Positions 1-64,000 of a stretch of DNA of 64,000 bases are shown here, one piece after another. A program made the translations under genes and the position numbers. This DNA comes from Saccharothrix longispora (GTDB lineage: Bacteria > Actinomycetota > Actinomycetes > Mycobacteriales > Pseudonocardiaceae). The DNA is taken from assembly GCF_030852425.1 (NCBI RefSeq), contig NZ_NSDM01000009.1, positions 248,001 to 312,000 of the forward strand, read 5' to 3'. The notes beneath the pieces are model-generated. The model did not search any database. It had not been told where the DNA came from and saw nothing but the letters and a program-made list of their open reading frames with translations. Position 1 is the stretch's first letter, and each line of letters starts with the position of its first letter.

Positions 1-1
1 C

Positions 2-3000
2 CCGGACGCGCGCGACGGCCTCAAGCCCGTGCACCGGCGCATCCTCTTCTCGATGAACGAGCAGGGCTACCGGCCCAACAGCCCCTACGTGAAGTCGTCG
101 CGGGTCGTGGGTGATGTGATGGGCAAATACCATCCACACGGCGACACCGCCATTTACGATGCGATGGTGAGGCTCGCCCAGGACTTTTCCTTGAACGCGC
201 CGCTGGTCGATGGGCATGGCAACTTCGGAAGTCCGGACGACGGACCGGCGGCGAGTCGTTATTGCGTTGTCGGCGACACGCGGATTCGCCTTGCCGACGG
301 GTCGAGCCCGCGCATCGCCGATGTGGTGGACCTGGCCGCCGATTCCGAGGCCGACGCGGATTTCGAAGTCCTCGACAAGGACGGCAAAGCGGTCCAGGTC
401 GACAAGGTGTTCAACTCGGGTGTCCACCCGACCGTCCGGATGACGACCACATCGGGTTTCTCGCTGCGCGGCAGCGAGAACCACCTGGTCCTGTGCCTGG
501 AAGCACCGATGGGCGTGCCCCTGCTCCAGTGGCGCCGTTTGGACGAATTGCAACGGGGTGCGGTTGTGGCCGTGGCCCGCAACGCCTGGTCGCAGGTGAC
601 CCCGACCGCGCGTGAGTACGTGCTCGGTGTGCTCGCCGGGGCTTGGGTCTCGGGGGGTTTCGCGAGCGAGAACCGCGCCGGCTTCAACAATACCGATGAA
701 CACTTCTTCACAGAGGTCCTCCACGCGTACGACCAGGTGGTCGGCGGGCGGCGGTACGTGTCGGAGGGGCGGACGCCGCGGGATGGGAAACTCATCCACG
801 AGCTCGATGTCCCGGAGTGTGAGGGCGGCATGGCGGCGTTCCGTGCCAGCCCGCTGGTGGAGTTCGTCGGGCACCAGGCGCGGGACAAGTTCGTCCCGGA
901 ATTCGTGTGGAACGGCGGCTGGGGCGTCAAGCGCGCTTTCCTGATGGCGGCGTTCGAGGGTGACGGCGGTTGTCGCGCGGCGGACGGCAGCTTCACGATC
1001 CAGTACTCGACGTGCAGCGCTCGGCTCGCGGGGGAGCTGCAGGAACTCCTCGCCGAGTTCGGCGTCATCGCCGTCCACCGTCGGTACACGAGGTCCAACG
1101 GGTCGGTGGAGCACCGCCTCGTGGTGTCCGGCCTCCGCGACGTCCGCGCGTTCGCCGAGCGGGTCGGCTTCCTCAAGACGAAGCAGGCGGAGCTGCGGAG
1201 CCTGCTGCGCCGCTCGCCGCTGTCACCTCATCGCCTGAGCGCGGACAGCGTGCCGTTCGTGGCCGACTACGTGCGCGGCGCGCTGGACTTCGACCGGCGC
1301 GGCAGTGGTCGGAAGTGGCTGACGCAGCACGACTTCGACCGTGTCGAGCGGTGGGAGACCGAGCGGCTCCGGATCATCGACCGGATCAAGGACACCGAGG
1401 TCCTGGCCACGATCCTGCCGATCATGGACTCGGGTTACCGCTTCGAGGCGGTGACCGGGGTCGAGGCGTGTGAGCCGGCCGAGGTGTACTCGGTGCGCGT
1501 GAGGTCGGAGGACCACTCGTTCCTCGCGGGCGGCTTCGTCAACCACAACACCGAGGCGCGCATGTCACCCGCCGCGATGTTGTTGGTCGGGGAGTTGGGC
1601 GAGGAGACCGTCGACTTCAGGCCCAACTACGACGGGTCGCTGGAGGAACCCTCGGTCCTGCCCGCGGCCTTCCCGAACCTGCTGGTCAACGGCACGTCGG
1701 GCATCGCGGTCGGCATGGCGACGAACATGATCCCGCACAACCTGGGCGAGGTCGTGGCCGCCGCGCGGCACCTGGTGACGCACCCGGACGCGTCGCTGGA
1801 CGAGTTGATGACCTTCATCCCCGGTCCCGACCTGCCCACGGGCGGGGTGCTGCTGGGCCTGGACGAGGTGCGCAAGGCGTACGAGACCGGGCGCGGTGTG
1901 GTGCGGATGCGGGCGAAGGTGGAGACCGGGTTGCTGGAGGGCAGCCGGGGGCGGCAGGCGATCACGGTCACCGAGCTGCCCTACGGGGTCGGGCCCGAGA
2001 AGATCATCGAGAAGATCACCGACGAGGTGACCAAGTCGAAGCGGCTCACCGGCATCTCGGACGTGAAGGACCTGACCGACCGGGAGAACGGCACCCGGGT
2101 CGTGATCGAGTGCAAGGTCGGCGTGAACCCGCAGGCGCTGCTCGCCGACCTGTACCGGCTCACGCCGATGGAGCAGTCGTTCGGCATCAACAACCTGGTG
2201 CTGGTGGAGGGGCAGCCGCGCACGTTGGGGCTGAAGGCGCTGTTGGAGGTGTTCCTCCAGCACCGGTACGAGGTGGTGACGCGGCGCACGCGGTTCCGCA
2301 AGCGCAAGCGCGAGGACCGGTTGCACCTGGTCGAGGGCCTGTTGAAGGCGCTGCTGGACATCGACAAGGTGATCAGGCTGATCCGGGCCAGCGAGAACGC
2401 GGCGGCGGCCCGCGAGGGCTTGATGTCGAAGTTCAAGCTGAGCGAGATCCAGGCGAACTACATCCTGGACACGCCGCTGCGCCGGTTGACCCGGTACGAC
2501 GCGCTGGAGCTGGAGGCGGAGCAGGAGCGGCTGCTCGCGGAGATCGCGGAGCTGTCGAAGATCCTGGACGACCCGGCGGTGCTGCGGCGGGTGGTGTCGA
2601 AGGAGTTGAACCAGGTCGCGAAGGACCTGGCGCAGGAGCGGCGGACGACGTTGCTGGACGGCGACCTGAAGGAGGTGCTGGCGGCGTCGAAGCCGGCCGG
2701 GCCGCTGGAGGTCGCGGACGACCCGTGCCAGGTGGTGCTGTCGGCGACGGGGTTGGTGGCGCGGACGGCGGCGGAGTCGGAGGAGTCGTCGGAGGCGCGT
2801 CGCCGGCGGGGTCGGGTGAAGCACGACGCGGTGGCGGCGACGGTGCACACGACGGCGCGCGGGCAGGTGCTGCTGGTGACGAACCGGGGGCGGGCGTTCA
2901 AGACGGACGTGCTGCCGCTGCCGGTGCTGCCGGAGCAGAGCGGCACGTTGTCGCTGAGCGGTGGCATGGCGGCGAGCGAGTTGGTGGACCTGGAGAAGGG

Positions 3001-3622
3001 CGAGCGGGTCGTCGGCATCGCGCCGCTGGTGGGCGGTGATTCGCCGGGGTTGGCGCTGGGCACGCGGATGGGCACGGTGAAGGTGTGCTCGCCGGAGTGG
3101 CCGGTCAGGTCGGACGAGTTCGAGGTGATCACCCTCAAGGAGGGTGACGAGGTGGTCGGCGCGACCTGGTTGGGCGACTCGGACGAGACGCTGGTGTTCG
3201 TGTCGTCGGAGGCGTCGTTGCTGCGGTACTCGGCGTCGCTGGTGCGCCCGCAGGGGCTCAGGGGTGGCGGCATGGCGGGCATCAACCTGGGTCCGGACGC
3301 GCACGTGGTGTTCTTCGGGGCGGTCCGGACGGACGACGACGAGCACGGTGAGCCGATGGTGGTGACGTCGTCGGGGCAGAGCGTGAAGGTGACGCCGTTC
3401 GCGGTGTACCCGGCGAAGGGGCGGGCGACCGGTGGTGTGCGGGCGCAGCGGTTCCTGAAGGGCGAGGCGGGGCTGGTGCTGGCGTGGGTGGGTCCGCGGC
3501 CGGCGGGTGCGGCGCGCAACGGGTCGCCGGTGGAGTTGCCGGAGGTGGACGAGCGGCGGGACGGTTCGGGGCACGCGCACCCCGGTCCGGACGTGGTCGG
3601 TCACCTGGTGGAGCGGGACTGA
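2..3622 (+). CDS. Type II topoisomerase (gyrase/topo IV) subunit A, intein-containing, 5'-partial
   Basis: This is the DNA-cleaving subunit of a type IIA topoisomerase. The reading frame is already open at the window edge, and about 35-40 N-terminal residues are missing judged from the position of the active tyrosine in GyrA/ParC. Before the intein the frame shows the helix-turn-helix/QRDR region (KYHPHGD) and ends at the catalytic Tyr in AASRY. After the intein it resumes with TEARMSP and the conserved [16 protein letters not shown] segment, followed by a coiled-coil tower and a C-terminal beta-pinwheel region with repeats such as [10 protein letters not shown] do not see the glutamine-arginine-rich GyrA box that marks true gyrase, so a ParC/topo IV assignment is favoured. 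No gyrB/parE is visible in the window. The stop at 3620-3622 is followed by an unrelated gene. Protein splicing should give a continuous host subunit. Confidence 0.93.
263..1549 (+). other. Intein (429 aa) with LAGLIDADG-type endonuclease region
   Basis: An in-frame protein intron interrupts the topoisomerase between the active-site Tyr and the following Thr (Y|T). This is the insertion site used by the Mycobacterium xenopi GyrA intein. Splicing residues are all present: Cys1 (CVVGDT), a block B-like GSENH, a block F-like VYSVRV...DHSF, and the C-terminal His-Asn (FVNHN) followed by Thr as the +1 residue. The middle contains two LAGLIDADG-like motifs. The first, near intein residues 120-131 (LAGAWVSGG), has lost the acidic residue at the catalytic position. 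The second, near residues 224-236 ([10 protein letters not shown]), keeps it. Splicing is therefore predicted to be active, while the homing endonuclease may be weakened or dead. The insertion-site match is from known family knowledge; activity is inference. Confidence 0.93.
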
Positions 3623-3722
3623 GCCGGGGCGGGCGGCCGCCGGGAGGCGGTCGCCCGCGGGTGGTCGCGCGCGAGTGGCCGTCCGCAGGTGTGAGCGGCC
3701 GCCGTTGAGGGCACTTCAGGGT

Positions 3723-4391
3723 GTGATCACCGAGAGCGAAGTGCTGGTCCCGGCGCGGTTCGGCGGTGCGCCGGAGACGGCCCACGGCGGCTACACGTGC
3801 GGCCTGCTGGCGACGGCGGTGGAGGTCGTGGGCACGCCGGTGGTGTCGTTGGTGGCGCCCGCGCCGCTGGAGCTGCCGATGCGGCTGGAGGCGGGGCCGG
3901 ACGAGGCGGTGCTGGTGTTCGGCGAGGAGGTGGTCGCGACGATGACGACCACGGCCGAGACGATCCCGGCGGTGCCCCCGGTGAGCGCGCTGGAGGCGGA
4001 CCGGGCGGCGGAGGCGTTCGAGGGGCGGGTGGAGCACCCGTACCCGACGTGCTTCGTGTGCGGGCCGGAGAGCGTGGGCGGTCTGCTGCTGGCGCCGGGG
4101 CCGGTGGGGCCGAACGCGGTGGCGTGCCCGTGGGTGCCGGTGGAGAACTCGCCCGAGGTGGTGTGGGCGGTGCTGGACTGCCCTGCGGGCTGGGCCACGG
4201 ACGAGCCGATGGCGTTGACGAGGATGGCGGCGGAGGTGCTCGCCGCGCCGAGGGCGGGTGAGCCGCACGTGGTGGTCGCGTTGCAGGTGCAGCGGGTGGG
4301 GCCGGTGGCGAACACGCTGACCTCGATCTACGCCTCGGACGGGACGCTGGTGGCGGTCGCGACGGCGCAGTGGGCGGTGCTGGGGGTGTGA
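3723..4391 (+). CDS. Hotdog-fold-like protein, possible acyl-CoA thioesterase
   Basis: A 222-residue protein of uncertain function. The segment GGAPETAHGGYTCGLLATAV resembles the start of the central helix of hotdog thioesterases (HGG), and the protein appears to hold two related halves of about 100 residues, as expected for a double hotdog. A CFVCGP motif in the second half could bind metal or simply be structural. The chosen GTG start is the first one giving a protein beginning ITESEVLVPARFGG. An upstream GAGG at 3707-3710 is a little far from it. The longer open frame upstream overlaps the topoisomerase gene and has no homologue-like sequence. It follows the topoisomerase gene after 100 bp in the same direction. 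Confidence 0.6.
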   Translation: MITESEVLVPARFGGAPETAHGGYTCGLLATAVEVVGTPVVSLVAPAPLELPMRLEAGPDEAVLVFGEEVVATMTTTAETIPAVPPVSALEADRAAEAFEGRVEHPYPTCFVCGPESVGGLLLAPGPVGPNAVACPWVPVENSPEVVWAVLDCPAGWATDEPMALTRMAAEVLAAPRAGEPHVVVALQVQRVGPVANTLTSIYASDGTLVAVATAQWAVLGV

Positions 4392-4499
4392 GGCGGTGAC
4401 CGCTGCGGGGTGTGACCCCCGCGCCGGACGTGCGGTCGGCCGGTCCTCAGCCCGATGGCGGATTGTGGGTGGGAGGTGGTGCGCCGGAACCTCGTACCC

Positions 4500-4736
4500 A
4501 TGCGGAGAACCTCCAGCGTCCTGGGCATGTGCGCGGCCCTCCTGTTCGGTGGTGCGCACGTCGCCACCGCTGTGACCGACTGGTCCTGGGTCGGTCCCCA
4601 CACCGCGTACGACGAGTGCGAGCAGAGCGTGCAGGCGTACCGGGACGCGGGCGGCGTGGCGGGGGGCTGCTCCTTCCGGGACCTGCCGTACACCGCCGAC
4701 GACGGCTACTACTTCAGGGCGTGGCCGATCCCCTGA
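4500..4736 (+). CDS. Small secreted protein, unknown function
   Basis: A 78-residue product starting MRRTSSVLGMCAALLFGGAH, which is a typical signal peptide: two arginines, then a hydrophobic core, with a likely cleavage after ATA. The mature part is about 50 residues and contains two cysteines (DECEQ and GGCSF) that could form one disulphide. No family is recognised. Earlier in-frame starts at 4455 and 4479 exist, but the signal peptide architecture favours the ATG at 4500. No convincing ribosome-binding site is seen at the expected distance, so the start is uncertain. It converges with the flavoprotein gene on the other strand. Confidence 0.5.
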   Translation: MRRTSSVLGMCAALLFGGAHVATAVTDWSWVGPHTAYDECEQSVQAYRDAGGVAGGCSFRDLPYTADDGYYFRAWPIP

Positions 4737-4785
4737 CCGCGTCCGCACCGCCGGAACGCCGGCCGCTGCCGCGCGGCGGTGGCGG

Positions 4786-5814
4786 TCACACGCCGTTCTG
4801 GAGGACTTCGCCGTACCGCTCCAGGCTCGCGTGGGGGTGGAGCACGGCGTGCAGGTTCAGCGCGTGCACGTCGCGCCGGACCCGGTGCAGGACCTCGTCG
4901 CCCGTGCCGAGCACGTCGGCGGCGTCCTTCGCGCGCAGGCACGCCTCGCCGAGGTCGCGGCGCACGCGGGTGCGGTCCTCGGGGGTCCACGGCCGCGTGG
5001 TGGAGGACGTGCGGTCGACGGCGTCGGCGGCGCGGTGGACGTGGAACTCGGCCTCGTCGGCCAGCACGGCGGCCTCGCGCGCCCGGGGCGCGTCGGGGTG
5101 CGCCTGGACGGCTCCGCGGGCGAGGCCGGCGGCGGGCGCGCCGACGGTGGCGCACGCGGTGACGGCGTAGGGGGCGCGGAACATCGGGGTGGGGGCGGTG
5201 TGGTCGCCGTCGAGCAGCGGGGCCAGGTCGAGCACTCGTTCGGGGGGCACGAACACGCCGTCGGCGACGGTGGTGGCGCTGCCGGTGGCGCGCAGGCCGG
5301 GGGTGTGCCAGTCGTCGAGCACGGTGAGGTCGGCCGTCGGGACGGCCAGCACGACCGGCCGCCCGGTGGTGCGCACGGCCGCGACGACGGTCCAGTCGCT
5401 GTGCCGGGCGCCGGTGGTGAACGCCCAGCGGCCGTTGACGAGCACGCCGCCGGGCACGGGGGTGGCGGTCGCGGTGGTGCTGAGGATGCCGGTGATCCGC
5501 ACGTCCGGTTTGGCGAAGACCTCGTGGCGCACGGCTTCGGGGAACCGGCCCGCGACCCACGCCGACACGGTCCAGACGGCCGCCGTCCAGGCCGCCGAGC
5601 CGTCGCCGCGGGCCAGCTCGGCGATCACCCGCACGACGGTGGCCAGGTCGGCCTCCGCGCCGCCGTGCTCGCCGGCGACGCGCATCCGCAGCACGCCGGC
5701 GTCGGCCATCGCCTCCAGCGACTCCTCGTGCAGACGGCGGTGCCGGTCGCCCCAGTCGGCGTGCGCGCGCAGGACCGGGACGATCCCGGCGGCGCGCCGG
5801 ACCAGCTCGTGCAC
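4786..5814 (-). CDS. Acyl-CoA dehydrogenase-like flavoprotein
   Basis: A 342-residue protein with the acyl-CoA dehydrogenase/flavin monooxygenase fold. An N-terminal helical domain contains EESLEAMADAGVLRMRVAGEHGG, the middle beta domain contains GRWAFTTGARHSDWTVVAA (as in HsaA/DszC-like monooxygenases that act with a separate flavin reductase), and a C-terminal helical bundle follows. It is slightly shorter than the usual 380-400 residues, mainly at the C terminus. The GTG start at 5814 is chosen because the mRNA has GGGGGAA a few bases before it; the frame further upstream is not conserved-looking. It is divergent from an LLM oxidoreductase/FMN reductase pair, which could supply reduced flavin, so a joint monooxygenase pathway is plausible. 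The substrate is unknown. Confidence 0.75.
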   Translation of the reverse strand: MHELVRRAAGIVPVLRAHADWGDRHRRLHEESLEAMADAGVLRMRVAGEHGGAEADLATVVRVIAELARGDGSAAWTAAVWTVSAWVAGRFPEAVRHEVFAKPDVRITGILSTTATATPVPGGVLVNGRWAFTTGARHSDWTVVAAVRTTGRPVVLAVPTADLTVLDDWHTPGLRATGSATTVADGVFVPPERVLDLAPLLDGDHTAPTPMFRAPYAVTACATVGAPAAGLARGAVQAHPDAPRAREAAVLADEAEFHVHRAADAVDRTSSTTRPWTPEDRTRVRRDLGEACLRAKDAADVLGTGDEVLHRVRRDVHALNLHAVLHPHASLERYGEVLQNGV

Positions 5815-5925
5815 CGTGGCTTCCCCCTGGACGACGTTCGCGCGGCGGTGTGAACACCACCTTGGCGTGGTCCGCGCCACCCGGCAAGAACGGAATAGCG
5901 GACGACGATGTATCGTTGACCCGGT

Positions 5926-5943
5926 TAGTTGAAAGCGCAACTA
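5926..5943. promoter_or_regulatory. Inverted repeat, MarR-type operator candidate
   Basis: TAGTTG and CAACTA form a perfect 6+6 bp inverted repeat separated by 6 bp (AAAGCG). It lies just upstream of the ribosome-binding site of the LLM oxidoreductase gene and within the divergent intergenic region. Size and spacing fit MarR-family or related dimeric regulators. No such regulator is encoded next to it in the window. Confidence 0.55.
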
Positions 5944-5960
5944 CTTGAGGAGTGGTGGTC

Positions 5961-7040
5961 ATGCAGTTCGGTGTCTTCACCGTCGGCGACGTGACGCCCG
6001 ACCCGACGACGGGGCGGACGCCGACCGAGGCCGAGCGCATCAAGGCCATGGTCGCGATCGCGCTGAAGGCCGAGGAGGTCGGCCTGGACGTCTTCGCGAC
6101 CGGCGAGCACCACAACCCGCCGTTCGTGCCCTCCTCGCCGACGACCATGCTCGGCTGGATCGCGGCCCGGACCGAGAAGCTGATCCTCTCCACCGCCACC
6201 ACGCTGATCACCACCAACGACCCGGTGAAGATCGCCGAGGACTACGCCATGCTCCAGCACCTGGCCGACGGCCGGGTGGACCTGATCATGGGTCGCGGCA
6301 ACACCGGCCCGGTCTACCCGTGGTTCGGCAAGGACATCCGCGACGGCATCGACCTCGCCATCGAGAACTACGCCCTGCTGCGCAGGCTGTGGCGCGAGGA
6401 CGTCGTGGACTGGGAGGGCAAGCACCGCACCCCGCTCCAGTCCTTCACCGCGACGCCCCGCCCGCTCGACGGCGTGCCGCCGTTCGTCTGGCACGGGTCG
6501 ATCCGCAGCCCGCAGATCGCCGAGCAGGCCGCCTACTACGGCGACGGCTTCTTCGCCAACCACATCTTCTGGCCCAAGGAGCACTTCCAGCGGCTGATCA
6601 CGTTCTACCGCGAGCGCTTCGAGCACCACGGCCACGGCGCCGCGCACCAGGCGATCGTCGGCCTGGGCGGCCAGGTGTTCATGCGCCGCAACTCGCAGGA
6701 CGCGGTCGACGAGTTCCGGCCGTACTTCGACAACGCCCCCGTCTACGGCCACGGCCCGTCGCTGGAGGAGTTCACCTCCCAGACGCCGCTGACCGTCGGC
6801 AGCCCGCAGCAGGTCGTCGAGAAGACGCTGACCTTCCGCGAGCACTTCGGCGACTACCAGCGCCAGCTGTTCCTGATCGACCACGCGGGCCTGCCGCTCA
6901 AGACCGTGCTGGAGCAGCTCGACCTGCTCGGCGAGATCCTGCCCACCCTGCGCCGCGAGTTCGCCGTCGGCCGCCCCGCCGACGTCCCCGAGGCGCCCAC
7001 CCACCAGTCCCTGCTCGGCGCGAAGGCGGACGTGCGATGA
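5961..7040 (+). CDS. LLM-class flavin-dependent oxidoreductase
   Basis: A 359-residue bacterial luciferase-like TIM-barrel enzyme that uses reduced flavin to oxidise or reduce an unknown small molecule. It begins MQFGVFTVGD and shows the family's HADGRVDLIMGRGN-like FMN phosphate-binding segment (LADGRVDLIMGRGN) and the GLGGQVFMRR region. The length is normal for the CE1758-type subfamily. The ATG at 5961 is chosen over the GTG at 5952 because GAGGAG at 5947-5952 lies 8 nt upstream of it. The stop codon overlaps the next start (ATGA), so it is translationally coupled to an FMN reductase. This pairing is characteristic of two-component flavin systems. Confidence 0.9.
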   Translation: MQFGVFTVGDVTPDPTTGRTPTEAERIKAMVAIALKAEEVGLDVFATGEHHNPPFVPSSPTTMLGWIAARTEKLILSTATTLITTNDPVKIAEDYAMLQHLADGRVDLIMGRGNTGPVYPWFGKDIRDGIDLAIENYALLRRLWREDVVDWEGKHRTPLQSFTATPRPLDGVPPFVWHGSIRSPQIAEQAAYYGDGFFANHIFWPKEHFQRLITFYRERFEHHGHGAAHQAIVGLGGQVFMRRNSQDAVDEFRPYFDNAPVYGHGPSLEEFTSQTPLTVGSPQQVVEKTLTFREHFGDYQRQLFLIDHAGLPLKTVLEQLDLLGEILPTLRREFAVGRPADVPEAPTHQSLLGAKADVR

Positions 7041-7618
7041 CCACCCTCACCGCGGTGCACGCGGGGCTCGGCTCCCCGTCGTCCACCGAACTGCTGACCG
7101 GCCGGCTCGCCGCGTCCGCCCAGCGGCTCCTGCCCGACGCGCGGGTGCGCACCGTGCACCTGCGCGACCTGGCCCGGGACGTGGCCGACAACCTGGTCAC
7201 CGGCTTCCCGGGCGCGCGGCTGCGCGACGCGCTGGCCGAGGTGGTGGACGCCGACGCGCTGATCGCGGTCACACCGACGTTCAACGCCTCCTACAGCGGG
7301 CTGTTCAAGTCCTTCGTGGACGTGCTGGAGCCGGGCTCGCTGGAGGGCAAGCCGGTGCTCATCGGCGCGACCGGCGGCTCCGAGCGGCACTCGCTGGTGC
7401 TCGACCACGCGATGCGGCCCCTGTTCGCCCACCTGAAGGCGATCGTGCTGCCGACCGGCGTGTACGCCGCGTCGTCGGACTGGGGCGCCGAAGGGCTGCC
7501 CGGTCGCATCGACCGCGCCGCGGGCGAGCTGGCCGACCTGCTCACCGGGCGGCCCGCGCCGGCGAAGCGGTCCGGTGAGGACTTCGTGCCGTTCGACCGG
7601 CTGCTCGCCGAGCGCTGA
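7037..7618 (+). CDS. NADPH-dependent FMN reductase (CE1759-type)
   Basis: A 193-residue flavodoxin-like reductase that should supply reduced FMN to the LLM enzyme encoded immediately upstream. The N terminus shows the flavin phosphate loop GLGSPSSTELL, followed by TPTFNASYSGLFKSFVDVL (the isoalloxazine-side loop) and GATGGSERHSL. The length matches the CE1759 family. The ATG start overlaps the upstream stop by four bases, and an in-frame earlier start inside the LLM gene is not needed. Function in the pair is inferred from context and family. Confidence 0.9.
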   Translation: MTTLTAVHAGLGSPSSTELLTGRLAASAQRLLPDARVRTVHLRDLARDVADNLVTGFPGARLRDALAEVVDADALIAVTPTFNASYSGLFKSFVDVLEPGSLEGKPVLIGATGGSERHSLVLDHAMRPLFAHLKAIVLPTGVYAASSDWGAEGLPGRIDRAAGELADLLTGRPAPAKRSGEDFVPFDRLLAER

Positions 7619-7709
7619 CCACCCGGCGCCGACGACCTGTACCGGCCACCGGCGGGGAACGTCGGAACCGGGGCGATCACCGGTCGGGGCACCGCATAGG
7701 GTGCCGCCC

Positions 7710-8408
7710 ATGTCCGCCTCGCTGCACCTGGCGGTGCGCAACGCCACCGCCCTGACCACCGCGCTGGCACGGGCCCGCGGGCACGAGCTGGTGTCCCGGC
7801 CGGGGTTCCTCGCGATGAACGGGGAACCCCTGCTGCGCGTGCTGGTGCGCCGGCCCGACCCCGCCCCCGACGACCTCGCCGAACTGGCCCTGCTGGTCGA
7901 GCGGGCCCGGGCGCGGGTCGTGGTCGAGGACTCGTTCTCCACCGTCGACGGCGGCGGCCTCGGGCTGACCGCCAAGCACATGCCGGTGATGCTCCGCCAC
8001 GCCCGGCCCGTGCCGCCGCCCGCCCTGGAGGTCGTGCCCGCCCGCACCCCGGCCGACGTCGCGCTCGTCGAACGGGTCGTCGTCGACGGCTTCCCGCTGA
8101 CCGGCTTCCCGCCCGGCGGCGCGCTGCCCGCCGGCCTGCTCGACGCCGAGGGCGTGGCGCTGCACCTGGCGCGGCGCGACGGCGAACCGGCCGGCGCGTG
8201 CCTCACCGTCGCGGCCGACCACGCGATCGGCGTGTACTGGCTGGCCACCCTGCCCGCGCACCGCTCCCGCGGCGTCGGCCGCGCGCTCCTGCACGCCGTG
8301 CTCGCCGACCCCGTGCCGGCCACCCTCACCGCGACCGACGAGGGCCTGCCGCTCTACGACTCGCTCGGCTTCGAGGTGGTCACCCGCGCGACCTGGTGGT
8401 CGAACTGA
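7710..8408 (+). CDS. GNAT-family N-acetyltransferase
   Basis: A 232-residue protein whose C-terminal half is a GNAT domain. The acetyl-CoA pyrophosphate loop appears as RSRGVGRALLHAVL near residue 190, and the domain ends with YDSLGFEVVTRATWW, typical of the family. The N-terminal 100 residues are a second, degenerate GNAT-like half. There is no ribosome-binding site before the ATG. Instead TAGGGT at 7697-7702 sits 7 nt upstream, so the mRNA is probably leaderless. The acceptor substrate is unknown. Confidence 0.82.
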   Translation: MSASLHLAVRNATALTTALARARGHELVSRPGFLAMNGEPLLRVLVRRPDPAPDDLAELALLVERARARVVVEDSFSTVDGGGLGLTAKHMPVMLRHARPVPPPALEVVPARTPADVALVERVVVDGFPLTGFPPGGALPAGLLDAEGVALHLARRDGEPAGACLTVAADHAIGVYWLATLPAHRSRGVGRALLHAVLADPVPATLTATDEGLPLYDSLGFEVVTRATWWSN

Positions 8409-8778
8409 TCACCCGCGCCCCGGCCACCGCCCACCCGGCCGCCTGGTGATCCGGTCACCCACCTCCACCACGCCTCCCCGGCCATTCTCTCCGGTCCACC
8501 GGCCCGCGGCGGCGATGTGGACCGGAACGGACCAACCGACACGAAACGTGTTCCCCCGATCAGGTGGAGCGGCATTGCCGGCGCGGGTGGACGCCCGGCG
8601 AATCGGCGATGTGGATCGCGTCACGACGTGATTGCGCAATTCACCCGGCGACGTCCCGGGAACGGCCCCGGGGCACGCCTGCCGCGCTCTTTCCACACGG
8701 TGGGACACCTGCGCATACTCCCTCGCGGACGGCATCCCCGGAACGGGGAACGGGGTCCCCGTGTGGAAGACTGCCGCC
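8409..8778. other. 370-bp intergenic region upstream of hisG
   Basis: No gene is supported here. Short open frames on both strands lack recognisable sequence. hisE, which precedes hisG in many actinobacteria, is absent. Near the right end is a possible promoter and a small hairpin (ACGGGGA/TCCCCGT, 8743-8762) in what would be the hisG leader. Confidence 0.6.
8691..8719 (+). promoter_or_regulatory. Candidate hisG promoter
   Basis: TTCCAC at 8691-8696 and CATACT at 8714-8719 are separated by 17 bp, consistent with a weak sigma-70-type promoter. Transcription would start about 50 nt before the hisG ATG. Confidence 0.35.
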
Positions 8779-9642
8779 ATGGCTCCTCTTCGCTTCGCCC
8801 TGCCCAACAAGGGTTCGTTGAGTGCTCCCGCGGCCCAAATGCTGGCCGAAGCGGGCTACCGGGTGAACAGGTCCGGCCGTGAGCTGATCGTGGCGGACCC
8901 GGCAAATGACGTGCAGTTCTTTTTCCTGCGTCCCCGCGACATCGCGGTGTACGTGGGCGAGGGGTCGTTGGACGTCGGCATCACCGGTCGCGATCTGCTG
9001 CTCGATTCCACGGTGTCCGCGAAGGAGATCCTGGCGCTGGGCTTCGGCCGGGCCAGGTTCTACTTCGCGTCGAAGCCGGGGGGCATCGAGGACGCGGCCG
9101 GCCTGGAGGGCAAGCGGATCGCCACGAGCTACCCGAACCTCGTCAAGCAGCACCTCGACGAGCTGGGCCTCGATGCCCACCTCGTGCGGCTGGACGGTGC
9201 GGTCGAGACCGCCGTCGAACTGGGCGTCGCCGACGCGATCGCCGACGTCGTCGAGACCGGCATCACCCTCAAGACCTCCGGCCTGGAGACCTTCGGCTCG
9301 CCGATCCTCAAGTCCGAGGCCGTCCTGATCCGGAACGAGTCGGTCGAGGCGACACCGGGCGCCGTGCGCGCCGTCGAGATCCTGCAACGCCGCCTCCAGG
9401 GCGTGCTCATCGCCCGCCGCTACGTGATCCTCGACTTCGACTGCCCCGCCGAGGCCCAGGAGGAGGCGTTCAAGCTCGTGCCGGGCATCGAGTCGCCCAC
9501 CGTCTCGCCGCTGGCCCGCGAGGGCTGGGTCGCCGTGCGCTCCCTCGTGCCGCGCGACGACGCGCCGTTCATCATGGACGAGCTGTGGCGCGTCGGCGCC
9601 CGCGCCATCCTGGTCAGCTCCCTGGACACCTGCCGCATCTAG
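8779..9642 (+). CDS. hisG: ATP phosphoribosyltransferase, long form
   Basis: The first enzyme of histidine biosynthesis, joining ATP and PRPP to phosphoribosyl-ATP. The 287-residue product begins MAPLRFALPNKGSL, carries VGITGRDLLLDS and the PRPP loop region VELGVADAIADVVETGITL, and has the C-terminal ACT-like regulatory domain (ending AILVSSLDTCRI). It is therefore the HisZ-independent long form, feedback-inhibited by histidine. The ATG at 8779 is the normal family start. It stands alone: neither hisE nor other his genes are adjacent, and a strong terminator follows. Confidence 0.95.
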   Translation: MAPLRFALPNKGSLSAPAAQMLAEAGYRVNRSGRELIVADPANDVQFFFLRPRDIAVYVGEGSLDVGITGRDLLLDSTVSAKEILALGFGRARFYFASKPGGIEDAAGLEGKRIATSYPNLVKQHLDELGLDAHLVRLDGAVETAVELGVADAIADVVETGITLKTSGLETFGSPILKSEAVLIRNESVEATPGAVRAVEILQRRLQGVLIARRYVILDFDCPAEAQEEAFKLVPGIESPTVSPLAREGWVAVRSLVPRDDAPFIMDELWRVGARAILVSSLDTCRI

Positions 9643-9663
9643 CGGCGACACCCGGCTCACCCG

Positions 9664-9694
9664 ACGGCCCGCCAGATCCGATCTGGCGGGCCGT
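9664..9694 (+). terminator. Hairpin terminator after hisG
   Basis: A perfect 14-bp stem (ACGGCCCGCCAGAT and its complement) with a 3-nt CCG loop begins 22 bp after the hisG stop. There is no T-run, which is usual for actinobacterial terminators. Confidence 0.8.
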
Positions 9695-9725
9695 CTCGCG
9701 CCTCCACCACGAGAGGAGGTGCCGG

Positions 9726-10274
9726 ATGCAGCCGTTGCGCATCGCCGTGGTCGTCGGCAGCACCCGCGAGGGGCGCGTCGGCGACGACATCGCGCGCTGG
9801 GTCGCCGGCGTCGCCGGCCTCAGGACCGGCGTCGAACCGGTCCTGGTCGACCTCGTCGACTACGACCTCCCGGCCCGCTACCCGCGCCTGCCCACCCCGC
9901 CGGTGCGGAGGTTCGCCGGCGAGGTCGCGCGGGCCGACGGCTTCGTCGTGGTCACGCCCGAGTACAACCGCAGCTTCCCCGCCTCCCTCAAGCAGGCGAT
10001 CGACCTCGCCTACGACGAGTGGCACGCGAAACCCGCGGGCCTCGTCTCCTACGGCTACCGCACCGCGGGCTTCCACGCCGTCGAGCAGCTCCGGTCGGTC
10101 TTCACCGAGCTGCACGTCACGACGGTGCGCGACACCGTCGCCGTGGACCTGCGCGACGGCCGTCCGCTGGACTCCGAGGACCGCGTGCGTGCCGCCGACG
10201 CCATGCTCGACCAGCTCACCTGGTGGGCGGAGGCGCTGCGCGACGCGCGCCGCCGCCGCCCGTACGTCTCCTAG
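9726..10274 (+). CDS. NADPH-dependent FMN reductase
   Basis: A 182-residue flavodoxin-like oxidoreductase. The N-terminal loop [12 protein letters not shown] binds FMN phosphate, and [23 protein letters not shown] is the signature of the SsuE/YieF-type NAD(P)H:FMN reductases. An AGGAGG at 9714-9719 is well placed for the ATG at 9726. It ends 13 bp before the ABC transporter genes in the same direction and may be co-transcribed with them. The physiological substrate (flavin, quinone or chromate-like) cannot be told from the sequence. Confidence 0.88.
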
Positions 10275-10287
10275 GGAAAGGAAGACC

Positions 10288-11244
10288 ATGAACGCCATCG
10301 AAACGTCGGGCCTGGTCAAGGTGTTCGGCGACACCCGCGCCGTGGACGGCGTGGACCTGACCGTGCCCGCCGGGACGGTGTACGGGCTGCTGGGCCCGAA
10401 CGGGGCGGGCAAGACCACGACGGTCCGCCTGCTGGCCACCCTGCTGCGACCCGACGACGGGGAGGCGCGGGTGTTCGGCCACGACGTGCGCGCCGACCCG
10501 GACGCCGTGCGGCAGCTGGTCAGCCTCACCGGCCAGTACGCCTCCGTCGACGAGGACCTGACCGGCACCGAGAACCTGGTGCTGCTGGGCAGGCTGCTCG
10601 GCCACCCCCGCGCGCACGCCCGGCGCCGTGCCGCGCAGATGCTCGACGCGTTCGGCCTCACCGAGGCCGCGGCCAAGCAGGTCAAGCACTACTCCGGCGG
10701 CATGCGGCGCAGGCTCGACATCGCCGCCAGCATCCTCAACACCCCGAAGCTGCTGTTCCTGGACGAACCCACCACGGGCCTCGACCCGCGCAGCCGCAAC
10801 CAGGTGTGGGACATCGTCCGCGCGGTCGTCGCGCACGGCACCACCGTGCTGCTGACCACGCAGTACCTGGACGAGGCCGACCAGCTGGCGTCCCGCATCG
10901 CGGTGATCGACCACGGCAAGGTCATCGCCGAGGGCACCAAGGGCGAGCTGAAGGCGTCCGTCGGCGTGGGCTCGGTGCACCTGCGGCTGCGCGACGCCGA
11001 CCAGCGGCTCCGCGCCCAGGAGGTGCTGACCCGCGCCCTGGACGCCGAGGTGCTGCTCGACGGCGACCCCGTCGCCCTCACCGCCCGCCTCACCGGCCGC
11101 GCCACCGAGCAGGCCGCCGAGGCACTGGGGCAGCTGGCCCGCGAGGGCATCACCGTCGACAACTTCTCCCTCGGCCAGCCCAGCCTGGACGAGGTCTTCC
11201 TGGCCCTGACCGACAAGAACAAGAAGAAGGAGGCCGCGGCGTGA
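10288..11244 (+). CDS. DrrA-type ABC exporter ATP-binding protein
   Basis: A 318-residue ATPase that should power export of a hydrophobic compound together with the permease encoded next. Walker A is [10 protein letters not shown] near residue 35, the signature is [10 protein letters not shown], Walker B is [12 protein letters not shown], and the switch His is replaced in [11 protein letters not shown] as in DrrA relatives. The C-terminal domain ends [12 protein letters not shown], diagnostic of the daunorubicin-resistance subfamily. GGAAAGGAAG precedes the ATG. The stop overlaps the next start (GTGA). Confidence 0.92.
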
Positions 11245-12083
11245 CCGTCACCGAGGAAGCCCAGCTCCTGACCGCGCCCAAGGCGGAGGACCTGGCGGCG
11301 GTGCTGCTCGAGACCGAGAGGCCGCCGCGCCCCAGCGCGCTGTCCGCGTCGCTCACGTTCGGCTGGCGGGCCGTGCTGAAGATCAAGCACGTGCCCGAGC
11401 AGCTGTTCGACGTGACCGCGTTCCCGATCATGATGACGCTGATGTTCACCTACCTGTTCGGCGGCGCCCTCGCGGGCTCGCCGGGGGAGTACATCCAGTA
11501 CCTGCTGCCCGGCATCACCGTCACCAGCGTCGTGATGATCACCATGTACACCGGCGTCGCGGTGAACACCGACATCGAGAAGGGCGTGTTCGACCGGTTC
11601 CGCACGCTGCCGATCTGGCGGCCCGCGCCGATGGTCGGCTACATCCTCGGCGACCTGCTGCGCTACGTGCTGGCGTCGGCGACGATCATGGTCGTCGGCC
11701 TGCTGCTCGGGTTCCGGCCCGGCGGCGGCGCCGTGGGCGTGCTGCTCGGCGTGGCCGTGCTGGTGGCGTTCTCGTTCGCGTTCTCGTGGATCTGGACGAC
11801 GTTCGGCCTGTTGTTGCGCAGCGAGAAGTCCGTGATGGGCGTGAGCATGCTCGTGCTGTTCCCGCTGACGTTCCTGTCGAACGTCTACGTCATGCCGACC
11901 ACGATGCCGGGCTGGCTCCAGGCGTTCGTCAACGTCAACCCCGTGACGAAGCTGGTGGACGCGGTGCGCTCGCTGATGGCGGGCGGTTTCGACAGCGGCG
12001 CGATGCTGTGGACGCTCGGGTACGGCGTGGTGTTCACCGTCGTGTTCGGCGCGTGGACGATGCGCCTGTACAACCGCAAGTGA
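11241..12083 (+). CDS. DrrB-type ABC-2 permease
   Basis: A 280-residue membrane protein of the ABC-2 family, partner of the ATPase whose stop codon it overlaps. After a roughly 50-residue cytoplasmic N terminus there are about six membrane segments, with the ABC-2 signature in the region [19 protein letters not shown] and a final segment ending MRLYNRK. The pair would form an efflux pump. No antibiotic biosynthesis genes are nearby, so the substrate is unknown. A very strong terminator follows. Confidence 0.9.
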
Positions 12084-12090
12084 CGTGCCG

Positions 12091-12134
12091 GCCCGCCGCG
12101 CCCCGCCCACGCGCGTGGGCGGGGCGCGGCGGGC
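12091..12134 (+). terminator. 44-bp perfect palindrome, terminator
   Basis: Two 22-bp arms, beginning GCCCGCCGCG and ending CGCGGCGGGC, form a perfect palindrome with no spacer 7 bp after the exporter permease stop. As RNA this is an exceptionally stable hairpin. It is read as the terminator of the FMN reductase-exporter operon. Confidence 0.8.
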
Positions 12135-12230
12135 CTCCGCGCTCCAGAGGGGTGGTCCGGCGCCCCCGCGTGGCGTAACGCGCTGCACCGGTCGGGCGAC
12201 ATGGGGGTCGAACGCACTCCGGGAGGAACC

Positions 12231-12644
12231 GTGAAGATCCGCTTATCCGTGCTCGTCGCCGGCGCGGCCCTGCTCGCCGCCTGCTCGCCGTCGCAGACCG
12301 CCCGGCCCGCCGCCGACACGACCGCGGCCGAGGCCGCCGCCACGACGAGCGCCGTGACGCCCGTTCCCGGGACGCGCGCCGCCGCCCCGGCGCCCACGGC
12401 GGTCGCCCCGGCCCCGTCCTCGACGTGCACGGTGCCCGACGTGGTCGGCATGGTGCACCAGACCGCCCAGGACACGATGCAGGCGGCGGGCCTGTACAAC
12501 CTCCGGGAGGAGGACGCCACGGGGCGGGGTCGCGTGCTCGTGCTCGACCGCAACTGGACGACCACCGCGCAGGGCGTGCCCGCCGGGGCCTCGGTGGACT
12601 GCCTGACGGAGGTCCTGCTGTCGGCCGTGAAGATCGGCGAGTAG
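12231..12644 (+). CDS. PASTA-domain lipoprotein
   Basis: A 137-residue lipoprotein. The signal peptide ends in the lipobox LLAAC, so the mature protein should be lipid-anchored outside the membrane. An Ala/Thr/Pro-rich linker of about 45 residues leads to one PASTA domain (CTVPDVVGMVHQTAQDTMQAAG...), the module that binds peptidoglycan fragments or beta-lactams. GGGAGGAA at 12221-12228 fixes the GTG start at 12231. It converges with the large AAA regulator gene, with only 15 bp between the stops. A single PASTA module on a lipoprotein is typical of actinobacterial stand-alone PASTA proteins. Confidence 0.85.
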   Translation: MKIRLSVLVAGAALLAACSPSQTARPAADTTAAEAAATTSAVTPVPGTRAAAPAPTAVAPAPSSTCTVPDVVGMVHQTAQDTMQAAGLYNLREEDATGRGRVLVLDRNWTTTAQGVPAGASVDCLTEVLLSAVKIGE

Positions 12645-12659
12645 CCCGGCGGTGTCGCG

Positions 12660-15602
12660 TCAGAGGCGGAAGCGCTCGCGTCCCGAGTAGACGCACGTCG
12701 CGCCGGTCGAGACGGTCTCCCGCAGGTGGGCCGCGAGTTCCGGGTGGCGCGCGTCGAGCTTGCGCAGGGTGTCGCGGATGCGGGCGGTGACGGCCTTGCG
12801 GGCGCGTTCCGCGTCGTCGCCGAGCCGGCGGGTGCGGCCGGCCAGGCCCGCGGCGGCGCGCAGTTCCTCCAGCAGGGCCGCGCGCTCCCGGTCCAGGGCG
12901 GCGGCGCGGTCGTCGTCCGCCGCCCGGTCGATCTCCTCGTCCAGCTGGGCCAGGCGCCGCCGGTAGCGCGCCTTGGCCTCGTCGTCCAGGACCGGGTCCC
13001 CGCCGAGCCGCGCGGAGGGGACGGCTTCCGGCGCCAGCAGCGACGTGGCGGGCACCGGGTCACCCGCCCGGCTCAGCAGCGCGTGCAGGTCGCGCAGCCC
13101 CTTGGCGTCCGGCACCCGGACCGCCGTGCCCCGGTAGGACAACGACCAGACGTCGCCGTCGCGGCGGAACTCGTGGCCGGCCGCGGCGGGGCCGGTGCCG
13201 GCCAGGTGGCGGTCGGCGCGCTCCGCCCACGGCGGCGCGTGCATCCGCTCGGCCGACCGCCGGGCCGCGGTCAGCTCGCGCACCGCGTCGTCGTGCCTGC
13301 CCAGGAACCGGTCCAGCAGGCCCAGCCACAGGTCCACCGGGCCGGACAGGTCGCACCCGTACAGGGACACCAGCCACTTGCCGCGGTGCGGCGCCAGCCG
13401 GTCGCGGACCCGGACGGCCAGGTCCCGGTCGCCCGCCGCCACCGCGTACTGCGCGTGGAAGCGCAACCACAGCGGTTCCATGCCGGGCTGGGGGCGCTCG
13501 TCCGGCCGGACGAGTCCGCGGGCGGCGGCGACGTCGCCGCGCTCCAGCGCCGTGATGCCCGCCAGCACCCCCGGGCACGGGTGCGCGCTCGCCGCGACGT
13601 CCGGCTCCAGCGCGGCCAGCTCGTCGAACCGGCCCTGGGCCAGCAGCAGCGCCCACTTCAGGTGCAGGTACATCAACCGGATCTCGACCCGGCCGCCCGC
13701 GCCGAGGTCGGCCGCCCTGGCGAGCATCGCGGTCGCCTCGGCGTACCTCCCCCGGAACGTGGCCACGATGCACTGGTCGATGGCCGCCGAGAAGTGGAAC
13801 CGGGCCAGGCCGAACCGGTCGGACAGCGCCACGAACGCGTGCAGTTGGTCGAGGTAGCGCGGGTCGCCCAGCTCGGCCAGCGCCACCCAGCGCAGCGAGG
13901 TCCCGAAGTGCTCGGCGCTGTGGTCACCGCTGCGCCGCGACACGGCGATCAGCTCGTCGGTGAGCGCGAGCCGCTCCTCGGCGCGGTCCATGCCCGTCGT
14001 CATGTCGTACGCGGCCCACAGGCCGGAGGTCAGCGCGCCGTCGTCGCCGCCCGTGCGCGCCGCCTCCGTGGTGCGCACCGCGATCTCCCGCGCCAGCTCC
14101 TCGGCCGGCAGGTCCGGCGCGGGCCCGACGAACCGCTCGTACGCCTCGCGCAGCACCTCGTGCGCCGACCCCTCCGGTTCGGCGAACCGGTGGAGGGCCA
14201 GCGCCACCCGCGCCAGCGGCTCCGGGTCGTCCAACCCGCGCGCCGCCTCCGCCGCCTGCTCGTACAACCGCTCGGCCTCGGCCGGCTCGGTGCAGTGGAA
14301 CAGCTCGTGCCCCAGCTCCACGGTGACGGCGATGCGCCGCCGGACGCCGTCGGCGTGCTCCAGCGCCCGCCGGTAGTGCCCGACGGCCTCCTCCGGCGTC
14401 ATGCGGCTGCTCGCGTGCCGCGCGGCGGCCACGATCACGTCGACCACCCGGTCGGCGGGCAGCCTCGCCGCGCCCAGGTGCGCGTGCCGTGCCAGGTCGG
14501 CGGGCAGCACCTCGTCGGCGAGCGGCCCACCGGCCGGGTCCGCGCCCAGCGCCCGCACCACGGCGGCGTGCCGCTCGTCCACATCGGACAGACCGTCGTA
14601 CAGCGCCTCGCGCACCAGGTCGTGGGCGAAGGAGAACCGGCCGCCGCCCAGCCCGCGCACCAGCCGGGCCTGCGCGGCCTGGTCGAGCAGCTTGTCCACG
14701 GCGGGCGCGGGCAGCGCGGCGGTCATCGCCAGGACCCGCCGGTGGAACTCGCGCCCCAGCACGGAGGCCGACGCCAGCAGGTCGCCCACCTCCGCCGGGA
14801 GCAGGGACAACCGCCGCTGCACGGCGTCGCGCACCCCCGGCGCGATGGCGGTGACCGGACCGCCGCCGTGCCACAGGCGGGCGGTCTGCTCCACGAAGAA
14901 CGGGTTGCCGCCGGTGCGCCGGTGCACCTCGTCGACCAGGTCGGGCTCGGGCACGCGCCCCGCGGTGCGCGCGATCAGCTCGCCCACCTCCGCCGGGCCG
15001 AGGCCGGACAGCGCCACCGTGGTGGCCCGGCCCAGCAGCGGCGTCAGCAGCGGGCGCACCGGGTGGTCGGCGGCGTCGACCTCGGCGTCGCGGTAGGTGC
15101 CGATCACCAGCAGCCGCTCGAACCAGGTGTGCCGCGCGGCGAACTCCAACAGCCGCAACGACGCGGCGTCCGCCCAGTGCAGGTCCTCCAGCACGACCAC
15201 CACCGGGCAGCGGTGCGACGCGGCGACGAGTGCCGTCGTGACCGCGTCGTAGAGCGGGAAGGCGTCGGCGGCGTGCTCGACGCCGGCGTGCGCCTCGCCC
15301 AGCAGGACCGCCGGCGGACCGCCGTCGAGGGCCGCCCACTGCTCCGGCGGCACGGCCCGGCGCAGCGCCCGCAGGACCTGCACCCACGGCCAGTAGCCGG
15401 GTGCGCTGTCGGAGTCCCAGCACGTCCCGCCGAGCACCAGCGCGCCCTGCTGCCGCGCCCGCTCGGCGGCGTCGGTCACCAGGGTCGTCTTGCCGATCCC
15501 GGCCTCGCCCGCGACGAGCACCAGCCCGCCGTGGCTGCGGGTGACACGATCGACCTCGGCGCGCAGCAGTCCCGCCGGGTGGTCACGTCCGATCAGTCGC
15601 AT
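12660..15602 (-). CDS. Large AAA ATPase/TPR regulatory protein
   Basis: A 980-residue protein. The N-terminal quarter is a STAND/AAA ATPase with Walker A GEAGIGKTTL near residue 30 and Walker B VVVLEDLHWAD near residue 155, as in LuxR/MalT-type regulators. A long helical TPR-like region follows. Unlike LAL regulators it has no C-terminal LuxR helix-turn-helix. Instead the last 180 residues start FRRDGDVWSLSYRGTAVRVPD and continue in a charged coiled coil (near residues 880-930). This C-terminal arrangement is common in actinobacterial AAA proteins of unknown function. The ATG at 15602 (MRLIGRDHPAGLL) is chosen over a start 27 bp upstream because homologues begin with the ATPase domain. Confidence 0.8.
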   Translation of the reverse strand: MRLIGRDHPAGLLRAEVDRVTRSHGGLVLVAGEAGIGKTTLVTDAAERARQQGALVLGGTCWDSDSAPGYWPWVQVLRALRRAVPPEQWAALDGGPPAVLLGEAHAGVEHAADAFPLYDAVTTALVAASHRCPVVVVLEDLHWADAASLRLLEFAARHTWFERLLVIGTYRDAEVDAADHPVRPLLTPLLGRATTVALSGLGPAEVGELIARTAGRVPEPDLVDEVHRRTGGNPFFVEQTARLWHGGGPVTAIAPGVRDAVQRRLSLLPAEVGDLLASASVLGREFHRRVLAMTAALPAPAVDKLLDQAAQARLVRGLGGGRFSFAHDLVREALYDGLSDVDERHAAVVRALGADPAGGPLADEVLPADLARHAHLGAARLPADRVVDVIVAAARHASSRMTPEEAVGHYRRALEHADGVRRRIAVTVELGHELFHCTEPAEAERLYEQAAEAARGLDDPEPLARVALALHRFAEPEGSAHEVLREAYERFVGPAPDLPAEELAREIAVRTTEAARTGGDDGALTSGLWAAYDMTTGMDRAEERLALTDELIAVSRRSGDHSAEHFGTSLRWVALAELGDPRYLDQLHAFVALSDRFGLARFHFSAAIDQCIVATFRGRYAEATAMLARAADLGAGGRVEIRLMYLHLKWALLLAQGRFDELAALEPDVAASAHPCPGVLAGITALERGDVAAARGLVRPDERPQPGMEPLWLRFHAQYAVAAGDRDLAVRVRDRLAPHRGKWLVSLYGCDLSGPVDLWLGLLDRFLGRHDDAVRELTAARRSAERMHAPPWAERADRHLAGTGPAAAGHEFRRDGDVWSLSYRGTAVRVPDAKGLRDLHALLSRAGDPVPATSLLAPEAVPSARLGGDPVLDDEAKARYRRRLAQLDEEIDRAADDDRAAALDRERAALLEELRAAAGLAGRTRRLGDDAERARKAVTARIRDTLRKLDARHPELAAHLRETVSTGATCVYSGRERFRL

Positions 15603-15615
15603 GGCACGGGAGAAC

Positions 15616-15950
15616 CTATCCCACGGCACCGACGAAAACCGGCGTTCGGGCGATCTTGCGCACCCCGGATTCGCTCACCAGTGCGAATGCCCCGCCGTGC
15701 CCGCCCGACTCGGGACCGCCGGCCAGTTCCAGGCCGGCGCGGAAGATCCCGGCGAACCCGGCGGGCTTCCGGTTCGACCGGTCGCGCGGCTCGGGGTCGT
15801 CCCGCAGCAGCCGCTCGTCGGCGCGGTAGTGCTCGCCGTCGGCGGCAGCCCGCCGCGCCGCGCGGTCGGCTCGTCGACGACGAGCCGCTCGGCGGAGAAC
15901 ACGACCTCCCGCTTGTCGCCGAGGTAGCGGAAGAACGTGGTGCGGCCGAC
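15616..15950 (-). pseudogene. Remnant of a TetR-family regulator
   Basis: On the minus strand from 15950 the frame reads VGRTTFFRYLGDKREVVFSAE, the recognition helix and start of helix 4 of a TetR repressor. A stop codon lies directly before it, so the N-terminal helices are gone. About 35 residues later the likeness moves to another frame (RADERLLRDDPEPRDRSNRK), resembling the middle of the same family. Truncation plus frameshift indicate decay. The gene sits between the AAA regulator and the mannanase; its original target is unknown. Confidence 0.65.
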
Positions 15951-16050
15951 CTAGCACGCCCGCCCGCCCCGCGTGAGCGAGGTCGGGGCCGAAGTCGCGC
16001 GGGGACGCGGGGAAGCTGCTCCTTCCTCGATCGCCTCGCGCGGCCTATGC

Positions 16051-16068
16051 TCTGGGAGCGCTCCCAGA
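16051..16068. promoter_or_regulatory. CebR-type operator (LacI family)
   Basis: TCTGGGAGCGCTCCCAGA is an 18-bp perfect palindrome whose core TGGGAGCGCTCCCA is identical to the published Streptomyces CebR box for cellulose/cello-oligosaccharide genes. It lies 41 bp before the mannanase start. Confidence 0.85.
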
Positions 16069-16108
16069 AGTTCGTGCCCTGCCAACGGCGGTGAAGGGAC
16101 AAGACGAC

Positions 16109-18190
16109 GTGAGGTTGCTGCTGATCGCCTCGTTGACGGTGTCGACGCTCGCGGTGCCCTGGACCGCGGGTGCCGCCCCCGGACCGTGGCTCGAAGCCGA
16201 GGCCGGGACCCTCTCCGGCACGGTCGTGGAGTCGACCGTCGAGGGCTTCTCCGGCGCCGGCTACGTGGCCGGCTTCGACGAGGCCGCCGACACGGTCACC
16301 ATCACCGTCCCGGACAGCCCCGGCGGCCTGCACGACCTCACCGTCCGCTACGCCGCGCCCCACGGCCCGAAGAACGCCGCGCTGTCGCTCAACGGCAGCC
16401 CGGTGGGCGAGGTGCCGCTCGCCGAGAGCGCCGGGTTCACCGAAGCGACCGGCGCCAAGCTCCAGCTGGTCGAGGGCGACAACACCGTCACCTTCGGCAC
16501 CGGCTGGGGCTGGTACCTGGTCGACGCCATCCGCCTCACGCCGAGCGCGCCGCCCGCGCCGGGCACGCACGAGGCCGAGGACGGCGAGCTGTCCGGCGTG
16601 GTCGTCGAGTCCACCGTGGCGGGCTTCTCCGGCCGCGGCTACGTCGCGGGCTTCGACACCGCGACCGACCACGTGACCATCACCGTGCCGGACAGCCCCG
16701 GCGGCCTGCACGACCTGTCGATCTCCTACGCCACGCCGTACGGGCCGAAGACGGCGTCGCTGTCGCTCAACGGCAGCGGCCTCGGCGACGTCGCGTTCCC
16801 GGAGAACCCGACGTTCACCAGCGTCCCCGCCGGCAAGGTGCTGCTGCGCGAGGGCGACAACACGATCACCATCACGAACAACTGGGGCTGGTACCTGATC
16901 GACGCGATCCGGGTGACGCCCAGCGCGCCGCGCGGACCCCACCAGGTGACCAGCGCCCTGACCGACCGGTCCGCCACCCCCGCGGCCAAGGGCCTGATGC
17001 GCTACCTCGTCGACAACTACGGCGAGAAGACGCTGTCCGGCCAGCAGGACCAGCCGAGCATCGACTGGGTCGAGCAGAACACCGGGAAGGCCCCGGCCAT
17101 TGCCGGCCTCGACCTGATGGACTACTCGCCGAGCCGCGTCGAGCGCGGCACCACCTCCCAGGACGTCGAGCGCGCCATCGCCCACGACGCCCGAGGCGGC
17201 ATCGTCACCCTGGCCTGGCACTGGAACGCGCCGTCCGGCCTGATCGACCAACCCGGCAAGGAGTGGTGGCGCGGCTTCTACACCGACGCGACGACCTTCG
17301 ACGTGGCCGCCGCGCTCGCCGACCCCGCCTCCACCGACCACGGCCTGCTGATCCGCGACATCGACGCGATCGCCGTGCAGCTCAAGAGGCTCGCCGACGC
17401 GAACGTGCCGGTGCTGTGGCGACCGCTGCACGAGGCCGAGGGCGGCTGGTTCTGGTGGGGCGCCAAGGGCCCCGAGCCCGCCAAGGCGCTCTACCGGATC
17501 GTGTACGACCGGCTGGTGCGGCACCACGGCCTGCACAACCTGATCTGGGTGTGGAACTCGATCGCGCCCGAGTGGTACCCCGGCGACGACGTGGTGGACG
17601 TCGTCAGCATGGACTCCTACCCGCCCGTCGGCGACCACGGCCCGGTCATCGGCCCCTACGAGCGGCTGGTCGAGCTGGGCGGCGACCGCAAGCTCGTCGC
17701 GCTGGGCGAGGTGGGGTCCATCCCGGACCCCGAGCTGATGCGCGCCTACGAGGCCCGGTGGAGCTGGTTCGTCACCTGGTCCGGCTCGTTCATCCAGGAC
17801 GGCGTGACCAACCCGCTCGACTTCGTGCGCCGCGTCTACCACGACCCCGGCGTGATCACGCTCGACGAGCTGCCCGACTTCAAGAGCACGCCGGGCGACT
17901 GCACCGCGACCATGCGCGTGGTCGCCCGGTGGGGCAGCGGGTACCACGCCGAGATCACCGTGCGCCACGCCGAGAACGCGCCGTCGAACGGGTGGAAGGT
18001 CACCTGGCAGCTCGACGAGGGCCAGCGCGTCGAGGCCCGGTGGAGCGCGAGGATCACCACCAGCGGCACCACCGCCACGGCCGAGAACCTGGCGTGGAAC
18101 GCGGCCGTGAAGCCGGGGGAGAGCACCACCTTCGGCTTCCTGGGCACGGGCTCCCCGACAGCGCCTGCTCCGACTTGCGCTATCGGGTGA
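16109..18190 (+). CDS. Secreted GH26 beta-mannanase with two CBM35 and a CBM2-like module
   Basis: A 693-residue secreted enzyme that should hydrolyse beta-1,4-mannan. After a signal peptide (cleavage near AGAAPG) come two tandem CBM35 modules (about residues 27-150 and 155-280; both contain FSG.GYVAGFD, TITVPDSPGGLHDL and WGWYL.DAIR). The GH26 catalytic domain follows (about 290-585): WRPLHEAEGGWFWW holds the acid/base Glu and VALGEVGS the nucleophile Glu. The last 100 residues, with two Cys, resemble a CBM2 (GYHAEITVRHAE...). The GTG at 16109 is chosen because AAGGGA lies 9-10 nt upstream. The CebR-type palindrome predicts repression relieved by cello-oligosaccharides. Confidence 0.9.
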   Translation: MRLLLIASLTVSTLAVPWTAGAAPGPWLEAEAGTLSGTVVESTVEGFSGAGYVAGFDEAADTVTITVPDSPGGLHDLTVRYAAPHGPKNAALSLNGSPVGEVPLAESAGFTEATGAKLQLVEGDNTVTFGTGWGWYLVDAIRLTPSAPPAPGTHEAEDGELSGVVVESTVAGFSGRGYVAGFDTATDHVTITVPDSPGGLHDLSISYATPYGPKTASLSLNGSGLGDVAFPENPTFTSVPAGKVLLREGDNTITITNNWGWYLIDAIRVTPSAPRGPHQVTSALTDRSATPAAKGLMRYLVDNYGEKTLSGQQDQPSIDWVEQNTGKAPAIAGLDLMDYSPSRVERGTTSQDVERAIAHDARGGIVTLAWHWNAPSGLIDQPGKEWWRGFYTDATTFDVAAALADPASTDHGLLIRDIDAIAVQLKRLADANVPVLWRPLHEAEGGWFWWGAKGPEPAKALYRIVYDRLVRHHGLHNLIWVWNSIAPEWYPGDDVVDVVSMDSYPPVGDHGPVIGPYERLVELGGDRKLVALGEVGSIPDPELMRAYEARWSWFVTWSGSFIQDGVTNPLDFVRRVYHDPGVITLDELPDFKSTPGDCTATMRVVARWGSGYHAEITVRHAENAPSNGWKVTWQLDEGQRVEARWSARITTSGTTATAENLAWNAAVKPGESTTFGFLGTGSPTAPAPTCAIG

Positions 18191-18519
18191 TCACGTCCGG
18201 TGGACCGGCGGGGGAGAACAGGGGACCGGACGCGGTGTCCGCACCCACCTCCCGCCACCACCGGGCTTGTCCGGGTGTCGTGACACCGGCGGCGGTCAGG
18301 CCGGTGCCGGCGTCACGCACCACCTCGTCGTCCGATCCGCCCCGGCGTCGTGCGCGCCCGGACCGCACGTCACGCAGAGCGCCACCGCCGTGCCGCTCGG
18401 TACCGATACCTCTTCGTGCCTGTCCGCCCGACCCGCCCTGAGTTACCGTGCGTCAGCTCCGCCGCCCGGCGGCGGCGCGCGGGCAAGGCCGTTCGGCCTA
18501 CGGCGGAGGGAGAGGCCGG
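18191..18519. other. 329-bp intergenic region
   Basis: No gene is supported. An 8-bp inverted repeat (CGTCCGGT at 18194-18201, ACCGGACG at 18225-18232) directly after the mannanase stop may end its transcript. The right half should hold the signal peptidase promoter, but no clear -35/-10 pair stands out. Confidence 0.5.
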
Positions 18520-19077
18520 ATGCGCGGGCGGGTGGTCTCCGCGGTGCTCGGCGGAGGCGTGTCGCTGCTGCTGGTGGCCGCTCTGGTGGTGTTCGCGCTG
18601 TCCTCGCCGGTGTCGGGCGACAGCATGAACCCGGGCCTGCGTTCGGGTGACCGGGTGCTGGCCCTCGACGACACCCCGGAACGCCTCGACGTCGTCACGC
18701 TCCGTCCACCGGGCGGCACCGCCACCGTGGTCCGGCGCGTCATCGGCGTGCCCGGCGACCAGGTGCGGATCACCGACTCCGACATCCTCGTGCGACCCGG
18801 TGGCGGCGAGTGGCTCGCCGTCGACCGCGGGCCCGGCGACCCCGGCGTGTGCTGCGCCCCCGACGGCAGGGGCGGGACGGACGGCGCGGTCGAGGTGCCG
18901 CCCGGCCGGTACTTCGTGCTCGGCGACAACCTGACCGTGTCGACCGACTCCCGCACCTACGGGTTCGTGCCCGAGGCCGACATCACCGGCGTGGTGTGGC
19001 GGCGGGTCTGGCCGGTGCCGCGGTTCGACGCGGTCCGCGTGCCCGCGCTGTCGGCCGTGCCGGTCACCGGCCCGTGA
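18520..19077 (+). CDS. Signal peptidase I-like protein (S26), catalytic Lys replaced
   Basis: A 185-residue type I signal peptidase homologue with one N-terminal membrane segment (residues 8-28) and an external catalytic domain. Box B with the nucleophile Ser is SGDSMNPGLRSGDRVL, box D is VVRRVIGVPGD, and box E is VLGDNLTVSTDSR. In bacterial enzymes box D reads KRVIGxPGD and its Lys is the general base; here that position is Arg. The protein is thus either inactive, uses another base, or has an unusual mechanism. GGAGGGAGAGG is well placed before the ATG at 18520. It converges with the WD40 gene. Confidence 0.8.
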   Translation: MRGRVVSAVLGGGVSLLLVAALVVFALSSPVSGDSMNPGLRSGDRVLALDDTPERLDVVTLRPPGGTATVVRRVIGVPGDQVRITDSDILVRPGGGEWLAVDRGPGDPGVCCAPDGRGGTDGAVEVPPGRYFVLGDNLTVSTDSRTYGFVPEADITGVVWRRVWPVPRFDAVRVPALSAVPVTGP

Positions 19078-19130
19078 GCGACGGGCGCGGCACGACCTCG
19101 CCGCCGGCCGGCTCACCGCCCGTTCACGGG
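19071..19130. terminator. Possible bidirectional hairpin between convergent genes
   Basis: CCCGTGAGCGACGGGCG (19071-19087) pairs imperfectly, with a 3-nt bulge, with CGCCCGTTCACGGG (19117-19130). It lies exactly between the two stop codons of convergent genes. Confidence 0.4.
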
Positions 19131-21787
19131 CACACCTCGCGGAACGGCACGTCCGGCACGTGGGTCGCCCACTCGGCCCCGGTCAGCGAGCGGCCCGCCA
19201 GGCGACACAGCTCGGCGGCCGGGTCGTCGGTCCGCGGCACGTCGAACACGCGCAGCCTGGACTCGCCGGTCGCCAGCGAGCGGCCGTCCGGGCTGAACGC
19301 CACGGCGATGGCGTAGGCGCGCAGCACGCCCAGCGGCCGACGGGTCGGCACGTCCCACAGGCGCACGCCGGTGCCCGCCGTCGCGAGGGTGCGGCCGTCC
19401 GGGCTGAAGGCCACCTCGTAGACGACCTCTCCCTCACCGCGCCCGAACGGTTCGCCCAGGCGGGTGCGGTCGGCGGTGTCCCACAACGAGATCGAGCCGT
19501 CCACGCCGCCGGCGGCCAGCGTGCGGCCGTCCGGGCCGAACGCGATCGCGGTGAGCGCGTCGTCGGCGTCGGCGCGCAGGTCGCCGCGCGGTTCGCGGGT
19601 GGCGGCGTCCCACAACCGGACCGGGCCGCCGTGGCCGGCGGCGGCGAGCGTGCGGCCGTCGGGGCTGTAGGCGACCGTGCGCACGGACGTGCCGCCCGCG
19701 TCGAGCGGCTCGCCGAGCTGGTCGAGGGTCTCCGCGTCCCACAGCCGCACCGCCCGGTCCTCGCCGACGGCGATGGTGCGGCCGTCCGGGCTGAACACCG
19801 CGTGGGCCGGGTAGCCGGTGCCCGCCTCCGTCAGCTGGCCGGTCTGCCGGTGCCCGGCCACGTCCCACAGCCGCACCGCGCCGCCCTCGTCCACGACGAG
19901 CAGCGTCCGGCCGTCCGGGCTGGGCGAGATCGAGTAGACCCGGCCGATGTTGCCGGTCAGCGGCGGGTCGACCGGAGCGCGGGTGGCGGTGTCCCACAGG
20001 TGGATCGGACCTCCCCGGGTGCCCACCGCGACCGTCCGGCCGTCCGGGAGGTACTCGACCACACCGATGGGCCCCGGGTCGCCGGGGAACTCCGCGCCCT
20101 CGTCGACCCGGTCGGCCACGGACCAGCCGCGGGCCGAGCCCTGCCCGTCGGTGCTGACGAGCTCCCGGCCGTCCGCGGTGAACGACAGCGACTCGACCCG
20201 CGCCGGGTGACCGGTGAGCGGGTCGCCGAGCGGCTGCCGCGCGACCGCGTCCCACAGCCGCACCGCGCCGTCGCCCGTGCCCGCGGCGAGGGTGCGGCCG
20301 TCCGGGCTGAACGCCACCTCGTGCACGGGCGCGCCGGCGTCCAGTGGCGTCCCGACCGGCGTGCGGTCGGCCGTCCGCCACACCCGCACCGCGCCGTCCC
20401 GGCCGCCGGTGGCGAGCGTGCCGGCCGGGCCGAACGCGAGCGCGCGCGCCCCGCCGGCGTGCCCGGTGAGCGGTTCGCCCACCGGGACGCCCGCGCGCAC
20501 GTCCCACAGCCGGATCGACCCGTCGTCGTCGCCGACCGCGAGCGTGCCGCCGTCGGGGGCCAGCGCGAACGACGCGGGGGCCCCGGACGGGCCGGCCACC
20601 TCGCCGAGCCGCGCGCCGGTCGCGACGTCCCACAGCGCGACCGAGGCCGCTCCGCGCACGGCGAGCACGGCGCCGTCGGGGCTGAGCAGGAGCGAGTCCG
20701 CGTCGCGGGGGTCGCTCGCGATCGGCCCGCCGACCGGTTCCCGCCGGGTCGCGTCCCACAGGCGCACCACGTCGCCGGCGGCGATCGCGAGCACCCGGCC
20801 GTCCGCGCTCAGGGCGAGGGCCTCGACGTCCTCGGCGTCGGCGACCGGGTCGCCGACCGGCTCGCCCGTGCGGGTGGCAGCCAACCGCACGGCCCCGTCC
20901 CGCACCCCGGCGAAGGTCCCGCCGTCGGCGGACAGCGCCCGCACGTGCGGGACCCCGGCGGTCCACCGGTCGGGCCGCACGAGCGCGTCGATCATCGCGG
21001 CGCGGCTCCGCCCGGTCGGGTCGAGCCGCCACGCGGCCACGGCGAGCAGCCGGGACAGGGCCGGGTCCGCGCTGCCGACGGTCGCCGCGCGGGCCGCCAG
21101 GTCGAGCGCCGCGGCCCTGGTCACGGCCGCCTCGTGCCGCCGGTGGGTGGTGACGCCCAGGACCACGGCCACCACCGAGAGCAGGGCCAGGCCGACGACC
21201 GCGCCCCGGCGCAGGCGGGCGGTCAGCCGGCGCTGCCGCACGTCCTCGCGGTCGAGCGCGTCCTCCGGCACGCCGTGCACCGCGGCCGCCAGGGCGCCCG
21301 CGGCGACGCGGAAGCGCGGGTCCGCGCCGGGGTCCTCGCTCCCCGACGCCCAGCGCAGGTCCACCCACGGCGGTTCGGCGGTGAACCAGCCCTTCAGCTG
21401 TGCCGGCAGGGCCGTCGTGCGCTCCCAGTCGAAGTCGCCGTCGCCCCACACGAGGTCGCCGCCGGTCAGCGCGATCAGGAACCGCTCGCGCTCGCGCCGG
21501 GCCCGCCAGAACCCGACCTGGCGGCCCACCCGCGGCGAGGCCGCCGCTTCCGGTGAGGCCAGCAGCACGAAGTGGCGCGACCGGGCCGGCACCGCGGTGG
21601 CCGTCGACCACGGGTCGGGGTCCGCGGCGAGGTCGGCGCGGTCGAGGAACACGCGCAGCGCCCGCGGCCGGTACCAGGGCCTGGCTATGCGCCGGAGCGC
21701 GCGCTGGAGCGCCGGGGCGATCCGATCGCCGGCCGCGTGGCCGGGGGAGAGGAACGCGTCGTAGCCGCCCGGGTCGCGATCATGCAC
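19124..21787 (-). CDS. TIR-like domain / membrane segment / WD40 propeller protein
   Basis: An 887-residue protein in three parts. Residues 5-125 resemble the actinobacterial TIR subfamily (GYDAFLSPGHAAGDRIAPALQRAL, RALRVFLDRADL, FVLLASPEAAASP.VGRQVGFW). A single membrane segment lies near 205-225 (GLALLSVVAVVLGV). The remainder holds about 14 WD40 repeats, most showing FSPDGRTLA...VRLWD, enough for two seven-bladed propellers. TIR would face the cytoplasm and the propellers the outside if the segment is a simple anchor. Family members are thought to be signalling or defence proteins. The TIR-NADase glutamate is not evident. The GTG at 21787 (AGGA upstream) is preferred because relatives start just before YDAF. 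Confidence 0.82.
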   Translation of the reverse strand: MHDRDPGGYDAFLSPGHAAGDRIAPALQRALRRIARPWYRPRALRVFLDRADLAADPDPWSTATAVPARSRHFVLLASPEAAASPRVGRQVGFWRARRERERFLIALTGGDLVWGDGDFDWERTTALPAQLKGWFTAEPPWVDLRWASGSEDPGADPRFRVAAGALAAAVHGVPEDALDREDVRQRRLTARLRRGAVVGLALLSVVAVVLGVTTHRRHEAAVTRAAALDLAARAATVGSADPALSRLLAVAAWRLDPTGRSRAAMIDALVRPDRWTAGVPHVRALSADGGTFAGVRDGAVRLAATRTGEPVGDPVADAEDVEALALSADGRVLAIAAGDVVRLWDATRREPVGGPIASDPRDADSLLLSPDGAVLAVRGAASVALWDVATGARLGEVAGPSGAPASFALAPDGGTLAVGDDDGSIRLWDVRAGVPVGEPLTGHAGGARALAFGPAGTLATGGRDGAVRVWRTADRTPVGTPLDAGAPVHEVAFSPDGRTLAAGTGDGAVRLWDAVARQPLGDPLTGHPARVESLSFTADGRELVSTDGQGSARGWSVADRVDEGAEFPGDPGPIGVVEYLPDGRTVAVGTRGGPIHLWDTATRAPVDPPLTGNIGRVYSISPSPDGRTLLVVDEGGAVRLWDVAGHRQTGQLTEAGTGYPAHAVFSPDGRTIAVGEDRAVRLWDAETLDQLGEPLDAGGTSVRTVAYSPDGRTLAAAGHGGPVRLWDAATREPRGDLRADADDALTAIAFGPDGRTLAAGGVDGSISLWDTADRTRLGEPFGRGEGEVVYEVAFSPDGRTLATAGTGVRLWDVPTRRPLGVLRAYAIAVAFSPDGRSLATGESRLRVFDVPRTDDPAAELCRLAGRSLTGAEWATHVPDVPFREVCP

Positions 21788-22001
21788 GGTCCAATCCTGC
21801 CCGGTGCACCACCACTGCGTCCTGCGGAGCATCGGCATGACCCATCCGGCCTACCGTGCGAACACGCTCGGTGACCAGCAGTGGCATTCGTGCCGCTGAA
21901 TGGCGGGACCCGCCCCGCGGGGTGACCATGGACCTCGCGGCTCGTGGGCCACCGGCTGGGCGGGCCGCGGACCGCGACCCCGGACGAAAGGCGACCACGA
22001 C

Positions 22002-22370
22002 GTGCACGCCTCGACGCAGGACCCCGCCCCACCGCCGTTCAGGCTCGACGTGGAGCGCCTCGCCGACGCCGTCCTCGTCACCGTGGCCGGTGAGCTGGAC
22101 CAGTCCACCGCGCCGCGGCTGCGCGAGGCGCTCGACGCGGCGCTGCGCGACCGGCCGGGCGTGGTCGTCGTCGACCTGCGCGGGGTGGACCTGCTCGCCT
22201 CGGCGGGGTTGGCCGCCCTGATCGCCGCCCACGACCAGGCGCTGCCGGACACGGCGCTGCGGGTGGTGGCGGGCGACACGACTCCGTCGATGCGCTCGGT
22301 GCGCCTCACCGGCCTCGACGAGCTGCTCGTCGTGCACCCGACGCTGGACCACGCGCTCGCCGCGTCCTGA
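22002..22370 (+). CDS. STAS-domain anti-sigma factor antagonist
   Basis: A 122-residue single-domain STAS protein, the SpoIIAA/RsbV type that binds an anti-sigma factor when unphosphorylated. The phosphorylatable serine lies in DLLASAGLAAL near residue 68, after the beta strand VVVVDLRGV. The GTG at 22002 is chosen with AAAGG about 10 nt upstream; the upstream frame is not part of the fold. It is divergent from the TIR-WD40 gene. No sigma factor or anti-sigma kinase is adjacent, so its partner lies elsewhere. Confidence 0.88.
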   Translation: MHASTQDPAPPPFRLDVERLADAVLVTVAGELDQSTAPRLREALDAALRDRPGVVVVDLRGVDLLASAGLAALIAAHDQALPDTALRVVAGDTTPSMRSVRLTGLDELLVVHPTLDHALAAS

Positions 22371-22533
22371 GCCGGCCGCCCGGTGGCGGGACCGCGGCGC
22401 CCCCGCTCTCCCCGGGGCCACGGGCGTGATCCGGTGGACCTCGCCGCCGGCCCGCGCACGCGTCACCGCCGCCCGGTTGTGGATCACACCCGCGCCGGGG
22501 ATGACCCGGGGACGCGCGAGCGTTCACCTCGAT

Positions 22534-22564
22534 GGGTACCGAACGACGACGGGTACCGGACGAC
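22534..22564. repeat. Two direct repeats upstream of msrA
   Basis: GGGTACCGAACGAC (22534-22547) and GGGTACCGGACGAC (22551-22564) differ at one base with a 17-bp period. They lie directly before the msrA ribosome-binding site and could be a regulator site. Confidence 0.45.
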
Positions 22565-22585
22565 AGTGAGGAGCGGAGCGACCAC

Positions 22586-23089
22586 ATGGCCACTGCTACC
22601 GAGAAGGCCGTCCTCGCGGGCGGGTGTTTCTGGGGCATGCAAGACCTGTTCCGCCGGCACCCCGGCGTCATCTCCACCAGGGTGGGCTACACGGGTGGTG
22701 ACGTGCCCAACGCCACCTACCGCAACCACGGCACCCACGCGGAGGCCGTCGAGATCGTCTTCGACCCCGCGCGGCTGGGCTACCGGCAGATCCTGGAGTT
22801 CTTCTTCCAGATCCACGACCCGACGACGCGTGACCGCCAGGGCAACGACATCGGCGCGAGCTACCGCTCGGCGATCTTCTACGACGGCGACGAGCAGAAG
22901 CGGATCGCGGAGGCGACCATCGCCGACGTGGACGCCTCCGGCAAGTGGCCCGGCCGGGTCGTGACGGAGGTGACCCAGGCCGGTGACTTCTGGGAAGCCG
23001 AGCCGGAGCACCAGGACTACCTGGAGCGCTACCCGAACGGCTACACGTGCCACTACGTGCGGCCGGAGTGGCAGCTCGGCGAGCGTTGA
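22586..23089 (+). CDS. msrA: Peptide-methionine (S)-S-oxide reductase MsrA
   Basis: Repairs the S-form of oxidised methionine in proteins using thioredoxin. The 167-residue product has the active-site GCFWG motif near residue 14, then [23 protein letters not shown], the standard MsrA block. A Cys in [10 protein letters not shown] near the C terminus may serve as the resolving residue. GAGGAG at about 22570 precedes the ATG at 22586. The stop overlaps the TTG start of the MOSC protein, so the two are coupled. msrB is not in the window. Confidence 0.95.
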
Positions 23090-23592
23090 GCACGACCGTC
23101 GAGGTGGTGGCGCTGCACGTGTCGCCCGTGCACGCCTACGAGGGCAGGCCCGCCGACGGCCCGCGACCCGATCCGGAGCCCGTCTCCCGTGATCGCGTCG
23201 TGGTCCGGGCGGGCCTCGGCCTGGTCGGCGACCGCTACTTCAACCGGCCAGCGCACCGCCGGGCCGCCGTCACGTTCTTCGCCGCCGAGTCGCTCGACCA
23301 CGTCGCGGAGGCCCTCGGCCTGGCCGCCGCGCCGGACCCGCTGCTGGTCCGGCGCAACGTCGTGCTGCGCGGGTTCGACGTGGACGCCCTCGCCCGGCAC
23401 GACGTGTTCGCCCTCGACTCCGGTGACGGCCCCGTGCGGTTCGAGGTCGGCCGCCCGGCGAACCCGTGCGCGTGGATGGACGCGGTGATCGCGCCCGGCG
23501 CGTTCGCCGCGCTCCGGCGGCGCGGCGGGGTGCGGTGCGTGCCGCTCGACGACGGGGTGCTCGGGCGAGGGCCGGCGGTCCTGCTCACCTGA
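23086..23592 (+). CDS. MOSC-domain protein
   Basis: A 168-residue MOSC (molybdenum cofactor sulphurase C-terminal) domain protein. It starts [21 protein letters not shown], shows [10 protein letters not shown] and [12 protein letters not shown], and ends with the conserved cysteine segment [12 protein letters not shown], where MOSC proteins carry sulphur or bind metal cofactor. The only start that fits the fold is TTG at 23086, overlapping the msrA stop as TTGA. This suggests translational coupling to methionine sulphoxide repair. Its exact reaction is unknown. Confidence 0.82.
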
Positions 23593-23635
23593 GCGGCGTG
23601 CGATGCTGGGGGAGGGCGACGCACCGGGGGTGGGC

Positions 23636-23779
23636 ATGGCGAAGAAGCGCGGGAGCGGCGTGGCGCCGTACGTGGCACTGCTGGTGGCGGTGATCATCTT
23701 CGTGCCACCGGTGCGGGAGTTCTTCGCGGACCTGATCGCACCCCTCGTGCAGCTGGTGCAGGACTCGTTCCAGGGCTGA
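23636..23779 (+). CDS. Small single-pass membrane protein (47 aa)
   Basis: A short frame reads MAKKRGSGVAPYVALLVAVI and continues through a hydrophobic stretch to a 20-residue amphipathic tail ending DSFQG. One membrane helix spans about residues 10-24, with positive charges on the N-terminal, cytoplasmic side. GGGGGAGGG lies further upstream than usual, so expression is uncertain. No family is recognised. Confidence 0.45.
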   Translation: MAKKRGSGVAPYVALLVAVIIFVPPVREFFADLIAPLVQLVQDSFQG

Positions 23780-23811
23780 GCCGGCCCCGGCGACCACCGT
23801 GCCGGTGACCG

Positions 23812-25062
23812 CTAGCAGGGCAGGTCGAGCAGGCCCGCCTTCTCCGCGGACACCTGCCGCCGGACGCCCTCCAGGGTGTCCAGCACCGCCTGGAGGTCGT
23901 CCGGGTCGTCGAGGTAGCGCAGCACGGCCCGGTGGAACGCGGTGCGCAGCGGCGCGGGCATCAGGTCGGAGGCGTCGAAGCACAACCGGCCCTCCGAGAC
24001 CAGTTCGGCGGCGACGCGCCGCTCCACGTCGCTGCCGTACACCTCCGGGCCGACCAACCGGTTCACCGAGTAGGCCCCGCCGGCCGCCGGCCAGGCGCGC
24101 TGCCCCTCCGTCGAGGCCAGGAAGTCCATCAGCGCACGGGCCTCGGGGGTGTCGCGGAACAGGGCCGCGAGGTCCGCCGAGACCTCCGCCGCCGGTTCCG
24201 GCGCGCCCAGCGACGGGAACGGGAAGAAGTCCGCTTCCCCCGCCGGGTACACCCCGGTCACGTAGGACGCCTGGTGGTCGAGGAGGCACCCGCGCGGGGT
24301 GTCGAACATCGGCTGCGACGGGTCGTCGTAGTTCGTCAGCAGCGTCGCGCGCAGGCCACCGCGCACCGCCCCGCCGCCGATCAGCTCGCCCCACGTCCGC
24401 CACGCCTGCCGCACGGGGCCCTCGTTCCACGGCTGCTCCGCCGCCGCCCACCGGCGGTAGACGTCGGGACCCGCCTCGTGCAGCACGACGTCCTCGACCC
24501 AGTCGGTGCCGGGCCACCCGGCGTTGGTCTGCGCGGCCACCCGCAGGCACCACGGGGTCCGCCCGGCGGCCACCTCGGCGGCCGTGAGGGCGAGCAGCTC
24601 GGCCTTCGTGGTCGGCGGGGTGACCGGGACGTCGGCGGGGTGCCACACCATGCTCTTGAGGTCGGCCTTCACCACCACCGCGTACCGCTCGCCCGACGCC
24701 AGCTCCTCCAGGTCCGCCCACCGCCGCGGGTACTCGTCCGAGCGGGCCGCGACGACGCCGCCCAGCGGCGTCACGTAGCCGTCCCCGACGTAGGCGGCGA
24801 GGTCGCCGGGGCTGGGCAGCACCGCCACGTGCGGCGGCGTGCCCTTCTGCACGTCCGCCCGCAGCACCTGGTCCGGCGCGGTGGTGCCGATGTACTCGAC
24901 GTCGATGCGGCGGGTGTCCTCGAACAGCGCCAGCACCTGCTCGAACCTCTCCTCCTGCGGCCCGGTCCACGGGCCCAGGACGATCACCCGCGCGGGCGCG
25001 GTGGACACCGCGCACCCGGCCAGGGACGCGCTCAGCAGCAGGATCGCCATCAGGATTCTCAT
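23812..25062 (-). CDS. Extracellular solute-binding lipoprotein, last gene of the PknG locus
   Basis: A 416-residue lipoprotein with a clear lipobox (SLAGC) and a family-1-type periplasmic binding fold: VIVLGPWTGPQEERFEQVLALFE, PHVAVLPSPGDLAAYV, and late FLASTEGQRAWPAAGGAYSVNR. No ABC permease genes are near. The gene overlaps (ATGA) the preceding membrane protein gene, and both belong to the operon containing pknG. In Mycobacterium tuberculosis the lipoprotein GlnH and membrane protein GlnX signal amino-acid availability to PknG. By position this protein would be the ligand sensor, though it is longer than GlnH and of a more sugar-binder-like type. Ligand unknown. Confidence 0.82.
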   Translation of the reverse strand: MRILMAILLLSASLAGCAVSTAPARVIVLGPWTGPQEERFEQVLALFEDTRRIDVEYIGTTAPDQVLRADVQKGTPPHVAVLPSPGDLAAYVGDGYVTPLGGVVAARSDEYPRRWADLEELASGERYAVVVKADLKSMVWHPADVPVTPPTTKAELLALTAAEVAAGRTPWCLRVAAQTNAGWPGTDWVEDVVLHEAGPDVYRRWAAAEQPWNEGPVRQAWRTWGELIGGGAVRGGLRATLLTNYDDPSQPMFDTPRGCLLDHQASYVTGVYPAGEADFFPFPSLGAPEPAAEVSADLAALFRDTPEARALMDFLASTEGQRAWPAAGGAYSVNRLVGPEVYGSDVERRVAAELVSEGRLCFDASDLMPAPLRTAFHRAVLRYLDDPDDLQAVLDTLEGVRRQVSAEKAGLLDLPC

Positions 25063-26168
25063 CGGACCCGGTACCTGTACTCCTCCAGCCGGCCCAGGAG
25101 GCCGAGCAGCACCAGCAGGACGACCGCCGACCCGCCGATCGGCACGAGGGGGATCAGGCCGCGCTCGTCGGCGGCGTCCTCCAGGTCGGCGTTGATCCGC
25201 TCCGCCTCGCGGGTCAGCTCGCGCTCGTCGGTCGGCGGAGCGCCGGCGGCGGCCGGGCCCAGGTCCCGCCGGACCCGGGCCACGGTGTCGCCGCACCCGT
25301 CCCGCTCGCCGCCGCAGTGCCGGTCCAGCAGCACCAGCAGCTCCCGCCGGGCGGTCGCCCCGGTCTCGGTCGTGTGCGCCCGCCACCGGTCGACGAGCAG
25401 GTCCAGCGCCCGCGCCGACTCCGCCACCTGCGCCCGGGTCTCCTGGGCGACCAGGGGCACGACCACGACGCCGAGCGCGACGGCGGTGGCCAGCGCGAGC
25501 AGCGGGTTGACCAGGCGCCGGAACCGCCGGACCAGGAACACCTGGGTGGCGACCAGCAGCCCCAGCAGGACGAGGGAGGGCACCAGCCACGACGCGGTCC
25601 GCCACGGCGTCGTGCCGGACTCGGCCAGCCGGTCGTCCAGCGCGTCCCGCTGCGCCTCCAGCAGCCGGTCGAGCTGGGCGAGGATGCCGTGGTCCGGCGC
25701 GTGCAGCAGCTGCGAGGCGTGCCAGAGGTCGGCGGTGCCCAGCGCCGCGCCACCGGGCTGCCGCAGCTGCGCGTCCGCCTGGCCGACGGCGGCGTTGTAG
25801 GAGACCAGCAGTCCTTCCACCAGCTGCAACTGCCTGCTGACGACCTCGCCCGCGGTGTTGTCCTCGGCGATCTGGGCGAGGTACTGGCCGGCCAGCGCGA
25901 TCCGGCCGCGGTACCGGTCGCCCGGCCCCGTCAGCACGTGCTCGGGGTTGGTGAAGCTCTCCACCGCCAGCCGGTCCGCCTCGGCGAGCGCGGCCCTGGC
26001 GGTGGCCGCCTCCAGCACCGCGGGGGCGTTGCGGGTGCGCACCGAGTCGGCGGTGGCCTGCACCGCCGCGCACACCGCCCACGTGGCCCCGGTCGCCACC
26101 AGCGCGGCGACCACCGTGCCCGCCAGCAGGCCGCGCAGGGTCCGGCGGGTGGTGCTGCGCCGGGTCAC
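25059..26168 (-). CDS. GlnX-like four-helix membrane sensor
   Basis: A 369-residue membrane protein with segments near residues 13-35, 190-212, 218-240 and 340-358. Between the first two is an external helical domain of about 150 residues (TARAALAEADRLAVESFTNPEHV, reminiscent of sensory four-helix bundles). Between the third and fourth is a second external part with two Cys. This layout agrees with mycobacterial GlnX, which links the GlnH binding protein to PknG. Start and stop both overlap neighbours (GTGA upstream, ATGA downstream), so it is translated as part of the operon. The GlnX role is inferred from topology and context rather than clear sequence identity. Confidence 0.68.
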   Translation of the reverse strand: MTRRSTTRRTLRGLLAGTVVAALVATGATWAVCAAVQATADSVRTRNAPAVLEAATARAALAEADRLAVESFTNPEHVLTGPGDRYRGRIALAGQYLAQIAEDNTAGEVVSRQLQLVEGLLVSYNAAVGQADAQLRQPGGAALGTADLWHASQLLHAPDHGILAQLDRLLEAQRDALDDRLAESGTTPWRTASWLVPSLVLLGLLVATQVFLVRRFRRLVNPLLALATAVALGVVVVPLVAQETRAQVAESARALDLLVDRWRAHTTETGATARRELLVLLDRHCGGERDGCGDTVARVRRDLGPAAAGAPPTDERELTREAERINADLEDAADERGLIPLVPIGGSAVVLLVLLGLLGRLEEYRYRVR

Positions 26169-27592
26169 GGCCCCGCCCCGCCCGCCAGCTCGTGGCGGCA
26201 CCGGCCGCAGAACCGCGCGGTCGGCGGCGACACGTACGAGCACCGCGGGCACTGCCGGTCGGGTCCCGCGGCCTCCGCCTCGACCCGTCGCACCCCGTCC
26301 GCGACGCCCGGCGCGATGCTGGACCTGGTGGAGCTCATCCCGGCCCAGCGGATGTCCTCCGCGGTGAGGCCCGGCCGCACCACCACCCGCCCGTCGGCCG
26401 GGTCGCCGACGACCTCGACCAGCCGCAGCAACCGCCGCAGCGAGTCCTCGTTGCCCAACCGCGTCGCGAGCGCCACGGCCCGTCCCCACCGCTCGGCCGC
26501 CCGCGGCAGGTCGTCCGCGTCGTACGCGCCGCACCCCGCCTCGATGTGCTCGCCCAGCTCCGTCTCGCCGTCGTAGTGGCGGACGACCGGGTCCAGCCGG
26601 ATCGACAGGCGGAAGTCCTCGGTGAGGGTCGCCCGGATCGCCGCCGAACCGGCGGGCACCTCGGCGTCGTCCACGGCGAGGCTCACCCGGGCCGCCTGCG
26701 CCGGCTCGCCCACGGACAGCGCGTCGGTGTCCACCTCCAGCCACACGCCGAACGCGCGCGCCTCGTCGCCCCAGTTGCCGGTGGGGAACCGCACCGTGCC
26801 GTCGTCGAGCCGCGTGCCCCGGTCGGTCAGGTCGACCTCGGCGGGCAGCACCTGCTTGACCTGGCGCAGCCGCGCGAAGGGCATGGGCTTGACCCGCAGC
26901 TGGAGGTCGGCGACGGCCTTGCCCATCGCCGACTCCACCAACCCGGTGAAGTCGGCGGGCAGGTCGGCGGGCCTGCGCACGGCGTCCACGTCGCCGTGCA
27001 GCACCTCCCCGATCCGCCGCACCTCCTGCGGCGACCAGTCGGCGCCGATGCCGCGCACGTCGCACACGAACGCGTCCGCGCAGTGCCGGAGCGCCGCGTC
27101 GAGCACCTGGCGCGGCTCGCCGTTGTAGCCGTCGGTGAGCAGGATCGCGTGCCTGATCAGGTCCGGGTGCGGTGCGAACAGGCGCGCCGCCAGGGCCAGC
27201 CAGGTGCTCATCGCGGTGCCGCCGTCGCTGATCAGCCGGTTGACCGCCGCCACGGCCTCGCTGCGGGTGCGTTCGTCGGCGACCGCCAACCGCCCGTCCG
27301 CTGGGTAGACCACCTCGGCGCGGTGCGTGCCCTTGACCACGGCGAACAGCGTGCCGTCGCGCAGCACGCCCAGCGCCGCGCAGGTCGCCTGCCGGGCGGC
27401 GGCGATCTTGGTGGGCGGTGCGTCCATCGAGCCCGAGCAGTCGATCATGATCACCTCCGCGGCGGGCCTGGGCAGGCCCGCCGGCCGCAGGCCGGAGGCG
27501 GTGACGGTGACGATCGCGTGCATGTCGGTGTCGCCGCGGGACATGTACTCGTTCTGGTTCACGACGACGCCGAAACCGGCCGGGGTGTCCAT
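26165..27592 (-). CDS. VWA-domain protein with C-terminal zinc ribbon
   Basis: A 475-residue cytoplasmic protein. Residues 45-230 form a von Willebrand A domain with an intact MIDAS (DCSGSMD, then DGGTAMS and LLTDGYNG). A beta-rich middle domain follows, then a helical region, and the last 35 residues form a zinc ribbon (CPRCSY...FCGRCRHE). AAAGGAGG fixes the ATG at 27592. It lies between pknG and the membrane-sensor gene and overlaps the latter by 4 bp. PknG itself has related N-terminal zinc-binding knuckles, suggesting the two may interact. Function is unknown. Confidence 0.82.
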   Translation of the reverse strand: MDTPAGFGVVVNQNEYMSRGDTDMHAIVTVTASGLRPAGLPRPAAEVIMIDCSGSMDAPPTKIAAARQATCAALGVLRDGTLFAVVKGTHRAEVVYPADGRLAVADERTRSEAVAAVNRLISDGGTAMSTWLALAARLFAPHPDLIRHAILLTDGYNGEPRQVLDAALRHCADAFVCDVRGIGADWSPQEVRRIGEVLHGDVDAVRRPADLPADFTGLVESAMGKAVADLQLRVKPMPFARLRQVKQVLPAEVDLTDRGTRLDDGTVRFPTGNWGDEARAFGVWLEVDTDALSVGEPAQAARVSLAVDDAEVPAGSAAIRATLTEDFRLSIRLDPVVRHYDGETELGEHIEAGCGAYDADDLPRAAERWGRAVALATRLGNEDSLRRLLRLVEVVGDPADGRVVVRPGLTAEDIRWAGMSSTRSSIAPGVADGVRRVEAEAAGPDRQCPRCSYVSPPTARFCGRCRHELAGGAGP

Positions 27593-27632
27593 GGGCCTCC
27601 TTTCCACGTGCCTCCCATCCAGGTGCCTCCCG

Positions 27633-29810
27633 TCACAGCCTCGTCCGAGGGCGGGTGCCGTTGGCGAGGTCCACGAGCACGCCGTGCTCGTCGGCCGACC
27701 GCGCCTGCCGGGCCAGGCGGCGGTAGCCGTCGGCCAGCGCCGCCCGCAGCGCCCGCTCCGACGGGGACCGGCCGAACACCGCGCCGCCGTCGATCCCGGG
27801 GTCGGCGGTGGAGCGCCGCCAGCGCAGCGCCGCGTCGAGGACCACGGCGGTCAGCCGGTCGCCCGCGTCGCGGTCCAGGCGCAGCCGCCCCAGCCGCTCG
27901 ACCGCCTGCTCCAGGTCGCGCGCCGAGGCGCCCGGCCCGCACAGGACGTTGACCGCCGCGATCCGCGCGGCGTCGTGGTGCCGCGACACGGTGGGCATCC
28001 CGTCGAGCACGGCCACCGCGCCCGCCCGGTCGCCGTCGCGCAGCAGCAGCCGCGCCAGGCCGAACGCCGCCGGCGCCTGCGACCGGTCCCGCCGCCACAC
28101 CGCCGTGTACCAGCGGCGCGCCTCGGCCGCGTCGCCCTCCCGCTCCGCGCACAGCGCCACCGCCAGCTTCGGCGCGACCTCGCCGGGCAGGTCGGCGCGC
28201 ACCGCCTCGAAGTGCCGGCGCGCCGCCCGGACGTGCCCGCGGACCAGGTGCAGCAGCCCGCAGTGCCACACCACCCGCCAGTCGTCCTCGTCGCCCGGCG
28301 ACCGGAGGGCGGCCAGGCAGCGCGCGGCCTCCCCGTGGCGGTCCAGCTCCAGGTGCGCGCGGCAGCGCAGCAGCAGGACGTCGGGCGACGGCGCGTCGTG
28401 GTCGCGCAGCAGGTCCAGCACCCGGGCCGGGTCCGGGGTGTCGGCGACCAGTTCCATGGCGGGATCGGCGGACACCGGGCGCACCGGCGGCAGCCCGACC
28501 GCGACGTCCTTCGGCGTGGGCAGGTCCGGGTCGGGCAGGTCCGGGTCGGTCACCGCGCCGGTCCAGCGCGCCAGCGGCGGCACCGCCCCCAGGTCGGCGT
28601 CCAGCAGCGCGGCCGTCGGCGCGAACAGGGGCGAGAGGACCGCGCGGTCCTTGCCGTCGCGCAGCGAGGCGACCTCCAGCAGCACGCCGCCCAGCTGCTC
28701 GGACATCTCGCGGGCGGAGGCGAACCGGCGCTCGGCGTCGGCGCGCGTGGCGCGGGCCAGCACCCGCTGGAACGACTCGACCCCCGCCGCGATCGGGGAC
28801 CCGGGCGCGCCGAGCAGCTCCACGTGGTCGACGGTGGCCTGGTGGAGCTGCCGCAGCGTGACGCCCAGCGCGTGCAGGTCCGACTGCACCGTCACGCCGC
28901 GCCGCGCGATCTCCTCGCGGGTGACCTGGTACGGCCACGTGCCGATGATCCCGGGGCCCTTGTCGCCGGTGCGGCGCACCGCGCCCAGGTCGATCACCTT
29001 GATCCGGCTCTCGCTGCCGTCGGCGGTGCTGCCGGGCGACAGGATCACGTTGTTCGGTTTCATGTCGCAGTACACGAGCCCGCGCCGGTGCAGGTGGTCG
29101 AGCGCCTCCAGGACCTGCCGCCCCATCGTGATCACGTGCTCGACCCGCAGCTGCTCGCCCAGGGGCTGCTCACCGGCGTGGGCGCCCCGCTTGACCTCGT
29201 CGAGCACCCGGCCGTCGACGAACTCCATCACGATGTACTCGCGCGGTCGCCCGGTGGACCGGTCCGGGTGGGTGACGAAGTTGAAGATGCGCACGACGTT
29301 CGGGTGGTCCATCGCGGTCAACGCCCGGCGCTCCGCCTCGGCCAGCGCGCTGTCGCCCTCGTTGATCACGCCCTTGAGGACCACCAGGTTGTCGTCCAGG
29401 CGGGTGTCCTGCGCCAGGTACACCCAGCCGAGGCCGCCGTGCGCCAGCGGACCGAGCACCAGGTACTGGTCGCCGACCAGGTCGCCCTCGTGCAGGCTGG
29501 GCCGGAACGAGTAGGGCTCGCCGCACATCGGGCAGTACCCCTCGGCCTGTGCGGGCTGGCCGGCGTAGCCGACGCCGATCTCGGCCGTGCAGCCGTTCTT
29601 GCCGCAGGTGCGGCCGCTGGTGGGGACGTCCGGGTCGCGCTGCAACCGGCTCGACGGCTCGGTGCGCGGGAAGACCGGCAGCGACAGGTAGCTCCCCGGT
29701 CCGCTCGGCCGCGTCCGCGGGGACGACGGCAGGGCCTTGCGGCCGCAGGTGTCGCAGAACCCGCTGTCCTCCACCTCGCCCGCGCACCCCGCGCGGCGGC
29801 ACGCCGTCAC
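27633..29810 (-). CDS. pknG: PknG-type serine/threonine protein kinase
   Basis: A 725-residue soluble kinase of the PknG family, which in actinobacteria phosphorylates the FHA protein GarA/OdhI to tune glutamate metabolism. The N-terminal 130 residues hold CxxxxC...CDTCG and CGKNGC...CPMCG zinc-binding motifs like the PknG rubredoxin-like domain. The kinase domain follows: Gly-rich loop LAHGGLGWVYLA, Lys in VVLKG, catalytic loop VYCDMKPNNVIL, and DLGA in place of DFG, both PknG traits. The C-terminal 300 residues are TPR. The length is close to mycobacterial PknG. The GTG start overlaps the upstream stop (GTGA). A garA gene is not in the window. Confidence 0.92.
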   Translation of the reverse strand: MTACRRAGCAGEVEDSGFCDTCGRKALPSSPRTRPSGPGSYLSLPVFPRTEPSSRLQRDPDVPTSGRTCGKNGCTAEIGVGYAGQPAQAEGYCPMCGEPYSFRPSLHEGDLVGDQYLVLGPLAHGGLGWVYLAQDTRLDDNLVVLKGVINEGDSALAEAERRALTAMDHPNVVRIFNFVTHPDRSTGRPREYIVMEFVDGRVLDEVKRGAHAGEQPLGEQLRVEHVITMGRQVLEALDHLHRRGLVYCDMKPNNVILSPGSTADGSESRIKVIDLGAVRRTGDKGPGIIGTWPYQVTREEIARRGVTVQSDLHALGVTLRQLHQATVDHVELLGAPGSPIAAGVESFQRVLARATRADAERRFASAREMSEQLGGVLLEVASLRDGKDRAVLSPLFAPTAALLDADLGAVPPLARWTGAVTDPDLPDPDLPTPKDVAVGLPPVRPVSADPAMELVADTPDPARVLDLLRDHDAPSPDVLLLRCRAHLELDRHGEAARCLAALRSPGDEDDWRVVWHCGLLHLVRGHVRAARRHFEAVRADLPGEVAPKLAVALCAEREGDAAEARRWYTAVWRRDRSQAPAAFGLARLLLRDGDRAGAVAVLDGMPTVSRHHDAARIAAVNVLCGPGASARDLEQAVERLGRLRLDRDAGDRLTAVVLDAALRWRRSTADPGIDGGAVFGRSPSERALRAALADGYRRLARQARSADEHGVLVDLANGTRPRTRL

Positions 29811-31441
29811 CGGTCCCCCTCCTCGGCCCGTCCCGCGGGTTCGCCGGCCGGGGCACGCCCGTCGAGCTTGTCCTGCACCGCGCGCCCGTAGGCCCCGACC
29901 ACCCCGGCCGCGGCCACCGGGTCGACCGGCGGGGTGGTGAGCAGCGCGAAGGCCTCCTGGTACAACCGGCTCAGCGCCAGGTCCTCGGCGAACCCGGAGC
30001 GCACCGCGCGGGCCTTGTGCGCCGACAGCCACCCGCCCCGCCCGTTGCCGCCGCCCAGTTCGCGCAGCGCGGTCAGGCCGGTGTCGAGCCGCGCCCTGGT
30101 CTCGCCCGCCACCCGGGCGGCCCGCTCCGCCCGCCGCTCCAACTGCATCAGCGCGACCTCGTCCACCGGCCCGCGGCGCAGCGCGGACAGCGCGAACCGC
30201 AGTCGGGACGCCCGGCGGGTGACCGCGGGGCCGGGCGGCGCGACCCGGGCGCACAGCGCGGCGTTGTCCCGCTCGGCGGCGTCCAGCGCGGCGATGCGCT
30301 CGGCGAGCGCGCCCAGCCGTTCCCGGTGCAGCCCGGACCGCCACCGCCGGGCCGCGTCCAGCGCGGGCGAGTCGTCGCGGGTGAAGGCCAGGACCACGCG
30401 CGTGCCGTCGCGCACCAGCGGCTCGGCGACCTCCTTGATCACCGCCTCGGGTTCGGCCGCGTCGTCCACGGCGCCGATGACCACGGTCATCGGCGGCACC
30501 CGCGAGCCGGCGTCGGCGCGCACGGCGGCGCGTTCGACCACCCGCCTGGTCACCTCGTCGGCCGTGCGCCCGGACGCGTCCACGGCCAGGTCCACGCTGC
30601 CCAGCGGCGGCACGGTGTCGTGCGGGGCGGTGGTCGCCCCCGCCGCGGACGGTCCCAGTTCGCGGCTGGCCAGCAGGACCACCCGGTTCAGCGCGGTGAC
30701 CTCCGCGCCGGCGAGGAGCAGCGGGATGGCGCGCCGGGTGTCGGCCAGCCACGCGACGACCCGCCGGGTGGTCGGCACGTCCACGTGCTCGGCCGTGGAC
30801 TCGCCGAAGCGCGAGTCCACCCCGACGTCGCCGACCGTCCACTCCTCGATGCGCCGCACGTGGGCGAGGATCGTCTCCACCGGCAGCATCCACGACACGC
30901 CGGTGGTCGGCCCCAGGGTGCTCACCACCACGCCCAGCACGTCGCCGGTGTCGACGGCGGCCACCCCCGCGCCGCTGAACCCCGTGCGCACCGGTGGCCA
31001 GCCCGGTTCGAGGTTGAGCTGGATCCACTCCCGGCCCGGTCCGGCCTCGCCGGCCAGGGTGAGCTGCGTCCACACGCCGTCCGCGAGCGCGCCGGGGAAC
31101 CCGAAGGCGCGCACCGGCCGGTTCCAGCTCACGGCGGCCCGGCGCAGCGCGGTGCCCGAACCGGGCGGTGCCGGTTCGTCGAGTTCGAGGAGGGCGACGT
31201 CGCCGCGCTGGTCGGCCAGCGGCGGCACGACGCACCCCGGCACGGGCCGCGCCCGGCGCACCAGCCACCCGCGCCGGCCGACGAGGTCGACCTCCGGTCG
31301 CCCGTCCGCGCCCGCCAGGACGTGGGCGCAGGTGAGCACGTGCCGATCGCCCAGCAGGACCCCCGCGCCGAGCACCTCGCCCCCCGGGCTCCGGACGCGC
31401 GCACGCCACGACTCCAGCGGCCGTGTTCGCCCCGTCACCAC
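29807..31441 (-). CDS. Trypsin-like serine protease domain protein, first gene of the PknG operon
   Basis: A 544-residue protein. Residues 10-210 form a trypsin-like domain with the triad His in VLTCAHVLAG, Asp in RGDVALLELD and Ser in TGFSGAGV. There is no signal peptide, so it acts in the cytoplasm. The rest is a P-loop-free alpha/beta region (MTVVIGAVDDAA) and a helical C-terminal third. GTG at 31441 is preferred: TATCGT lies 6 nt upstream as a -10 box for a leaderless mRNA, and the protease domain starts soon after. A GTG at 31522 would add 27 residues. The gene overlaps pknG and likely heads the operon. Confidence 0.72.
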   Translation of the reverse strand: MVTGRTRPLESWRARVRSPGGEVLGAGVLLGDRHVLTCAHVLAGADGRPEVDLVGRRGWLVRRARPVPGCVVPPLADQRGDVALLELDEPAPPGSGTALRRAAVSWNRPVRAFGFPGALADGVWTQLTLAGEAGPGREWIQLNLEPGWPPVRTGFSGAGVAAVDTGDVLGVVVSTLGPTTGVSWMLPVETILAHVRRIEEWTVGDVGVDSRFGESTAEHVDVPTTRRVVAWLADTRRAIPLLLAGAEVTALNRVVLLASRELGPSAAGATTAPHDTVPPLGSVDLAVDASGRTADEVTRRVVERAAVRADAGSRVPPMTVVIGAVDDAAEPEAVIKEVAEPLVRDGTRVVLAFTRDDSPALDAARRWRSGLHRERLGALAERIAALDAAERDNAALCARVAPPGPAVTRRASRLRFALSALRRGPVDEVALMQLERRAERAARVAGETRARLDTGLTALRELGGGNGRGGWLSAHKARAVRSGFAEDLALSRLYQEAFALLTTPPVDPVAAAGVVGAYGRAVQDKLDGRAPAGEPAGRAEEGDR

Positions 31442-31553
31442 GAGTGGACGATATGCGGTGCTCGTCCCGGGTCGGCGGGGATCGGCGGCACGTGACTCGA
31501 ACGGCCCAGGCCCCGACTGCACTTGTGCGGAGAACGGCGCCGGGCGGGTGTCG

Positions 31554-31563
31554 CGGCTAGACC
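31554..31563. repeat. Left 10-bp target-site duplication
   Basis: CGGCTAGACC directly precedes the left terminal inverted repeat and is identical to 34324-34333. Confidence 0.8.
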
Positions 31564-31640
31564 CAATACCGGTGACTTAGAGGGGTTTGCGCTGCTTGTT
31601 GGCGGAGACGGTGCGGTACTGCGGTGCGATCCGGACTGAC

Positions 31641-31803
31641 CGGCTCTCGACCGTGGTCGACGCCGACCGGATCTACCTCATCGAGGCAGGCCGGGTCCGT
31701 GCGGCGGGCACCCACCAGGAGCTGCTCGCCACCGACCCGCTGTACCGCGACCTGGTCGAGGCGCTGGACATCCCCCAGCCGGGAAGCCCTGCCCAAGGCG
31801 TAG
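31641..31803 (+). pseudogene. C-terminal fragment of an ABC exporter ATPase domain
   Basis: The frame reads RLSTVVDADRIYLIEAG, then GTHQELLATDPLYRDLVEALDIP. This is the H-loop neighbourhood and C terminus of an ABC-type exporter (the end of a fused membrane-ATPase protein). Everything upstream, including Walker A, signature and Walker B, is missing. It lies close to the left end of the mobile cassette and is probably debris captured at transposition. Confidence 0.75.
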
Positions 31804-31946
31804 CGGCCCGGCGCTCGGACGCTTCCGGCAGGCACGCGTACCCCGCGTACCCCGCGTACCCGAGCCCTTGCCGCGATTCGGCCATGGACGTCCTGCGCGA
31901 GCGGCGCGGTCCTGCGGGGCTGGCAGGAAGCGCTGTCTTGCCGGTG

Positions 31947-32546
31947 TCAAGGCTGTTCGCTCGGCGGTGGGGCGAGGTGGTCCCACGCGGCGACGTTGGT
32001 GGTGAGGGCGAGCAGCAGGGCTTCGAGGTTGCGCAGGGCCTCGGGGTTGGAGTGGTTGTTCCAGAAGGGGATGGTGCTGATGCCGTCGGCGGCGGCGATG
32101 ACGAGATCGGTGATGTGCGGTGGGAGGCCGTCGTCGGCGAGGTCGTCGTGCCAGCGGCGGGTGTCGGCGGCGGCGAGGTCGGTGATCTCGGGGGTGGCGG
32201 CGAGGTGGCCGATGAGGGGGACCAGGTCGTGGAAGGTGCGCTGGTCGTGGGAGAAGGCGGCGCTGACACGGATGTAGGCGCGGGTGAGGCGACCTGGTGC
32301 GGTGTCGTCGGGATCCACGGCGGCGAGGACGTCGGCGCGGAACCGGTCGAACAGGTCCTGGGCGAGCGCGCGGACCAGGTCGTCCTTGGTGGCGAAGTGG
32401 TGCAGGAGGCCGCCTTTGGACACGCCTGCCTGCTTGGCGATGTGGTCCAGGGTGGCGGAGGTGCCGCGGGCGCGAATGCACGCGCCCGCGGCGTCCAGCA
32501 GCGCGCGGCGGGTGTCCTCGCGGGTGCGCCCGGCTACACGCGGCAT
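31947..32546 (-). CDS. TetR-family repressor
   Basis: A 199-residue regulator. The N-terminal helix-turn-helix is DAAGACIRARGTSATLDHIAKQAGVSKGGLLHHFATKDDLVRAL, cut here at its usual limits. The ligand-binding half ends PFWNNHSNPEALRNLEALLLA. GAGGAG lies 7-8 nt before the ATG at 32546. It is encoded four bases after the MFS exporter stop, so one mRNA carries both. The usual logic is repression of its own operon until the drug exported by the MFS protein binds. It travels inside the mobile cassette. Confidence 0.9.
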   Translation of the reverse strand: MPRVAGRTREDTRRALLDAAGACIRARGTSATLDHIAKQAGVSKGGLLHHFATKDDLVRALAQDLFDRFRADVLAAVDPDDTAPGRLTRAYIRVSAAFSHDQRTFHDLVPLIGHLAATPEITDLAAADTRRWHDDLADDGLPPHITDLVIAAADGISTIPFWNNHSNPEALRNLEALLLALTTNVAAWDHLAPPPSEQP

Positions 32547-32550
32547 GGAA

Positions 32551-34113
32551 TCACTCCTCGGTCTCGACGGTCTGGGCGGTCTCGGTCCTCTGGGCGGTCT
32601 CGACCTTCCTACCGGAGGGAATGGCGCGCCAGGCAATCAGGGCGGCAACCACGGTGATCGCGGCAGCCACCAGGGAGGTGGTCTGCATGGCGGTCGTGAA
32701 CGCCGCGCGGGCCGCCTCGGCCAGGCCGGAGTCGGTGCCGACGCTGTTGACCGCGGAGGCCAGCGAGTCCTCGACGGTGGCACGGACGGGGCCGGGCACG
32801 TCGGCGGGCAGGTCCAGCGACGCCCGGTAGACGAGGGTGACGCCGGAGCCGAGCAGGGCGATGCCGAGGGCTGCGCCGAGTTCGTAGGCGGTCTCGGCGA
32901 TGGCGGACGCGGCGCCCGCGCGCTGGGGCGGCACCGCAGAGATCACCGCGTCGGTGGTCAGGGTCATCGCCACCCCGACGCCCAGGCCGAGCGGAAGCAG
33001 GGCCAAGGCCAGCCAGAGGTAGTGATCGGCCCCTTCGGCGACGGCGATGAACATCAGGCCCAGCGCGGCGACCAGCAGTCCCGCGGCCACGGCACGCCCG
33101 ACGCCCAGGCGCGTGACGAGCACACCGACCACGGCGACGGCCAGGATGGACGCGATCGTGGTGGGCAGCTCGACCAGCCCGGCGGCCAGCGGACCCAGGC
33201 CACGCACGAGTTGCAGGTACTGGGAGAAGAAGAACAGCACACCCATCAACGCGAAGATCGCGACGACGTTGGCCAGCACCGCACCGCTGAACGCCTTGTT
33301 GGCGAACAACTCCACATCGATCAACGGCGTCTTCAGCCGGCGCTGACGGCGCACGAACAGCACACCCGCGACCACACCGACCAGCACAGCCAGCGTCGTC
33401 CGAAGATCCACGCCTGTGCCGATGGCGTGCTTGACCGCGTAGACCAGCGGAACGATCGCGAGCATCGACAACGCCGCGGACAGCAGATCGAACCGGCCCG
33501 GCCGCGGGTTGCGCGACTCCGGCAGCAGGAACGCGCCCGCCACCAGGAACACCAGCACCACGGGCACGTTGATCAGGAACACCGAACCCCACCAGAAGTT
33601 CTCCAGCAGCGCCCCACCGACCAGCGGTCCCAGCGCCATCCCGCCCGCCGACGCCGCCGACCAGATCGCGATCGCCCGAGTTCGCTCCGCCTGATCGGGG
33701 AACATGTTCCGGATGATCGACAGCGTGGAGGGCATGATCGTCGCGCCCGCCACCCCCAGCAGCAACCGGGCCACGATCAACATCTCCGCACTCGGTGCGA
33801 ACGCCGCCAACGCGGACGCCACGCCGAACGCGGCCGTGCCCGCCAGCAGCACCCGCTTGCGCCCGACCCGGTCGGCCAACGTCCCCGTCGTGACCAGCAG
33901 CCCGGCCAGCGCCAGCGCGTAGATGTCCCCGATCCACAGGATCTGCGTCGAACCCGGCGCCAGGTCCGCGGTCAACGACGGCACCGCCAGATACAGCACC
34001 GTGCCGTCGATGGCCAGCAGCAGCATCGAGCCGACCAGCACCGTCAACGCCGCCCACCTGCGTGGATACGGGATTGTCACCTTCACCGCCACGTGGGCGT
34101 CATCATGAGCCAC
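32551..34113 (-). CDS. MFS multidrug exporter, 14-segment DHA2 type
   Basis: A 520-residue H+-coupled drug exporter of the EmrB/QacA family. Membrane segment 1 is followed by the motif GDIYALALAGLLVTTGTLADRVGRKR (motif A, GxLaDrxGrkr), and motif C in segment 5 reads GGMALGPLVGGALL. Fourteen segments can be counted. The charged C terminus contains repeats of ETAQTVE type. GTG at 34113 has no ribosome-binding site; TACAAT (34125 to 34120, minus strand) is an almost perfect -10 six nt before it, so the transcript is probably leaderless. The substrate is unknown. The gene is cargo of the mobile cassette. Confidence 0.92.
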   Translation of the reverse strand: MAHDDAHVAVKVTIPYPRRWAALTVLVGSMLLLAIDGTVLYLAVPSLTADLAPGSTQILWIGDIYALALAGLLVTTGTLADRVGRKRVLLAGTAAFGVASALAAFAPSAEMLIVARLLLGVAGATIMPSTLSIIRNMFPDQAERTRAIAIWSAASAGGMALGPLVGGALLENFWWGSVFLINVPVVLVFLVAGAFLLPESRNPRPGRFDLLSAALSMLAIVPLVYAVKHAIGTGVDLRTTLAVLVGVVAGVLFVRRQRRLKTPLIDVELFANKAFSGAVLANVVAIFALMGVLFFFSQYLQLVRGLGPLAAGLVELPTTIASILAVAVVGVLVTRLGVGRAVAAGLLVAALGLMFIAVAEGADHYLWLALALLPLGLGVGVAMTLTTDAVISAVPPQRAGAASAIAETAYELGAALGIALLGSGVTLVYRASLDLPADVPGPVRATVEDSLASAVNSVGTDSGLAEAARAAFTTAMQTTSLVAAAITVVAALIAWRAIPSGRKVETAQRTETAQTVETEE

Positions 34114-34119
34114 CCAGTT

Positions 34120-34138
34120 ATTGTACCGTCCAGCCGGT
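34120..34138 (-). promoter_or_regulatory. MFS-tetR promoter and possible TetR operator
   Basis: The -10 box TACAAT (minus strand) overlaps the imperfect palindrome ACCGTCCAGCCGGT (34125-34138; outer arms ACCG/CGGT). A repressor bound here would block the promoter. Confidence 0.45.
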
Positions 34139-34306
34139 TCAGTTACCTGTGAGTGGCTGCATCCCGGTACCGGCGAGGTCGGTCACATGAGCAACCTCAC
34201 TTGCGCGATGAACCCGGTACTGAAGGCAACGCCGGAGGGACGCGATCACGACGCCAATGGACAGCGCGCGACTGGGGTCGGAATCGTCCTGAGCTGTGGA
34301 AACCGC
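34139..34306. other. Right-end sequence of the cassette without recognised gene
   Basis: A 69-codon frame runs across this part on the plus strand (ending NRLNHRHCG), but it starts inside the MFS promoter and resembles no family I know. The base composition is less GC-rich than the neighbours. It is treated as non-coding cassette sequence. Confidence 0.4.
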
Positions 34307-34323
34307 TTAAATCACCGGCATTG

Positions 34324-34333
34324 CGGCTAGACC
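34324..34333. repeat. Right 10-bp target-site duplication
   Basis: CGGCTAGACC follows the right inverted repeat and contains the stop codon (complement of CTA, 34327-34329) of the GntP permease gene. Confidence 0.8.
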
Positions 34334-35682
34334 ACCAGGTCGAGCAGCAGCACGAGCACCAGGCCCACCACCGAGATCAGCGTCTCCATGATCGACCACG
34401 TCTTCAGGTTCTGCCCGACGGTCAGGCCGAAGTAGCCCTTCACCAGCCAGAAGCCCGCGTCGTTGACGTGGGAGAAGAACAGCGACCCGGCGCCGATGGC
34501 GAGCACCAGCAGGGACGTCTCGCCGGTGCTCAACGTCGTCACGAGCGGCGCGAGGATGCCGGACGCGGTCACCGTCGCGACGGTCGCCGAGCCGGTCGCC
34601 AGGCGGATCAGGACGGCCACGAGCCACGCCAGCAGCAGGACCGACAGGCCGCTGCCCGCGACCCAGTCGGCGATCAGCTCGCCGATGCCGGTGTCGATGA
34701 GGGTCTGCTTGAACCCGCCGCCGGCGGACACGATCAGCAGGATGCCGGCGATCGGGGGCAGGCCCGCCTCGACGGTCCGGGCGACCTCGCGGCCCGACAT
34801 GCGCGCACCGCCGCCCAGCGTGACCATGGAGACGATCACCGCGATCAGCAGCGCGATGACCGGCGTGCCGAGGAAGCCCAGCACGGCCCGGACCGGGTTG
34901 CCCTCGTCCGCCACGATGTCCGCCAGCGCCTTGCCCATCATCAGCACCACGGGCAGCAGCACGGTGGCCAGGGTGACGCCGAACGACGGCCGGGGCTTCG
35001 CGGGGTCGCGGTCCGAGCCCTCGAACAGGTCGGGCGCGGGCACGTCCACCCAGCGCGCGGCGTAGCGGGCGAACAGCGGGCCGGCGATGGCGATGGTCGG
35101 GACGGCGATCAGGACGCCGAAGCCGAGCGTGATGCCCAGGTCGGCGTCCAGGGCGTTCACCGCGACCAGCGGGCCGGGGTGCGGCGGCACGAGGCCGTGC
35201 ATCGCGGACAGGCCGGCCAGCGCGGGGATGCCCAGGCGGATCAACGAGGTGCCGGACCGCCGGGACACCAGCAGGATCACCGGCATGATCAGCACGAGGC
35301 CGATCTCGAAGAACATCGGCAAACCGATGAGCGCGCCCACCACGGCCATCGCCCACGGCAGCGAGCGGGTGCTGGAGCGGCCGATGATGGTGTCGACCAG
35401 GGCGTCGGCGCCGCCCGAGTCGGCGAGCAGCTTGCCGATCATCGCGCCCAGCGCGATCAGCGTGCCGACGCCGGCCGCGGTGTCGCCGAACCCCTTCGCG
35501 AAGCTCGCGACGGCCGCGTCCATGGGCAGGCCCGCGATGGCGGCCACGACGAGGGACGACAGGGTGAGGCCCAGGAACGGGTTCAGCTTGAACCGGCTGA
35601 TCAGCAGCACGAGCAGGGCGATGCCGAGGACGGCGGCGGGCAGGAGTCGGCCGGCGGACAGGGTTTCCGTGGCGATCGTCAT
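34327..35682 (-). CDS. GntP-family gluconate:H+ symporter
   Basis: A 451-residue membrane protein with about 12-14 segments, importing gluconate or a related sugar acid. Typical GntP sequence is seen in GLPMFFEIGLVLIMPVI, HGLVPPHPGPLVAVNAL and FFSHVNDAGFWLVKGYFGL. The length is normal for the family. GAGGAAG precedes the ATG. It directly follows the remains of a gluconokinase gene (stop and start overlap as TGACATG), as in standard gntK-gntP operons. The mobile cassette has inserted 3 bp after its stop codon without changing the protein. Confidence 0.92.
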   Translation of the reverse strand: MTIATETLSAGRLLPAAVLGIALLVLLISRFKLNPFLGLTLSSLVVAAIAGLPMDAAVASFAKGFGDTAAGVGTLIALGAMIGKLLADSGGADALVDTIIGRSSTRSLPWAMAVVGALIGLPMFFEIGLVLIMPVILLVSRRSGTSLIRLGIPALAGLSAMHGLVPPHPGPLVAVNALDADLGITLGFGVLIAVPTIAIAGPLFARYAARWVDVPAPDLFEGSDRDPAKPRPSFGVTLATVLLPVVLMMGKALADIVADEGNPVRAVLGFLGTPVIALLIAVIVSMVTLGGGARMSGREVARTVEAGLPPIAGILLIVSAGGGFKQTLIDTGIGELIADWVAGSGLSVLLLAWLVAVLIRLATGSATVATVTASGILAPLVTTLSTGETSLLVLAIGAGSLFFSHVNDAGFWLVKGYFGLTVGQNLKTWSIMETLISVVGLVLVLLLDLVV

Positions 35683-35683
35683 G

Positions 35684-35812
35684 TCAGGTTTCTTCCTCGC
35701 CGGTGGGGCACGCGTCGATGGCGTCGACGGGGCGGTTGAGGTCGAGCACGATGACGGGGGCGTCGGGTCCGGGCGGTTCCAGGGCGGCGGACTGCGGTGC
35801 CACCAGGGTGAC
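35684..35812 (-). pseudogene. C-terminal remnant of gluconokinase
   Basis: On the minus strand a 42-codon frame reads APQSAALEPPGPDAPVIVLD followed by LNRPVDAI and ends just before the GntP start. This corresponds to the C terminus of GntK (SQLxxLEPPxPDE..VVxDvxxPVDxiV). The P-loop and all earlier parts are absent, and the sequence upstream is unrelated. Its place next to the permease supports the assignment. Gluconate phosphorylation must rely on another locus. Confidence 0.5.
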
Positions 35813-35959
35813 AGGTACGGGGTGATCGGACCGTGCGGCGACGCGGGCGCACCACCCCGGGGGCGCCCGCCCCTGCCCGGCGGCGGTCCGCTCGCGCGCG
35901 GACGTGGCGCAGGCCGTCCACGAGCACGCGTTCTGTCCTGCTTGTCAGGGCGACCGGTG
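35813..35959. other. Intergenic sequence between gntK remnant and GH76 promoter
   Basis: I recognise no coding sequence. It may contain further decayed gluconokinase DNA, but no frame keeps the P-loop motif. Confidence 0.4.
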
Positions 35960-35989
35960 TTGACGGCCCGTCGGGACCGCTCCTACCGT
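35960..35989 (+). promoter_or_regulatory. Promoter of the GH76 gene
   Basis: TTGACG (35960-35965) and TACCGT (35984-35989) are separated by 18 bp. Predicted transcription starts inside the adjoining palindrome. Confidence 0.6.
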
Positions 35990-35991
35990 CG

Positions 35992-36011
35992 GTGTGAGAA
36001 CGCTCTCACAC
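35992..36011. promoter_or_regulatory. LacI-type operator upstream of GH76
   Basis: GTGTGAGAACGCTCTCACAC is palindromic at 18 of 20 positions and overlaps the expected transcription start. The central CG and GAG arms resemble the mannanase CebR-type box and the box at 40450. Confidence 0.7.
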
Positions 36012-36030
36012 TCCCTGCGGTGAGGTGCCC

Positions 36031-37551
36031 GTGCTGAACACCGTCGTTCTCGCATCCCTCCTCCTGTCCCTCGTCCCCGTCCCCGCGCCCCCCGGACCGG
36101 TTCCGCCGCCGGCCGAGGTCTGCGACGCCTACTGCGACACCCGCGACCCCGCCCTGCCGCTGAGCGCGCAGCGGTCCGCAACCCGGCCCCATGTCACGGG
36201 GCCGTCCGCCTCGGCTGTCGTCTGCAACCTGCACTGCGACGCGCGCGACCCCGCCCTCTCGACCGGCGGGCGGATCGCCCAGACCGTGCCCGCGGGCACC
36301 CGCCGCGTCGAGCTGCACTTCGACGGTGGCGAGACGATGGGGTGGGCGGTGATCGCCGCCGGCGGCCAGGGCGACGAGGTCTGGCTGGACCGCTCCTTCG
36401 ACGCCGGGGTGACCTGGGAGCCCAAGCTCGGCGCGACGACCGTCCCGGCCGGCAACGGCGGCTGGCGCACGCTCATGCACAACGTGGACGACTGGAGCAA
36501 CCTGGGCGTGGGCCTGCTGCGCGCCTGCGGCCGACCGTCCGGGGCGTCGACCATCGCCTGCACCTCCTGGTACCGGACCACCTGGAACGCCGGCGACCGC
36601 CGCACCGCCGCCGCCACGGCCCTCATGCAGCGCTACGACCGGAACACGGGGCTGTTCGCCACCACCGGCTGGTGGAACTCCGCCAACGCCCTCACCGCGA
36701 TCATCGACAACGCCCGGGTGAGCGGCATGGGCAGCTACCGCTACGCCATCGCCCGCACCTACGACCTCAACCGCACCGCGTGGCAGGGGAACTTCGTCAA
36801 CGAGTACAACGACGACGTCGCGTGGTGGGGCCTGGCGTGGATCGCCGCCTACGACCTGACCGGCGAGCGCCGCTACCTCGACACCGCCCGCGCGGGCGCC
36901 GACCACATCCACCGGTACTGGGACGCGACCTGTGGCGGCGGCATCTGGTGGACGTCGAGCCGGACCTACAAGAACGCCATCGCCAACTCGTTGTACGTGC
37001 AGGTCAACGCCGCCCTGCACAACCGCCTGCCCGGCGACTCCACGTACCTGCGGCGCGCCCGGGACGGCTGGCGGTGGTTCGAGGGCAGCGGGATGGTCAA
37101 CGGCTCGAACCTGGTCAACGACGGGCTCGTCACGGCCACGTGCCGGAACAACGGACAGACGCCGTGGAGCTACAACCAGGGCGTGCCGCTGGCCGCGCTG
37201 ACCGAGCTGCACCGCGCCACCGGCGACCAGGCGTACCTCGCCCGGGCCCGCGCCCTGGCCGACGCCTCGACCACCAGCGGCGCGCTCAACCCCGGCGGCA
37301 TCCTGTTCGACGACGGCGGCGGCGGTGACGTGCCGTCCTTCAAGGGCGCCTACGTGCGCGGGCTCGCCGCCCTGGACCGCGCCCTGCCCGGCCGGCCCTA
37401 CCTCGCCTACCTGAAGCGCCAGGCCGACACCGCCCACGCGCGGGACCGGTCCAGCAGCGACTCGTACGACCAGCCGTGGGCCGGACCGTTCCAGCGCAGC
37501 GACGCCGCCCGCCAGCACAGCGCGGTGGACCTGATGAACGCCGCCGGGTGA
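36031..37551 (+). CDS. Secreted GH76 endo-alpha-1,6-mannanase
   Basis: A 506-residue secreted enzyme expected to cleave alpha-1,6-mannan backbones (fungal mannan or similar). A signal peptide of about 20 residues precedes two short, similar cysteine segments (CDAYCDTRDPALP and CNLHCDARDPALS). A beta-rich N-terminal domain of about 110 residues follows, then the GH76 (alpha/alpha) barrel with the catalytic pair of aspartates in EYNDDVAWWGLAW and the late motif WSYNQGVPLAAL. GTGAGG at 36020-36025 sets the start at GTG 36031. A strong promoter with LacI-type operator lies directly upstream, implying induction by mannan-derived sugars. Confidence 0.9.
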   Translation: MLNTVVLASLLLSLVPVPAPPGPVPPPAEVCDAYCDTRDPALPLSAQRSATRPHVTGPSASAVVCNLHCDARDPALSTGGRIAQTVPAGTRRVELHFDGGETMGWAVIAAGGQGDEVWLDRSFDAGVTWEPKLGATTVPAGNGGWRTLMHNVDDWSNLGVGLLRACGRPSGASTIACTSWYRTTWNAGDRRTAAATALMQRYDRNTGLFATTGWWNSANALTAIIDNARVSGMGSYRYAIARTYDLNRTAWQGNFVNEYNDDVAWWGLAWIAAYDLTGERRYLDTARAGADHIHRYWDATCGGGIWWTSSRTYKNAIANSLYVQVNAALHNRLPGDSTYLRRARDGWRWFEGSGMVNGSNLVNDGLVTATCRNNGQTPWSYNQGVPLAALTELHRATGDQAYLARARALADASTTSGALNPGGILFDDGGGGDVPSFKGAYVRGLAALDRALPGRPYLAYLKRQADTAHARDRSSSDSYDQPWAGPFQRSDAARQHSAVDLMNAAG

Positions 37552-37557
37552 CCGACC

Positions 37558-37584
37558 GCTCCGGGCCGCCGAGCGGCCCGGAGC
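37558..37584 (+). terminator. Hairpin terminator after GH76
   Basis: GCTCCGGGCCGC and GCGGCCCGGAGC form a perfect 12-bp stem with a 3-nt loop, 6 bp after the stop codon. Confidence 0.75.
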
Positions 37585-37647
37585 CCACATCGGTGAACAG
37601 CCCGAGCGATTCCCGCCCACCGGCCTACCAGGTGGTAGGAAGGGCGC

Positions 37648-38979
37648 GTGAGCAATGTGGATGACGTGGCGGGGTTGCGGCTGGCGCAGGACGAGGTCGT
37701 GTCCCTCACCAGTGAGCTGATCAGGATCGACACGACCAACACCGGCGACGCCTCGACCCTGGTGGGGGAGCGGGCCGCCGCCGAGTGGGTCGCCGGGAAG
37801 CTGGCCGAGGTCGGCTACGAGACGACCTACGTGGAGTCCGGGGCCAAGGGGCGGGGCAACGTCTTCGCCCGGCTGGAGGGCGCCGACCGCTCGCGGGGCG
37901 CGCTGCTGGTGCACGGTCACCTGGACGTGGTGCCCGCCGACGCCTCCGAGTGGTCGGTGCACCCGTTCTCGGGCGCCGTGCAGGACGGGTACGTGTGGGG
38001 CCGCGGCGCGGTCGACATGAAGGACATGGTGGGCATGACCCTCGCGGTCGCCCGCCGGCTCAAGCGGGACGGCATCGTGCCGCCGCGCGACATCGTGTTC
38101 GCCTTCCTGGCCGACGAGGAGGCCGGCGGCCTGTTCGGCGCCAAGTGGCTCGTCGAGAACCGGCCCGAGCTGTTCGAGGGCGTGACCGAGGCCATCAGCG
38201 AGGTCGGCGGCTTCTCCATCACGCTGAAGGACGACGTCCGCGCCTACCTGGTGGAGACCGCCGAGAAGGGCGTCCACTGGCTCAAGCTGCGGGTGAAGGG
38301 CACCGCGGGCCACGGCTCGATGCTCCACCGCGACAACGCCGTGACGAAGCTCGCCGAGGCCGTGACGAAGCTGGGGCGGCACCGGTTCCCGATCGTCATC
38401 CGGCCGTCGGTGCGCGAGTTCCTCGACGGGGTGTCCGAGATCACCGGCCTCGACTTCCCGGACGACGACATCGAGGGCGCGGTCGGCAAGCTCGGCGCGC
38501 TGTCGCGGATGATCGGGGCGACGCTGCGCGACACCGCCAACCCGACCATGCTGTCGGCCGGGTACAAGACGAACGTCATCCCGTCGAGCGCCGAGGCCAC
38601 CGTGGACTGCCGCATCCTGCCCGGCCGGGAGGAGGCGTTCGACCGCGAGCTGGCGGAGCTGCTCGGTCCGGACGTCGAGCGGGAGTGGCTGGGCCTGCCG
38701 GCCGTGGAGACGACCTTCGACGGAGCGCTGGTGGACGCGATGACCGCGTCGATCACCGCCGAGGACCCCGGCGCCAGGGTGCTGCCCTACATGCTGTCCG
38801 GCGGCACGGACGCCAAGTCGTTCCAGAAGCTGGGCATCCGCAACTTCGGTTTCGCGCCGCTGCGCCTGCCCGCCGACCTGGACTTCTCGGCCCTGTTCCA
38901 CGGTGTGGACGAGCGCGTCCCGGTCGACGCGCTCCAGTTCGGCGTCCGCGTCCTGGACCGCTTCCTGCGCAACTCCTGA
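37648..38979 (+). CDS. M20-family metallopeptidase/deacylase
   Basis: A 443-residue zinc enzyme of the M20 (ArgE/DapE/CPG2) group, hydrolysing an amide or peptide bond in the cytoplasm. Zinc-site motifs are present in order: GHLDVVP, WGRGAVDMKDM, ADEEAGG and the C-terminal FHGVDERVP. The dimerisation domain contains GTAGHGSMLHRDNAV. GGAAGGG is close to the GTG at 37648. The full length is normal. It is flanked by terminators on both sides, so it is a single-gene unit. The exact substrate is not determinable. Confidence 0.92.
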   Translation: MSNVDDVAGLRLAQDEVVSLTSELIRIDTTNTGDASTLVGERAAAEWVAGKLAEVGYETTYVESGAKGRGNVFARLEGADRSRGALLVHGHLDVVPADASEWSVHPFSGAVQDGYVWGRGAVDMKDMVGMTLAVARRLKRDGIVPPRDIVFAFLADEEAGGLFGAKWLVENRPELFEGVTEAISEVGGFSITLKDDVRAYLVETAEKGVHWLKLRVKGTAGHGSMLHRDNAVTKLAEAVTKLGRHRFPIVIRPSVREFLDGVSEITGLDFPDDDIEGAVGKLGALSRMIGATLRDTANPTMLSAGYKTNVIPSSAEATVDCRILPGREEAFDRELAELLGPDVEREWLGLPAVETTFDGALVDAMTASITAEDPGARVLPYMLSGGTDAKSFQKLGIRNFGFAPLRLPADLDFSALFHGVDERVPVDALQFGVRVLDRFLRNS

Positions 38980-38987
38980 CCCGCGCC

Positions 38988-39027
38988 GTCCCCCGCGCGC
39001 CGGCTCCGGGCCCGGCGCGCGGGGGAC
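38988..39027 (+). terminator. Hairpin terminator after M20 peptidase
   Basis: A perfect 16-bp stem (GTCCCCCGCGCGCCGG with its complement at 39012-39027) encloses an 8-nt loop, 8 bp after the stop. Confidence 0.8.
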
Positions 39028-39284
39028 GGGGGTGGCCGACCACGTCCGCTGTGGACTGTCCTGTTCGGACTGGTCACTCCGTTCACACGTTCGCGTGGCG
39101 GTTCGCCGTTTTGATCATCCAAAGTGGACGAGCAGGTGCGTGTGCCGTCAGAATCCGTGGAGGCCACGGGGCGGCCGGACGCGGCGATCCCGCGCGCCGC
39201 CCGCCGGTGACGCGCCGCGCACCGGTCGGTGGCCCCGACTTCGCCGCCACCGGCGGCTGCCCGACACGCCTGGAGAGAACCGTC
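39028..39284. other. 257-bp intergenic region
   Basis: A less GC-rich stretch near 39090-39130 (CGTTTTGATCATCC) probably contains the promoter of the next gene, but I cannot fix its boxes. No coding sequence is seen. Confidence 0.5.
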
Positions 39285-40361
39285 ATGCAACCCCTCGCGC
39301 ACGCCCGCTGGACGGCCCGACCGCTGCCCGTGCACCTCGTCGGCTCGCTGCCGCACCCGCTGTGCGACGATCCCGCCACCGCGCTGGGCTGGGTCCTGAG
39401 GCACGTCGACGGCGTGCCGCTGACCGCCCTGCCCTGCGACCGCGACCCGCGCTGGATCATCGACTGGCTCACCCACGACCTCGCCGCCGTGCCCGCCCTC
39501 GACCAGGTGCGCGGCGGTGAGAGCAAGGGCTACCACGACATGCCGTACTACCGGGTCCGCCCGGGGTGCCGACTCGACCCCGACGACGTGGCCTTCGGCA
39601 GGCTGGAGCAGGCCGACGCCGCGTTCGCCGCGCTGGAGGCGGTCGAGGCCGACCGGCCGCTGCGGTTGCAGATCGGCATCCCGAACGCCCTGGACCTGGC
39701 GATGTTCGCGTTCGGCCCGGAGGCCGCCCGCGAGTGGATGCCGGTCGTGCAGGCGGCCGTCGTGGGCGAGGTCGCCCGGGTCGCCGCGCGCTGGGGCGAC
39801 CGCGTGCAGTTCCAGCTGGAGAGCCCTGCCGTGCTGGTGTCCTACCACCGCACGCCGCGGTCGCACTGGCCGGAGCTGACCGCCGAGCTCACCCGGCAGG
39901 TCGCCGGGGTGCTCGGCGCCGCGCCGGACGCCCGCTGGGTGCTGCACCTGTGCTATGGCGACCTGGAGCACGTCCCGGTGTTCGAGCCGGAGGACCTGGA
40001 GGCGCCGGTGGAGTTCCTCAACGGGCTCGCCGACGTGCTGGCCGAGCGGCGGCTGCCGATGCCGACCGTGCACCTGCCGGTCACCTCCGGTGACGGCCCG
40101 CCGTCGGTCGACCCGGTGTTCTTCGCGCCGCTCAGGCACCTGCGCCGGGGGGTGGACGTCATCGTCGGCGTGGTCGCCGAGGCGCACCCCGGGGCGACCC
40201 GCCAGGCGCTCGAACTGGCCGCGGACGCCCTGGGCGGGCCGATCGCCGGTGTCGCCGCCGCCTGCGGGTACGGCCGGCGCACCGTGGACGCGGCGGCGGC
40301 CAACGTGGAGCTGGCCGTCGAACTGGCGCGCGAGTGGAGCCCCGTCCCCGAGCGGGGGTGA
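39285..40361 (+). CDS. MetE/UroD-fold protein, putative methyltransferase
   Basis: A 358-residue protein resembling the C-terminal (catalytic) barrel of cobalamin-independent methionine synthase. It starts with LPVHLVGSLPHPL and keeps the pattern of likely zinc ligands: HxC in VLHLCYGD near residue 225 and a late Cys in AAACGYGRR near 335. The MetE N-terminal barrel is absent, as in short archaeal-type MetE proteins. GGAGAGAA precedes the ATG. No methionine genes are adjacent, so it may act on another methyl donor or be involved in a specialised pathway. Confidence 0.6.
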   Translation: MQPLAHARWTARPLPVHLVGSLPHPLCDDPATALGWVLRHVDGVPLTALPCDRDPRWIIDWLTHDLAAVPALDQVRGGESKGYHDMPYYRVRPGCRLDPDDVAFGRLEQADAAFAALEAVEADRPLRLQIGIPNALDLAMFAFGPEAAREWMPVVQAAVVGEVARVAARWGDRVQFQLESPAVLVSYHRTPRSHWPELTAELTRQVAGVLGAAPDARWVLHLCYGDLEHVPVFEPEDLEAPVEFLNGLADVLAERRLPMPTVHLPVTSGDGPPSVDPVFFAPLRHLRRGVDVIVGVVAEAHPGATRQALELAADALGGPIAGVAAACGYGRRTVDAAAANVELAVELAREWSPVPERG

Positions 40362-40449
40362 GCACGTGCGGGGGCGTCGCCCGGTGGCGGCGCCCCCGCG
40401 GGATTGACGCCGGGCCGCGGGCTTGGCATGGTCTGAACCAGATCGGTTG

Positions 40450-40463
40450 TGAGAGCGCTCTCA
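40450..40463. promoter_or_regulatory. LacI-type operator upstream of S1E protease
   Basis: TGAGAGCGCTCTCA is a perfect 14-bp palindrome. It differs from the CebR-type core at the mannanase (TGGGAGCGCTCCCA) only at two symmetric positions. It lies 72 bp before the protease start. Confidence 0.7.
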
Positions 40464-40535
40464 AAGACTTGCCCAGGGCGCGCGGCCACCCTCCCTGTCC
40501 GGCTGCGCGCCCACCCTGTGGACAAGGAGGACCGC

Positions 40536-41681
40536 GTGCGCATGACAACGTTGACGAAGGTCGGGACGGCCGTCGCGCTGGTGGTGGGCGGCCTGGTCGC
40601 CGCACCCGCCGCGCAGGCCGCGCCCGTGACGTCGGGCCAGCTGTCGCCGGGCCTGGTCTCCTCGATGCGGGCCGCGTTCGGCCTGACCGAGCAACAGGCC
40701 CTGGTCCGGATCGCCCGGGAGGCCGAGGCGACCCGCGTGGCGCCGTCCGCGCGCACGGCGGCGGGCGGCGCGTTCGGCGGCAGCTGGTTCGACCAGGACC
40801 GGGGCGTGCTCGTCGTCGGCGTGACCGACGGGAAGGCCGCCGAACGGGTGCGTGCCACCGGCGCCGAACCGCGGCTGGTGTCCCGCACGGCCGCCGAGCT
40901 GGACCGGGTGAAGGACCGGGTGGACGCGCTGTCGGAGGCGGGCGGCGTGCCGTCGGCCGTCACGAGCTGGCACCCGGACCCGCGCAGCGGTGCGGTGGTG
41001 GTCAACCTCCGGGCGGGCGAGCAGACCCGCGAGGTGGCGGACTTCCTCGACCGGGCGAAGCAGTTCGGCCCGATCGAGGTCAACACCGAGGGCGTCACCG
41101 CACCCGTGCCGTTCGCGGCCGGGACGGTGGGCGGCGACCCGTACTACACCGGCAACGTGCGCTGCTCGATCGGCTTCTCGGTGCACGGCGGCTACGTCAC
41201 GGCGGGCCACTGCGGCGGCACCGGCGCCCAGGTCTACGGCTGGGACCGCTCGTGGCAGGGCACGTTCGCGGGCTCGTCGTTCCCCGGCAACGACCACGCG
41301 TGGGTGCGCACCGGCGGCGGCTGGTGGAACGTGCCCGTCGTGCTCGGCTGGGGCACGGTGAGCGACGCGCTGGTGCGCGGCTCGTGGGAGGCCCCGGTCG
41401 GCACGTCGGTCTGCCGCTCCGGCTCGACCACGCGCTGGCACTGCGGCGTCATCCAGTCCCGCAACGAGACGATCCACTACGCCCAGGGCGACGTGCACCA
41501 GATGGCGGGCACCAGCGTGTGCGCCGAGGGCGGCGACTCGGGCGGCTCGTTCATCACCGGCGACCAGGCGCAGGGCGTCACGTCCGGCGGGTACGGCAAC
41601 TGCTCGTCCGGCGGCCGGACGTGGTTCCAGCCGATCAACGAGATCCTGTCGGTCTACGGACTGAGGTTGCTCACCGCGTGA
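40536..41681 (+). CDS. Secreted streptogrisin/alpha-lytic-type serine protease (S1E)
   Basis: A 381-residue preproprotease. A signal peptide ending AQAAPV is followed by a propeptide of about 155 residues of the alpha-lytic protease type (LSPGLVSSMRAAFGLTEQQALVRI...) needed for folding. The mature enzyme starts near GGDPYYTGNVRCSIGF. Triad: His in VTAGHCGG, Asp in GNDHAWV, Ser in EGGDSGGSF; three Cys pairs match streptogrisins. AAGGAGG at 40524-40530 serves GTG 40536 (ATG 40542 is possible). The palindrome upstream suggests carbohydrate-linked control. The stop overlaps the convergent MFS gene by 11 bp. Confidence 0.92.
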   Translation: MRMTTLTKVGTAVALVVGGLVAAPAAQAAPVTSGQLSPGLVSSMRAAFGLTEQQALVRIAREAEATRVAPSARTAAGGAFGGSWFDQDRGVLVVGVTDGKAAERVRATGAEPRLVSRTAAELDRVKDRVDALSEAGGVPSAVTSWHPDPRSGAVVVNLRAGEQTREVADFLDRAKQFGPIEVNTEGVTAPVPFAAGTVGGDPYYTGNVRCSIGFSVHGGYVTAGHCGGTGAQVYGWDRSWQGTFAGSSFPGNDHAWVRTGGGWWNVPVVLGWGTVSDALVRGSWEAPVGTSVCRSGSTTRWHCGVIQSRNETIHYAQGDVHQMAGTSVCAEGGDSGGSFITGDQAQGVTSGGYGNCSSGGRTWFQPINEILSVYGLRLLTA

Positions 41682-43653
41682 TCCCGACCGAGCGGGCGGC
41701 CCGTTCGTCGACGAGCGGGCCGCCCGTCGCCAGGTCCAGGTCCACCGTGCGGCGCTGCGGCGTCACGACCACGTCAGCGGCGTGCGCCGCGGCCCCGCCC
41801 GGCGGCAGCACGGTCAGCACGTAGCCGCCCAGCGGCGGCAGGGGCAGCGCGTAGCGGCCGTCGGCGTCGGTGCGGGTGCGCTCGGCCGTGCCGCCCGCCG
41901 TGCCGGTCAGCGTGACCAGGGCGTCGGCCACGGCCACGCCGCCGTCGCTGACGATCCCGGCCAGTTCGCGCCGGTCGCGCAGCACGATGCGCTGCGGCCG
42001 GTCGCCCAGGTCGAGGACCTGCGAGCACGACGACCAGCCGTCGGCGGAGCAGACCACCAGGTAGCGGCCCGGACCGGGCAGCGCGGCGGACCACGACCCG
42101 GCGCTGTCGGCGCGCGACCAGTCGGTGTGCTCGCCCTGGAGGGTGAGGACGGTGACCACGGCCAGCCGGACCGGGTGCCCGTCGGGGGTGACGACGTCCC
42201 CGGTGACGACGACCTCGTCGTTGCCCGGCGCGACCTCCCGGGCCGGGGCGTTGACCGTGGTGACGCTGCGCCCGGGCAGCGCGAGGGCCAGTGCGGCGGC
42301 GAGCACCGCGGCGGCCCCGGCGATCCACGCGGTCAGCGCGAACGCGCCGGCGTCGGGCGCGGCGACGCCGGCGACGGTGGTCGTGCCCGCGGTGAGCACG
42401 GCCGCCACGACGGCGCTGGACGTCGAGGTGCCGATCTGGCGGACGAGCGTGTTCAGCCCGTTGGCCGACGCGGTCTCGGTGATCGGCACGAACCGCATGA
42501 CCAGGATCGGCATGGCGGCGAACGCGATGGCCGTGCCGGTGGAGATGACCGTGGTGGCGGTGACGAGCTGCCACAGCCCGCCGGTGAACAGGGCGCGGGC
42601 GGCGTAGCCGACGGCGATGACCAGGGAGCCGACCATGAGCGTGATCCGCGCGCCGAAGCGGCGGGTCAGCGCCGCCGACACCGGGGCGAGGACCACCATG
42701 ACCGCGCCGCCGGGCAGCATCGCCAGGCCGGCCGCGGTGGGGGTCAGGCCGTGGCCGACGCCGGTCGACGTGGGCAGCTGGAGCTCCTGGGTGCCGACCA
42801 GCAGGTTCGCGTACATGGCGAAGCCCGCGAGCAGCGAGGCGACGTTGGTCAGCAGCACGGGCCGGCGCGCGGACGTGCGCAGGTCGACCAGCGGGTTGCC
42901 GGTGCGCAGCTCCCACGGCGTGGTGATCGCGAACCCGATCGCGGCCACCGCGGCGCACAGCAGCGTGTTCCGGCTCGTCCACCCCCACGTCGAGCCCTTG
43001 GAGACCGCCAGCAGCAGCGCCGCCAGCGACACCGACAGCAGCACCGCGCCCACCACGTCGAACCGGCCGGGGCTGCGCACCGTCGACTCCGGCACGACCA
43101 CCAGCACGGCCGCGAGCATCAGCGCGCCCATGCCCGCCGACACCCAGAACAGCGAATGCCAGTCGAGGACCTCGGCGATGACCCCGCCGAGCGGCAGGCC
43201 GGCCGCCGCGCCGATGCCGAGGGTCGCGCTCATCAGCGCCACGGCCGCGCCGACGCGCTCCTTCGGCACCTCGTCGCGCATGATGCTGATGCCGACCGGG
43301 ATCAGGGCGGCGGCGAAGCCCTGCAACGCCCGCCCGACCAGCATCCACGTCAGCCCGGTGCTCACCGCGCACAGCACCGAACCGGCCACCAGCACGCCGA
43401 GGGCGATGACCATGACGAGGCGCTTGCCGACCATGTCGGCGACCTTGGACAGGATCGGGGTGGCCACCGCGCCGGTGAGCAGGGTGACCGTGACCAGCCA
43501 GGCCGCGTTGTCCGCCGTGGTGTCCAGCAGTTCGGGGAGGTCGGGCAGCAGCGGGACCACGAGCGTCTGCATGAGGGACACGACGGTCCCGCACAGGCTG
43601 AGCACGGCGATGACGAGGCCCACCGGCCGCCTCGCACGAGGAGCACGGTTCAC
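41671..43653 (-). CDS. MFS transporter fused to a C-terminal beta-sandwich region
   Basis: A 660-residue protein. Residues 1-470 are a 14-segment DHA2-type exporter (motif A around SKVADMVGKRLVM, motif C GLPLGGVIAEVLDW). The last 190 residues contain two carboxypeptidase-regulatory-like beta-sandwich repeats (VVTGDVVTPDGHPVRLAVVT and LAGIVSDGGVAVADALVTL), probably exposed in the medium. Such C-terminal additions are seen in some Streptomyces MFS proteins, with unknown role. The GTG at 43653 has no ribosome-binding site but a -10 box (TAAGCT) 6 nt upstream, so it is probably leaderless. Confidence 0.85.
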   Translation of the reverse strand: MNRAPRARRPVGLVIAVLSLCGTVVSLMQTLVVPLLPDLPELLDTTADNAAWLVTVTLLTGAVATPILSKVADMVGKRLVMVIALGVLVAGSVLCAVSTGLTWMLVGRALQGFAAALIPVGISIMRDEVPKERVGAAVALMSATLGIGAAAGLPLGGVIAEVLDWHSLFWVSAGMGALMLAAVLVVVPESTVRSPGRFDVVGAVLLSVSLAALLLAVSKGSTWGWTSRNTLLCAAVAAIGFAITTPWELRTGNPLVDLRTSARRPVLLTNVASLLAGFAMYANLLVGTQELQLPTSTGVGHGLTPTAAGLAMLPGGAVMVVLAPVSAALTRRFGARITLMVGSLVIAVGYAARALFTGGLWQLVTATTVISTGTAIAFAAMPILVMRFVPITETASANGLNTLVRQIGTSTSSAVVAAVLTAGTTTVAGVAAPDAGAFALTAWIAGAAAVLAAALALALPGRSVTTVNAPAREVAPGNDEVVVTGDVVTPDGHPVRLAVVTVLTLQGEHTDWSRADSAGSWSAALPGPGRYLVVCSADGWSSCSQVLDLGDRPQRIVLRDRRELAGIVSDGGVAVADALVTLTGTAGGTAERTRTDADGRYALPLPPLGGYVLTVLPPGGAAAHAADVVVTPQRRTVDLDLATGGPLVDERAARSVGITR

Positions 43654-43659
43654 GCCGAA

Positions 43660-43680
43660 AGCTTAGCCTTACTAACTACC
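43660..43680 (-). promoter_or_regulatory. Leaderless promoter with weak iron-box-like sequence
   Basis: The minus strand reads GTTAGTAAGGCTAAGCT. TAAGCT acts as -10 for the MFS gene. The overlapping TTAG...GGCTAA partly matches the IdeR/DmdR box (TTAGGTTAGGCTAACCTAA), but several positions differ. Confidence 0.3.
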
Positions 43681-43777
43681 GCTCGCCGCCCGAACGGCCG
43701 TCGGTCGAACGAACGATGCCGGGCGCCCGCGTCGTCCCTAGCGTCCTGGGCACACACCTCCGACCGGGGAGTTCACC

Positions 43778-44605
43778 ATGGACGACGGCGGGATCAGCAG
43801 ACGGACGCTGTTACAGGGCACGGTGGCGGCGGGCGTCGTCACCGCGGTGGGCGGCACGGCCGCCCTCGCGGCCGTGCCGGGGTTCTACAACCCCTTCAGC
43901 GGCTACCGCGTCACCGGCACCTGGCAGGACCACCTCAACCGCGGCTCGCTCGGCGGCATCGACTACGGCATGGCCGTCGGCACGACGCTGCGCGCCGCGG
44001 GCGGCGGCACCGTCACCAACACCCCGAACAACGGCACCGGCGGCCACACGGTCACCATCCGGCACGACAACGGCTACCGCACCCAGTACATGCACCTGTC
44101 GCGGTTCCTGCCGGCCAACGGCACGCGCGTCGCCATGGGCGACCCCGTCGGCCTGTCCGGCGGCGCCGCGGGCGCTCCCGGCTCCGGCTCGTCCACCGGC
44201 CCGCACGTGCACTGGCACATGATCAACCCCAGCGGCACGCGCATCAACCCGCTGACCTTCCTCGGAAGCAACCCCGGCACCGGCCTGCCCAAGACCTCCA
44301 CCGAGCAGGACGGCGTCCCCGGCGCGGTCATGTGGAAGCGCGCCCAGAACTGGCTGCGCCTGGAGCACGGCTACACGGGCCCGATCGACGGCGTGCCCGG
44401 TACGAACACCTACGCGGCGCTCCAGCGCGGCGTGCGCGGCCACGGCTACACGGGGCCGGTCGACGGCGTGATGGGCCCGAACTCGTGGGCCGGCGTGCAG
44501 CGCCTCGCCGCCGGCTGGGGCTACACCGGGCCGATCGACGGCGTGATGGGGCCGAACTCGTGGCGCGGGTTCGCGCGCTTCCTGAACCAGGACAAGTACG
44601 ACTAG
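43778..44605 (+). CDS. Secreted M23-type peptidase with peptidoglycan-binding repeats
   Basis: A 275-residue exported protein with a Tat-like signal (SRRTLLQG). Residues 35-165 are a LytM/M23 domain: RGSLGGIDYGMAVG, TQYMHLSRF, and TGPHVHWHM. The HxGxD zinc motif is changed: its His position is Leu while the Asp is kept, so activity is uncertain. A linker (GLPKTSTEQDGVPGAV) leads to three repeats of YTGPxDGVxGxNxxxxxQR type that probably bind cell wall. GGGGAG precedes the ATG. The next gene, 12 bp downstream, carries the same C-terminal module. Confidence 0.82.
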   Translation: MDDGGISRRTLLQGTVAAGVVTAVGGTAALAAVPGFYNPFSGYRVTGTWQDHLNRGSLGGIDYGMAVGTTLRAAGGGTVTNTPNNGTGGHTVTIRHDNGYRTQYMHLSRFLPANGTRVAMGDPVGLSGGAAGAPGSGSSTGPHVHWHMINPSGTRINPLTFLGSNPGTGLPKTSTEQDGVPGAVMWKRAQNWLRLEHGYTGPIDGVPGTNTYAALQRGVRGHGYTGPVDGVMGPNSWAGVQRLAAGWGYTGPIDGVMGPNSWRGFARFLNQDKYD

Positions 44606-44617
44606 AGGGGGCGCGCC

Positions 44618-45646
44618 GTGCTGGTCCAGGCACTGGTCGCGGCGGTCGTCGCCGCCGCGACCCCGGTACCACCCGGTGTGATCACCGGGGTCGACGTCGC
44701 CACCTGGCAGGCCGGGATCGACTTCGCCCGCGTCCGCGCCGAGGGCCACGGCTTCGTGGTCGTCAAGACCGGCGGCTCCCAGCTGTCGGAGGGCCCCTAC
44801 ACCGGCTCCCGGTACCGCACCCAGGTCACCGGGGCGCGTGCCCAGGGCCTCCGGGTGGGCCACTACTGGGTGGCGGGCGACTTCCAGGCACCCGTCGAGG
44901 CGGCGGACTCGTTCACCGCGGCCCTGCACGACTACCGGCGCGGCGACGTGCTCGCGCTGGACAACGAGGTGCTCGACGACTCCACCCGGCTGTGGACCGA
45001 CGCGCAGGTCACCGCGTTCTTCACCCGCGTGCACGAGCGCGTGGGCGACCACGTGCCGTGGCTCTACATGGGCGCGGCGGACCTGAGGTCCGGGACGTGG
45101 CCGCGCACGATCGCGTTCGGCGCGAAGCTGTGGGTGGCGTCGTGGGGCGCGAACGACGGCGGCTACCCGGGCGAGCCGGCCCTCGGCGGCGCCTACCCGA
45201 CGTGGAGCGCGCACCAGTACACGTCGTCCGGGGTGGTCGGCGGCGTGCGCGTCGACCTGAACGTGGCGAAGCCCACCGCGTTCGACGTGGTGACGCCGGG
45301 TGAGCCGCCGGATGAGCCGCCCGGCCTGCCCAAGACGTCGACCGAGCAGGACGGCGTCCCGGGCGCGGTGTTCTGGCAGCGCGCGCAGAACTGGCTCACC
45401 GAGGAGGGCGGGTACACCGGTCCGGTCGACGGGGTGCCCGGGGTGAACACCTACGCGGCGTTGCAGCGCGCGCTGCGCGCCCACGGGTACACCGGTCCGG
45501 TCGACGGCGTGCCCGGCGTGAACACCTACAAGGCCTGGCAGCGCCTGGCCTCCGGGTGGGACTACACCGGTCCGGTCGACGGCGTGATGGGACCGAACTC
45601 GTGGCGCGGCGTCGCGCGGTTCCTCAACCAGGACCGGTACGACTGA
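44618..45646 (+). CDS. GH25 lysozyme-like muramidase with the same cell-wall-binding repeats
   Basis: A 342-residue protein. After a short, weakly charged hydrophobic start, residues 20-225 form a GH25 barrel: ITGVDVATWQAGIDFARVRAEGHGFVVVK, VGHYWVAGD, DVLALDNEVLDD (catalytic acidic pair area), and AHQYTSSGVVGGVRVDLNVA. The C-terminal 110 residues repeat the linker and three YTGPVDGV units of the upstream M23 protein, almost certainly by duplication. GAGGGGG precedes the GTG at 44618. Both proteins probably act on peptidoglycan together, one on the peptides and one on the glycan; a phage-lysin origin is possible. Confidence 0.88.
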   Translation: MLVQALVAAVVAAATPVPPGVITGVDVATWQAGIDFARVRAEGHGFVVVKTGGSQLSEGPYTGSRYRTQVTGARAQGLRVGHYWVAGDFQAPVEAADSFTAALHDYRRGDVLALDNEVLDDSTRLWTDAQVTAFFTRVHERVGDHVPWLYMGAADLRSGTWPRTIAFGAKLWVASWGANDGGYPGEPALGGAYPTWSAHQYTSSGVVGGVRVDLNVAKPTAFDVVTPGEPPDEPPGLPKTSTEQDGVPGAVFWQRAQNWLTEEGGYTGPVDGVPGVNTYAALQRALRAHGYTGPVDGVPGVNTYKAWQRLASGWDYTGPVDGVMGPNSWRGVARFLNQDRYD

Positions 45647-45695
45647 GGGGTGTGCTGGTCGGCGACCGCCGGCGCGATGACGTAACTTGGGTGCC

Positions 45696-46901
45696 GTGCG
45701 GGACGAGCAGCCGAGCAGGCGACACGGCGGCCGGAACGCCGGTACGAGGGCGTTGCTGGTGTTCCTGGCCGTCGGTGCGCTGCTCGCGGCGCTGCTGCAC
45801 GACCCCGGGACGTCGGTGACCGGCCGTCCCGTCGCCGCGCCCGCACCCCCCTCGTCCCCACCCCCGCCCGAGGCGACCACCGCGCCCCGGCCCGAACCGG
45901 CGCCCGCACCCGACCCGTGCGCCGTCGCGGCCGGGGCGCTGCCGCTGCGCGCCCGCCTGGCCCAGTTGCTCGTCGTGGGCGTCGACCCGCGCGGGCCCGC
46001 CGACGCGCTCGGCATCGTCCAGCGCGACCAGGTCGGCGGCATCTTCGTCGGCGGCGACGCCCCGGGCCTGCTCAGCGGCGGCGCGCTGGGGGCGGTGCGG
46101 GCCGCGGCGGCCCTGCCGCTGATCGTGGCCGTGGACGACGAGGGCGGTCGCGTGCAGCGGGTCGACCAGCTCGACGGCGACCTGCCCAGCGCCCGGCGGA
46201 TGGCCGCCGACCTGTCGCCCGACCAGGTCCGCGCGCTGGCCCACGAGCGGGCCCTGAGGCTGCGCGACCGGGGCGTGACGATGGACCTCGCCCCCGTCGT
46301 GGACACCAGCGGCCAGGCCGACCGCACGGTGATCGGCGACCGCTCGTTCAGCCCGGACCCCGAGGTGGCCGCCCGCTACGCGCTGGCCTTCGCCGAGGGC
46401 CTGCACGACGCCGGCGTGACCCCCGTGCTCAAGCACTTCCCCGGCCACGGCAACACCAGCGGCGACTCCCACCTCGGCGCCGTGCGGTCGCCGCCGCTGG
46501 ACGTGCTGCGCACCACCGACCTCGTGCCCTACCGGGACATCGACCGCTACGGCGACGTCGTGGTGATGCTCGGCCACATCGACGTGCCGGGCCTCACCGG
46601 CGGCAGGCCCGCGACGCTCAGCGGCGAGGCGTACCGGCTGCTGCGCGAGGAGTTCGGCTTCACCGGCCCGGCGATGACCGACGACCTGGGCGCGATGAAG
46701 GCGGTGACGGACCTGGTCGACCTGCCCGACGCGGTGCGCCAGGCCCTCGCCGCCGGCGCCGACCTCGCCCTGTGGTCCTCGGGCGGGCGCGTCGCGCAGG
46801 TGCTGGACCACCTGGAGGCCTCGGTCGCGGCCGGCACGCTGCCCGTGGCGCGGGTGGACGAGGCGGCCCGCCGCGTGCTGGCCGCGAAGGGCTCCTGCTG
46901 A
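45696..46901 (+). CDS. Membrane-anchored GH3 beta-N-acetylhexosaminidase
   Basis: A 401-residue NagZ-like enzyme removing N-acetylglucosamine from cell-wall or chitin fragments. One N-terminal membrane segment (about residues 18-36) is followed by a Pro-rich linker and the GH3 barrel: VAVDDEGGRVQRVDQL, the signature KHFPGHGNTSGDSH (with the catalytic His-Asp dyad) and TDDLGAMKAV with the nucleophile Asp. The GTG at 45696 follows the -10 box TAACTT by 7 nt and has no Shine-Dalgarno, so it is probably leaderless. It follows the two peptidoglycan hydrolases and fits cell-wall turnover. Confidence 0.9.
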   Translation: MRDEQPSRRHGGRNAGTRALLVFLAVGALLAALLHDPGTSVTGRPVAAPAPPSSPPPPEATTAPRPEPAPAPDPCAVAAGALPLRARLAQLLVVGVDPRGPADALGIVQRDQVGGIFVGGDAPGLLSGGALGAVRAAAALPLIVAVDDEGGRVQRVDQLDGDLPSARRMAADLSPDQVRALAHERALRLRDRGVTMDLAPVVDTSGQADRTVIGDRSFSPDPEVAARYALAFAEGLHDAGVTPVLKHFPGHGNTSGDSHLGAVRSPPLDVLRTTDLVPYRDIDRYGDVVVMLGHIDVPGLTGGRPATLSGEAYRLLREEFGFTGPAMTDDLGAMKAVTDLVDLPDAVRQALAAGADLALWSSGGRVAQVLDHLEASVAAGTLPVARVDEAARRVLAAKGSC

Positions 46902-46976
46902 TCTTCGCGCGCCCCCGTGACGAACCGGCTACCTACTCGTTGGTAAAGCAACACGGCCGACGGAAGGGGCAGCGGG

Positions 46977-47834
46977 ATGGCGACCGAGCGGTTGCGGCTG
47001 GAGGACGGCGCCGAGCTGAACGTGGTGGTCAGCGGTCCGGCGGACGCGCGGCTGACCGTGGTGCTGGCGCACGGCTACGCGCTGGACCACCGCACCTGGC
47101 ACCGGGTGGTGGCCGCGCTGCCGTCCGACCTGCGGGTGATCCGCTACGACCACCGGGGGCACGGCTCGTCCACGCCCGCCACCAAGGAGACGGCCACGAT
47201 CGAGCAGCTCGGCGACGACCTCGGCGAACTCGTCGAACGGCTGGTGCCCCAGGGCGGCGTCGTCATCGTCGGTCACTCGATGGGGGGAATGGCGGCGATG
47301 GCCATGGCCGAGCGGCGGCCGAGGCTGTACCGGCAGCGCGTGGCCGGGGTGGTGTTCGTGTCCACCGCGACGACCGACCTGTCGGAGACGTCCCTGGCGT
47401 GGCCGAAGGCGCTGGGCAAGCTCGTGCGCGAGCTGGAGCGGGCGTTCGGGCCGCTGGTGCGCACCATCCGGGAGAGGATCGAGCCCGCGAAGACGGCCGG
47501 CCTGCGCTGGTGGCTGTTCGGCGACGAACCGCGCCAGGAGGACGTGGACCTCGTCGCCGACGTGGTGTGGGCGCACTGGCCCGGCACGATCGCCCTGTTC
47601 CGGCCCGCGGTCGACCGCTACGACCGGGAGGCCGCGCTCACCGTGGCGGGGGAGCGGCCGGTGGTGGCGATCGTCGGCGACGAGGACCGGCTGGTGCCCG
47701 AGGGCGACGCGAAGGCCCTCGCCGCGTCGGTCGGCGGCGAGTCGGTCGTGGTCGCCGACGCCGGTCACATGCTCCCGCTGGAAGCGCCCGCGGAGGTGGC
47801 CGCACAAATCGTGCTGTTGGCCGCCCGCCATTAG
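46977..47834 (+). CDS. Alpha/beta-hydrolase
   Basis: A 285-residue esterase/lipase-fold protein. The oxyanion region is VVLAHGYALDHRTW, the nucleophile elbow VIVGHSMGGMAAMA with Ser near residue 99, the acid GDEDRLVPEGD and the catalytic His GHMLPLEAP. GGAAGGGG lies upstream of the ATG at 46977. It is a single gene followed by the frameshifted hydrolase gene. The substrate is unknown. Confidence 0.9.
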   Translation: MATERLRLEDGAELNVVVSGPADARLTVVLAHGYALDHRTWHRVVAALPSDLRVIRYDHRGHGSSTPATKETATIEQLGDDLGELVERLVPQGGVVIVGHSMGGMAAMAMAERRPRLYRQRVAGVVFVSTATTDLSETSLAWPKALGKLVRELERAFGPLVRTIRERIEPAKTAGLRWWLFGDEPRQEDVDLVADVVWAHWPGTIALFRPAVDRYDREAALTVAGERPVVAIVGDEDRLVPEGDAKALAASVGGESVVVADAGHMLPLEAPAEVAAQIVLLAARH

Positions 47835-47943
47835 ATTCATTTCCCGGCAATCAACCCCGAATGCGTACTCCGCCATTGGTAACGTGGTGGCGTCCAATGG
47901 CGGAGTACCGTTCGAGACGATCGCGCGGGAAAGGTGCACGGGC

Positions 47944-48854
47944 TTGCCGCACGTCACGTTCATCCACGGAATCGGCAACGAACCGCCCGCCCCGAGGCTG
48001 GGCCGCAACTGGCGGCGGGTCCTCGCCGAGAACGGTCTCGACCTCGACGCTTCCGGCGTGACCAGCGCGTTCGTCTACTGGGCCGACCTCTTGCACCCCG
48101 CGCCGCTGCCGGAGACGCGCTACGAGGACACCCGCGGCACGCTGGAGGTCGAGGCGCCCGAGATCGGCATGCGGTGGCTGGTGCGGTCCACCGGCGTCGA
48201 GGCGTCGTTCGTCGCGGCGCCGGCCGACCGCGTCGGTTCGGACGAATTCGCCTCCGACGACCCGGTACTGCCCGCGGGCGTCGAACCCGACCCGACGGGG
48301 GAACGCGTGCTGCTGCCGTGGTCCGTCAAGCGACGCCTGATGAAGGTGTTCCTGCGCGACGCCCACCACTACCTGTTCGACACCGAGTTCAGCCCGCGCG
48401 AGGGCGAGACGCACCCGATCCGGCGCGAGATCCGCGCGCGCTCGACGAGGGCGCGCGACGGCCCGGCCCGCACGTCGTCGTGGCGCACAGCCTGGGCACC
48501 GTCATCGCCTACGACTGCGTCAAGCGGCTGCCGGACTGCCCGCGGGTGGACGGCCTGCTCACGTTCGGCAGCCCGCTGGGCATCGACGAGGTGCAGGACC
48601 GGCTCCGTCCCGGGTGGACCCGCCACGACGGGTTCCCGGCCGGGTTGCGGCAGTGGGTGAACGTCCACGACCGGCTCGACCCCGTCGCGGGCGTGGACCC
48701 CCTGCCGGCCGACGACTTCCGCCGCCAGGGCGTGAAGGCGGTCGTGGACGTCGGCGCGTCGAACCGCGGGGCCTGGCGGCACGGCGCCGACAAGTACCTG
48801 GCGGGCACCGGGCTGCGGGACGCGCTGGCCGGGATGCCGGACGGGGAGTGGTGA
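47944..48854 (+). pseudogene. Frameshifted alpha/beta-hydrolase (HIGIGN type)
   Basis: The first 160 codons encode LPHVTFIHGIGNEPPAPRLG and a long N-terminal part. The second half, with nucleophile elbow VVVAHSLGTVIAYD and LLTFGSPLGIDE, is in another frame. The switch falls in the run CGCGCGCGC at 48433-48441. Removing two bases there gives an uninterrupted protein of about 300 residues, so the lesion looks like a CG dinucleotide insertion (or one base lost). The likely start is TTG 47944 after GGGAAAGG. It is either a recent pseudogene or a sequencing error. Related proteins are lysophospholipase-like effectors found beside trypsin/TPR proteins. Confidence 0.75.
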
Positions 48855-48861
48855 CGACCGG

Positions 48862-50462
48862 GTGACCTGGGACCGCCGGACCTCGGTCGTCGAGCTGTTC
48901 CGCGCGGTCGACGCGCTCGACCGGCCGCGGGTGGAAGCCCTGTGCGCGGACCTGGTCGAGGACCTGCGCGTCGACGAGCGCCCCTACCCGCTCGACCAGG
49001 CCCACCGCGTGCTGGGCGAACTGCGCCGCAAGCGGTACCTCGAACCGCTGCGCCGGGTCGCCGACGCGCTCATCCAGGCGGGTCGGTCCGATCCGACGAT
49101 CCGCCGGCACTACGCCCAGGCGCTGCTGGACCAGGGCGTGCTCACCGCCGCCGTCGCGGTGCTCGAACGCCTGCTGGAGGACGTCGCGTCGAGCCCGTAC
49201 GAGGCGACCGAGGCCCGCGGCCTGCTCGGCCGGGCCTACAAGCAGATGTACGTCACGACCGCCCCGACGGCCCCGGAGCGCAGGCGGCGCTTCCTGGAAC
49301 TCGCCGTCGAGCACTACCGCGGCGTGTACGACCAGGCCGGGCTCGCCCGGCACGGCATCAACCTGGTCGCCCTGCTGGTGCGGGCCCGCGAGGACGGCGT
49401 CGACCTGCCCGGCGACCCGCTGCTGATCGCGCGCAACGTGCTGGCCGCCGCCACGGGGCTCGGCCACGCCGCGGCGTGTGGGACCACGGCACCGCGCTGG
49501 AGGCGTGCGTGGCGCTGGGCAGGCACGAGGAGGCGGTGGAGCGGCTGCACGCCTACCTCGGCGCGGGCGCCGACGCGTTCGAGATCGCCGGGACCCTGCG
49601 GCAGTTGCGGGACGTGTGGCAGCTGGACGCGTCCCGCGAACCCGGCCTGTCCCTGCTGCCGGTGCTGGCGGGCGCGCTGCTGGCCCGTCGGCCGGCCGGT
49701 GACGTCGCGGTCGGCGCGGCCGAGCTGAGCGACGAGGTGCTCGACCGGCTCGACCACCTCCAGAAGCTGCTGGGCGACGAGGGCTTCCAGAGCCTCGCGT
49801 GGTTCCGCACCGCGCTGGAGCGGTGCCGGGCCGTGGCGCTGGTCGAGGACCCGGTGGACGGGGGAGTGGGCACCGGGTTCCTGGTGGACGGCAAGGCGCT
49901 GCACCCGTCGTGCCCGGACGTGGTGCTCGTGACCAACGCGCACGTGGTGTCGGCGGACCACCCGGGCGCGCTGCACCCGGACCGGGCGCTCGTGACGTTC
50001 CGCGCGCTGGAGTGCGGTCCGGGGCGCCGGATCAGGCGGGTGCTCTGGTCCTCGCCGGTGGACCGGCTGGACGTGACCGTCGCCGAGCTGGACGGCGTGC
50101 CCGCGCAGGCCACCCGCTGCCCGCCGGCCCGCCGCCGACCCGTGCTGCGGCCCGACGAGCCGACCAGCGCCTACGTCATCGGCCACCCGCGCGGTCGTGA
50201 GCAGGTGATGCTGTCGGTGCAGGACAACCGGCTGCTCGACGCCGACGACACCCGCCTGCACTACCGCACGCCGACCGAGGAGGGCAGTTCCGGCAGTCCC
50301 GTGTTCGACCGGCAGTGGGACCTGATCGCGGTCCACCACGCGGGCGGCACCCGGATGGCGCGGCTCAACGGGAGGCCCGGCCTGTACCCGGCCAACGAGG
50401 GCGTCTGGTTCGACCGGGTGCGGCAGGAGCTGGCCGCGGCGCTGGACGCCGGGCGCTCCTGA
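48862..50462 (+). pseudogene. Frameshifted TPR / trypsin-like protease protein
   Basis: The N-terminal 205 codons form a TPR-like helical domain (RRHYAQALLDQGVLTAAVAVLERLL). From about 49476 the likeness continues in another frame (WDHGTALEACVALGRHEEAVERL) into a trypsin-like domain with His in VTNAHVVSAD, Asp in LDVTVAEL and Ser in EGSSGSPVF. The break lies in GCGGCG at 49471-49476, where removing two bases restores one frame of about 530 codons. GTG 48862 follows the previous stop by 7 bp, so the two broken genes form one operon. The unspoiled protein would be a cytoplasmic protease with a TPR sensor domain. Confidence 0.78.
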
Positions 50463-50475
50463 TCCCCGACGACGG

Positions 50476-50511
50476 CGAGGCCACCGCACGGGCGGGCGCG
50501 CGGTGGCCTCG
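50476..50511. terminator. Hairpin terminator
   Basis: CGAGGCCACCGC and GCGGTGGCCTCG form a perfect 12-bp stem with a 12-nt loop, 13 bp after the protease frame ends. An AT-rich patch (50522-50555) follows. Confidence 0.75.
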
Positions 50512-50554
50512 GTTGTTCGACATCCTTTATTACTTCAGTGTTGCTTAAAAAGAA

Positions 50555-50974
50555 TCACTCGTCCGTGGGACTGGTGCGGTAGCTGTCGGTGTAGTACTCG
50601 CCCAGGCGGCGACGGTAGTCGTCGGCGTCGGGGTGCTCCGGGTCGTAGGCGGGCGCGTCGGTGACGTGCTTCTTCGTCCGGTCGACGCGGACCAGCTTGG
50701 CGTCGTGGTCGACCTCGCAGATGGCGCCCACCGGCAGCACCACCCGGTGGCTGGTCAGCCAGGTCCCCGTGTCCACCAGGAGGCAGTCCGCGGGCAGTTC
50801 GGCGTTGTGCTCGTCGACCTTGCCGATGCGGCCGTCGACCGCGTCCACCTCGTAGCCGAGCAGGCCGACGTCGGGGCGGCCGCGGTCCTGGGCGATGGTC
50901 CTGGTGGGGCTGTCCAGGACGGTCACCGCGTCGCGCCAGACCCAGGGCGCGAAGGGGAAGGGGTGTGGCTGCAT
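50555..50974 (-). CDS. PRC-barrel domain protein
   Basis: A 139-residue protein with one PRC-barrel beta domain (residues 35-105: GLLGYEVDAVDGRIGKVDE, CLLVDTGTWL, VVLPVGAICEVDHDAKLVRV) followed by a short acidic tail. PRC barrels bind RNA or photosynthetic complexes; in actinobacteria similar proteins are stress-related and of unknown role. AGAGGAGG precedes the ATG. The gene lies 49 bp downstream of the Nudix gene on the same strand and may be the last member of the HAIR-controlled operon. Confidence 0.82.
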   Translation of the reverse strand: MQPHPFPFAPWVWRDAVTVLDSPTRTIAQDRGRPDVGLLGYEVDAVDGRIGKVDEHNAELPADCLLVDTGTWLTSHRVVLPVGAICEVDHDAKLVRVDRTKKHVTDAPAYDPEHPDADDYRRRLGEYYTDSYRTSPTDE

Positions 50975-51023
50975 GTGGTCCTCCTCTGTCCGGTGACGGG
51001 GGAGGGGTACCCATTCGAGTGAC

Positions 51024-51659
51024 TCATGAGTCCCAGCGCCACACGGAGGGTGGTCTTCCGCCTCGGGGGAGGGCGGCGGCGTGCTGGGTGGTGCGCCGGA
51101 GGCCGGGCACGCGTTCCATGGTGCGGCCCAGGTTGGCGGGGTAGGGGCGGTCCCCGGTGAGCGCCTCGGTGGCGTCGAGGGCGTGGGCGGTGGTGAACTC
51201 GGGGCCGAGGAGGCCGGCGGTGAAGGCGGGGTCGCGCCAGAGCTTGTCGGCCAGGAGGGGGCGGCAGTCGGCGACGATGCGGTCGTGGTCGAAGGCCAGG
51301 GGCGGGACCTCGGCGAGGAACGCCCAGTGGGTGGGGCCGTCGGTGAGGCGGGTGGGGTCGAGGGTGACCCAGAGGGCGACGGACAGGGTGGGGCCGCGGG
51401 GGTCGCGGGAGGGTTCGTCGAAGGTGGCGAGCTGCCCGGTGGCGGAGATGGCGTCGGCGGGCAGGCCGAGCTTGTCGGTCACCGCGCGGCGGGCGGCGTC
51501 GCGGAGGCGTTCGCCGAGGCCGAGGAGGACGCCGGGGAGGGCGAGTTCCCCGGCGAACGGCTCGGCGGCACGGGGTGCGGTGCCGAGCAGGACGGCACGC
51601 CCGACCGGGTCGAAGCGCAGGGCCAGCACGTCCACCGAGACCGGGGTCGACTCGATCAT
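51024..51659 (-). CDS. Nudix-fold protein with degraded Nudix box
   Basis: A 211-residue protein. The N-terminal 140 residues have the Nudix fold, but the box that should read Gx5Ex7REUxEExGU here reads GERLRDAARRAVTDKLGL: the catalytic Glu residues of REUxEE are replaced by Ala, Asp and Lys. Hydrolysis is therefore doubtful and a ligand-binding role is more likely. Its start overlaps the stop of the PurA-like gene (ATGA), placing it fourth in the operon. The C-terminal part (RVPGLRRTTQHAAALPRG) is not recognised. Confidence 0.75.
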   Translation of the reverse strand: MIESTPVSVDVLALRFDPVGRAVLLGTAPRAAEPFAGELALPGVLLGLGERLRDAARRAVTDKLGLPADAISATGQLATFDEPSRDPRGPTLSVALWVTLDPTRLTDGPTHWAFLAEVPPLAFDHDRIVADCRPLLADKLWRDPAFTAGLLGPEFTTAHALDATEALTGDRPYPANLGRTMERVPGLRRTTQHAAALPRGGRPPSVWRWDS

Positions 51660-52855
51660 GTGGTGATTGTCGCGCACGTCCGGACGGTGTAGTGGGTGCG
51701 GTCGGGGCCGTGCCCGGTGACCAGGACGGGCCGGTCGAGGTGGTCGGTGATCCAGTGCCGGGGGTCGGGCATGTCGTGGGTGCCGTGCGCGGTGGTGACG
51801 CGGAGGTCGGTGGCGTCGAGGTGGGTGACGGCGAGGCCGTCGAGGCCGTCGCAGGCGTCGGCGGCGTAGGTGAGGAGTCGGGCGTCGAGGTGGCCGGTGC
51901 GCCAGGCGCCCTGGTAGTGGCCGGTGCCGTTGTGGCGTTCGGGGAAGCGGGCGAGGAGGGCGGGGTCCTCGGTGGGGAGTGGTCCGGCGCCGTGGCGGGT
52001 CTGGTAGGTGCGGGTGACGCCGAGGGTGGTGGCGGGGCGGCCGCGCAGGAGGGCGCGGGCGTTGTGGGGGGTGGTGGTGGACCAGGTGGTGTGGGGGTGG
52101 AAGCCGTGGTGCTGGTCGAGGAGGACGCCTTGGGCGCCTTCGAGGACGAGGCGGCCGGTGCCGGTGTCGGCGAGGCGGCCGACCTCGTCGCCGCGGGTGG
52201 TGCGGACGGCGGTGGCGAAGTCGCGGTAGAGCGCGACGAGGTCGTCGATGACGGGGCCGTCGCCGATGAGCGGTCGGTAGAAGCGGGCGAGGTCGTCGAG
52301 CTTGCGGCGCAGGGTGGTGGGGTGGGCGCAGTCGCCGACGCGGGGTGGTTCGCCGGGGGTGCCGGGGACGTGTTGGTGTTCGACGACGTCGCCTTCGGCG
52401 GCTCCGTGCAGGAGGGCGTACCAGGCGGTTTCGCCGATGCCCTTGCCGCAGGAGCCGTGGCGGCCGTCGCCGCGGGCGTCCTCGCGGGCGCGGTTGGCGG
52501 CGATGTGGAGGGGGGTGGTGAGGAGTGCGTCGGCGTCGACGGTGAGGGTGTCGAGGGGGTTGGGGATGCCGAGGGCTTCGAGTTCGCGGGTTTCGGTGGC
52601 GAGGGCGATGGGTTCGACGAGGACGTGGTGGGAGAGGTGGGTGGGCACGCCGGCGAGCGTGCCCGAGCCGTACTGGCTGAAGGTGTGGTGGCGGCCGTCG
52701 GCGACGACGTTGTGGGCGGCTTGGGCGCCGCCGTTGAAGCGGATGACGGCGGTGGTGGGGCGGTCGTGGCACAGGGCGTCCACGACCGCTCCCTTCCCCT
52801 CGTCGCCGAAGCCGAGGCCGACGACGATGACGTGGCCGGTGAGGTCGGTGGTCAT
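51656..52855 (-). CDS. Divergent adenylosuccinate synthetase (PurA) homologue
   Basis: A 399-residue PurA-fold protein. The GTP loop is intact and keeps the catalytic Asp (GLGFGDEGKG), as are EGAQGVLLDQHHG and the terminal GPDR. Other key parts differ: GGHNAGHT, which carries the catalytic His in PurA, is GGAQAAHN; TTGRGIGP is SCGKGIGE; and the aspartate-binding loop TTGRRRR is replaced by GTGHYQGAWR. It is also shorter than PurA (about 430). It is therefore unlikely to be the housekeeping enzyme and may ligate another amino compound or nucleotide. Start and stop overlap the VWA and Nudix genes, so it sits centrally in the operon. Confidence 0.8.
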   Translation of the reverse strand: MTTDLTGHVIVVGLGFGDEGKGAVVDALCHDRPTTAVIRFNGGAQAAHNVVADGRHHTFSQYGSGTLAGVPTHLSHHVLVEPIALATETRELEALGIPNPLDTLTVDADALLTTPLHIAANRAREDARGDGRHGSCGKGIGETAWYALLHGAAEGDVVEHQHVPGTPGEPPRVGDCAHPTTLRRKLDDLARFYRPLIGDGPVIDDLVALYRDFATAVRTTRGDEVGRLADTGTGRLVLEGAQGVLLDQHHGFHPHTTWSTTTPHNARALLRGRPATTLGVTRTYQTRHGAGPLPTEDPALLARFPERHNGTGHYQGAWRTGHLDARLLTYAADACDGLDGLAVTHLDATDLRVTTAHGTHDMPDPRHWITDHLDRPVLVTGHGPDRTHYTVRTCATITT

Positions 52856-53838
52856 GACAGGGTGACGTCGTCGGGGCCGTCGAGGGCGGGCGGGGTGGCG
52901 GCGCGGCGGGTGGCGGGGGTGCGTGCGCCGACCTGGACGAGGGCCTTGCCGACTGCTTCGCCCTCGGCGGCGGAGCCGACCTCGGCGAGGTCGACGAGCG
53001 CCTGGTCGAGGTCGACGACGCGTTCTTCGAGGCCGATGGTGGCGGCGATCAGCTCGCAGACGGCGCCGGGGTCGTCGAGCTTGAGGAAGTTCTGGCCGAG
53101 GAGGTCGCGCCAGTGGTCGGCGATCCGGGGGTCGTTGTAGTAGGAGGACTGGTTGGGGAGCACGAAGTAGACGTGCCACTTGCGGGCGAGTTCGCGGTAG
53201 ACGGAGGCGGGGTCGATGTCCTGGGTGATGTCGTCGCCGATGATGCGGCGGATGTGGCGCGCTTCGAGGCGGGGCTTGTTGAGCTCGTCGCCGATGAGGA
53301 AGAGGTAGCCCTTGCGGCCGCGCTTCTGCCAGGCGTCGGTGACGACGTGGCGGGCGATGAAGTAGGCGGCGAGTTCGTAGGACTCGCTCTTCTGGCCGCC
53401 GCCGTTGCCCTCCAGGAAGATGGTGCGGAGTTGTTCGTCCATGCGGTTGTCGGACTCGAACTGGCCGACCTGGAGGGGGACGCGGTCGCTGTCGGCGTCG
53501 CCGATGCCGCCGAAGAGGAGCTGGGGGTCGGTGAGGTAGCCCTTGCGCTGGATGAGGCCGTGCAGCTTGCCGAGCTTGCGCTGCATGATCTGGGGGACGC
53601 GGCCCATGGAGCCGGTGACGTCGAAGAGGACGGCGATGGGGGTGGAGTCGGCGTGGTCGGCGGAGTCGCGGCACTCGCGGGCGGTGACGCCCTTGGGGTC
53701 GAGCGAGGGGTCGGCCTTCCAGTTGGCGGACGAGGTCTTGCGCATGGCGGCGGTGTAGCCGAAGTCGTCGACGCCCTTGGCGGCGCGGAAGGTCTTGGCC
53801 GCCGCGTAGGCGTTGTCGTCCCACTTGCCGTGTCCCAT
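52852..53838 (-). CDS. VWA-domain protein of the HAIR-controlled operon
   Basis: A 328-residue cytoplasmic protein. An N-terminal segment (MGHGKWDDNAYAAAKTFRAAKG) precedes a von Willebrand A domain from about residue 65, with a MIDAS-like DVTGSMG and later GNGGGQKSESYELAAYF and LFLIGDELNK. It resembles the VWA proteins found with tellurium-resistance and stress gene sets. The C-terminal tail is flexible. GGAG lies 7 nt before the ATG. It starts 2 bp after the J-domain gene and overlaps the PurA-like gene by 4 bp. Confidence 0.85.
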   Translation of the reverse strand: MGHGKWDDNAYAAAKTFRAAKGVDDFGYTAAMRKTSSANWKADPSLDPKGVTARECRDSADHADSTPIAVLFDVTGSMGRVPQIMQRKLGKLHGLIQRKGYLTDPQLLFGGIGDADSDRVPLQVGQFESDNRMDEQLRTIFLEGNGGGQKSESYELAAYFIARHVVTDAWQKRGRKGYLFLIGDELNKPRLEARHIRRIIGDDITQDIDPASVYRELARKWHVYFVLPNQSSYYNDPRIADHWRDLLGQNFLKLDDPGAVCELIAATIGLEERVVDLDQALVDLAEVGSAAEGEAVGKALVQVGARTPATRRAATPPALDGPDDVTLS

Positions 53839-53840
53839 GG

Positions 53841-54851
53841 TCAGGCTCCTGTCGTGGTGGTGCGGGGGAGTGCGAACGGTCGGTAGGTGCGTTCGCCGTA
53901 GAGGTCGTCGAGCAGTTCGTCGTACTCGGTGAGCAGGTCGGCGGCGTCGGGGCGGCGTGCGGGGTCGTCCTGGGTGCAGCCGCGGGCGAAGGCGCGTTGG
54001 CGGGTTTCGCCGGGTGCCAGGAGGTCCAGCATGAGGGTGTGCGCCATGTGGACGTCGGTGGCGTGGGTGAGGGGGTGTCCGGTGTGGACTTCGGGTGGGT
54101 AGCGGGTGGTCCTGTCGGTGGCGAGGGGTGGTTGGCCGCTGTCGACGGCGAAGGTCCAGCCGACGAGGACGATGCCGTGCTGGGCGGGGTGGACGAGGAC
54201 GTTGTCGGTGGTGATGGCGCCGTGGACGAGTCCGGCGAGGTGGGCGCCGGCGACGGCGCGCAGGAGGCGGCGGTGCATCCAGGCGTAGTCGCGGCCGTCG
54301 AGCCCGTCGGGGAAGGCCTTCTTGACCTCGGTGAGGGTGGTGAAGCCGTCGGTGAGGGGTTCGAGGACGGTGAAGGCGCGGTCGCCGCGCGGGACGTCGC
54401 CGGAGGTGTCGAGGAGGCGGGGGTAGTAGGGGCGCAGCCAGGGGTGGCGGTCGGTGAGGCGTCGGAGCGCGGTGAGGGCGTGCCACTCGGCGTGCAGGAG
54501 GGGGTTGAGGGCGGGGTTGCGGACGAGTTTGACGAGGTGGGGGCCGTCGGTGCGGTAGAGGTTGGCGACGCTGCCGACGGCGTGGAGGTCGGTGGTGCGG
54601 TAGGTGGTGGTGGCGGTGTGGAGTTCGGTGGCGGGGGTCTGCTGCCACTCGTGGTGCAGTCGGGTGAGTTCGGCGGAGGCGGCGTGCGCCCTGGTGTCGT
54701 GGGGGCCGACCTTGTCGGGGTGCAGGACGGCGGCGAGTGACCGGTAGAGGCGCTGTGCTTCCTTGCGCCGCGCGGGGTCGCGGGGGCCGAACAGGTCGGC
54801 CGCGTCGCGGGCCCGTTCGACCCGGTCGAGGGCTTCCTGCCTGGTGAGCAT
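53841..54851 (-). CDS. J-domain / pseudokinase fusion protein
   Basis: A 336-residue protein heading the operon. Residues 5-75 form a J domain with the DnaK-activating HPD motif (LHPDKVG, residues 44-46). Residues 95-320 have a protein-kinase-like fold: Lys in HLVKLVR, and a catalytic-loop position reading LVHGAITTDNVLV, where HRD is HGA and only Asn is kept. The DFG Asp is absent (VLVGWTF). It is thus a predicted pseudokinase tethered to a DnaK co-chaperone. There is no ribosome-binding site: TAGACT lies 6 nt before the ATG, so the mRNA is leaderless and its promoter is inside the HAIR palindrome. Confidence 0.85.
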   Translation of the reverse strand: MLTRQEALDRVERARDAADLFGPRDPARRKEAQRLYRSLAAVLHPDKVGPHDTRAHAASAELTRLHHEWQQTPATELHTATTTYRTTDLHAVGSVANLYRTDGPHLVKLVRNPALNPLLHAEWHALTALRRLTDRHPWLRPYYPRLLDTSGDVPRGDRAFTVLEPLTDGFTTLTEVKKAFPDGLDGRDYAWMHRRLLRAVAGAHLAGLVHGAITTDNVLVHPAQHGIVLVGWTFAVDSGQPPLATDRTTRYPPEVHTGHPLTHATDVHMAHTLMLDLLAPGETRQRAFARGCTQDDPARRPDAADLLTEYDELLDDLYGERTYRPFALPRTTTTGA

Positions 54852-54880
54852 GGTTTGAGTCTATACGACTCAAACCATGC
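54848..54880. promoter_or_regulatory. HAIR-type HspR operator overlapping promoter and start codon
   Basis: A perfect 14-bp inverted repeat (GCATGGTTTGAGTC at 54848-54861, complement at 54867-54880) with a 5-bp centre. It contains TTTGAGT-N7-ACTCAAA (54854-54874), matching the HspR site CTTGAGT-N7-ACTCAAG at 12 of 14 arm positions. The -10 box TAGACT (minus strand, 54863 to 54858) and the ATG lie inside it, so binding must block transcription. Confidence 0.82.
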
Positions 54881-55417
54881 TTCGGGGCGGAATGCCGCTG
54901 TGGTCCCCATCACGTGACGTTGTGTGATCGCCGGGCGTGGCACTCCGGCGGTGCCGATTCCTCCTGCGGTCACCAGTCGCGTTCGCTGGAGCCTGCTCCG
55001 CGAACTCCTTCTCCCCCCCGCTGCGCGCGGACGTGCCGGCGTGTCCGCTTCCCGTCGGAACGGGAGTCCGCCTCGCGCACCGCGCGACCCGCCCTGCGCG
55101 GGATCGTCACGAGCCACCCGGGGCGCGCCGTGCTCGACCGCGTGCCGCTCACCGGCACCCCGGCGGGCACGCCGACCGGTCGCCGTCACCCGGCCTGGTC
55201 GAGCGGCGTGACCTGCTGGTGCCGGACGAGTCGACGGACCACCTGTCGCCCGCGCCGGCCGGCTGCCCCGGTGCGCTCGTCGTGGTCAGGCGCGACCGGT
55301 GCGGCCGTGACCGGATCCGCGGCGCGTGCCCGCACCACCCCGCACCGGGCGCACGCCCCCGCACCGGACGCGTGACCACACCGTTTGCCCACCCACCGCG
55401 CCGGGTAAGTCCGAATC
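54881..55417. other. 537-bp region without recognised gene
   Basis: Several overlapping open frames exist on both strands but none shows a start with ribosome-binding site, a known motif or consistent amino-acid composition. It should hold the promoter of the polyphosphate kinase gene. I see no repeat or RNA structure that stands out. Confidence 0.5.
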
Positions 55418-56407
55418 GTGAACACCGCGCTCGACCTCTCCGAACGGTTCCCCGGGCTCGACATCTCCGGCCTGGTGGTGGACTACGACGACGCCGACGA
55501 CCCGGTCCTGCGCCACGCCGACGGCACGCTCATCGACACCTGGCGGGAGAACTACCCGTACCGGGAGCGGATGACGCGCGAGGACTACGAGCTGGCCAAG
55601 CGGCTGCTCCAGATCGAGCTGCTCAAGCTCCAGTACTGGATCAAGGACACCGGCGGGCGCATGGTCGTCGTGTTCGAGGGGCGCGACGCCGCCGGCAAGG
55701 GCGGCACCATCAAGCGGTTCACCGAGCACCTCAACCCCCGCGGCGCGCGCGTGGTGGCGCTGAGCAAGCCCACCGACCGCGAGCAGGGGGAGTGGTACTT
55801 CCAGCGCTACGCCAACCACCTGCCCACCGCCGGCGAGATCGTGCTGTTCGACCGCTCCTGGTACAACCGGGCCGGCGTCGAACGGGTGATGGGCTACTGC
55901 ACCGACGAGCAGTACCAGCGGTTCATGCGGCAGGCGCCCACGTTCGAGAAGATGCTGGTCGACGACGGGATCGTGCTGGTCAAGCTGTGGTTCTCGGTGT
56001 CGCGCGCGGAGCAGCGCACCAGGTTCCTCATCCGCCAGGTCGACCCCGTCCGGCAGTGGAAGCTCAGCCCCAACGACATCCGCTCGCTCGACCGGTGGGA
56101 CGCCTACACCGAGGCCAAGGTCGCCATGTTCCGCGCCACCGACACCGCCCGCGCGCCGTGGACGGTCGTCAAGAGCAACGACAAGAAGCGCGCCCGCATC
56201 GAGGCCATGCGCAGCATCCTGGCCCGCATCGACTACGCCGACAAGGACCCGGAGGTGGTCGGCGAACCCGACCCGCGCGTCGTCGGCGCCGCGGCCACCC
56301 TGCTGGAGGAGGGCGAGGACGAGTCCTCGCTCAGCCCCACGCCCATCGCGCCCACCGACGACCCCGACCACGGCCCCGGCATCCACCCCGAGGACACCCG
56401 GACCTGA
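55418..56407 (+). CDS. ppk2: PPK2-family polyphosphate kinase
   Basis: A 329-residue enzyme transferring phosphate between polyphosphate and nucleotides. Walker A is FEGRDAAGKGGTIKR near residue 87, the lid module contains NPRGARVVAL and Walker B is VLFDRSWYNRAGVERVMGY. The single-domain length is that of class I PPK2, which favours making nucleoside triphosphates from diphosphates. A 40-residue acidic tail is extra. GTG 55418 starts the conserved N terminus; no clear ribosome-binding site is visible. It is not linked to a ppk1 or ppx gene here. Confidence 0.92.
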   Translation: MNTALDLSERFPGLDISGLVVDYDDADDPVLRHADGTLIDTWRENYPYRERMTREDYELAKRLLQIELLKLQYWIKDTGGRMVVVFEGRDAAGKGGTIKRFTEHLNPRGARVVALSKPTDREQGEWYFQRYANHLPTAGEIVLFDRSWYNRAGVERVMGYCTDEQYQRFMRQAPTFEKMLVDDGIVLVKLWFSVSRAEQRTRFLIRQVDPVRQWKLSPNDIRSLDRWDAYTEAKVAMFRATDTARAPWTVVKSNDKKRARIEAMRSILARIDYADKDPEVVGEPDPRVVGAAATLLEEGEDESSLSPTPIAPTDDPDHGPGIHPEDTRT

Positions 56408-56514
56408 CGCGGGCGCGGTCCCGGTCGGCGCGCTCCGCCGGGTTGCCCCGCCCCGCCGCCCACGGTGGACTGATCACCGACCGGATGCCGGAACCGACGT
56501 GCAGGGGGATGCCG

Positions 56515-58218
56515 ATGACCCACGACCAGACCGCGTGGTGGCAGTCAGCCGTGGTGTACCAGGTGTACCCGCGCAGCTTCGCCGACTCCGACGGCGACGG
56601 CGTGGGCGACCTCGGCGGCATCACCGCGCGGCTGGACCACCTGCAACGGCTGGGCGTCGACGTCGTCTGGCTCTCCCCGGTCTACGCCTCGCCGCAGGCC
56701 GACAACGGCTACGACATCTCCGACTACCGGGCGATCGACCCGTCGTTCGGCACCCTCGACGACTTCGACGCCCTCGTCGCCGACCTGCACGCGCGCGGCA
56801 TGAAGCTCGTGATGGACCTGGTGGTCAACCACACCTCCGACGAGCACCCGTGGTTCGTCGAGTCGCGCTCCTCCCGCGACGCCCCGAAGCGCGACTGGTA
56901 CTGGTGGCGCCCGCCGCGCGAGGGCTTCGAGGCCGGGCAGCCCGGTGCGGAGCCCACGAACTGGGGCTCCTTCTTCTCCGGGCCCGCCTGGCACCTCGAC
57001 GAGGCGACGGGCGAGTACTACCTGCACCTGTTCGACCGCAAGCAGCCCGACCTCAACTGGGAGAACCCCGAGGTCCGCGAAGCGGTGTACGACATGATGC
57101 GGTGGTGGCTGGACCGGGGCGTGGACGGCTTCCGGATGGACGTGGTCAACTTCATCTCCAAGGACCCGGCCCTGCCCGACGGCGCCACCACCGGCGTCGG
57201 CGGCGTCGGCGACGGGTTCCCGCACTTCGCCACCGGCCCGCGCGTCCACGAGTACCTCCAGGAGATGCACCGCGAGGTCTTCGGCGGCCGCGAGGGCGAG
57301 TTCCTCACCGTCGGCGAGATGCCGGGCGTCACCTGGCAGGACGCCGTCCTGTTCACCGACCCCGCGCGGCGCGAGGTCGACATGGTGTTCCAGTTCGAGC
57401 ACGTCTCGCTCGACCACGGCCCCGGCGGCAAGTTCGACCCCCGGCCGCTGGACCTGCGGCTGCTCAAGGCGTCCCTCGGGCGCTGGCAGACCGCGCTCGG
57501 CGAGGTCGGCTGGAACAGCCTCTACTGGAACAACCACGACCAGCCGCGCGTGGTGTCCCGCTTCGGCGACGACGACCGGTGGTGGCGCGAGTCGGCCACC
57601 GCCCTGGCCACCGTGCTGCACCTGCACCGCGGCACGCCGTACGTGTACCAGGGCGAGGAGTTGGGCATGACCAACGCCCCGTTCGCCTCGGTCGAGGACA
57701 TGCGCGACGTCGAGTCGGTCAACCACCACCGCGAGGCCGTCGCCGCGGGCGTGGACCCGGAGGTCGTGCTGCGCGGCCTGCGAGCCATGGGCCGCGACAA
57801 CGCCCGCACCCCCGTGCAGTGGGACGGCACGCCGAACGCCGGGTTCACCACCGGCGAGCCGTGGCTCGCGGTCAACCCCAACCACACCTGGCTCAACGCC
57901 GCCGCCCAGTACGACGACCCGCGCTCGGTGTTCAACCACTACCGGCGGCTCATCGCGCTGCGCCACGAGCACCCCGTCGTCGCGGTCGGCGACTTCCGCA
58001 TGCTGCACCCCGACGACCCCGCCCTCTACAGCTACGAGCGCACGCTGGGGGAGCGGCGGCTGCTCGTCGTGGCCAACCTGGGCGGCGAGCCGCGGACCGC
58101 CGGGCTGGAACCCGGCTGGGGCGCCGGGCACGTGGTGCTGGCCAACTCCGACGAGCCGCGCGTCGCCGACGGCCACGCCGAACTGGGTCCGTGGGAGGCC
58201 CTCGTGCTCCTGCGCTGA
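56515..58218 (+). CDS. GH13 alpha-glucosidase (oligo-1,6-glucosidase-like)
   Basis: A 567-residue cytoplasmic enzyme hydrolysing alpha-glucosides such as maltose or isomaltose. The GH13 regions are in order: DLVVNHTSDEH, GFRMDVVNF with the nucleophile Asp, VGEMPGV with the acid/base Glu, and NNHDQPRVVSRFG with the third Asp. Val after the region II core Asp and the QPDLNWENPEVRE segment fit the GH13_23/31 alpha-glucosidases. AGGGGG lies 6 nt before the ATG at 56515; the ATG at 56509 is too close. No ABC importer is adjacent. Confidence 0.92.
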   Translation: MTHDQTAWWQSAVVYQVYPRSFADSDGDGVGDLGGITARLDHLQRLGVDVVWLSPVYASPQADNGYDISDYRAIDPSFGTLDDFDALVADLHARGMKLVMDLVVNHTSDEHPWFVESRSSRDAPKRDWYWWRPPREGFEAGQPGAEPTNWGSFFSGPAWHLDEATGEYYLHLFDRKQPDLNWENPEVREAVYDMMRWWLDRGVDGFRMDVVNFISKDPALPDGATTGVGGVGDGFPHFATGPRVHEYLQEMHREVFGGREGEFLTVGEMPGVTWQDAVLFTDPARREVDMVFQFEHVSLDHGPGGKFDPRPLDLRLLKASLGRWQTALGEVGWNSLYWNNHDQPRVVSRFGDDDRWWRESATALATVLHLHRGTPYVYQGEELGMTNAPFASVEDMRDVESVNHHREAVAAGVDPEVVLRGLRAMGRDNARTPVQWDGTPNAGFTTGEPWLAVNPNHTWLNAAAQYDDPRSVFNHYRRLIALRHEHPVVAVGDFRMLHPDDPALYSYERTLGERRLLVVANLGGEPRTAGLEPGWGAGHVVLANSDEPRVADGHAELGPWEALVLLR

Positions 58219-58346
58219 CCGCCGCCCCCCGGCCGGCCGCTCCCGGCGGACCGCCGACCTTCCGCCGAACCGGTTCAGTGGCTACGGTCGGTGGCGAGCC
58301 TTCACCGCCGAGGCGATCTCCCTCAACGAGGAAGGAGAGCGTCGCG

Positions 58347-59777
58347 ATGCTGCGCAGACGCTTCGCGCTCGGAACCACCGCAGCCCTGCTGGCCCTCACC
58401 GCCGTCGCGGTCCCGGCCCGGGCGGCGGTGGTCACGGTGACCAACGGCGTCCAGTTCACCGACACCTCGGGCGCCGTCGTGCACGCCCACGGCGGCGGCG
58501 TGCTCAAGGTCGGCTCCCACTACTACTGGTTCGGCGAGAACCGCAACGCCGACAACACGTTCCGCTCGGTCTCGGCGTACCGGTCCACCGACCTGCGGAC
58601 CTGGGAGTTCCGCCGGGACGTGCTCACCCGGTCCTCCGCGGCCGAGTTGGGCTTCGCCAACATCGAGCGGCCCAAGGTGGTGTTCAACAGCTCCACCGGC
58701 CAGTTCGTCATGTGGATGCACAAGGAGAACGGCAGCGACTACGGCGAGGCGCGCGCCGCCGTGGCCACCTCCTCCGCGGTCGACGGCGACTACGCCTACC
58801 GGGGCAGCTTCCGCCCGCTGGGGCACATGTCCCGCGACATCACCCTGTTCCGCGACGACGACGGCACCGGGTACATGATCTCCGCCGCCCGCGAGAACGC
58901 CGACCTGCACGTCTACCGCCTCACCCCGGACTACCTGGGCGTCGCCTCGCTGGTGCACAACCTGTGGCCCGGCTCCTACCGCGAGGCGCCCGCGATGTTC
59001 AAGCGCGACGGCGTGTACTTCCTGCTCACCTCCGGCGCCACCGGCTGGGGACCCAACCAGCAGAAGTACGCCACCGCGAGCAGCGTCGCCGGCGGCTGGA
59101 GCGGGCTGTCGAACGTCGGCGACGGCACCGCCTACGGCTCCCAGACCGCCTACGTGCTGCCCGTGCAGGGCAGCCGGACCACGTCCTACCTGTACCTGGG
59201 CGACCGGTGGGCCGGGGCGTGGGGCGGGCGCGTCACCGAGTCCCGGTACGTCTGGCTGCCCCTGCGGTTCCCCTCCGCCACCAGCATGACGATGAGCTGG
59301 TCTCCGCAGGTCGCCATCGACACCGCGACCGGCGCCGTGGACCCGGTCGGCGGCGGCACGCCCTACGAGACCCTCGTCGCCCGGCACAGCGGCAAGTGCG
59401 CCGACATCCCCAGCTCCTCGCGCGCCGACGGCGCCGCGCTCAAGCAGTACCCGTGCAACGGCGGCCAGAACCAGCAGTGGCAGCCGGAGGACGCGGGCGG
59501 CGGGTACGCGCGGCTGATCGCCCGGCACAGCGGCAAGTGCCTCGACGTGGCGGACGCCTCCACCGCCGACGGCGCGGCCGTCACCCAGCACACCTGCAAC
59601 GGCGGCGCGAACCAGCAGTGGCAGTTCCAGGCCGCGGGCTCGTACCACCGGCTGGTGGCGCGGCACAGCGGCAAGTGCCTCGACGTGACCAGCGCGTCGA
59701 GCGCCGACGGGGCCGTGGTCAAGCAGCACGCGTGCAACGGCGGCACCAACCAGCAGTGGACGCGCCGCGGCGCGTGA
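58347..59777 (+). CDS. Secreted GH43-like enzyme with ricin-type lectin domain
   Basis: A 476-residue secreted protein. A signal peptide (ending PARAAV) is followed by a five-bladed beta-propeller of the GH43 type: AHGGGVLKVGSHYYWFGENR, NIERPKVVFNSSTGQFVMWMH, SRDITLFRDDDGTGYMI and SYREAPAMFKRDGVYFLLTS. Relatives include exo-beta-1,3-galactanases and arabinan/xylan enzymes. The last 130 residues are a beta-trefoil CBM13 with three near-identical repeats (ARHSGKCLD...NQQW). GAGGAAGGAG precedes the ATG. A strong terminator follows, so it is probably its own unit; no LacI-type box was found upstream. Confidence 0.9.
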   Translation: MLRRRFALGTTAALLALTAVAVPARAAVVTVTNGVQFTDTSGAVVHAHGGGVLKVGSHYYWFGENRNADNTFRSVSAYRSTDLRTWEFRRDVLTRSSAAELGFANIERPKVVFNSSTGQFVMWMHKENGSDYGEARAAVATSSAVDGDYAYRGSFRPLGHMSRDITLFRDDDGTGYMISAARENADLHVYRLTPDYLGVASLVHNLWPGSYREAPAMFKRDGVYFLLTSGATGWGPNQQKYATASSVAGGWSGLSNVGDGTAYGSQTAYVLPVQGSRTTSYLYLGDRWAGAWGGRVTESRYVWLPLRFPSATSMTMSWSPQVAIDTATGAVDPVGGGTPYETLVARHSGKCADIPSSSRADGAALKQYPCNGGQNQQWQPEDAGGGYARLIARHSGKCLDVADASTADGAAVTQHTCNGGANQQWQFQAAGSYHRLVARHSGKCLDVTSASSADGAVVKQHACNGGTNQQWTRRGA

Positions 59778-59785
59778 TCGCGTTC

Positions 59786-59818
59786 CCCGGTGCCGGGCGC
59801 GACGCCCGCGCCCGGCAC
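59786..59818 (+). terminator. Hairpin terminator after GH43 gene
   Basis: CGGTGCCGGGCGCG and its complement form a perfect 14-bp stem with a 5-nt loop, 8 bp after the stop. Confidence 0.8.
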
Positions 59819-59840
59819 CGCTGTCGGGGACCAGCCGGCC

Positions 59841-60020
59841 ATCCCCGGCGGTCAGCACCTGCCACACCCCTGCGCCCCACCCGGGCCCACGTCCGTCCGG
59901 CAACTCGCGGGCGTGCCGCTCGACGTGGTCGTCGCACGAGTAGGCGGTGACGCCCGGCGACCGCGCCGCCGTGCTCTTGCCGGAGCACGGCGAACCGTCG
60001 AACCACATGATCGCGGACAT
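59841..60020 (-). pseudogene. Truncated P-loop kinase-like gene
   Basis: On the minus strand an ATG at 60020 opens MSAIMWFDGSPCSGKSTAAR, a Walker A loop of the small-kinase type, then GVTAYSCDDHVERHARELPD. In relatives some 15-20 residues separate the P-loop from the TAYSCD segment; here they are missing, and nothing after about residue 60 is recognisable. The frame then runs into the terminator of the neighbouring gene. It is read as the decayed 5' end of an uncharacterised actinobacterial P-loop NTPase. Confidence 0.6.
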
Positions 60021-60354
60021 GTGACCTGCGGCACACCACGTCCGCGTCGCAAGCCCCGCACCTGCGGATTGCAGGAAAGCACAAGCCGCGTGCACACGCG
60101 ACCGTACACAGTGACCACGCTCGCACGGGCGGCCAAACTGGGGGTCCGCCCGCGCACGGAGCGGCCGGACGGCCGCGGTGGGCCGTTCCGGGGGGTACGG
60201 CCCACCGCGGCCGGGAGGTCGTCCTTCCCCGACCGCCGCGGGACGTGTCCCGGCGAACGCGTCGGAGTCCGCCCAGGAGGGCCCGCCGGTGCGCAGAACC
60301 CGGCACACGGGTGTACCGTCGATCGGCCCACCGGGTGCGAAGAGGTGTGATTGA
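60021..60354. other. 334-bp intergenic region
   Basis: I see no gene. It separates the kinase remnant from the membrane protein gene and should contain the promoter of the latter; no consensus pair stands out. Confidence 0.5.
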
Positions 60355-61674
60355 GTGTCGCGCATGTCGTCTCCACCGCCGTACCCGCAGGGTCCCGGGG
60401 TCCCGGGTGGACCGGGACCGGCCCACGGCCCGCACCCCGGCGGGCAATCCTGGCCCGCCTACCCGACTGGGCCCGGCGGACCGGCGTACGCCCCGGTCCC
60501 GCCCCCACGCCGGGGGAACAGGGCGGTGTGGGTGGTCCTGGCGCTGGTCGTGCTGCTGGTGGCCGCGGGGATCACCGCCTGGTCGGTCCTCGGCGACGAC
60601 GGCGACGGGTCCCCCGCGGGCAGCCGGGGCGGCGACGCCACCGGTGGCGCGAACTGCTCGGGGGAGTACTGCGTCGGCCCGTACCCGTACGTCAACGCCT
60701 GCGGGCTGCTCGACCCGTCGAGCACGTCGGCCCGGATCGGGGCGATCGGCAACGAGGGACTGCGGGTGCGGGAGACCTTCGCCGACCCCCTGCCGCCCGC
60801 CGACGCGGCGTCACCGCCGGCGTGGACCTTCGGGGTGCGGTCGACGTGCGACGTCAGGCCGGTCGACTACGAGAAGGCGGTGTTCCGCAGCCTGACGCTG
60901 GAGCTGGAGCAGTACGGCAAGGACGGCGTGGTGGAGCCGGGGCCCGCGGAGCCGGGACGGCCGCTGCCGGGCGTCGAAGGGGTCGTCGTGCAGGACGGGG
61001 ACGGTGCCGCCGAGGTGCTCGGGTGGGTCCGCAACACCCGGTTCAGGATGAACCTGGTCTGGAGCAACAAGAAGCCGGCCATCCCCGACGCCACGCTCGC
61101 CGCGCTCGCCGCGGCGGTCGTCCAAGGGGTGCCCGACGCGCCCGACGCGGCGGCCGACCTCGGTGACCTGAGCCAGGACGGCCGGCAGGTGGTCATCGAC
61201 GCCTGCACCGCGTTCACCGGCGCGGACTTCCAGGACGCGACGGGCTACGCCGTCGACCCGACCAACGTCGACCGCACCTACGGCGCGACACCGGCGGGGC
61301 CCATCACCAGCACGTGCAGGCGCACCACCGCCGCACCGAACCGCGGCCTGCCGACCCCCGGGGGAACCACCCACATGGACGGCGCGCTGTCCCCGAACGT
61401 CACCGTGACCCCGCACCCCGACGACGCGGCGGCACGGGCCGCGCTCGCCGAGGACCGCCGCGACATCCAGGGCGCCGTCGACGTCCCCGGAGTCGGCGAC
61501 GGGGCCGTGTTCGGCGTCGCCGACTCCTCCTCGTTCAGGCTGGAGTTCACCAAGGGGTTCCACCGGGTCCGCGTCGACTGCGGGCTCACCAACGGCAACG
61601 CGGACTGGACGCCCGCCGACATGCGCGAGCGCCTGGAACCGATCGCCGCCGCCATCGCGGCCCGGATGCCCTGA
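60355..61674 (+). CDS. Membrane-anchored protein with Cys-containing external domain
   Basis: A 439-residue protein. The first 50 residues are Pro/Gly-rich and cytoplasmic, one membrane helix spans about residues 56-76 (VWVVLALVVLLVAAGITAW), and the remaining 360 residues are external. The external part looks like two related halves with CGLLD / CDVRP and CTAFTG / CRRT cysteine patterns, reminiscent of DUF3558-type exported proteins of actinobacteria. GAAGAGG at 60339-60345 supports the GTG at 60355 (ATG 60364 is an alternative). Function is unknown. Confidence 0.7.
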   Translation: MSRMSSPPPYPQGPGVPGGPGPAHGPHPGGQSWPAYPTGPGGPAYAPVPPPRRGNRAVWVVLALVVLLVAAGITAWSVLGDDGDGSPAGSRGGDATGGANCSGEYCVGPYPYVNACGLLDPSSTSARIGAIGNEGLRVRETFADPLPPADAASPPAWTFGVRSTCDVRPVDYEKAVFRSLTLELEQYGKDGVVEPGPAEPGRPLPGVEGVVVQDGDGAAEVLGWVRNTRFRMNLVWSNKKPAIPDATLAALAAAVVQGVPDAPDAAADLGDLSQDGRQVVIDACTAFTGADFQDATGYAVDPTNVDRTYGATPAGPITSTCRRTTAAPNRGLPTPGGTTHMDGALSPNVTVTPHPDDAAARAALAEDRRDIQGAVDVPGVGDGAVFGVADSSSFRLEFTKGFHRVRVDCGLTNGNADWTPADMRERLEPIAAAIAARMP

Positions 61675-61916
61675 CGGTCGGACGGATCGCGGCGGTCCGC
61701 CGCCTCCGCGGCCCCGGACCTCACCGCTGTCGGCCTCCACCACCGCCGACCGGGGGCTGGAACGGGATTCCGCTGGTGGTGGCGGCCACCTCGCGCACGA
61801 CCGTGGCTGTCCCGTCACTCCTGTGGTGGAGGCAGGTGACCGCGAACGCGCGGCCCTCGTTTCGCCGTGACCGCCGCGGGTATGACGGTCGGGATGGAGA
61901 CGATCGGAGGAACGGG

Positions 61917-62396
61917 ATGACGACCTCTGCGGAACGGGTCGAGGCGGACCGCCGACCGGTGCAGGTGTTCGCCCTGCTCGTCGGTGCGGTGTTCCTGGTG
62001 GTCGGTGTGCTCGGGTTCGTCCCGGGCGTGACCGCGGAGTACGGCGAGCTGGGCTTCGCCGGACCGCACTCGCACGCGCTGCTGTTCGGTGTGTTCCAGG
62101 TCTCAGTGCTGCACAACCTGGTGCACCTGCTGTTCGGCGTCGCGGGCCTGGCCGCCTCGCGGGCGCGCGGCACCGCACGCCTGTTCCTCGTCGCCGGCGG
62201 GTTCGTCTACCTGCTGCTCTGGGTCTACGGCTCGATCGTGGGCGAGGACGGCGGCGCGAACTTCGTGCCGTTCAACGCGGCCGACAACCTGCTGCACCTC
62301 GGGCTCGGCGCGGGCATGGTCCTGTTGGCAGTCGTGGCCACGTTTGTGGAACGCTCTCGGGGCCAGTACCCGGACCGCGAACAACGCGGTCGGTGA
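61917..62396 (+). CDS. DUF4383-type four-helix membrane protein
   Basis: A 159-residue membrane protein with four hydrophobic segments. Typical DUF4383 sequence is seen in GFVPGVT, FGVFQVSVLHNLVHLLFGVAGL and FVPFNAADNLLHLGLGAGM, with paired His in segments 2 and 4 that could face each other in the membrane. GGAGGAA precedes the ATG at 61917. The frame upstream overlaps the previous gene and is not part of it. Function is unknown. Confidence 0.85.
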   Translation: MTTSAERVEADRRPVQVFALLVGAVFLVVGVLGFVPGVTAEYGELGFAGPHSHALLFGVFQVSVLHNLVHLLFGVAGLAASRARGTARLFLVAGGFVYLLLWVYGSIVGEDGGANFVPFNAADNLLHLGLGAGMVLLAVVATFVERSRGQYPDREQRGR

Positions 62397-62468
62397 CGCC
62401 CGGTCGACCGCCGGGTGAACGCGATCGCGTAAGTTCACCCGGGGAGGCGCTTGACTGGGAGGACGTTG

Positions 62469-62717
62469 ATGGCGGGTTCGGCAAGCAGGAAGTTCGGTCG
62501 GATCGACCCGTTCATCCTGTTCCTGGTGGTGCCGATGCTGCTGATCGCGGGCGTCATGGTGTGGGGCGGCCTGGCCTGGGTCGGCGGCGTCGTCGTGGTG
62601 TTCGCGCTGCTCGTGCTGCTGTTGGACTCGTGGACGAACCGGCCGTTGCCGTTCGAGGTCCCCGAGGACGACTACGACTACGACGAGCCGCCGCACCAGG
62701 GCGGCCGCCGCTACTGA
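62469..62717 (+). CDS. Small two-helix membrane protein
   Basis: An 82-residue protein with two membrane helices (about residues 16-36 and 38-56) and an acidic, Tyr-rich C-terminal tail (PEDDYDYDEPPHQ). GGGAGGA lies about 6 nt before the ATG at 62469. The TTG/ATG frame further upstream is less likely. It is conserved-looking in actinobacterial style, but no family is recognised. It converges with the epimerase gene. Confidence 0.65.
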   Translation: MAGSASRKFGRIDPFILFLVVPMLLIAGVMVWGGLAWVGGVVVVFALLVLLLDSWTNRPLPFEVPEDDYDYDEPPHQGGRRY

Positions 62718-62740
62718 CGGCGGCCCCGCCCGGGGGACGG

Positions 62741-63652
62741 TCAGGCGCGCGGGAAGGTCTCCGCGAGCGCCGCGTCGACCGAGCCCGCGCGCGTCGGCGT
62801 GACGAACAGCTCGCGCAGCACCAGGTCGCCCAGGTGCCGCGGGTCCAGTCCGGACTGCCTGCCCCGCGCGCGGTGCGCGAGACCCGTCAGCACCAACCCC
62901 GCCCGCACCGGTGCGCCGGGCAGGGCGCGCACCGGGCGCGCGTGCCCCGCGGCGGCGGCGATGCGGCCGAACATGTCCTTCCACGTGAGGTTCTCCAGCG
63001 ACACCGGCAGGTCCTCACCGGACGCCCGCTCCAGCGCGTCGACCGCGACCTCGGCCACGTGCGCGACCGTCGTCGCCGCGCTGCCACCGGGCGGGGCCAG
63101 CAGCGGCGAGCGCGAGCGCACCCACGCGTCCAGCGGCCCGGCCCAGTTCGGCAGCCTGTCCCGCGCCCGCCCGAACACGAACGGCAGCTCCAGCACCGCC
63201 ACCGGCAGGTCCGGGCCCGCCGCCTCGCGCGCGCCGCGCGCCTGCTCGACCCGGCTGCGGACGTACGGGTGGCGCTCGGCCAGCCGCCACTCCGGGTGCT
63301 CGCGGTGGAAGTGCGTGTAGTACGAGCCGATCACGGCGGCCCGGGTCAGCCCCTCCTCGCGGGCGGCGGTGAGCAGTCGCACGACCGGGGCCACGTTGCC
63401 GCGGTGGAACACCGGGTAGGCGGGGCCGCGCGGCGCCTCGCGGTCGTCCGCGCCCGCCGCGAACACCACGCCGTCGTGCCCGGCCAGCAGCGCCCGGAAG
63501 TCCGCCGCCGCGGCCGCCGTCGCGTCCAGCGCGTGGTCGACGCCGGCCCGCGCCGTGCGCGCCACCGACGTCACCCCGTGCCCCGACTCCCGCAGCCGCG
63601 CCACGACGTGCTGCCCGATCAACCCGCTCGCACCCACCACCACGACCCTCAT
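62741..63652 (-). CDS. NAD(P)-dependent epimerase/SDR-family protein
   Basis: A 303-residue extended SDR-like enzyme. The nucleotide-binding loop is VVVGASGLIGQHV at the N terminus. A Tyr-rich segment IGSYYTHFHRE and YVRSRVEQAR occupy the active-site area, but the classical YxxxK is not clean (Arg replaces Lys). PVAVLELPFVFG is the usual substrate-side strand. The last third is helical. The ATG at 63652 begins the fold. It is followed on the same strand, upstream, by the metallophosphoesterase gene. Substrate unknown. Confidence 0.82.
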   Translation of the reverse strand: MRVVVVGASGLIGQHVVARLRESGHGVTSVARTARAGVDHALDATAAAAADFRALLAGHDGVVFAAGADDREAPRGPAYPVFHRGNVAPVVRLLTAAREEGLTRAAVIGSYYTHFHREHPEWRLAERHPYVRSRVEQARGAREAAGPDLPVAVLELPFVFGRARDRLPNWAGPLDAWVRSRSPLLAPPGGSAATTVAHVAEVAVDALERASGEDLPVSLENLTWKDMFGRIAAAAGHARPVRALPGAPVRAGLVLTGLAHRARGRQSGLDPRHLGDLVLRELFVTPTRAGSVDAALAETFPRA

Positions 63653-63669
63653 GGGCCGATCATGCCGCC

Positions 63670-64000
63670 TCAGGCGGCGCGCAGCGTCAGCAGGGAGATC
63701 TCGCTCGGTGCGAACACCCGCAGCGGCGGGCCCCAGAACCCCGCGCCCCGGCTGGTGTAGAGCCGGGTGCGCTCGCCGTGCCGGCTCAACCCGGCCAGCA
63801 CCGGCTGCTGCAAGCGCACCAGGAGGTGGAACGGCCAGATCTGGCCGCCGTGCGTGTGCCCGGACAGCTGGAGGTCCACCCCGGCCGCGACGGCCTTGCC
63901 GATCTCGCTCGGCTGGTGCGCCAGCAGCACCACGGGGTCGTCGGTGCGCGTGCCCGACAGCGCGGCGTCCAGGTCCGCGGCGTGGCCGGGTTCGCCCGAG
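63670..64000 (-). CDS. Metallophosphoesterase, 3' part (start beyond window)
   Basis: The C-terminal 109 codons of a calcineurin-like phosphoesterase of the YkuE/YaeI type. Visible are VVLLAHQPSEIGKAVAAGVDLQLSGHTHGGQ with the late metal ligands (the H of AHQP and the GHTHGGQ motif) and the RLYTSRGAGFWGPPLRVFAPSEI ending typical of the family. The frame stays open to the window edge, so the gene begins outside. It lies 17 bp upstream of the epimerase gene on the same strand. Confidence 0.9.
   Translation of the reverse strand, partial: SGEPGHAADLDAALSGTRTDDPVVLLAHQPSEIGKAVAAGVDLQLSGHTHGGQIWPFHLLVRLQQPVLAGLSRHGERTRLYTSRGAGFWGPPLRVFAPSEISLLTLRAA

Follow-up and report, generated by a model that had tools for sequence, protein, structure and literature searches.

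The operon at positions 51024-54851 on the minus strand of the window (the whole 64,000-nucleotide stretch of Saccharothrix longispora DNA analysed here) comprises four genes, encoding a J-domain pseudokinase (JKIN), a VWA-like protein, a PurA-like enzyme and an NrtR-family regulator, and is best explained as a ligand-inducible operon, a reading to which we assign a probability of roughly 0.6. Comparison of related loci showed that JKIN, the VWA-like protein and the PurA-like enzyme (the triad) travel together as one inherited unit in both phages and bacteria, that bacteria pair the triad with an NrtR-family gene, and that a single conserved palindrome sits at the start of the first gene. Each part of the module comes from a known superfamily. 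No description of the module was found in one open-access library; an earlier reading of the window made from its letters (the sequence-only reading) had likewise known of no system of this composition.

Organisation of the operon

The JKIN and VWA genes are 2 bp apart, and the VWA and PurA-like genes and the PurA-like and NrtR genes each overlap by 4 bp (Table 1), in agreement with the tight spacing described in the sequence-only reading. The same reading had counted a PRC-barrel gene into the set. This gene lies 49 bp beyond the NrtR gene, and its product was named by no family model in the family scans. It was rejected as an operon member, since a homologue was found near the operon in just 2 of the first 20 relatives, ca. 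2 kb away. An Rfam scan of positions 49000-56500 gave nothing useful.

Table 1 Features of the operon region in the window
Feature	Position	Strand	Basis
J-domain pseudokinase (JKIN, P0001)	53841..54851	-	phrog_3043, E 1.3e-26; J-domain and kinase residue checks
VWA-like protein (P0002), MIDAS motif DVTGS	52852..53838	-	phrog_2971, E 2.5e-74
PurA-like enzyme, adenylosuccinate synthetase superfamily (P0006)	51656..52855	-	phrog_1211, E 1.1e-64
NrtR-family regulator (P0004), Nudix-like sensor and C-terminal winged helix	51024..51659	-	profile match
PRC-barrel-like gene	50555..50974	-	name from the sequence-only reading
23-bp operator GTTTGAGTC-GTATA-GACTCAAAC, candidate NrtR-type	54853..54875	-	within extended repeat 54847-54881
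Candidate -10 hexamer TAGACT	54858..54863	-	inside operator; authors' reading, leaderless start

Conservation in bacteria, plasmids and phages

Bacterial loci were picked by JKIN, from 20 of 41 other matching genomes, or by VWA, as the best 80 of at least 551 in genome contigs. Since loci were picked by JKIN or VWA match, the bacterial and viral counts describe best-matching copies. All four genes were present in 20 of the 20 JKIN-picked loci. Over 100 bacterial loci, four genes occurred in 71 and the VWA, PurA-like and NrtR genes in 27, while 2 loci were ended by a contig edge; the set assumed by the sequence-only reading, the PRC-barrel gene apart, is indeed conserved together. Further gene families beside the bacterial core each occurred in at most 7 of 30 loci, none being widely recurrent. 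Eight plasmid loci, two of them nearly identical, encoded VWA (8), JKIN (7), PurA-like (7) and NrtR (6) proteins. The distribution was patchy: 42/249 genomes of the order and 2/396 of a draw from the phylum, the source genome being included in both.

The VWA protein was encoded on 289 viral stretches. The best 80 of these VWA-picked loci, in a set with some duplicates, contained the PurA-like gene in 77, JKIN in 54 and NrtR in 2. The only families that recurred in at least 6 of 84 viral loci were JKIN, VWA and PurA-like, besides an antisense artefact in 17; any other family beside the viral triad was found in at most 5/84. JKIN is not strictly required, because it was absent from 28/100 bacterial loci and not found in 26 of the best 80 viral loci. 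Carriers of the triad include many actinobacteria, some proteobacterial plasmids and large phages, both isolated and metagenomic, cluster C mycobacteriophages among them; in the isolated phage Tonenili the triad corresponds to gp106-gp105-gp104. Cluster C mycobacteriophages are heavily sampled, yet no description of the triad was found in the open-access library searched. The phage side alters the picture most, and the sequence-only reading, working with a single sequence, could not see it.

JKIN and the VWA-like protein

The JKIN of the window retains the HPD motif and carries HGA in place of HRD and GWT in place of DFG. HPD was present in 122 of 132 JKIN proteins and the catalytic Asp of HRD was absent in 128, being present in 4 viral copies (viral proteins of up to 250 residues were left out, and L052, whose start is uncertain, was dropped). 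These counts uphold the earlier description, in which a J domain is joined to a kinase fold that lacks its catalytic Asp. Compared with the three DnaJ domains encoded in the same genome, the J domain gave a profile match of 97%; the Pfam DnaJ model alone gave E 0.064, below the cut-off. PADLOC matched the kinase part of P0001 to the defence kinases MkoA (E 1.8e-8), mad6 (E 9.9e-5) and PD-T4-6 (E 0.001), and the kinase fold may by itself account for these matches.

The second protein was read as a putative VWA protein because of its MIDAS motif and a modest co-linear profile match (180 columns, probability 53%, P 1.4e-4; P at least 0.097 for three controls). The MIDAS residues D, T/S and S were found in 130-131 of 132 proteins and the later Asp184 in 132/132. 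No VWA model of Pfam matched the protein and three other models did; a PDB search gave nothing useful.

The NrtR-family regulator and its putative operator

Traits expected of an NrtR-family protein include an impaired Nudix box, control of NAD or sugar genes and release by ADP-ribose, NAD or another ligand. The family match of P0004 spanned both the Nudix and the winged-helix parts, with profile matches to AraR (E 5.6e-36, positions 6-208 of 214) and SoNrtR (E 3.8e-29, positions 4-209); the value against the regulator model (E 0.0023) was far below that model's curated cut-off. By eye, P0004 and its close relatives have a broken Nudix box, but that of L046-L052 looks intact. The sequence-only reading was right about the broken box; the protein is, however, no stray enzyme-like product and matches NrtR-type regulators.

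The perfect inverted repeat at the start of JKIN, claimed earlier with arms of 14+14 bp, spans 54847-54881 with arms measured at 15+15, 100% complementary, and a 5-nt spacer. Across relatives the conserved operator has the consensus GTTTKAGTC-N5-GACTMAAAC. It scored at least 14/18 in 93/93 loci in which NrtR is not the first gene and at least 16/18 in 90, while at 91 of these loci an identical search in front of the NrtR gene yielded no best score above 11. Position 5/19 was G.C in 46/93 and T.A in 45/93, both arms switching together. The operator ended 1-2 nt before the start codon in 64 of the 65 loci with JKIN first, and its spacer ended in TA in 87/93 relatives. A promoter/terminator scan found no consensus sigma-70 pair and was uninformative. 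NrtR was the first gene in 7/100 loci, where the operator was absent before JKIN (best 10/18) and repeats of a different layout preceded NrtR.

In the source genome, the sole site within 2 mismatches of GTTTKAGT-N7-ACTMAAAC was that of the operon, the reversed-pattern control also giving one. At up to 2 mismatches, the own operon was the only predicted target in 8/9 genomes, with 3 sites in one genome; since 0-4 sites per genome were found with the reversed pattern, compared with 1, a single site carries little weight here unless the match is exact. Sites before NAD or sugar genes or elsewhere were found in none of these 8/9 genomes within 2 mismatches, a limit that a diverged site could escape. 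The palindrome is best read as a putative NrtR operator, and the operon is likely to be repressed through this site by the NrtR that it encodes, which would be released upon binding of a nucleotide-like ligand at the Nudix domain.

The sequence-only reading had assigned the repeat to HspR, which would make the operon part of the DnaK heat-shock regulon through HAIR. A HAIR-like repeat is present: with up to 2 mismatches searched, TTGAGT-N7-ACTCAA occurred in one place in the window, as an exact match (shuffled windows: mean 0.21; 19/100 with at least one). With up to 1 mismatch it occurred in three places in the source genome, and the guess was reasonable because the only other near-HAIR sites precede dnaK and lon; the first gene of the operon also has a J domain. 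The HAIR scans lose weight beside their controls, as reversed patterns gave 4 sites per strand compared with 3, and 0-6 per genome compared with 2-5. However, the operator drifts from HAIR across relatives. The core TTGAGY-N7-RCTCAA was kept in just 31/93 operators and in 0/43 Nocardiaceae, where both arms had changed together (an alternative site choice at one locus gives 30 instead of 31, and 45 instead of 46 for G.C above). Five genomes (G080, G214, G090, G055 and G228) have HAIR at dnaK and/or lon yet not at the operon, and the outer bases of the 23-mer (G, T and A, C), which are nearly invariant, fall outside HAIR. HspR was thus rejected as the conserved regulator, and its control of the operon is highly improbable, although it could bind some operators, as 31/93 contain the core.

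The PurA-like enzyme

PurA phosphorylates the 6-oxo group of a purine, and it joins free aspartate, by its amino group, to an activated purine. PDB matches down to E 1.9e-33 place the PurA-like family in the adenylosuccinate synthetase superfamily, and a separate ordinary PurA is encoded in the source genome. In a quick tree, in which the outgroup branch is long and many forks stay open, the family was separate from PurA/PurZ0 (99 SH-aLRT), with the bacterial clades within the phage diversity.

Residues were compared in 121 PurA-like proteins (viral pieces of up to 320 residues left out; every fifth of 79 from genome contigs). Asp13, Lys16, His41, Glu221 and Gln224 were each present in 121/121, and Thr239 was kept in 118. 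Asn38 was replaced by Gln in 118 and kept in 3, Thr129 was replaced by Cys or Val in 113 and kept in 8, and Arg143 was kept in 5; Val273 had become His, and Arg303 was absent, in every sequence. The IMP-phosphate ligands (Asn38, Thr129 and Arg143) have been replaced or lost, and so has the aspartate loop together with its Arg303; near-invariant family-specific residues occur besides the invariant ones for GTP and proton transfer. Loss of the catalytic His was rejected, His41 being invariant, as was a five-residue deletion of the aspartate loop: a second alignment gave a replacement with a one-residue gap, Arg303 being missing in both. The earlier description of a PurA homologue with altered catalytic loops holds for the substrate-binding sites but not for the catalytic Asp13, Lys16, His41 and Gln224. 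Because the catalytic residues are kept while those binding IMP and aspartate are coherently replaced, the protein is probably an active GTP-dependent enzyme that would phosphorylate the 6-oxo group of a purine as PurA does, with the usual pair of IMP and aspartate replaced by a different substrate.

Proposed mechanism and alternative explanations

Based on these results, the operon may work as described below. NrtR on the operator would keep the operon repressed, and a nucleotide-like ligand in the Nudix domain would cause it to leave. The PurA-like enzyme would then use GTP to phosphorylate the purine 6-oxo group of its substrate. The VWA-like protein would bind protein in a Mg2+-dependent manner and JKIN would recruit DnaK through HPD; we suggest tentatively that the two keep the enzyme or its target in place or hand it over and that the three proteins form one complex. 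It is comparably conjectural that the triad served phages as a tool of infection and diversified there, was taken up by bacteria at least twice and then came under NrtR control in a stress or phage response. The earlier idea of enzyme-like proteins turned sensors suits the kinase and the Nudix protein better than the PurA-like protein.

A bacterial anti-phage or phage counter-defence system that repairs or modifies proteins, with a logic like that of ADP-ribosylglycohydrolase (ARG) systems, would agree with the patchy spread, the plasmid and phage copies, the PADLOC kinase matches and the NrtR plus vWA logic set out in section 3.8 of PMC9503650. It is nonetheless rather unlikely, since no nuclease or effector family recurred nearby (30 bacterial and 84 viral loci) and PADLOC had no match for VWA or NrtR. 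No ARG gene was among the recurrent neighbour families of these loci, a comparison made with no ARG profile. Alternatively, just as PurZ produces 2-aminoadenine, the triad could produce a modified nucleotide destined for phage DNA, with bacteria using the product as a signal or for protection. The presence of the triad in isolated and metagenomic phages, the PHROGs name of phrog_1211 ('2-aminooxy adenylosuccinate synthetase') and the nucleotide-metabolism genes annotated near the copies of Rhizobium phage TM30 and Vibrio phage TDDLMA point this way. We consider it improbable, because Asp13 is invariant whereas the PurZ0 of phage Wayne has Ser, no nucleotide-pool gene recurred in at least 6 of the 84 viral loci, and synthesis of a free nucleotide needs no protein-binding J-domain and VWA partners. 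On the same grounds of Asp13 and neighbours, membership of PurZ was rejected.

About equally improbable is a PurA-like pseudo-enzyme that senses a nucleotide and gates the VWA/JKIN complex: the IMP-phosphate and aspartate ligands are gone and the partner kinase is itself a pseudo-enzyme, but invariant GTP and proton-transfer residues would be unusual for a dead enzyme. More speculative still, the triad could be a protein-modifying machine coupling C6 of a hypoxanthine-type nucleotide to a protein amine ('purinylation'). DnaK, JKIN and VWA would present the target protein to a PurA-like enzyme with a replaced aspartate loop; large phages would act in this way on host proteins, and bacteria would have adopted the machine under a nucleotide-sensing repressor. 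Should the enzyme indeed modify proteins, the reaction would be a novel type of post-translational modification.

Returning to the ligand-inducible operon, its triad has stayed together in two bacterial phyla and in many large phages of divergent kinds, and must matter functionally. The PurA-like proteins would constitute a new enzyme family of their superfamily with an intact engine, phage infection may be linked to the DnaK machinery, and NrtR with its operator offers a simple handle for finding the signal.

Comparison with known systems

The operator copy in the window shares the TTGAGT half-site and N7 spacing with the HspR/HAIR regulon, but the HAIR core of the operon promoter is not conserved in relatives. 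The operator of M. smegmatis NrtR, given as GTTTTCGA-N7-TCGAAAAC in PMC6800001, has the same 23-bp length, N7 spacing and outer GTTT/AAAC. Like SoNrtR and AraR, the regulator combines Nudix and winged-helix parts over its full length; unlike the NrtR family, it has its own operon as sole predicted target in 8/9 genomes, with no other gene family widely recurrent beside it. The PurA-like enzyme shares with PurA the superfamily and the catalytic residues and differs in lacking the usual IMP-phosphate ligands, aspartate loop and Arg303. Like PurZ/PurZ0, it is a PurA paralogue that occurs in phages and has an altered aspartate loop, and both have Gln at the position of P0006 Gln315; residue 13 separates it from the PurZ0 of phage Wayne, and, in contrast to Z-DNA phages, no Z-cluster-type neighbour recurred beside it in 84 viral loci. 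According to PMC8342488, the aspartate loop of PurZ is also remodelled, yet its substrate is still aspartate, a point against the proposed change of substrate. A parallel in operon logic is provided by the ARG-centred systems, which, in section 3.8 of PMC9503650, consist of a Nudix repressor, a vWA chaperone, an ARG and a phosphatase. Both are bacterial operons with an NrtR-type repressor and a vWA protein, the ARG-centred ones being thought phage-responsive, and in the present operon JKIN and the PurA-like enzyme replace the ARG and the phosphatase.

Organisation and conservation of the operon

Four genes in the window encode a J-domain pseudokinase (JKIN, P0001), a VWA-like protein (P0002), a PurA-like protein (P0006) and a Nudix-domain protein (P0004, called NrtR below), with 2 bp between JKIN and VWA and a 4-bp overlap at each of the VWA/PurA-like and PurA-like/Nudix junctions. 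The genome, 8.28 Mb in size, encodes a separate ordinary PurA elsewhere (contig C1, E 4.5e-180). Among the matches listed, the closest named relatives of the VWA protein were from Saccharothrix (85-89% identical), and those from Pseudonocardiaceae overall were 79-89% identical.

Positions of the operon genes in the window
Feature	Position	Strand
JKIN (J-domain pseudokinase)	54851-53841	-
VWA-like protein	53838-52852	-
PurA-like protein	52855-51656	-
Nudix-domain protein	51659-51024	-

We examined 100 loci, comprising 20 stretches of 15 kb from JKIN-matching genomes and the best 80 of at least 551 VWA relatives. All four genes occurred together in 71 loci, including 20/20 of the first, JKIN-selected ones; VWA, PurA-like and NrtR occurred in 27, and contig ends cut 2. 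The gene set proposed in the sequence-only reading is thus conserved together. That reading had also counted a PRC-barrel gene (its own name for the PRC-barrel-like gene 49 bp past the Nudix gene) as a member, and this was dropped, since a homologue was nearby in just 2 of the first 20 loci. No other recurrent family was found in more than 7 of 30 loci, an antisense artefact (10 loci) being set aside. Gene order is variable, with NrtR last, convergent or first. Counting this genome, JKIN matches were present in 42 of 249 genomes of the order and VWA matches in 2 of 396 genomes of a phylum draw. Twenty-eight loci from Nocardia, all numbered within L116-L157, lack JKIN while keeping VWA and PurA-like; NrtR is kept in 27 of them, and the remaining locus ends at a contig edge. 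This loss may be informative on the role of JKIN. The convergent neighbour at window 48942-50462 (+) contains a stretch, GSSGSPVF, which we take to be a trypsin-like motif.

The operon carries an NrtR-type regulator and its predicted operator

When 21 Nudix proteins from the operon loci were combined into a profile, its best match was the MutT/nudix family protein 2fml (E 3.3e-36), and it matched AraR (5bs6, E 5.6e-36) and SoNrtR (3gz5, E 3.8e-29) over both the Nudix and winged-helix parts; in NadQ (7q91), the winged-helix part was matched. An NCBIfam regulator model covered residues 29-208 of P0004, far under the model cut-off (E 0.0023). Judged from these profile matches, the Nudix protein is a regulator of the NrtR family. 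The broken Nudix box of the sequence-only reading stood for P0004, and the protein's identity was revised. Judged by eye in the alignment, the box is impaired in P0004, yet seemingly intact in L046-L052, the loci with NrtR first. Impaired boxes are described as a known trait of NrtR regulators in an excerpt of PMC4666351.

In all 93 loci where NrtR is not first, GTTTKAGTC-N5-GACTMAAAC was found upstream of the first gene at 14/18 positions or more (at least 16/18 in 90), and the best match upstream of NrtR in 91 of those loci, used as a control, never exceeded 11/18. The operator was not found before JKIN in the 7 of 100 loci with NrtR first (best 10/18), where repeats of a different layout precede NrtR. 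Where JKIN is first, the operator ends 1-2 nt before the start codon in 64 of 65 loci; in the JKIN-less Nocardia loci it precedes VWA instead. Since the spacer ends in TA in 87/93 operators, we read a putative TAnACT-like -10 within the operator, with a leaderless start. Positions 5 and 19 showed paired change (G.C in 46, T.A in 45, other in 2 of 93). Allowing up to 2 mismatches in scans of nine genomes, we found no site beyond the operon's own in eight and two extra weak sites in one, against 0-4 sites for reversed-pattern controls. The palindrome is best read as the predicted operator of the operon's own NrtR.

The sequence-only reading had instead placed the operon under HspR through HAIR. 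HAIR is matched in the window copy, and TTGAGT-N7-ACTCAA within one mismatch occurs in this genome only at the operon, dnaK and lon (neighbour identities confirmed), with 4 per strand for the reversed-pattern control versus 3. The dnaK and lon sites are consistent with an ordinary HspR regulon in this genome; among relatives' HAIR sites with surroundings examined, 9 of 16 precede dnaK or lon. At the operators, however, the HAIR core is retained in just 31 of 93 (31/50 outside the Nocardiaceae set and 0/43 within), while five genomes without it at the operon still have HAIR sites at lon (G080), at lon and dnaK (G214, G090) or at dnaK (G055, G228). HspR was thus rejected as the conserved regulator, and may bind some operon copies.

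Several of the NrtR-first loci (L046-L052) have repeated CTCA/TGAG half-sites upstream of NrtR, with spacing unlike the other operators. Of the HAIR-like sites before dnaK and lon in this genome (L054, L055), a second dnaK site is, by eye, closer to the gene. A perfect short palindrome, GACTCATGAGTC, lies on the NrtR stop codon (window 51021-51032) and includes the operator half-site GACTCA, possibly by chance.

JKIN, VWA and PurA-like are a linked gene set shared with phages

The JKIN N-terminus gave a 97% profile match to the genome's three DnaJ domains (E 7.9e-11). HPD is present in 122 of 132 JKIN proteins and the catalytic Asp of the kinase is absent from 128, the four with Asp all being viral; the J domain fused to a kinase fold without this Asp, as first described, was confirmed. 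DxTGS and a later Asp are present in nearly all 132 VWA proteins. No Pfam VWA model matched the operon's VWA protein, whose co-linear alignment to standard VWA domains had a probability of 53% (P 1.4e-4, against at least 0.097 for three controls).

Searches with P0002 retrieved 21 plasmids out of 72,556; from 50,697 phage records they retrieved 208, and 189 of these were named Mycobacterium phages. Eight plasmid loci (two nearly identical) contained VWA in 8, JKIN in 7, PurA-like in 7 and NrtR in 6, divergent in all five proteobacterial loci having it. Kinase, VWA and PurA-like are gp106-gp105-gp104 in phage Tonenili; scanned Rhizobium and Vibrio phage pieces had VWA and PurA-like, with no JKIN match. 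In PHROGs, P0001, P0002 and P0006 matched phrog_3043 (kinase), phrog_2971 (unknown) and phrog_1211 ('2-aminooxy adenylosuccinate synthetase'), respectively. VWA relatives were encoded on 289 IMG/VR stretches, and the best 80 of these loci (some duplicates) had PurA-like in 77, JKIN in 54 and NrtR in 2, so that phages mostly carry the triad without the repressor. When 1557 ORFs from 84 viral loci were clustered, the triad alone formed families in at least 6 loci, barring an antisense artefact (17 loci). Because this linkage persists though viral VWA proteins are mostly 31-42% identical to that of Tonenili, it points to a working unit.

A Variovorax plasmid (L174:4879-5862) has, by eye, a zinc-ribbon-like segment apparently in place of the J domain. 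AAA ATPase, DUF5682 and DUF4132 genes follow the operon on an Agrobacterium vitis plasmid (L171:8304-12699) and look like a separate system. In Rhizobium phage RHph_TM30 (L172:942-3269), annotated hydrolase, phosphoribosyltransferase-like and cytidyltransferase genes are followed by the VWA/PurA-like pair.

The PurA-like family keeps its catalytic residues

The alignment comprised 121 PurA-like members, 74 of them viral, plus this genome's ordinary PurA and PurZ0 of phage Wayne (E. coli PurA numbering). Asp13, Lys16, His41 and Gln224, which are catalytic in PurA, are kept in 121/121 together with Glu221. At positions we equate with the IMP contacts of H. pylori AdSS, Asn38 is Gln in 118 of 121, Thr129 is Cys or Val in 113, Val273 is His in 121, Arg143 is retained in just 5, Arg303 is missing from all 121 and Thr239 is retained in 118. 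The altered loops of the sequence-only reading thus hold for substrate binding and not for catalysis. The H. pylori contacts are listed in an excerpt of PMC11276676 as Asn37, Thr121, Thr230, Val264, Arg135' and Arg294, and in E. coli Arg303 contacts aspartate as well (PMC8342488). Markers unlike both genome PurA and Wayne PurZ0 include His57 (117), His133 (116) and Asn309 (120 of 121). We conclude that the family has kept a predicted working engine and probably uses a different substrate.

In a quick tree of 99 rows, with a long outgroup branch and 34 of 91 inner branches open, the family was separate from PurA/PurZ0 (SH-aLRT 99). Since actinobacterial copies (plus three phage rows) formed one group inside phage diversity and five of six proteobacterial copies another, the tree favours diversification in phages and at least two bacterial uptakes.

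Proposed mechanism and comparison with known systems

The best reading of these sequences is an operon that would be repressed by its NrtR and whose three other products would act as one unit: a predicted active GTP-dependent purine enzyme (PurA-like) with two protein-binding partners, VWA and JKIN, one of which would recruit DnaK. The M. smegmatis NrtR operator, given in an excerpt as GTTTTCGA-N7-TCGAAAAC, is like the operon's palindrome in length, spacing and outer bases (PMC6800001). The PurA-like family has Asp at position 13, unlike PurZ0 of phage Wayne, which has Ser. Since a reshaped aspartate loop is common to this family and PurZ, aspartate may still be a substrate.
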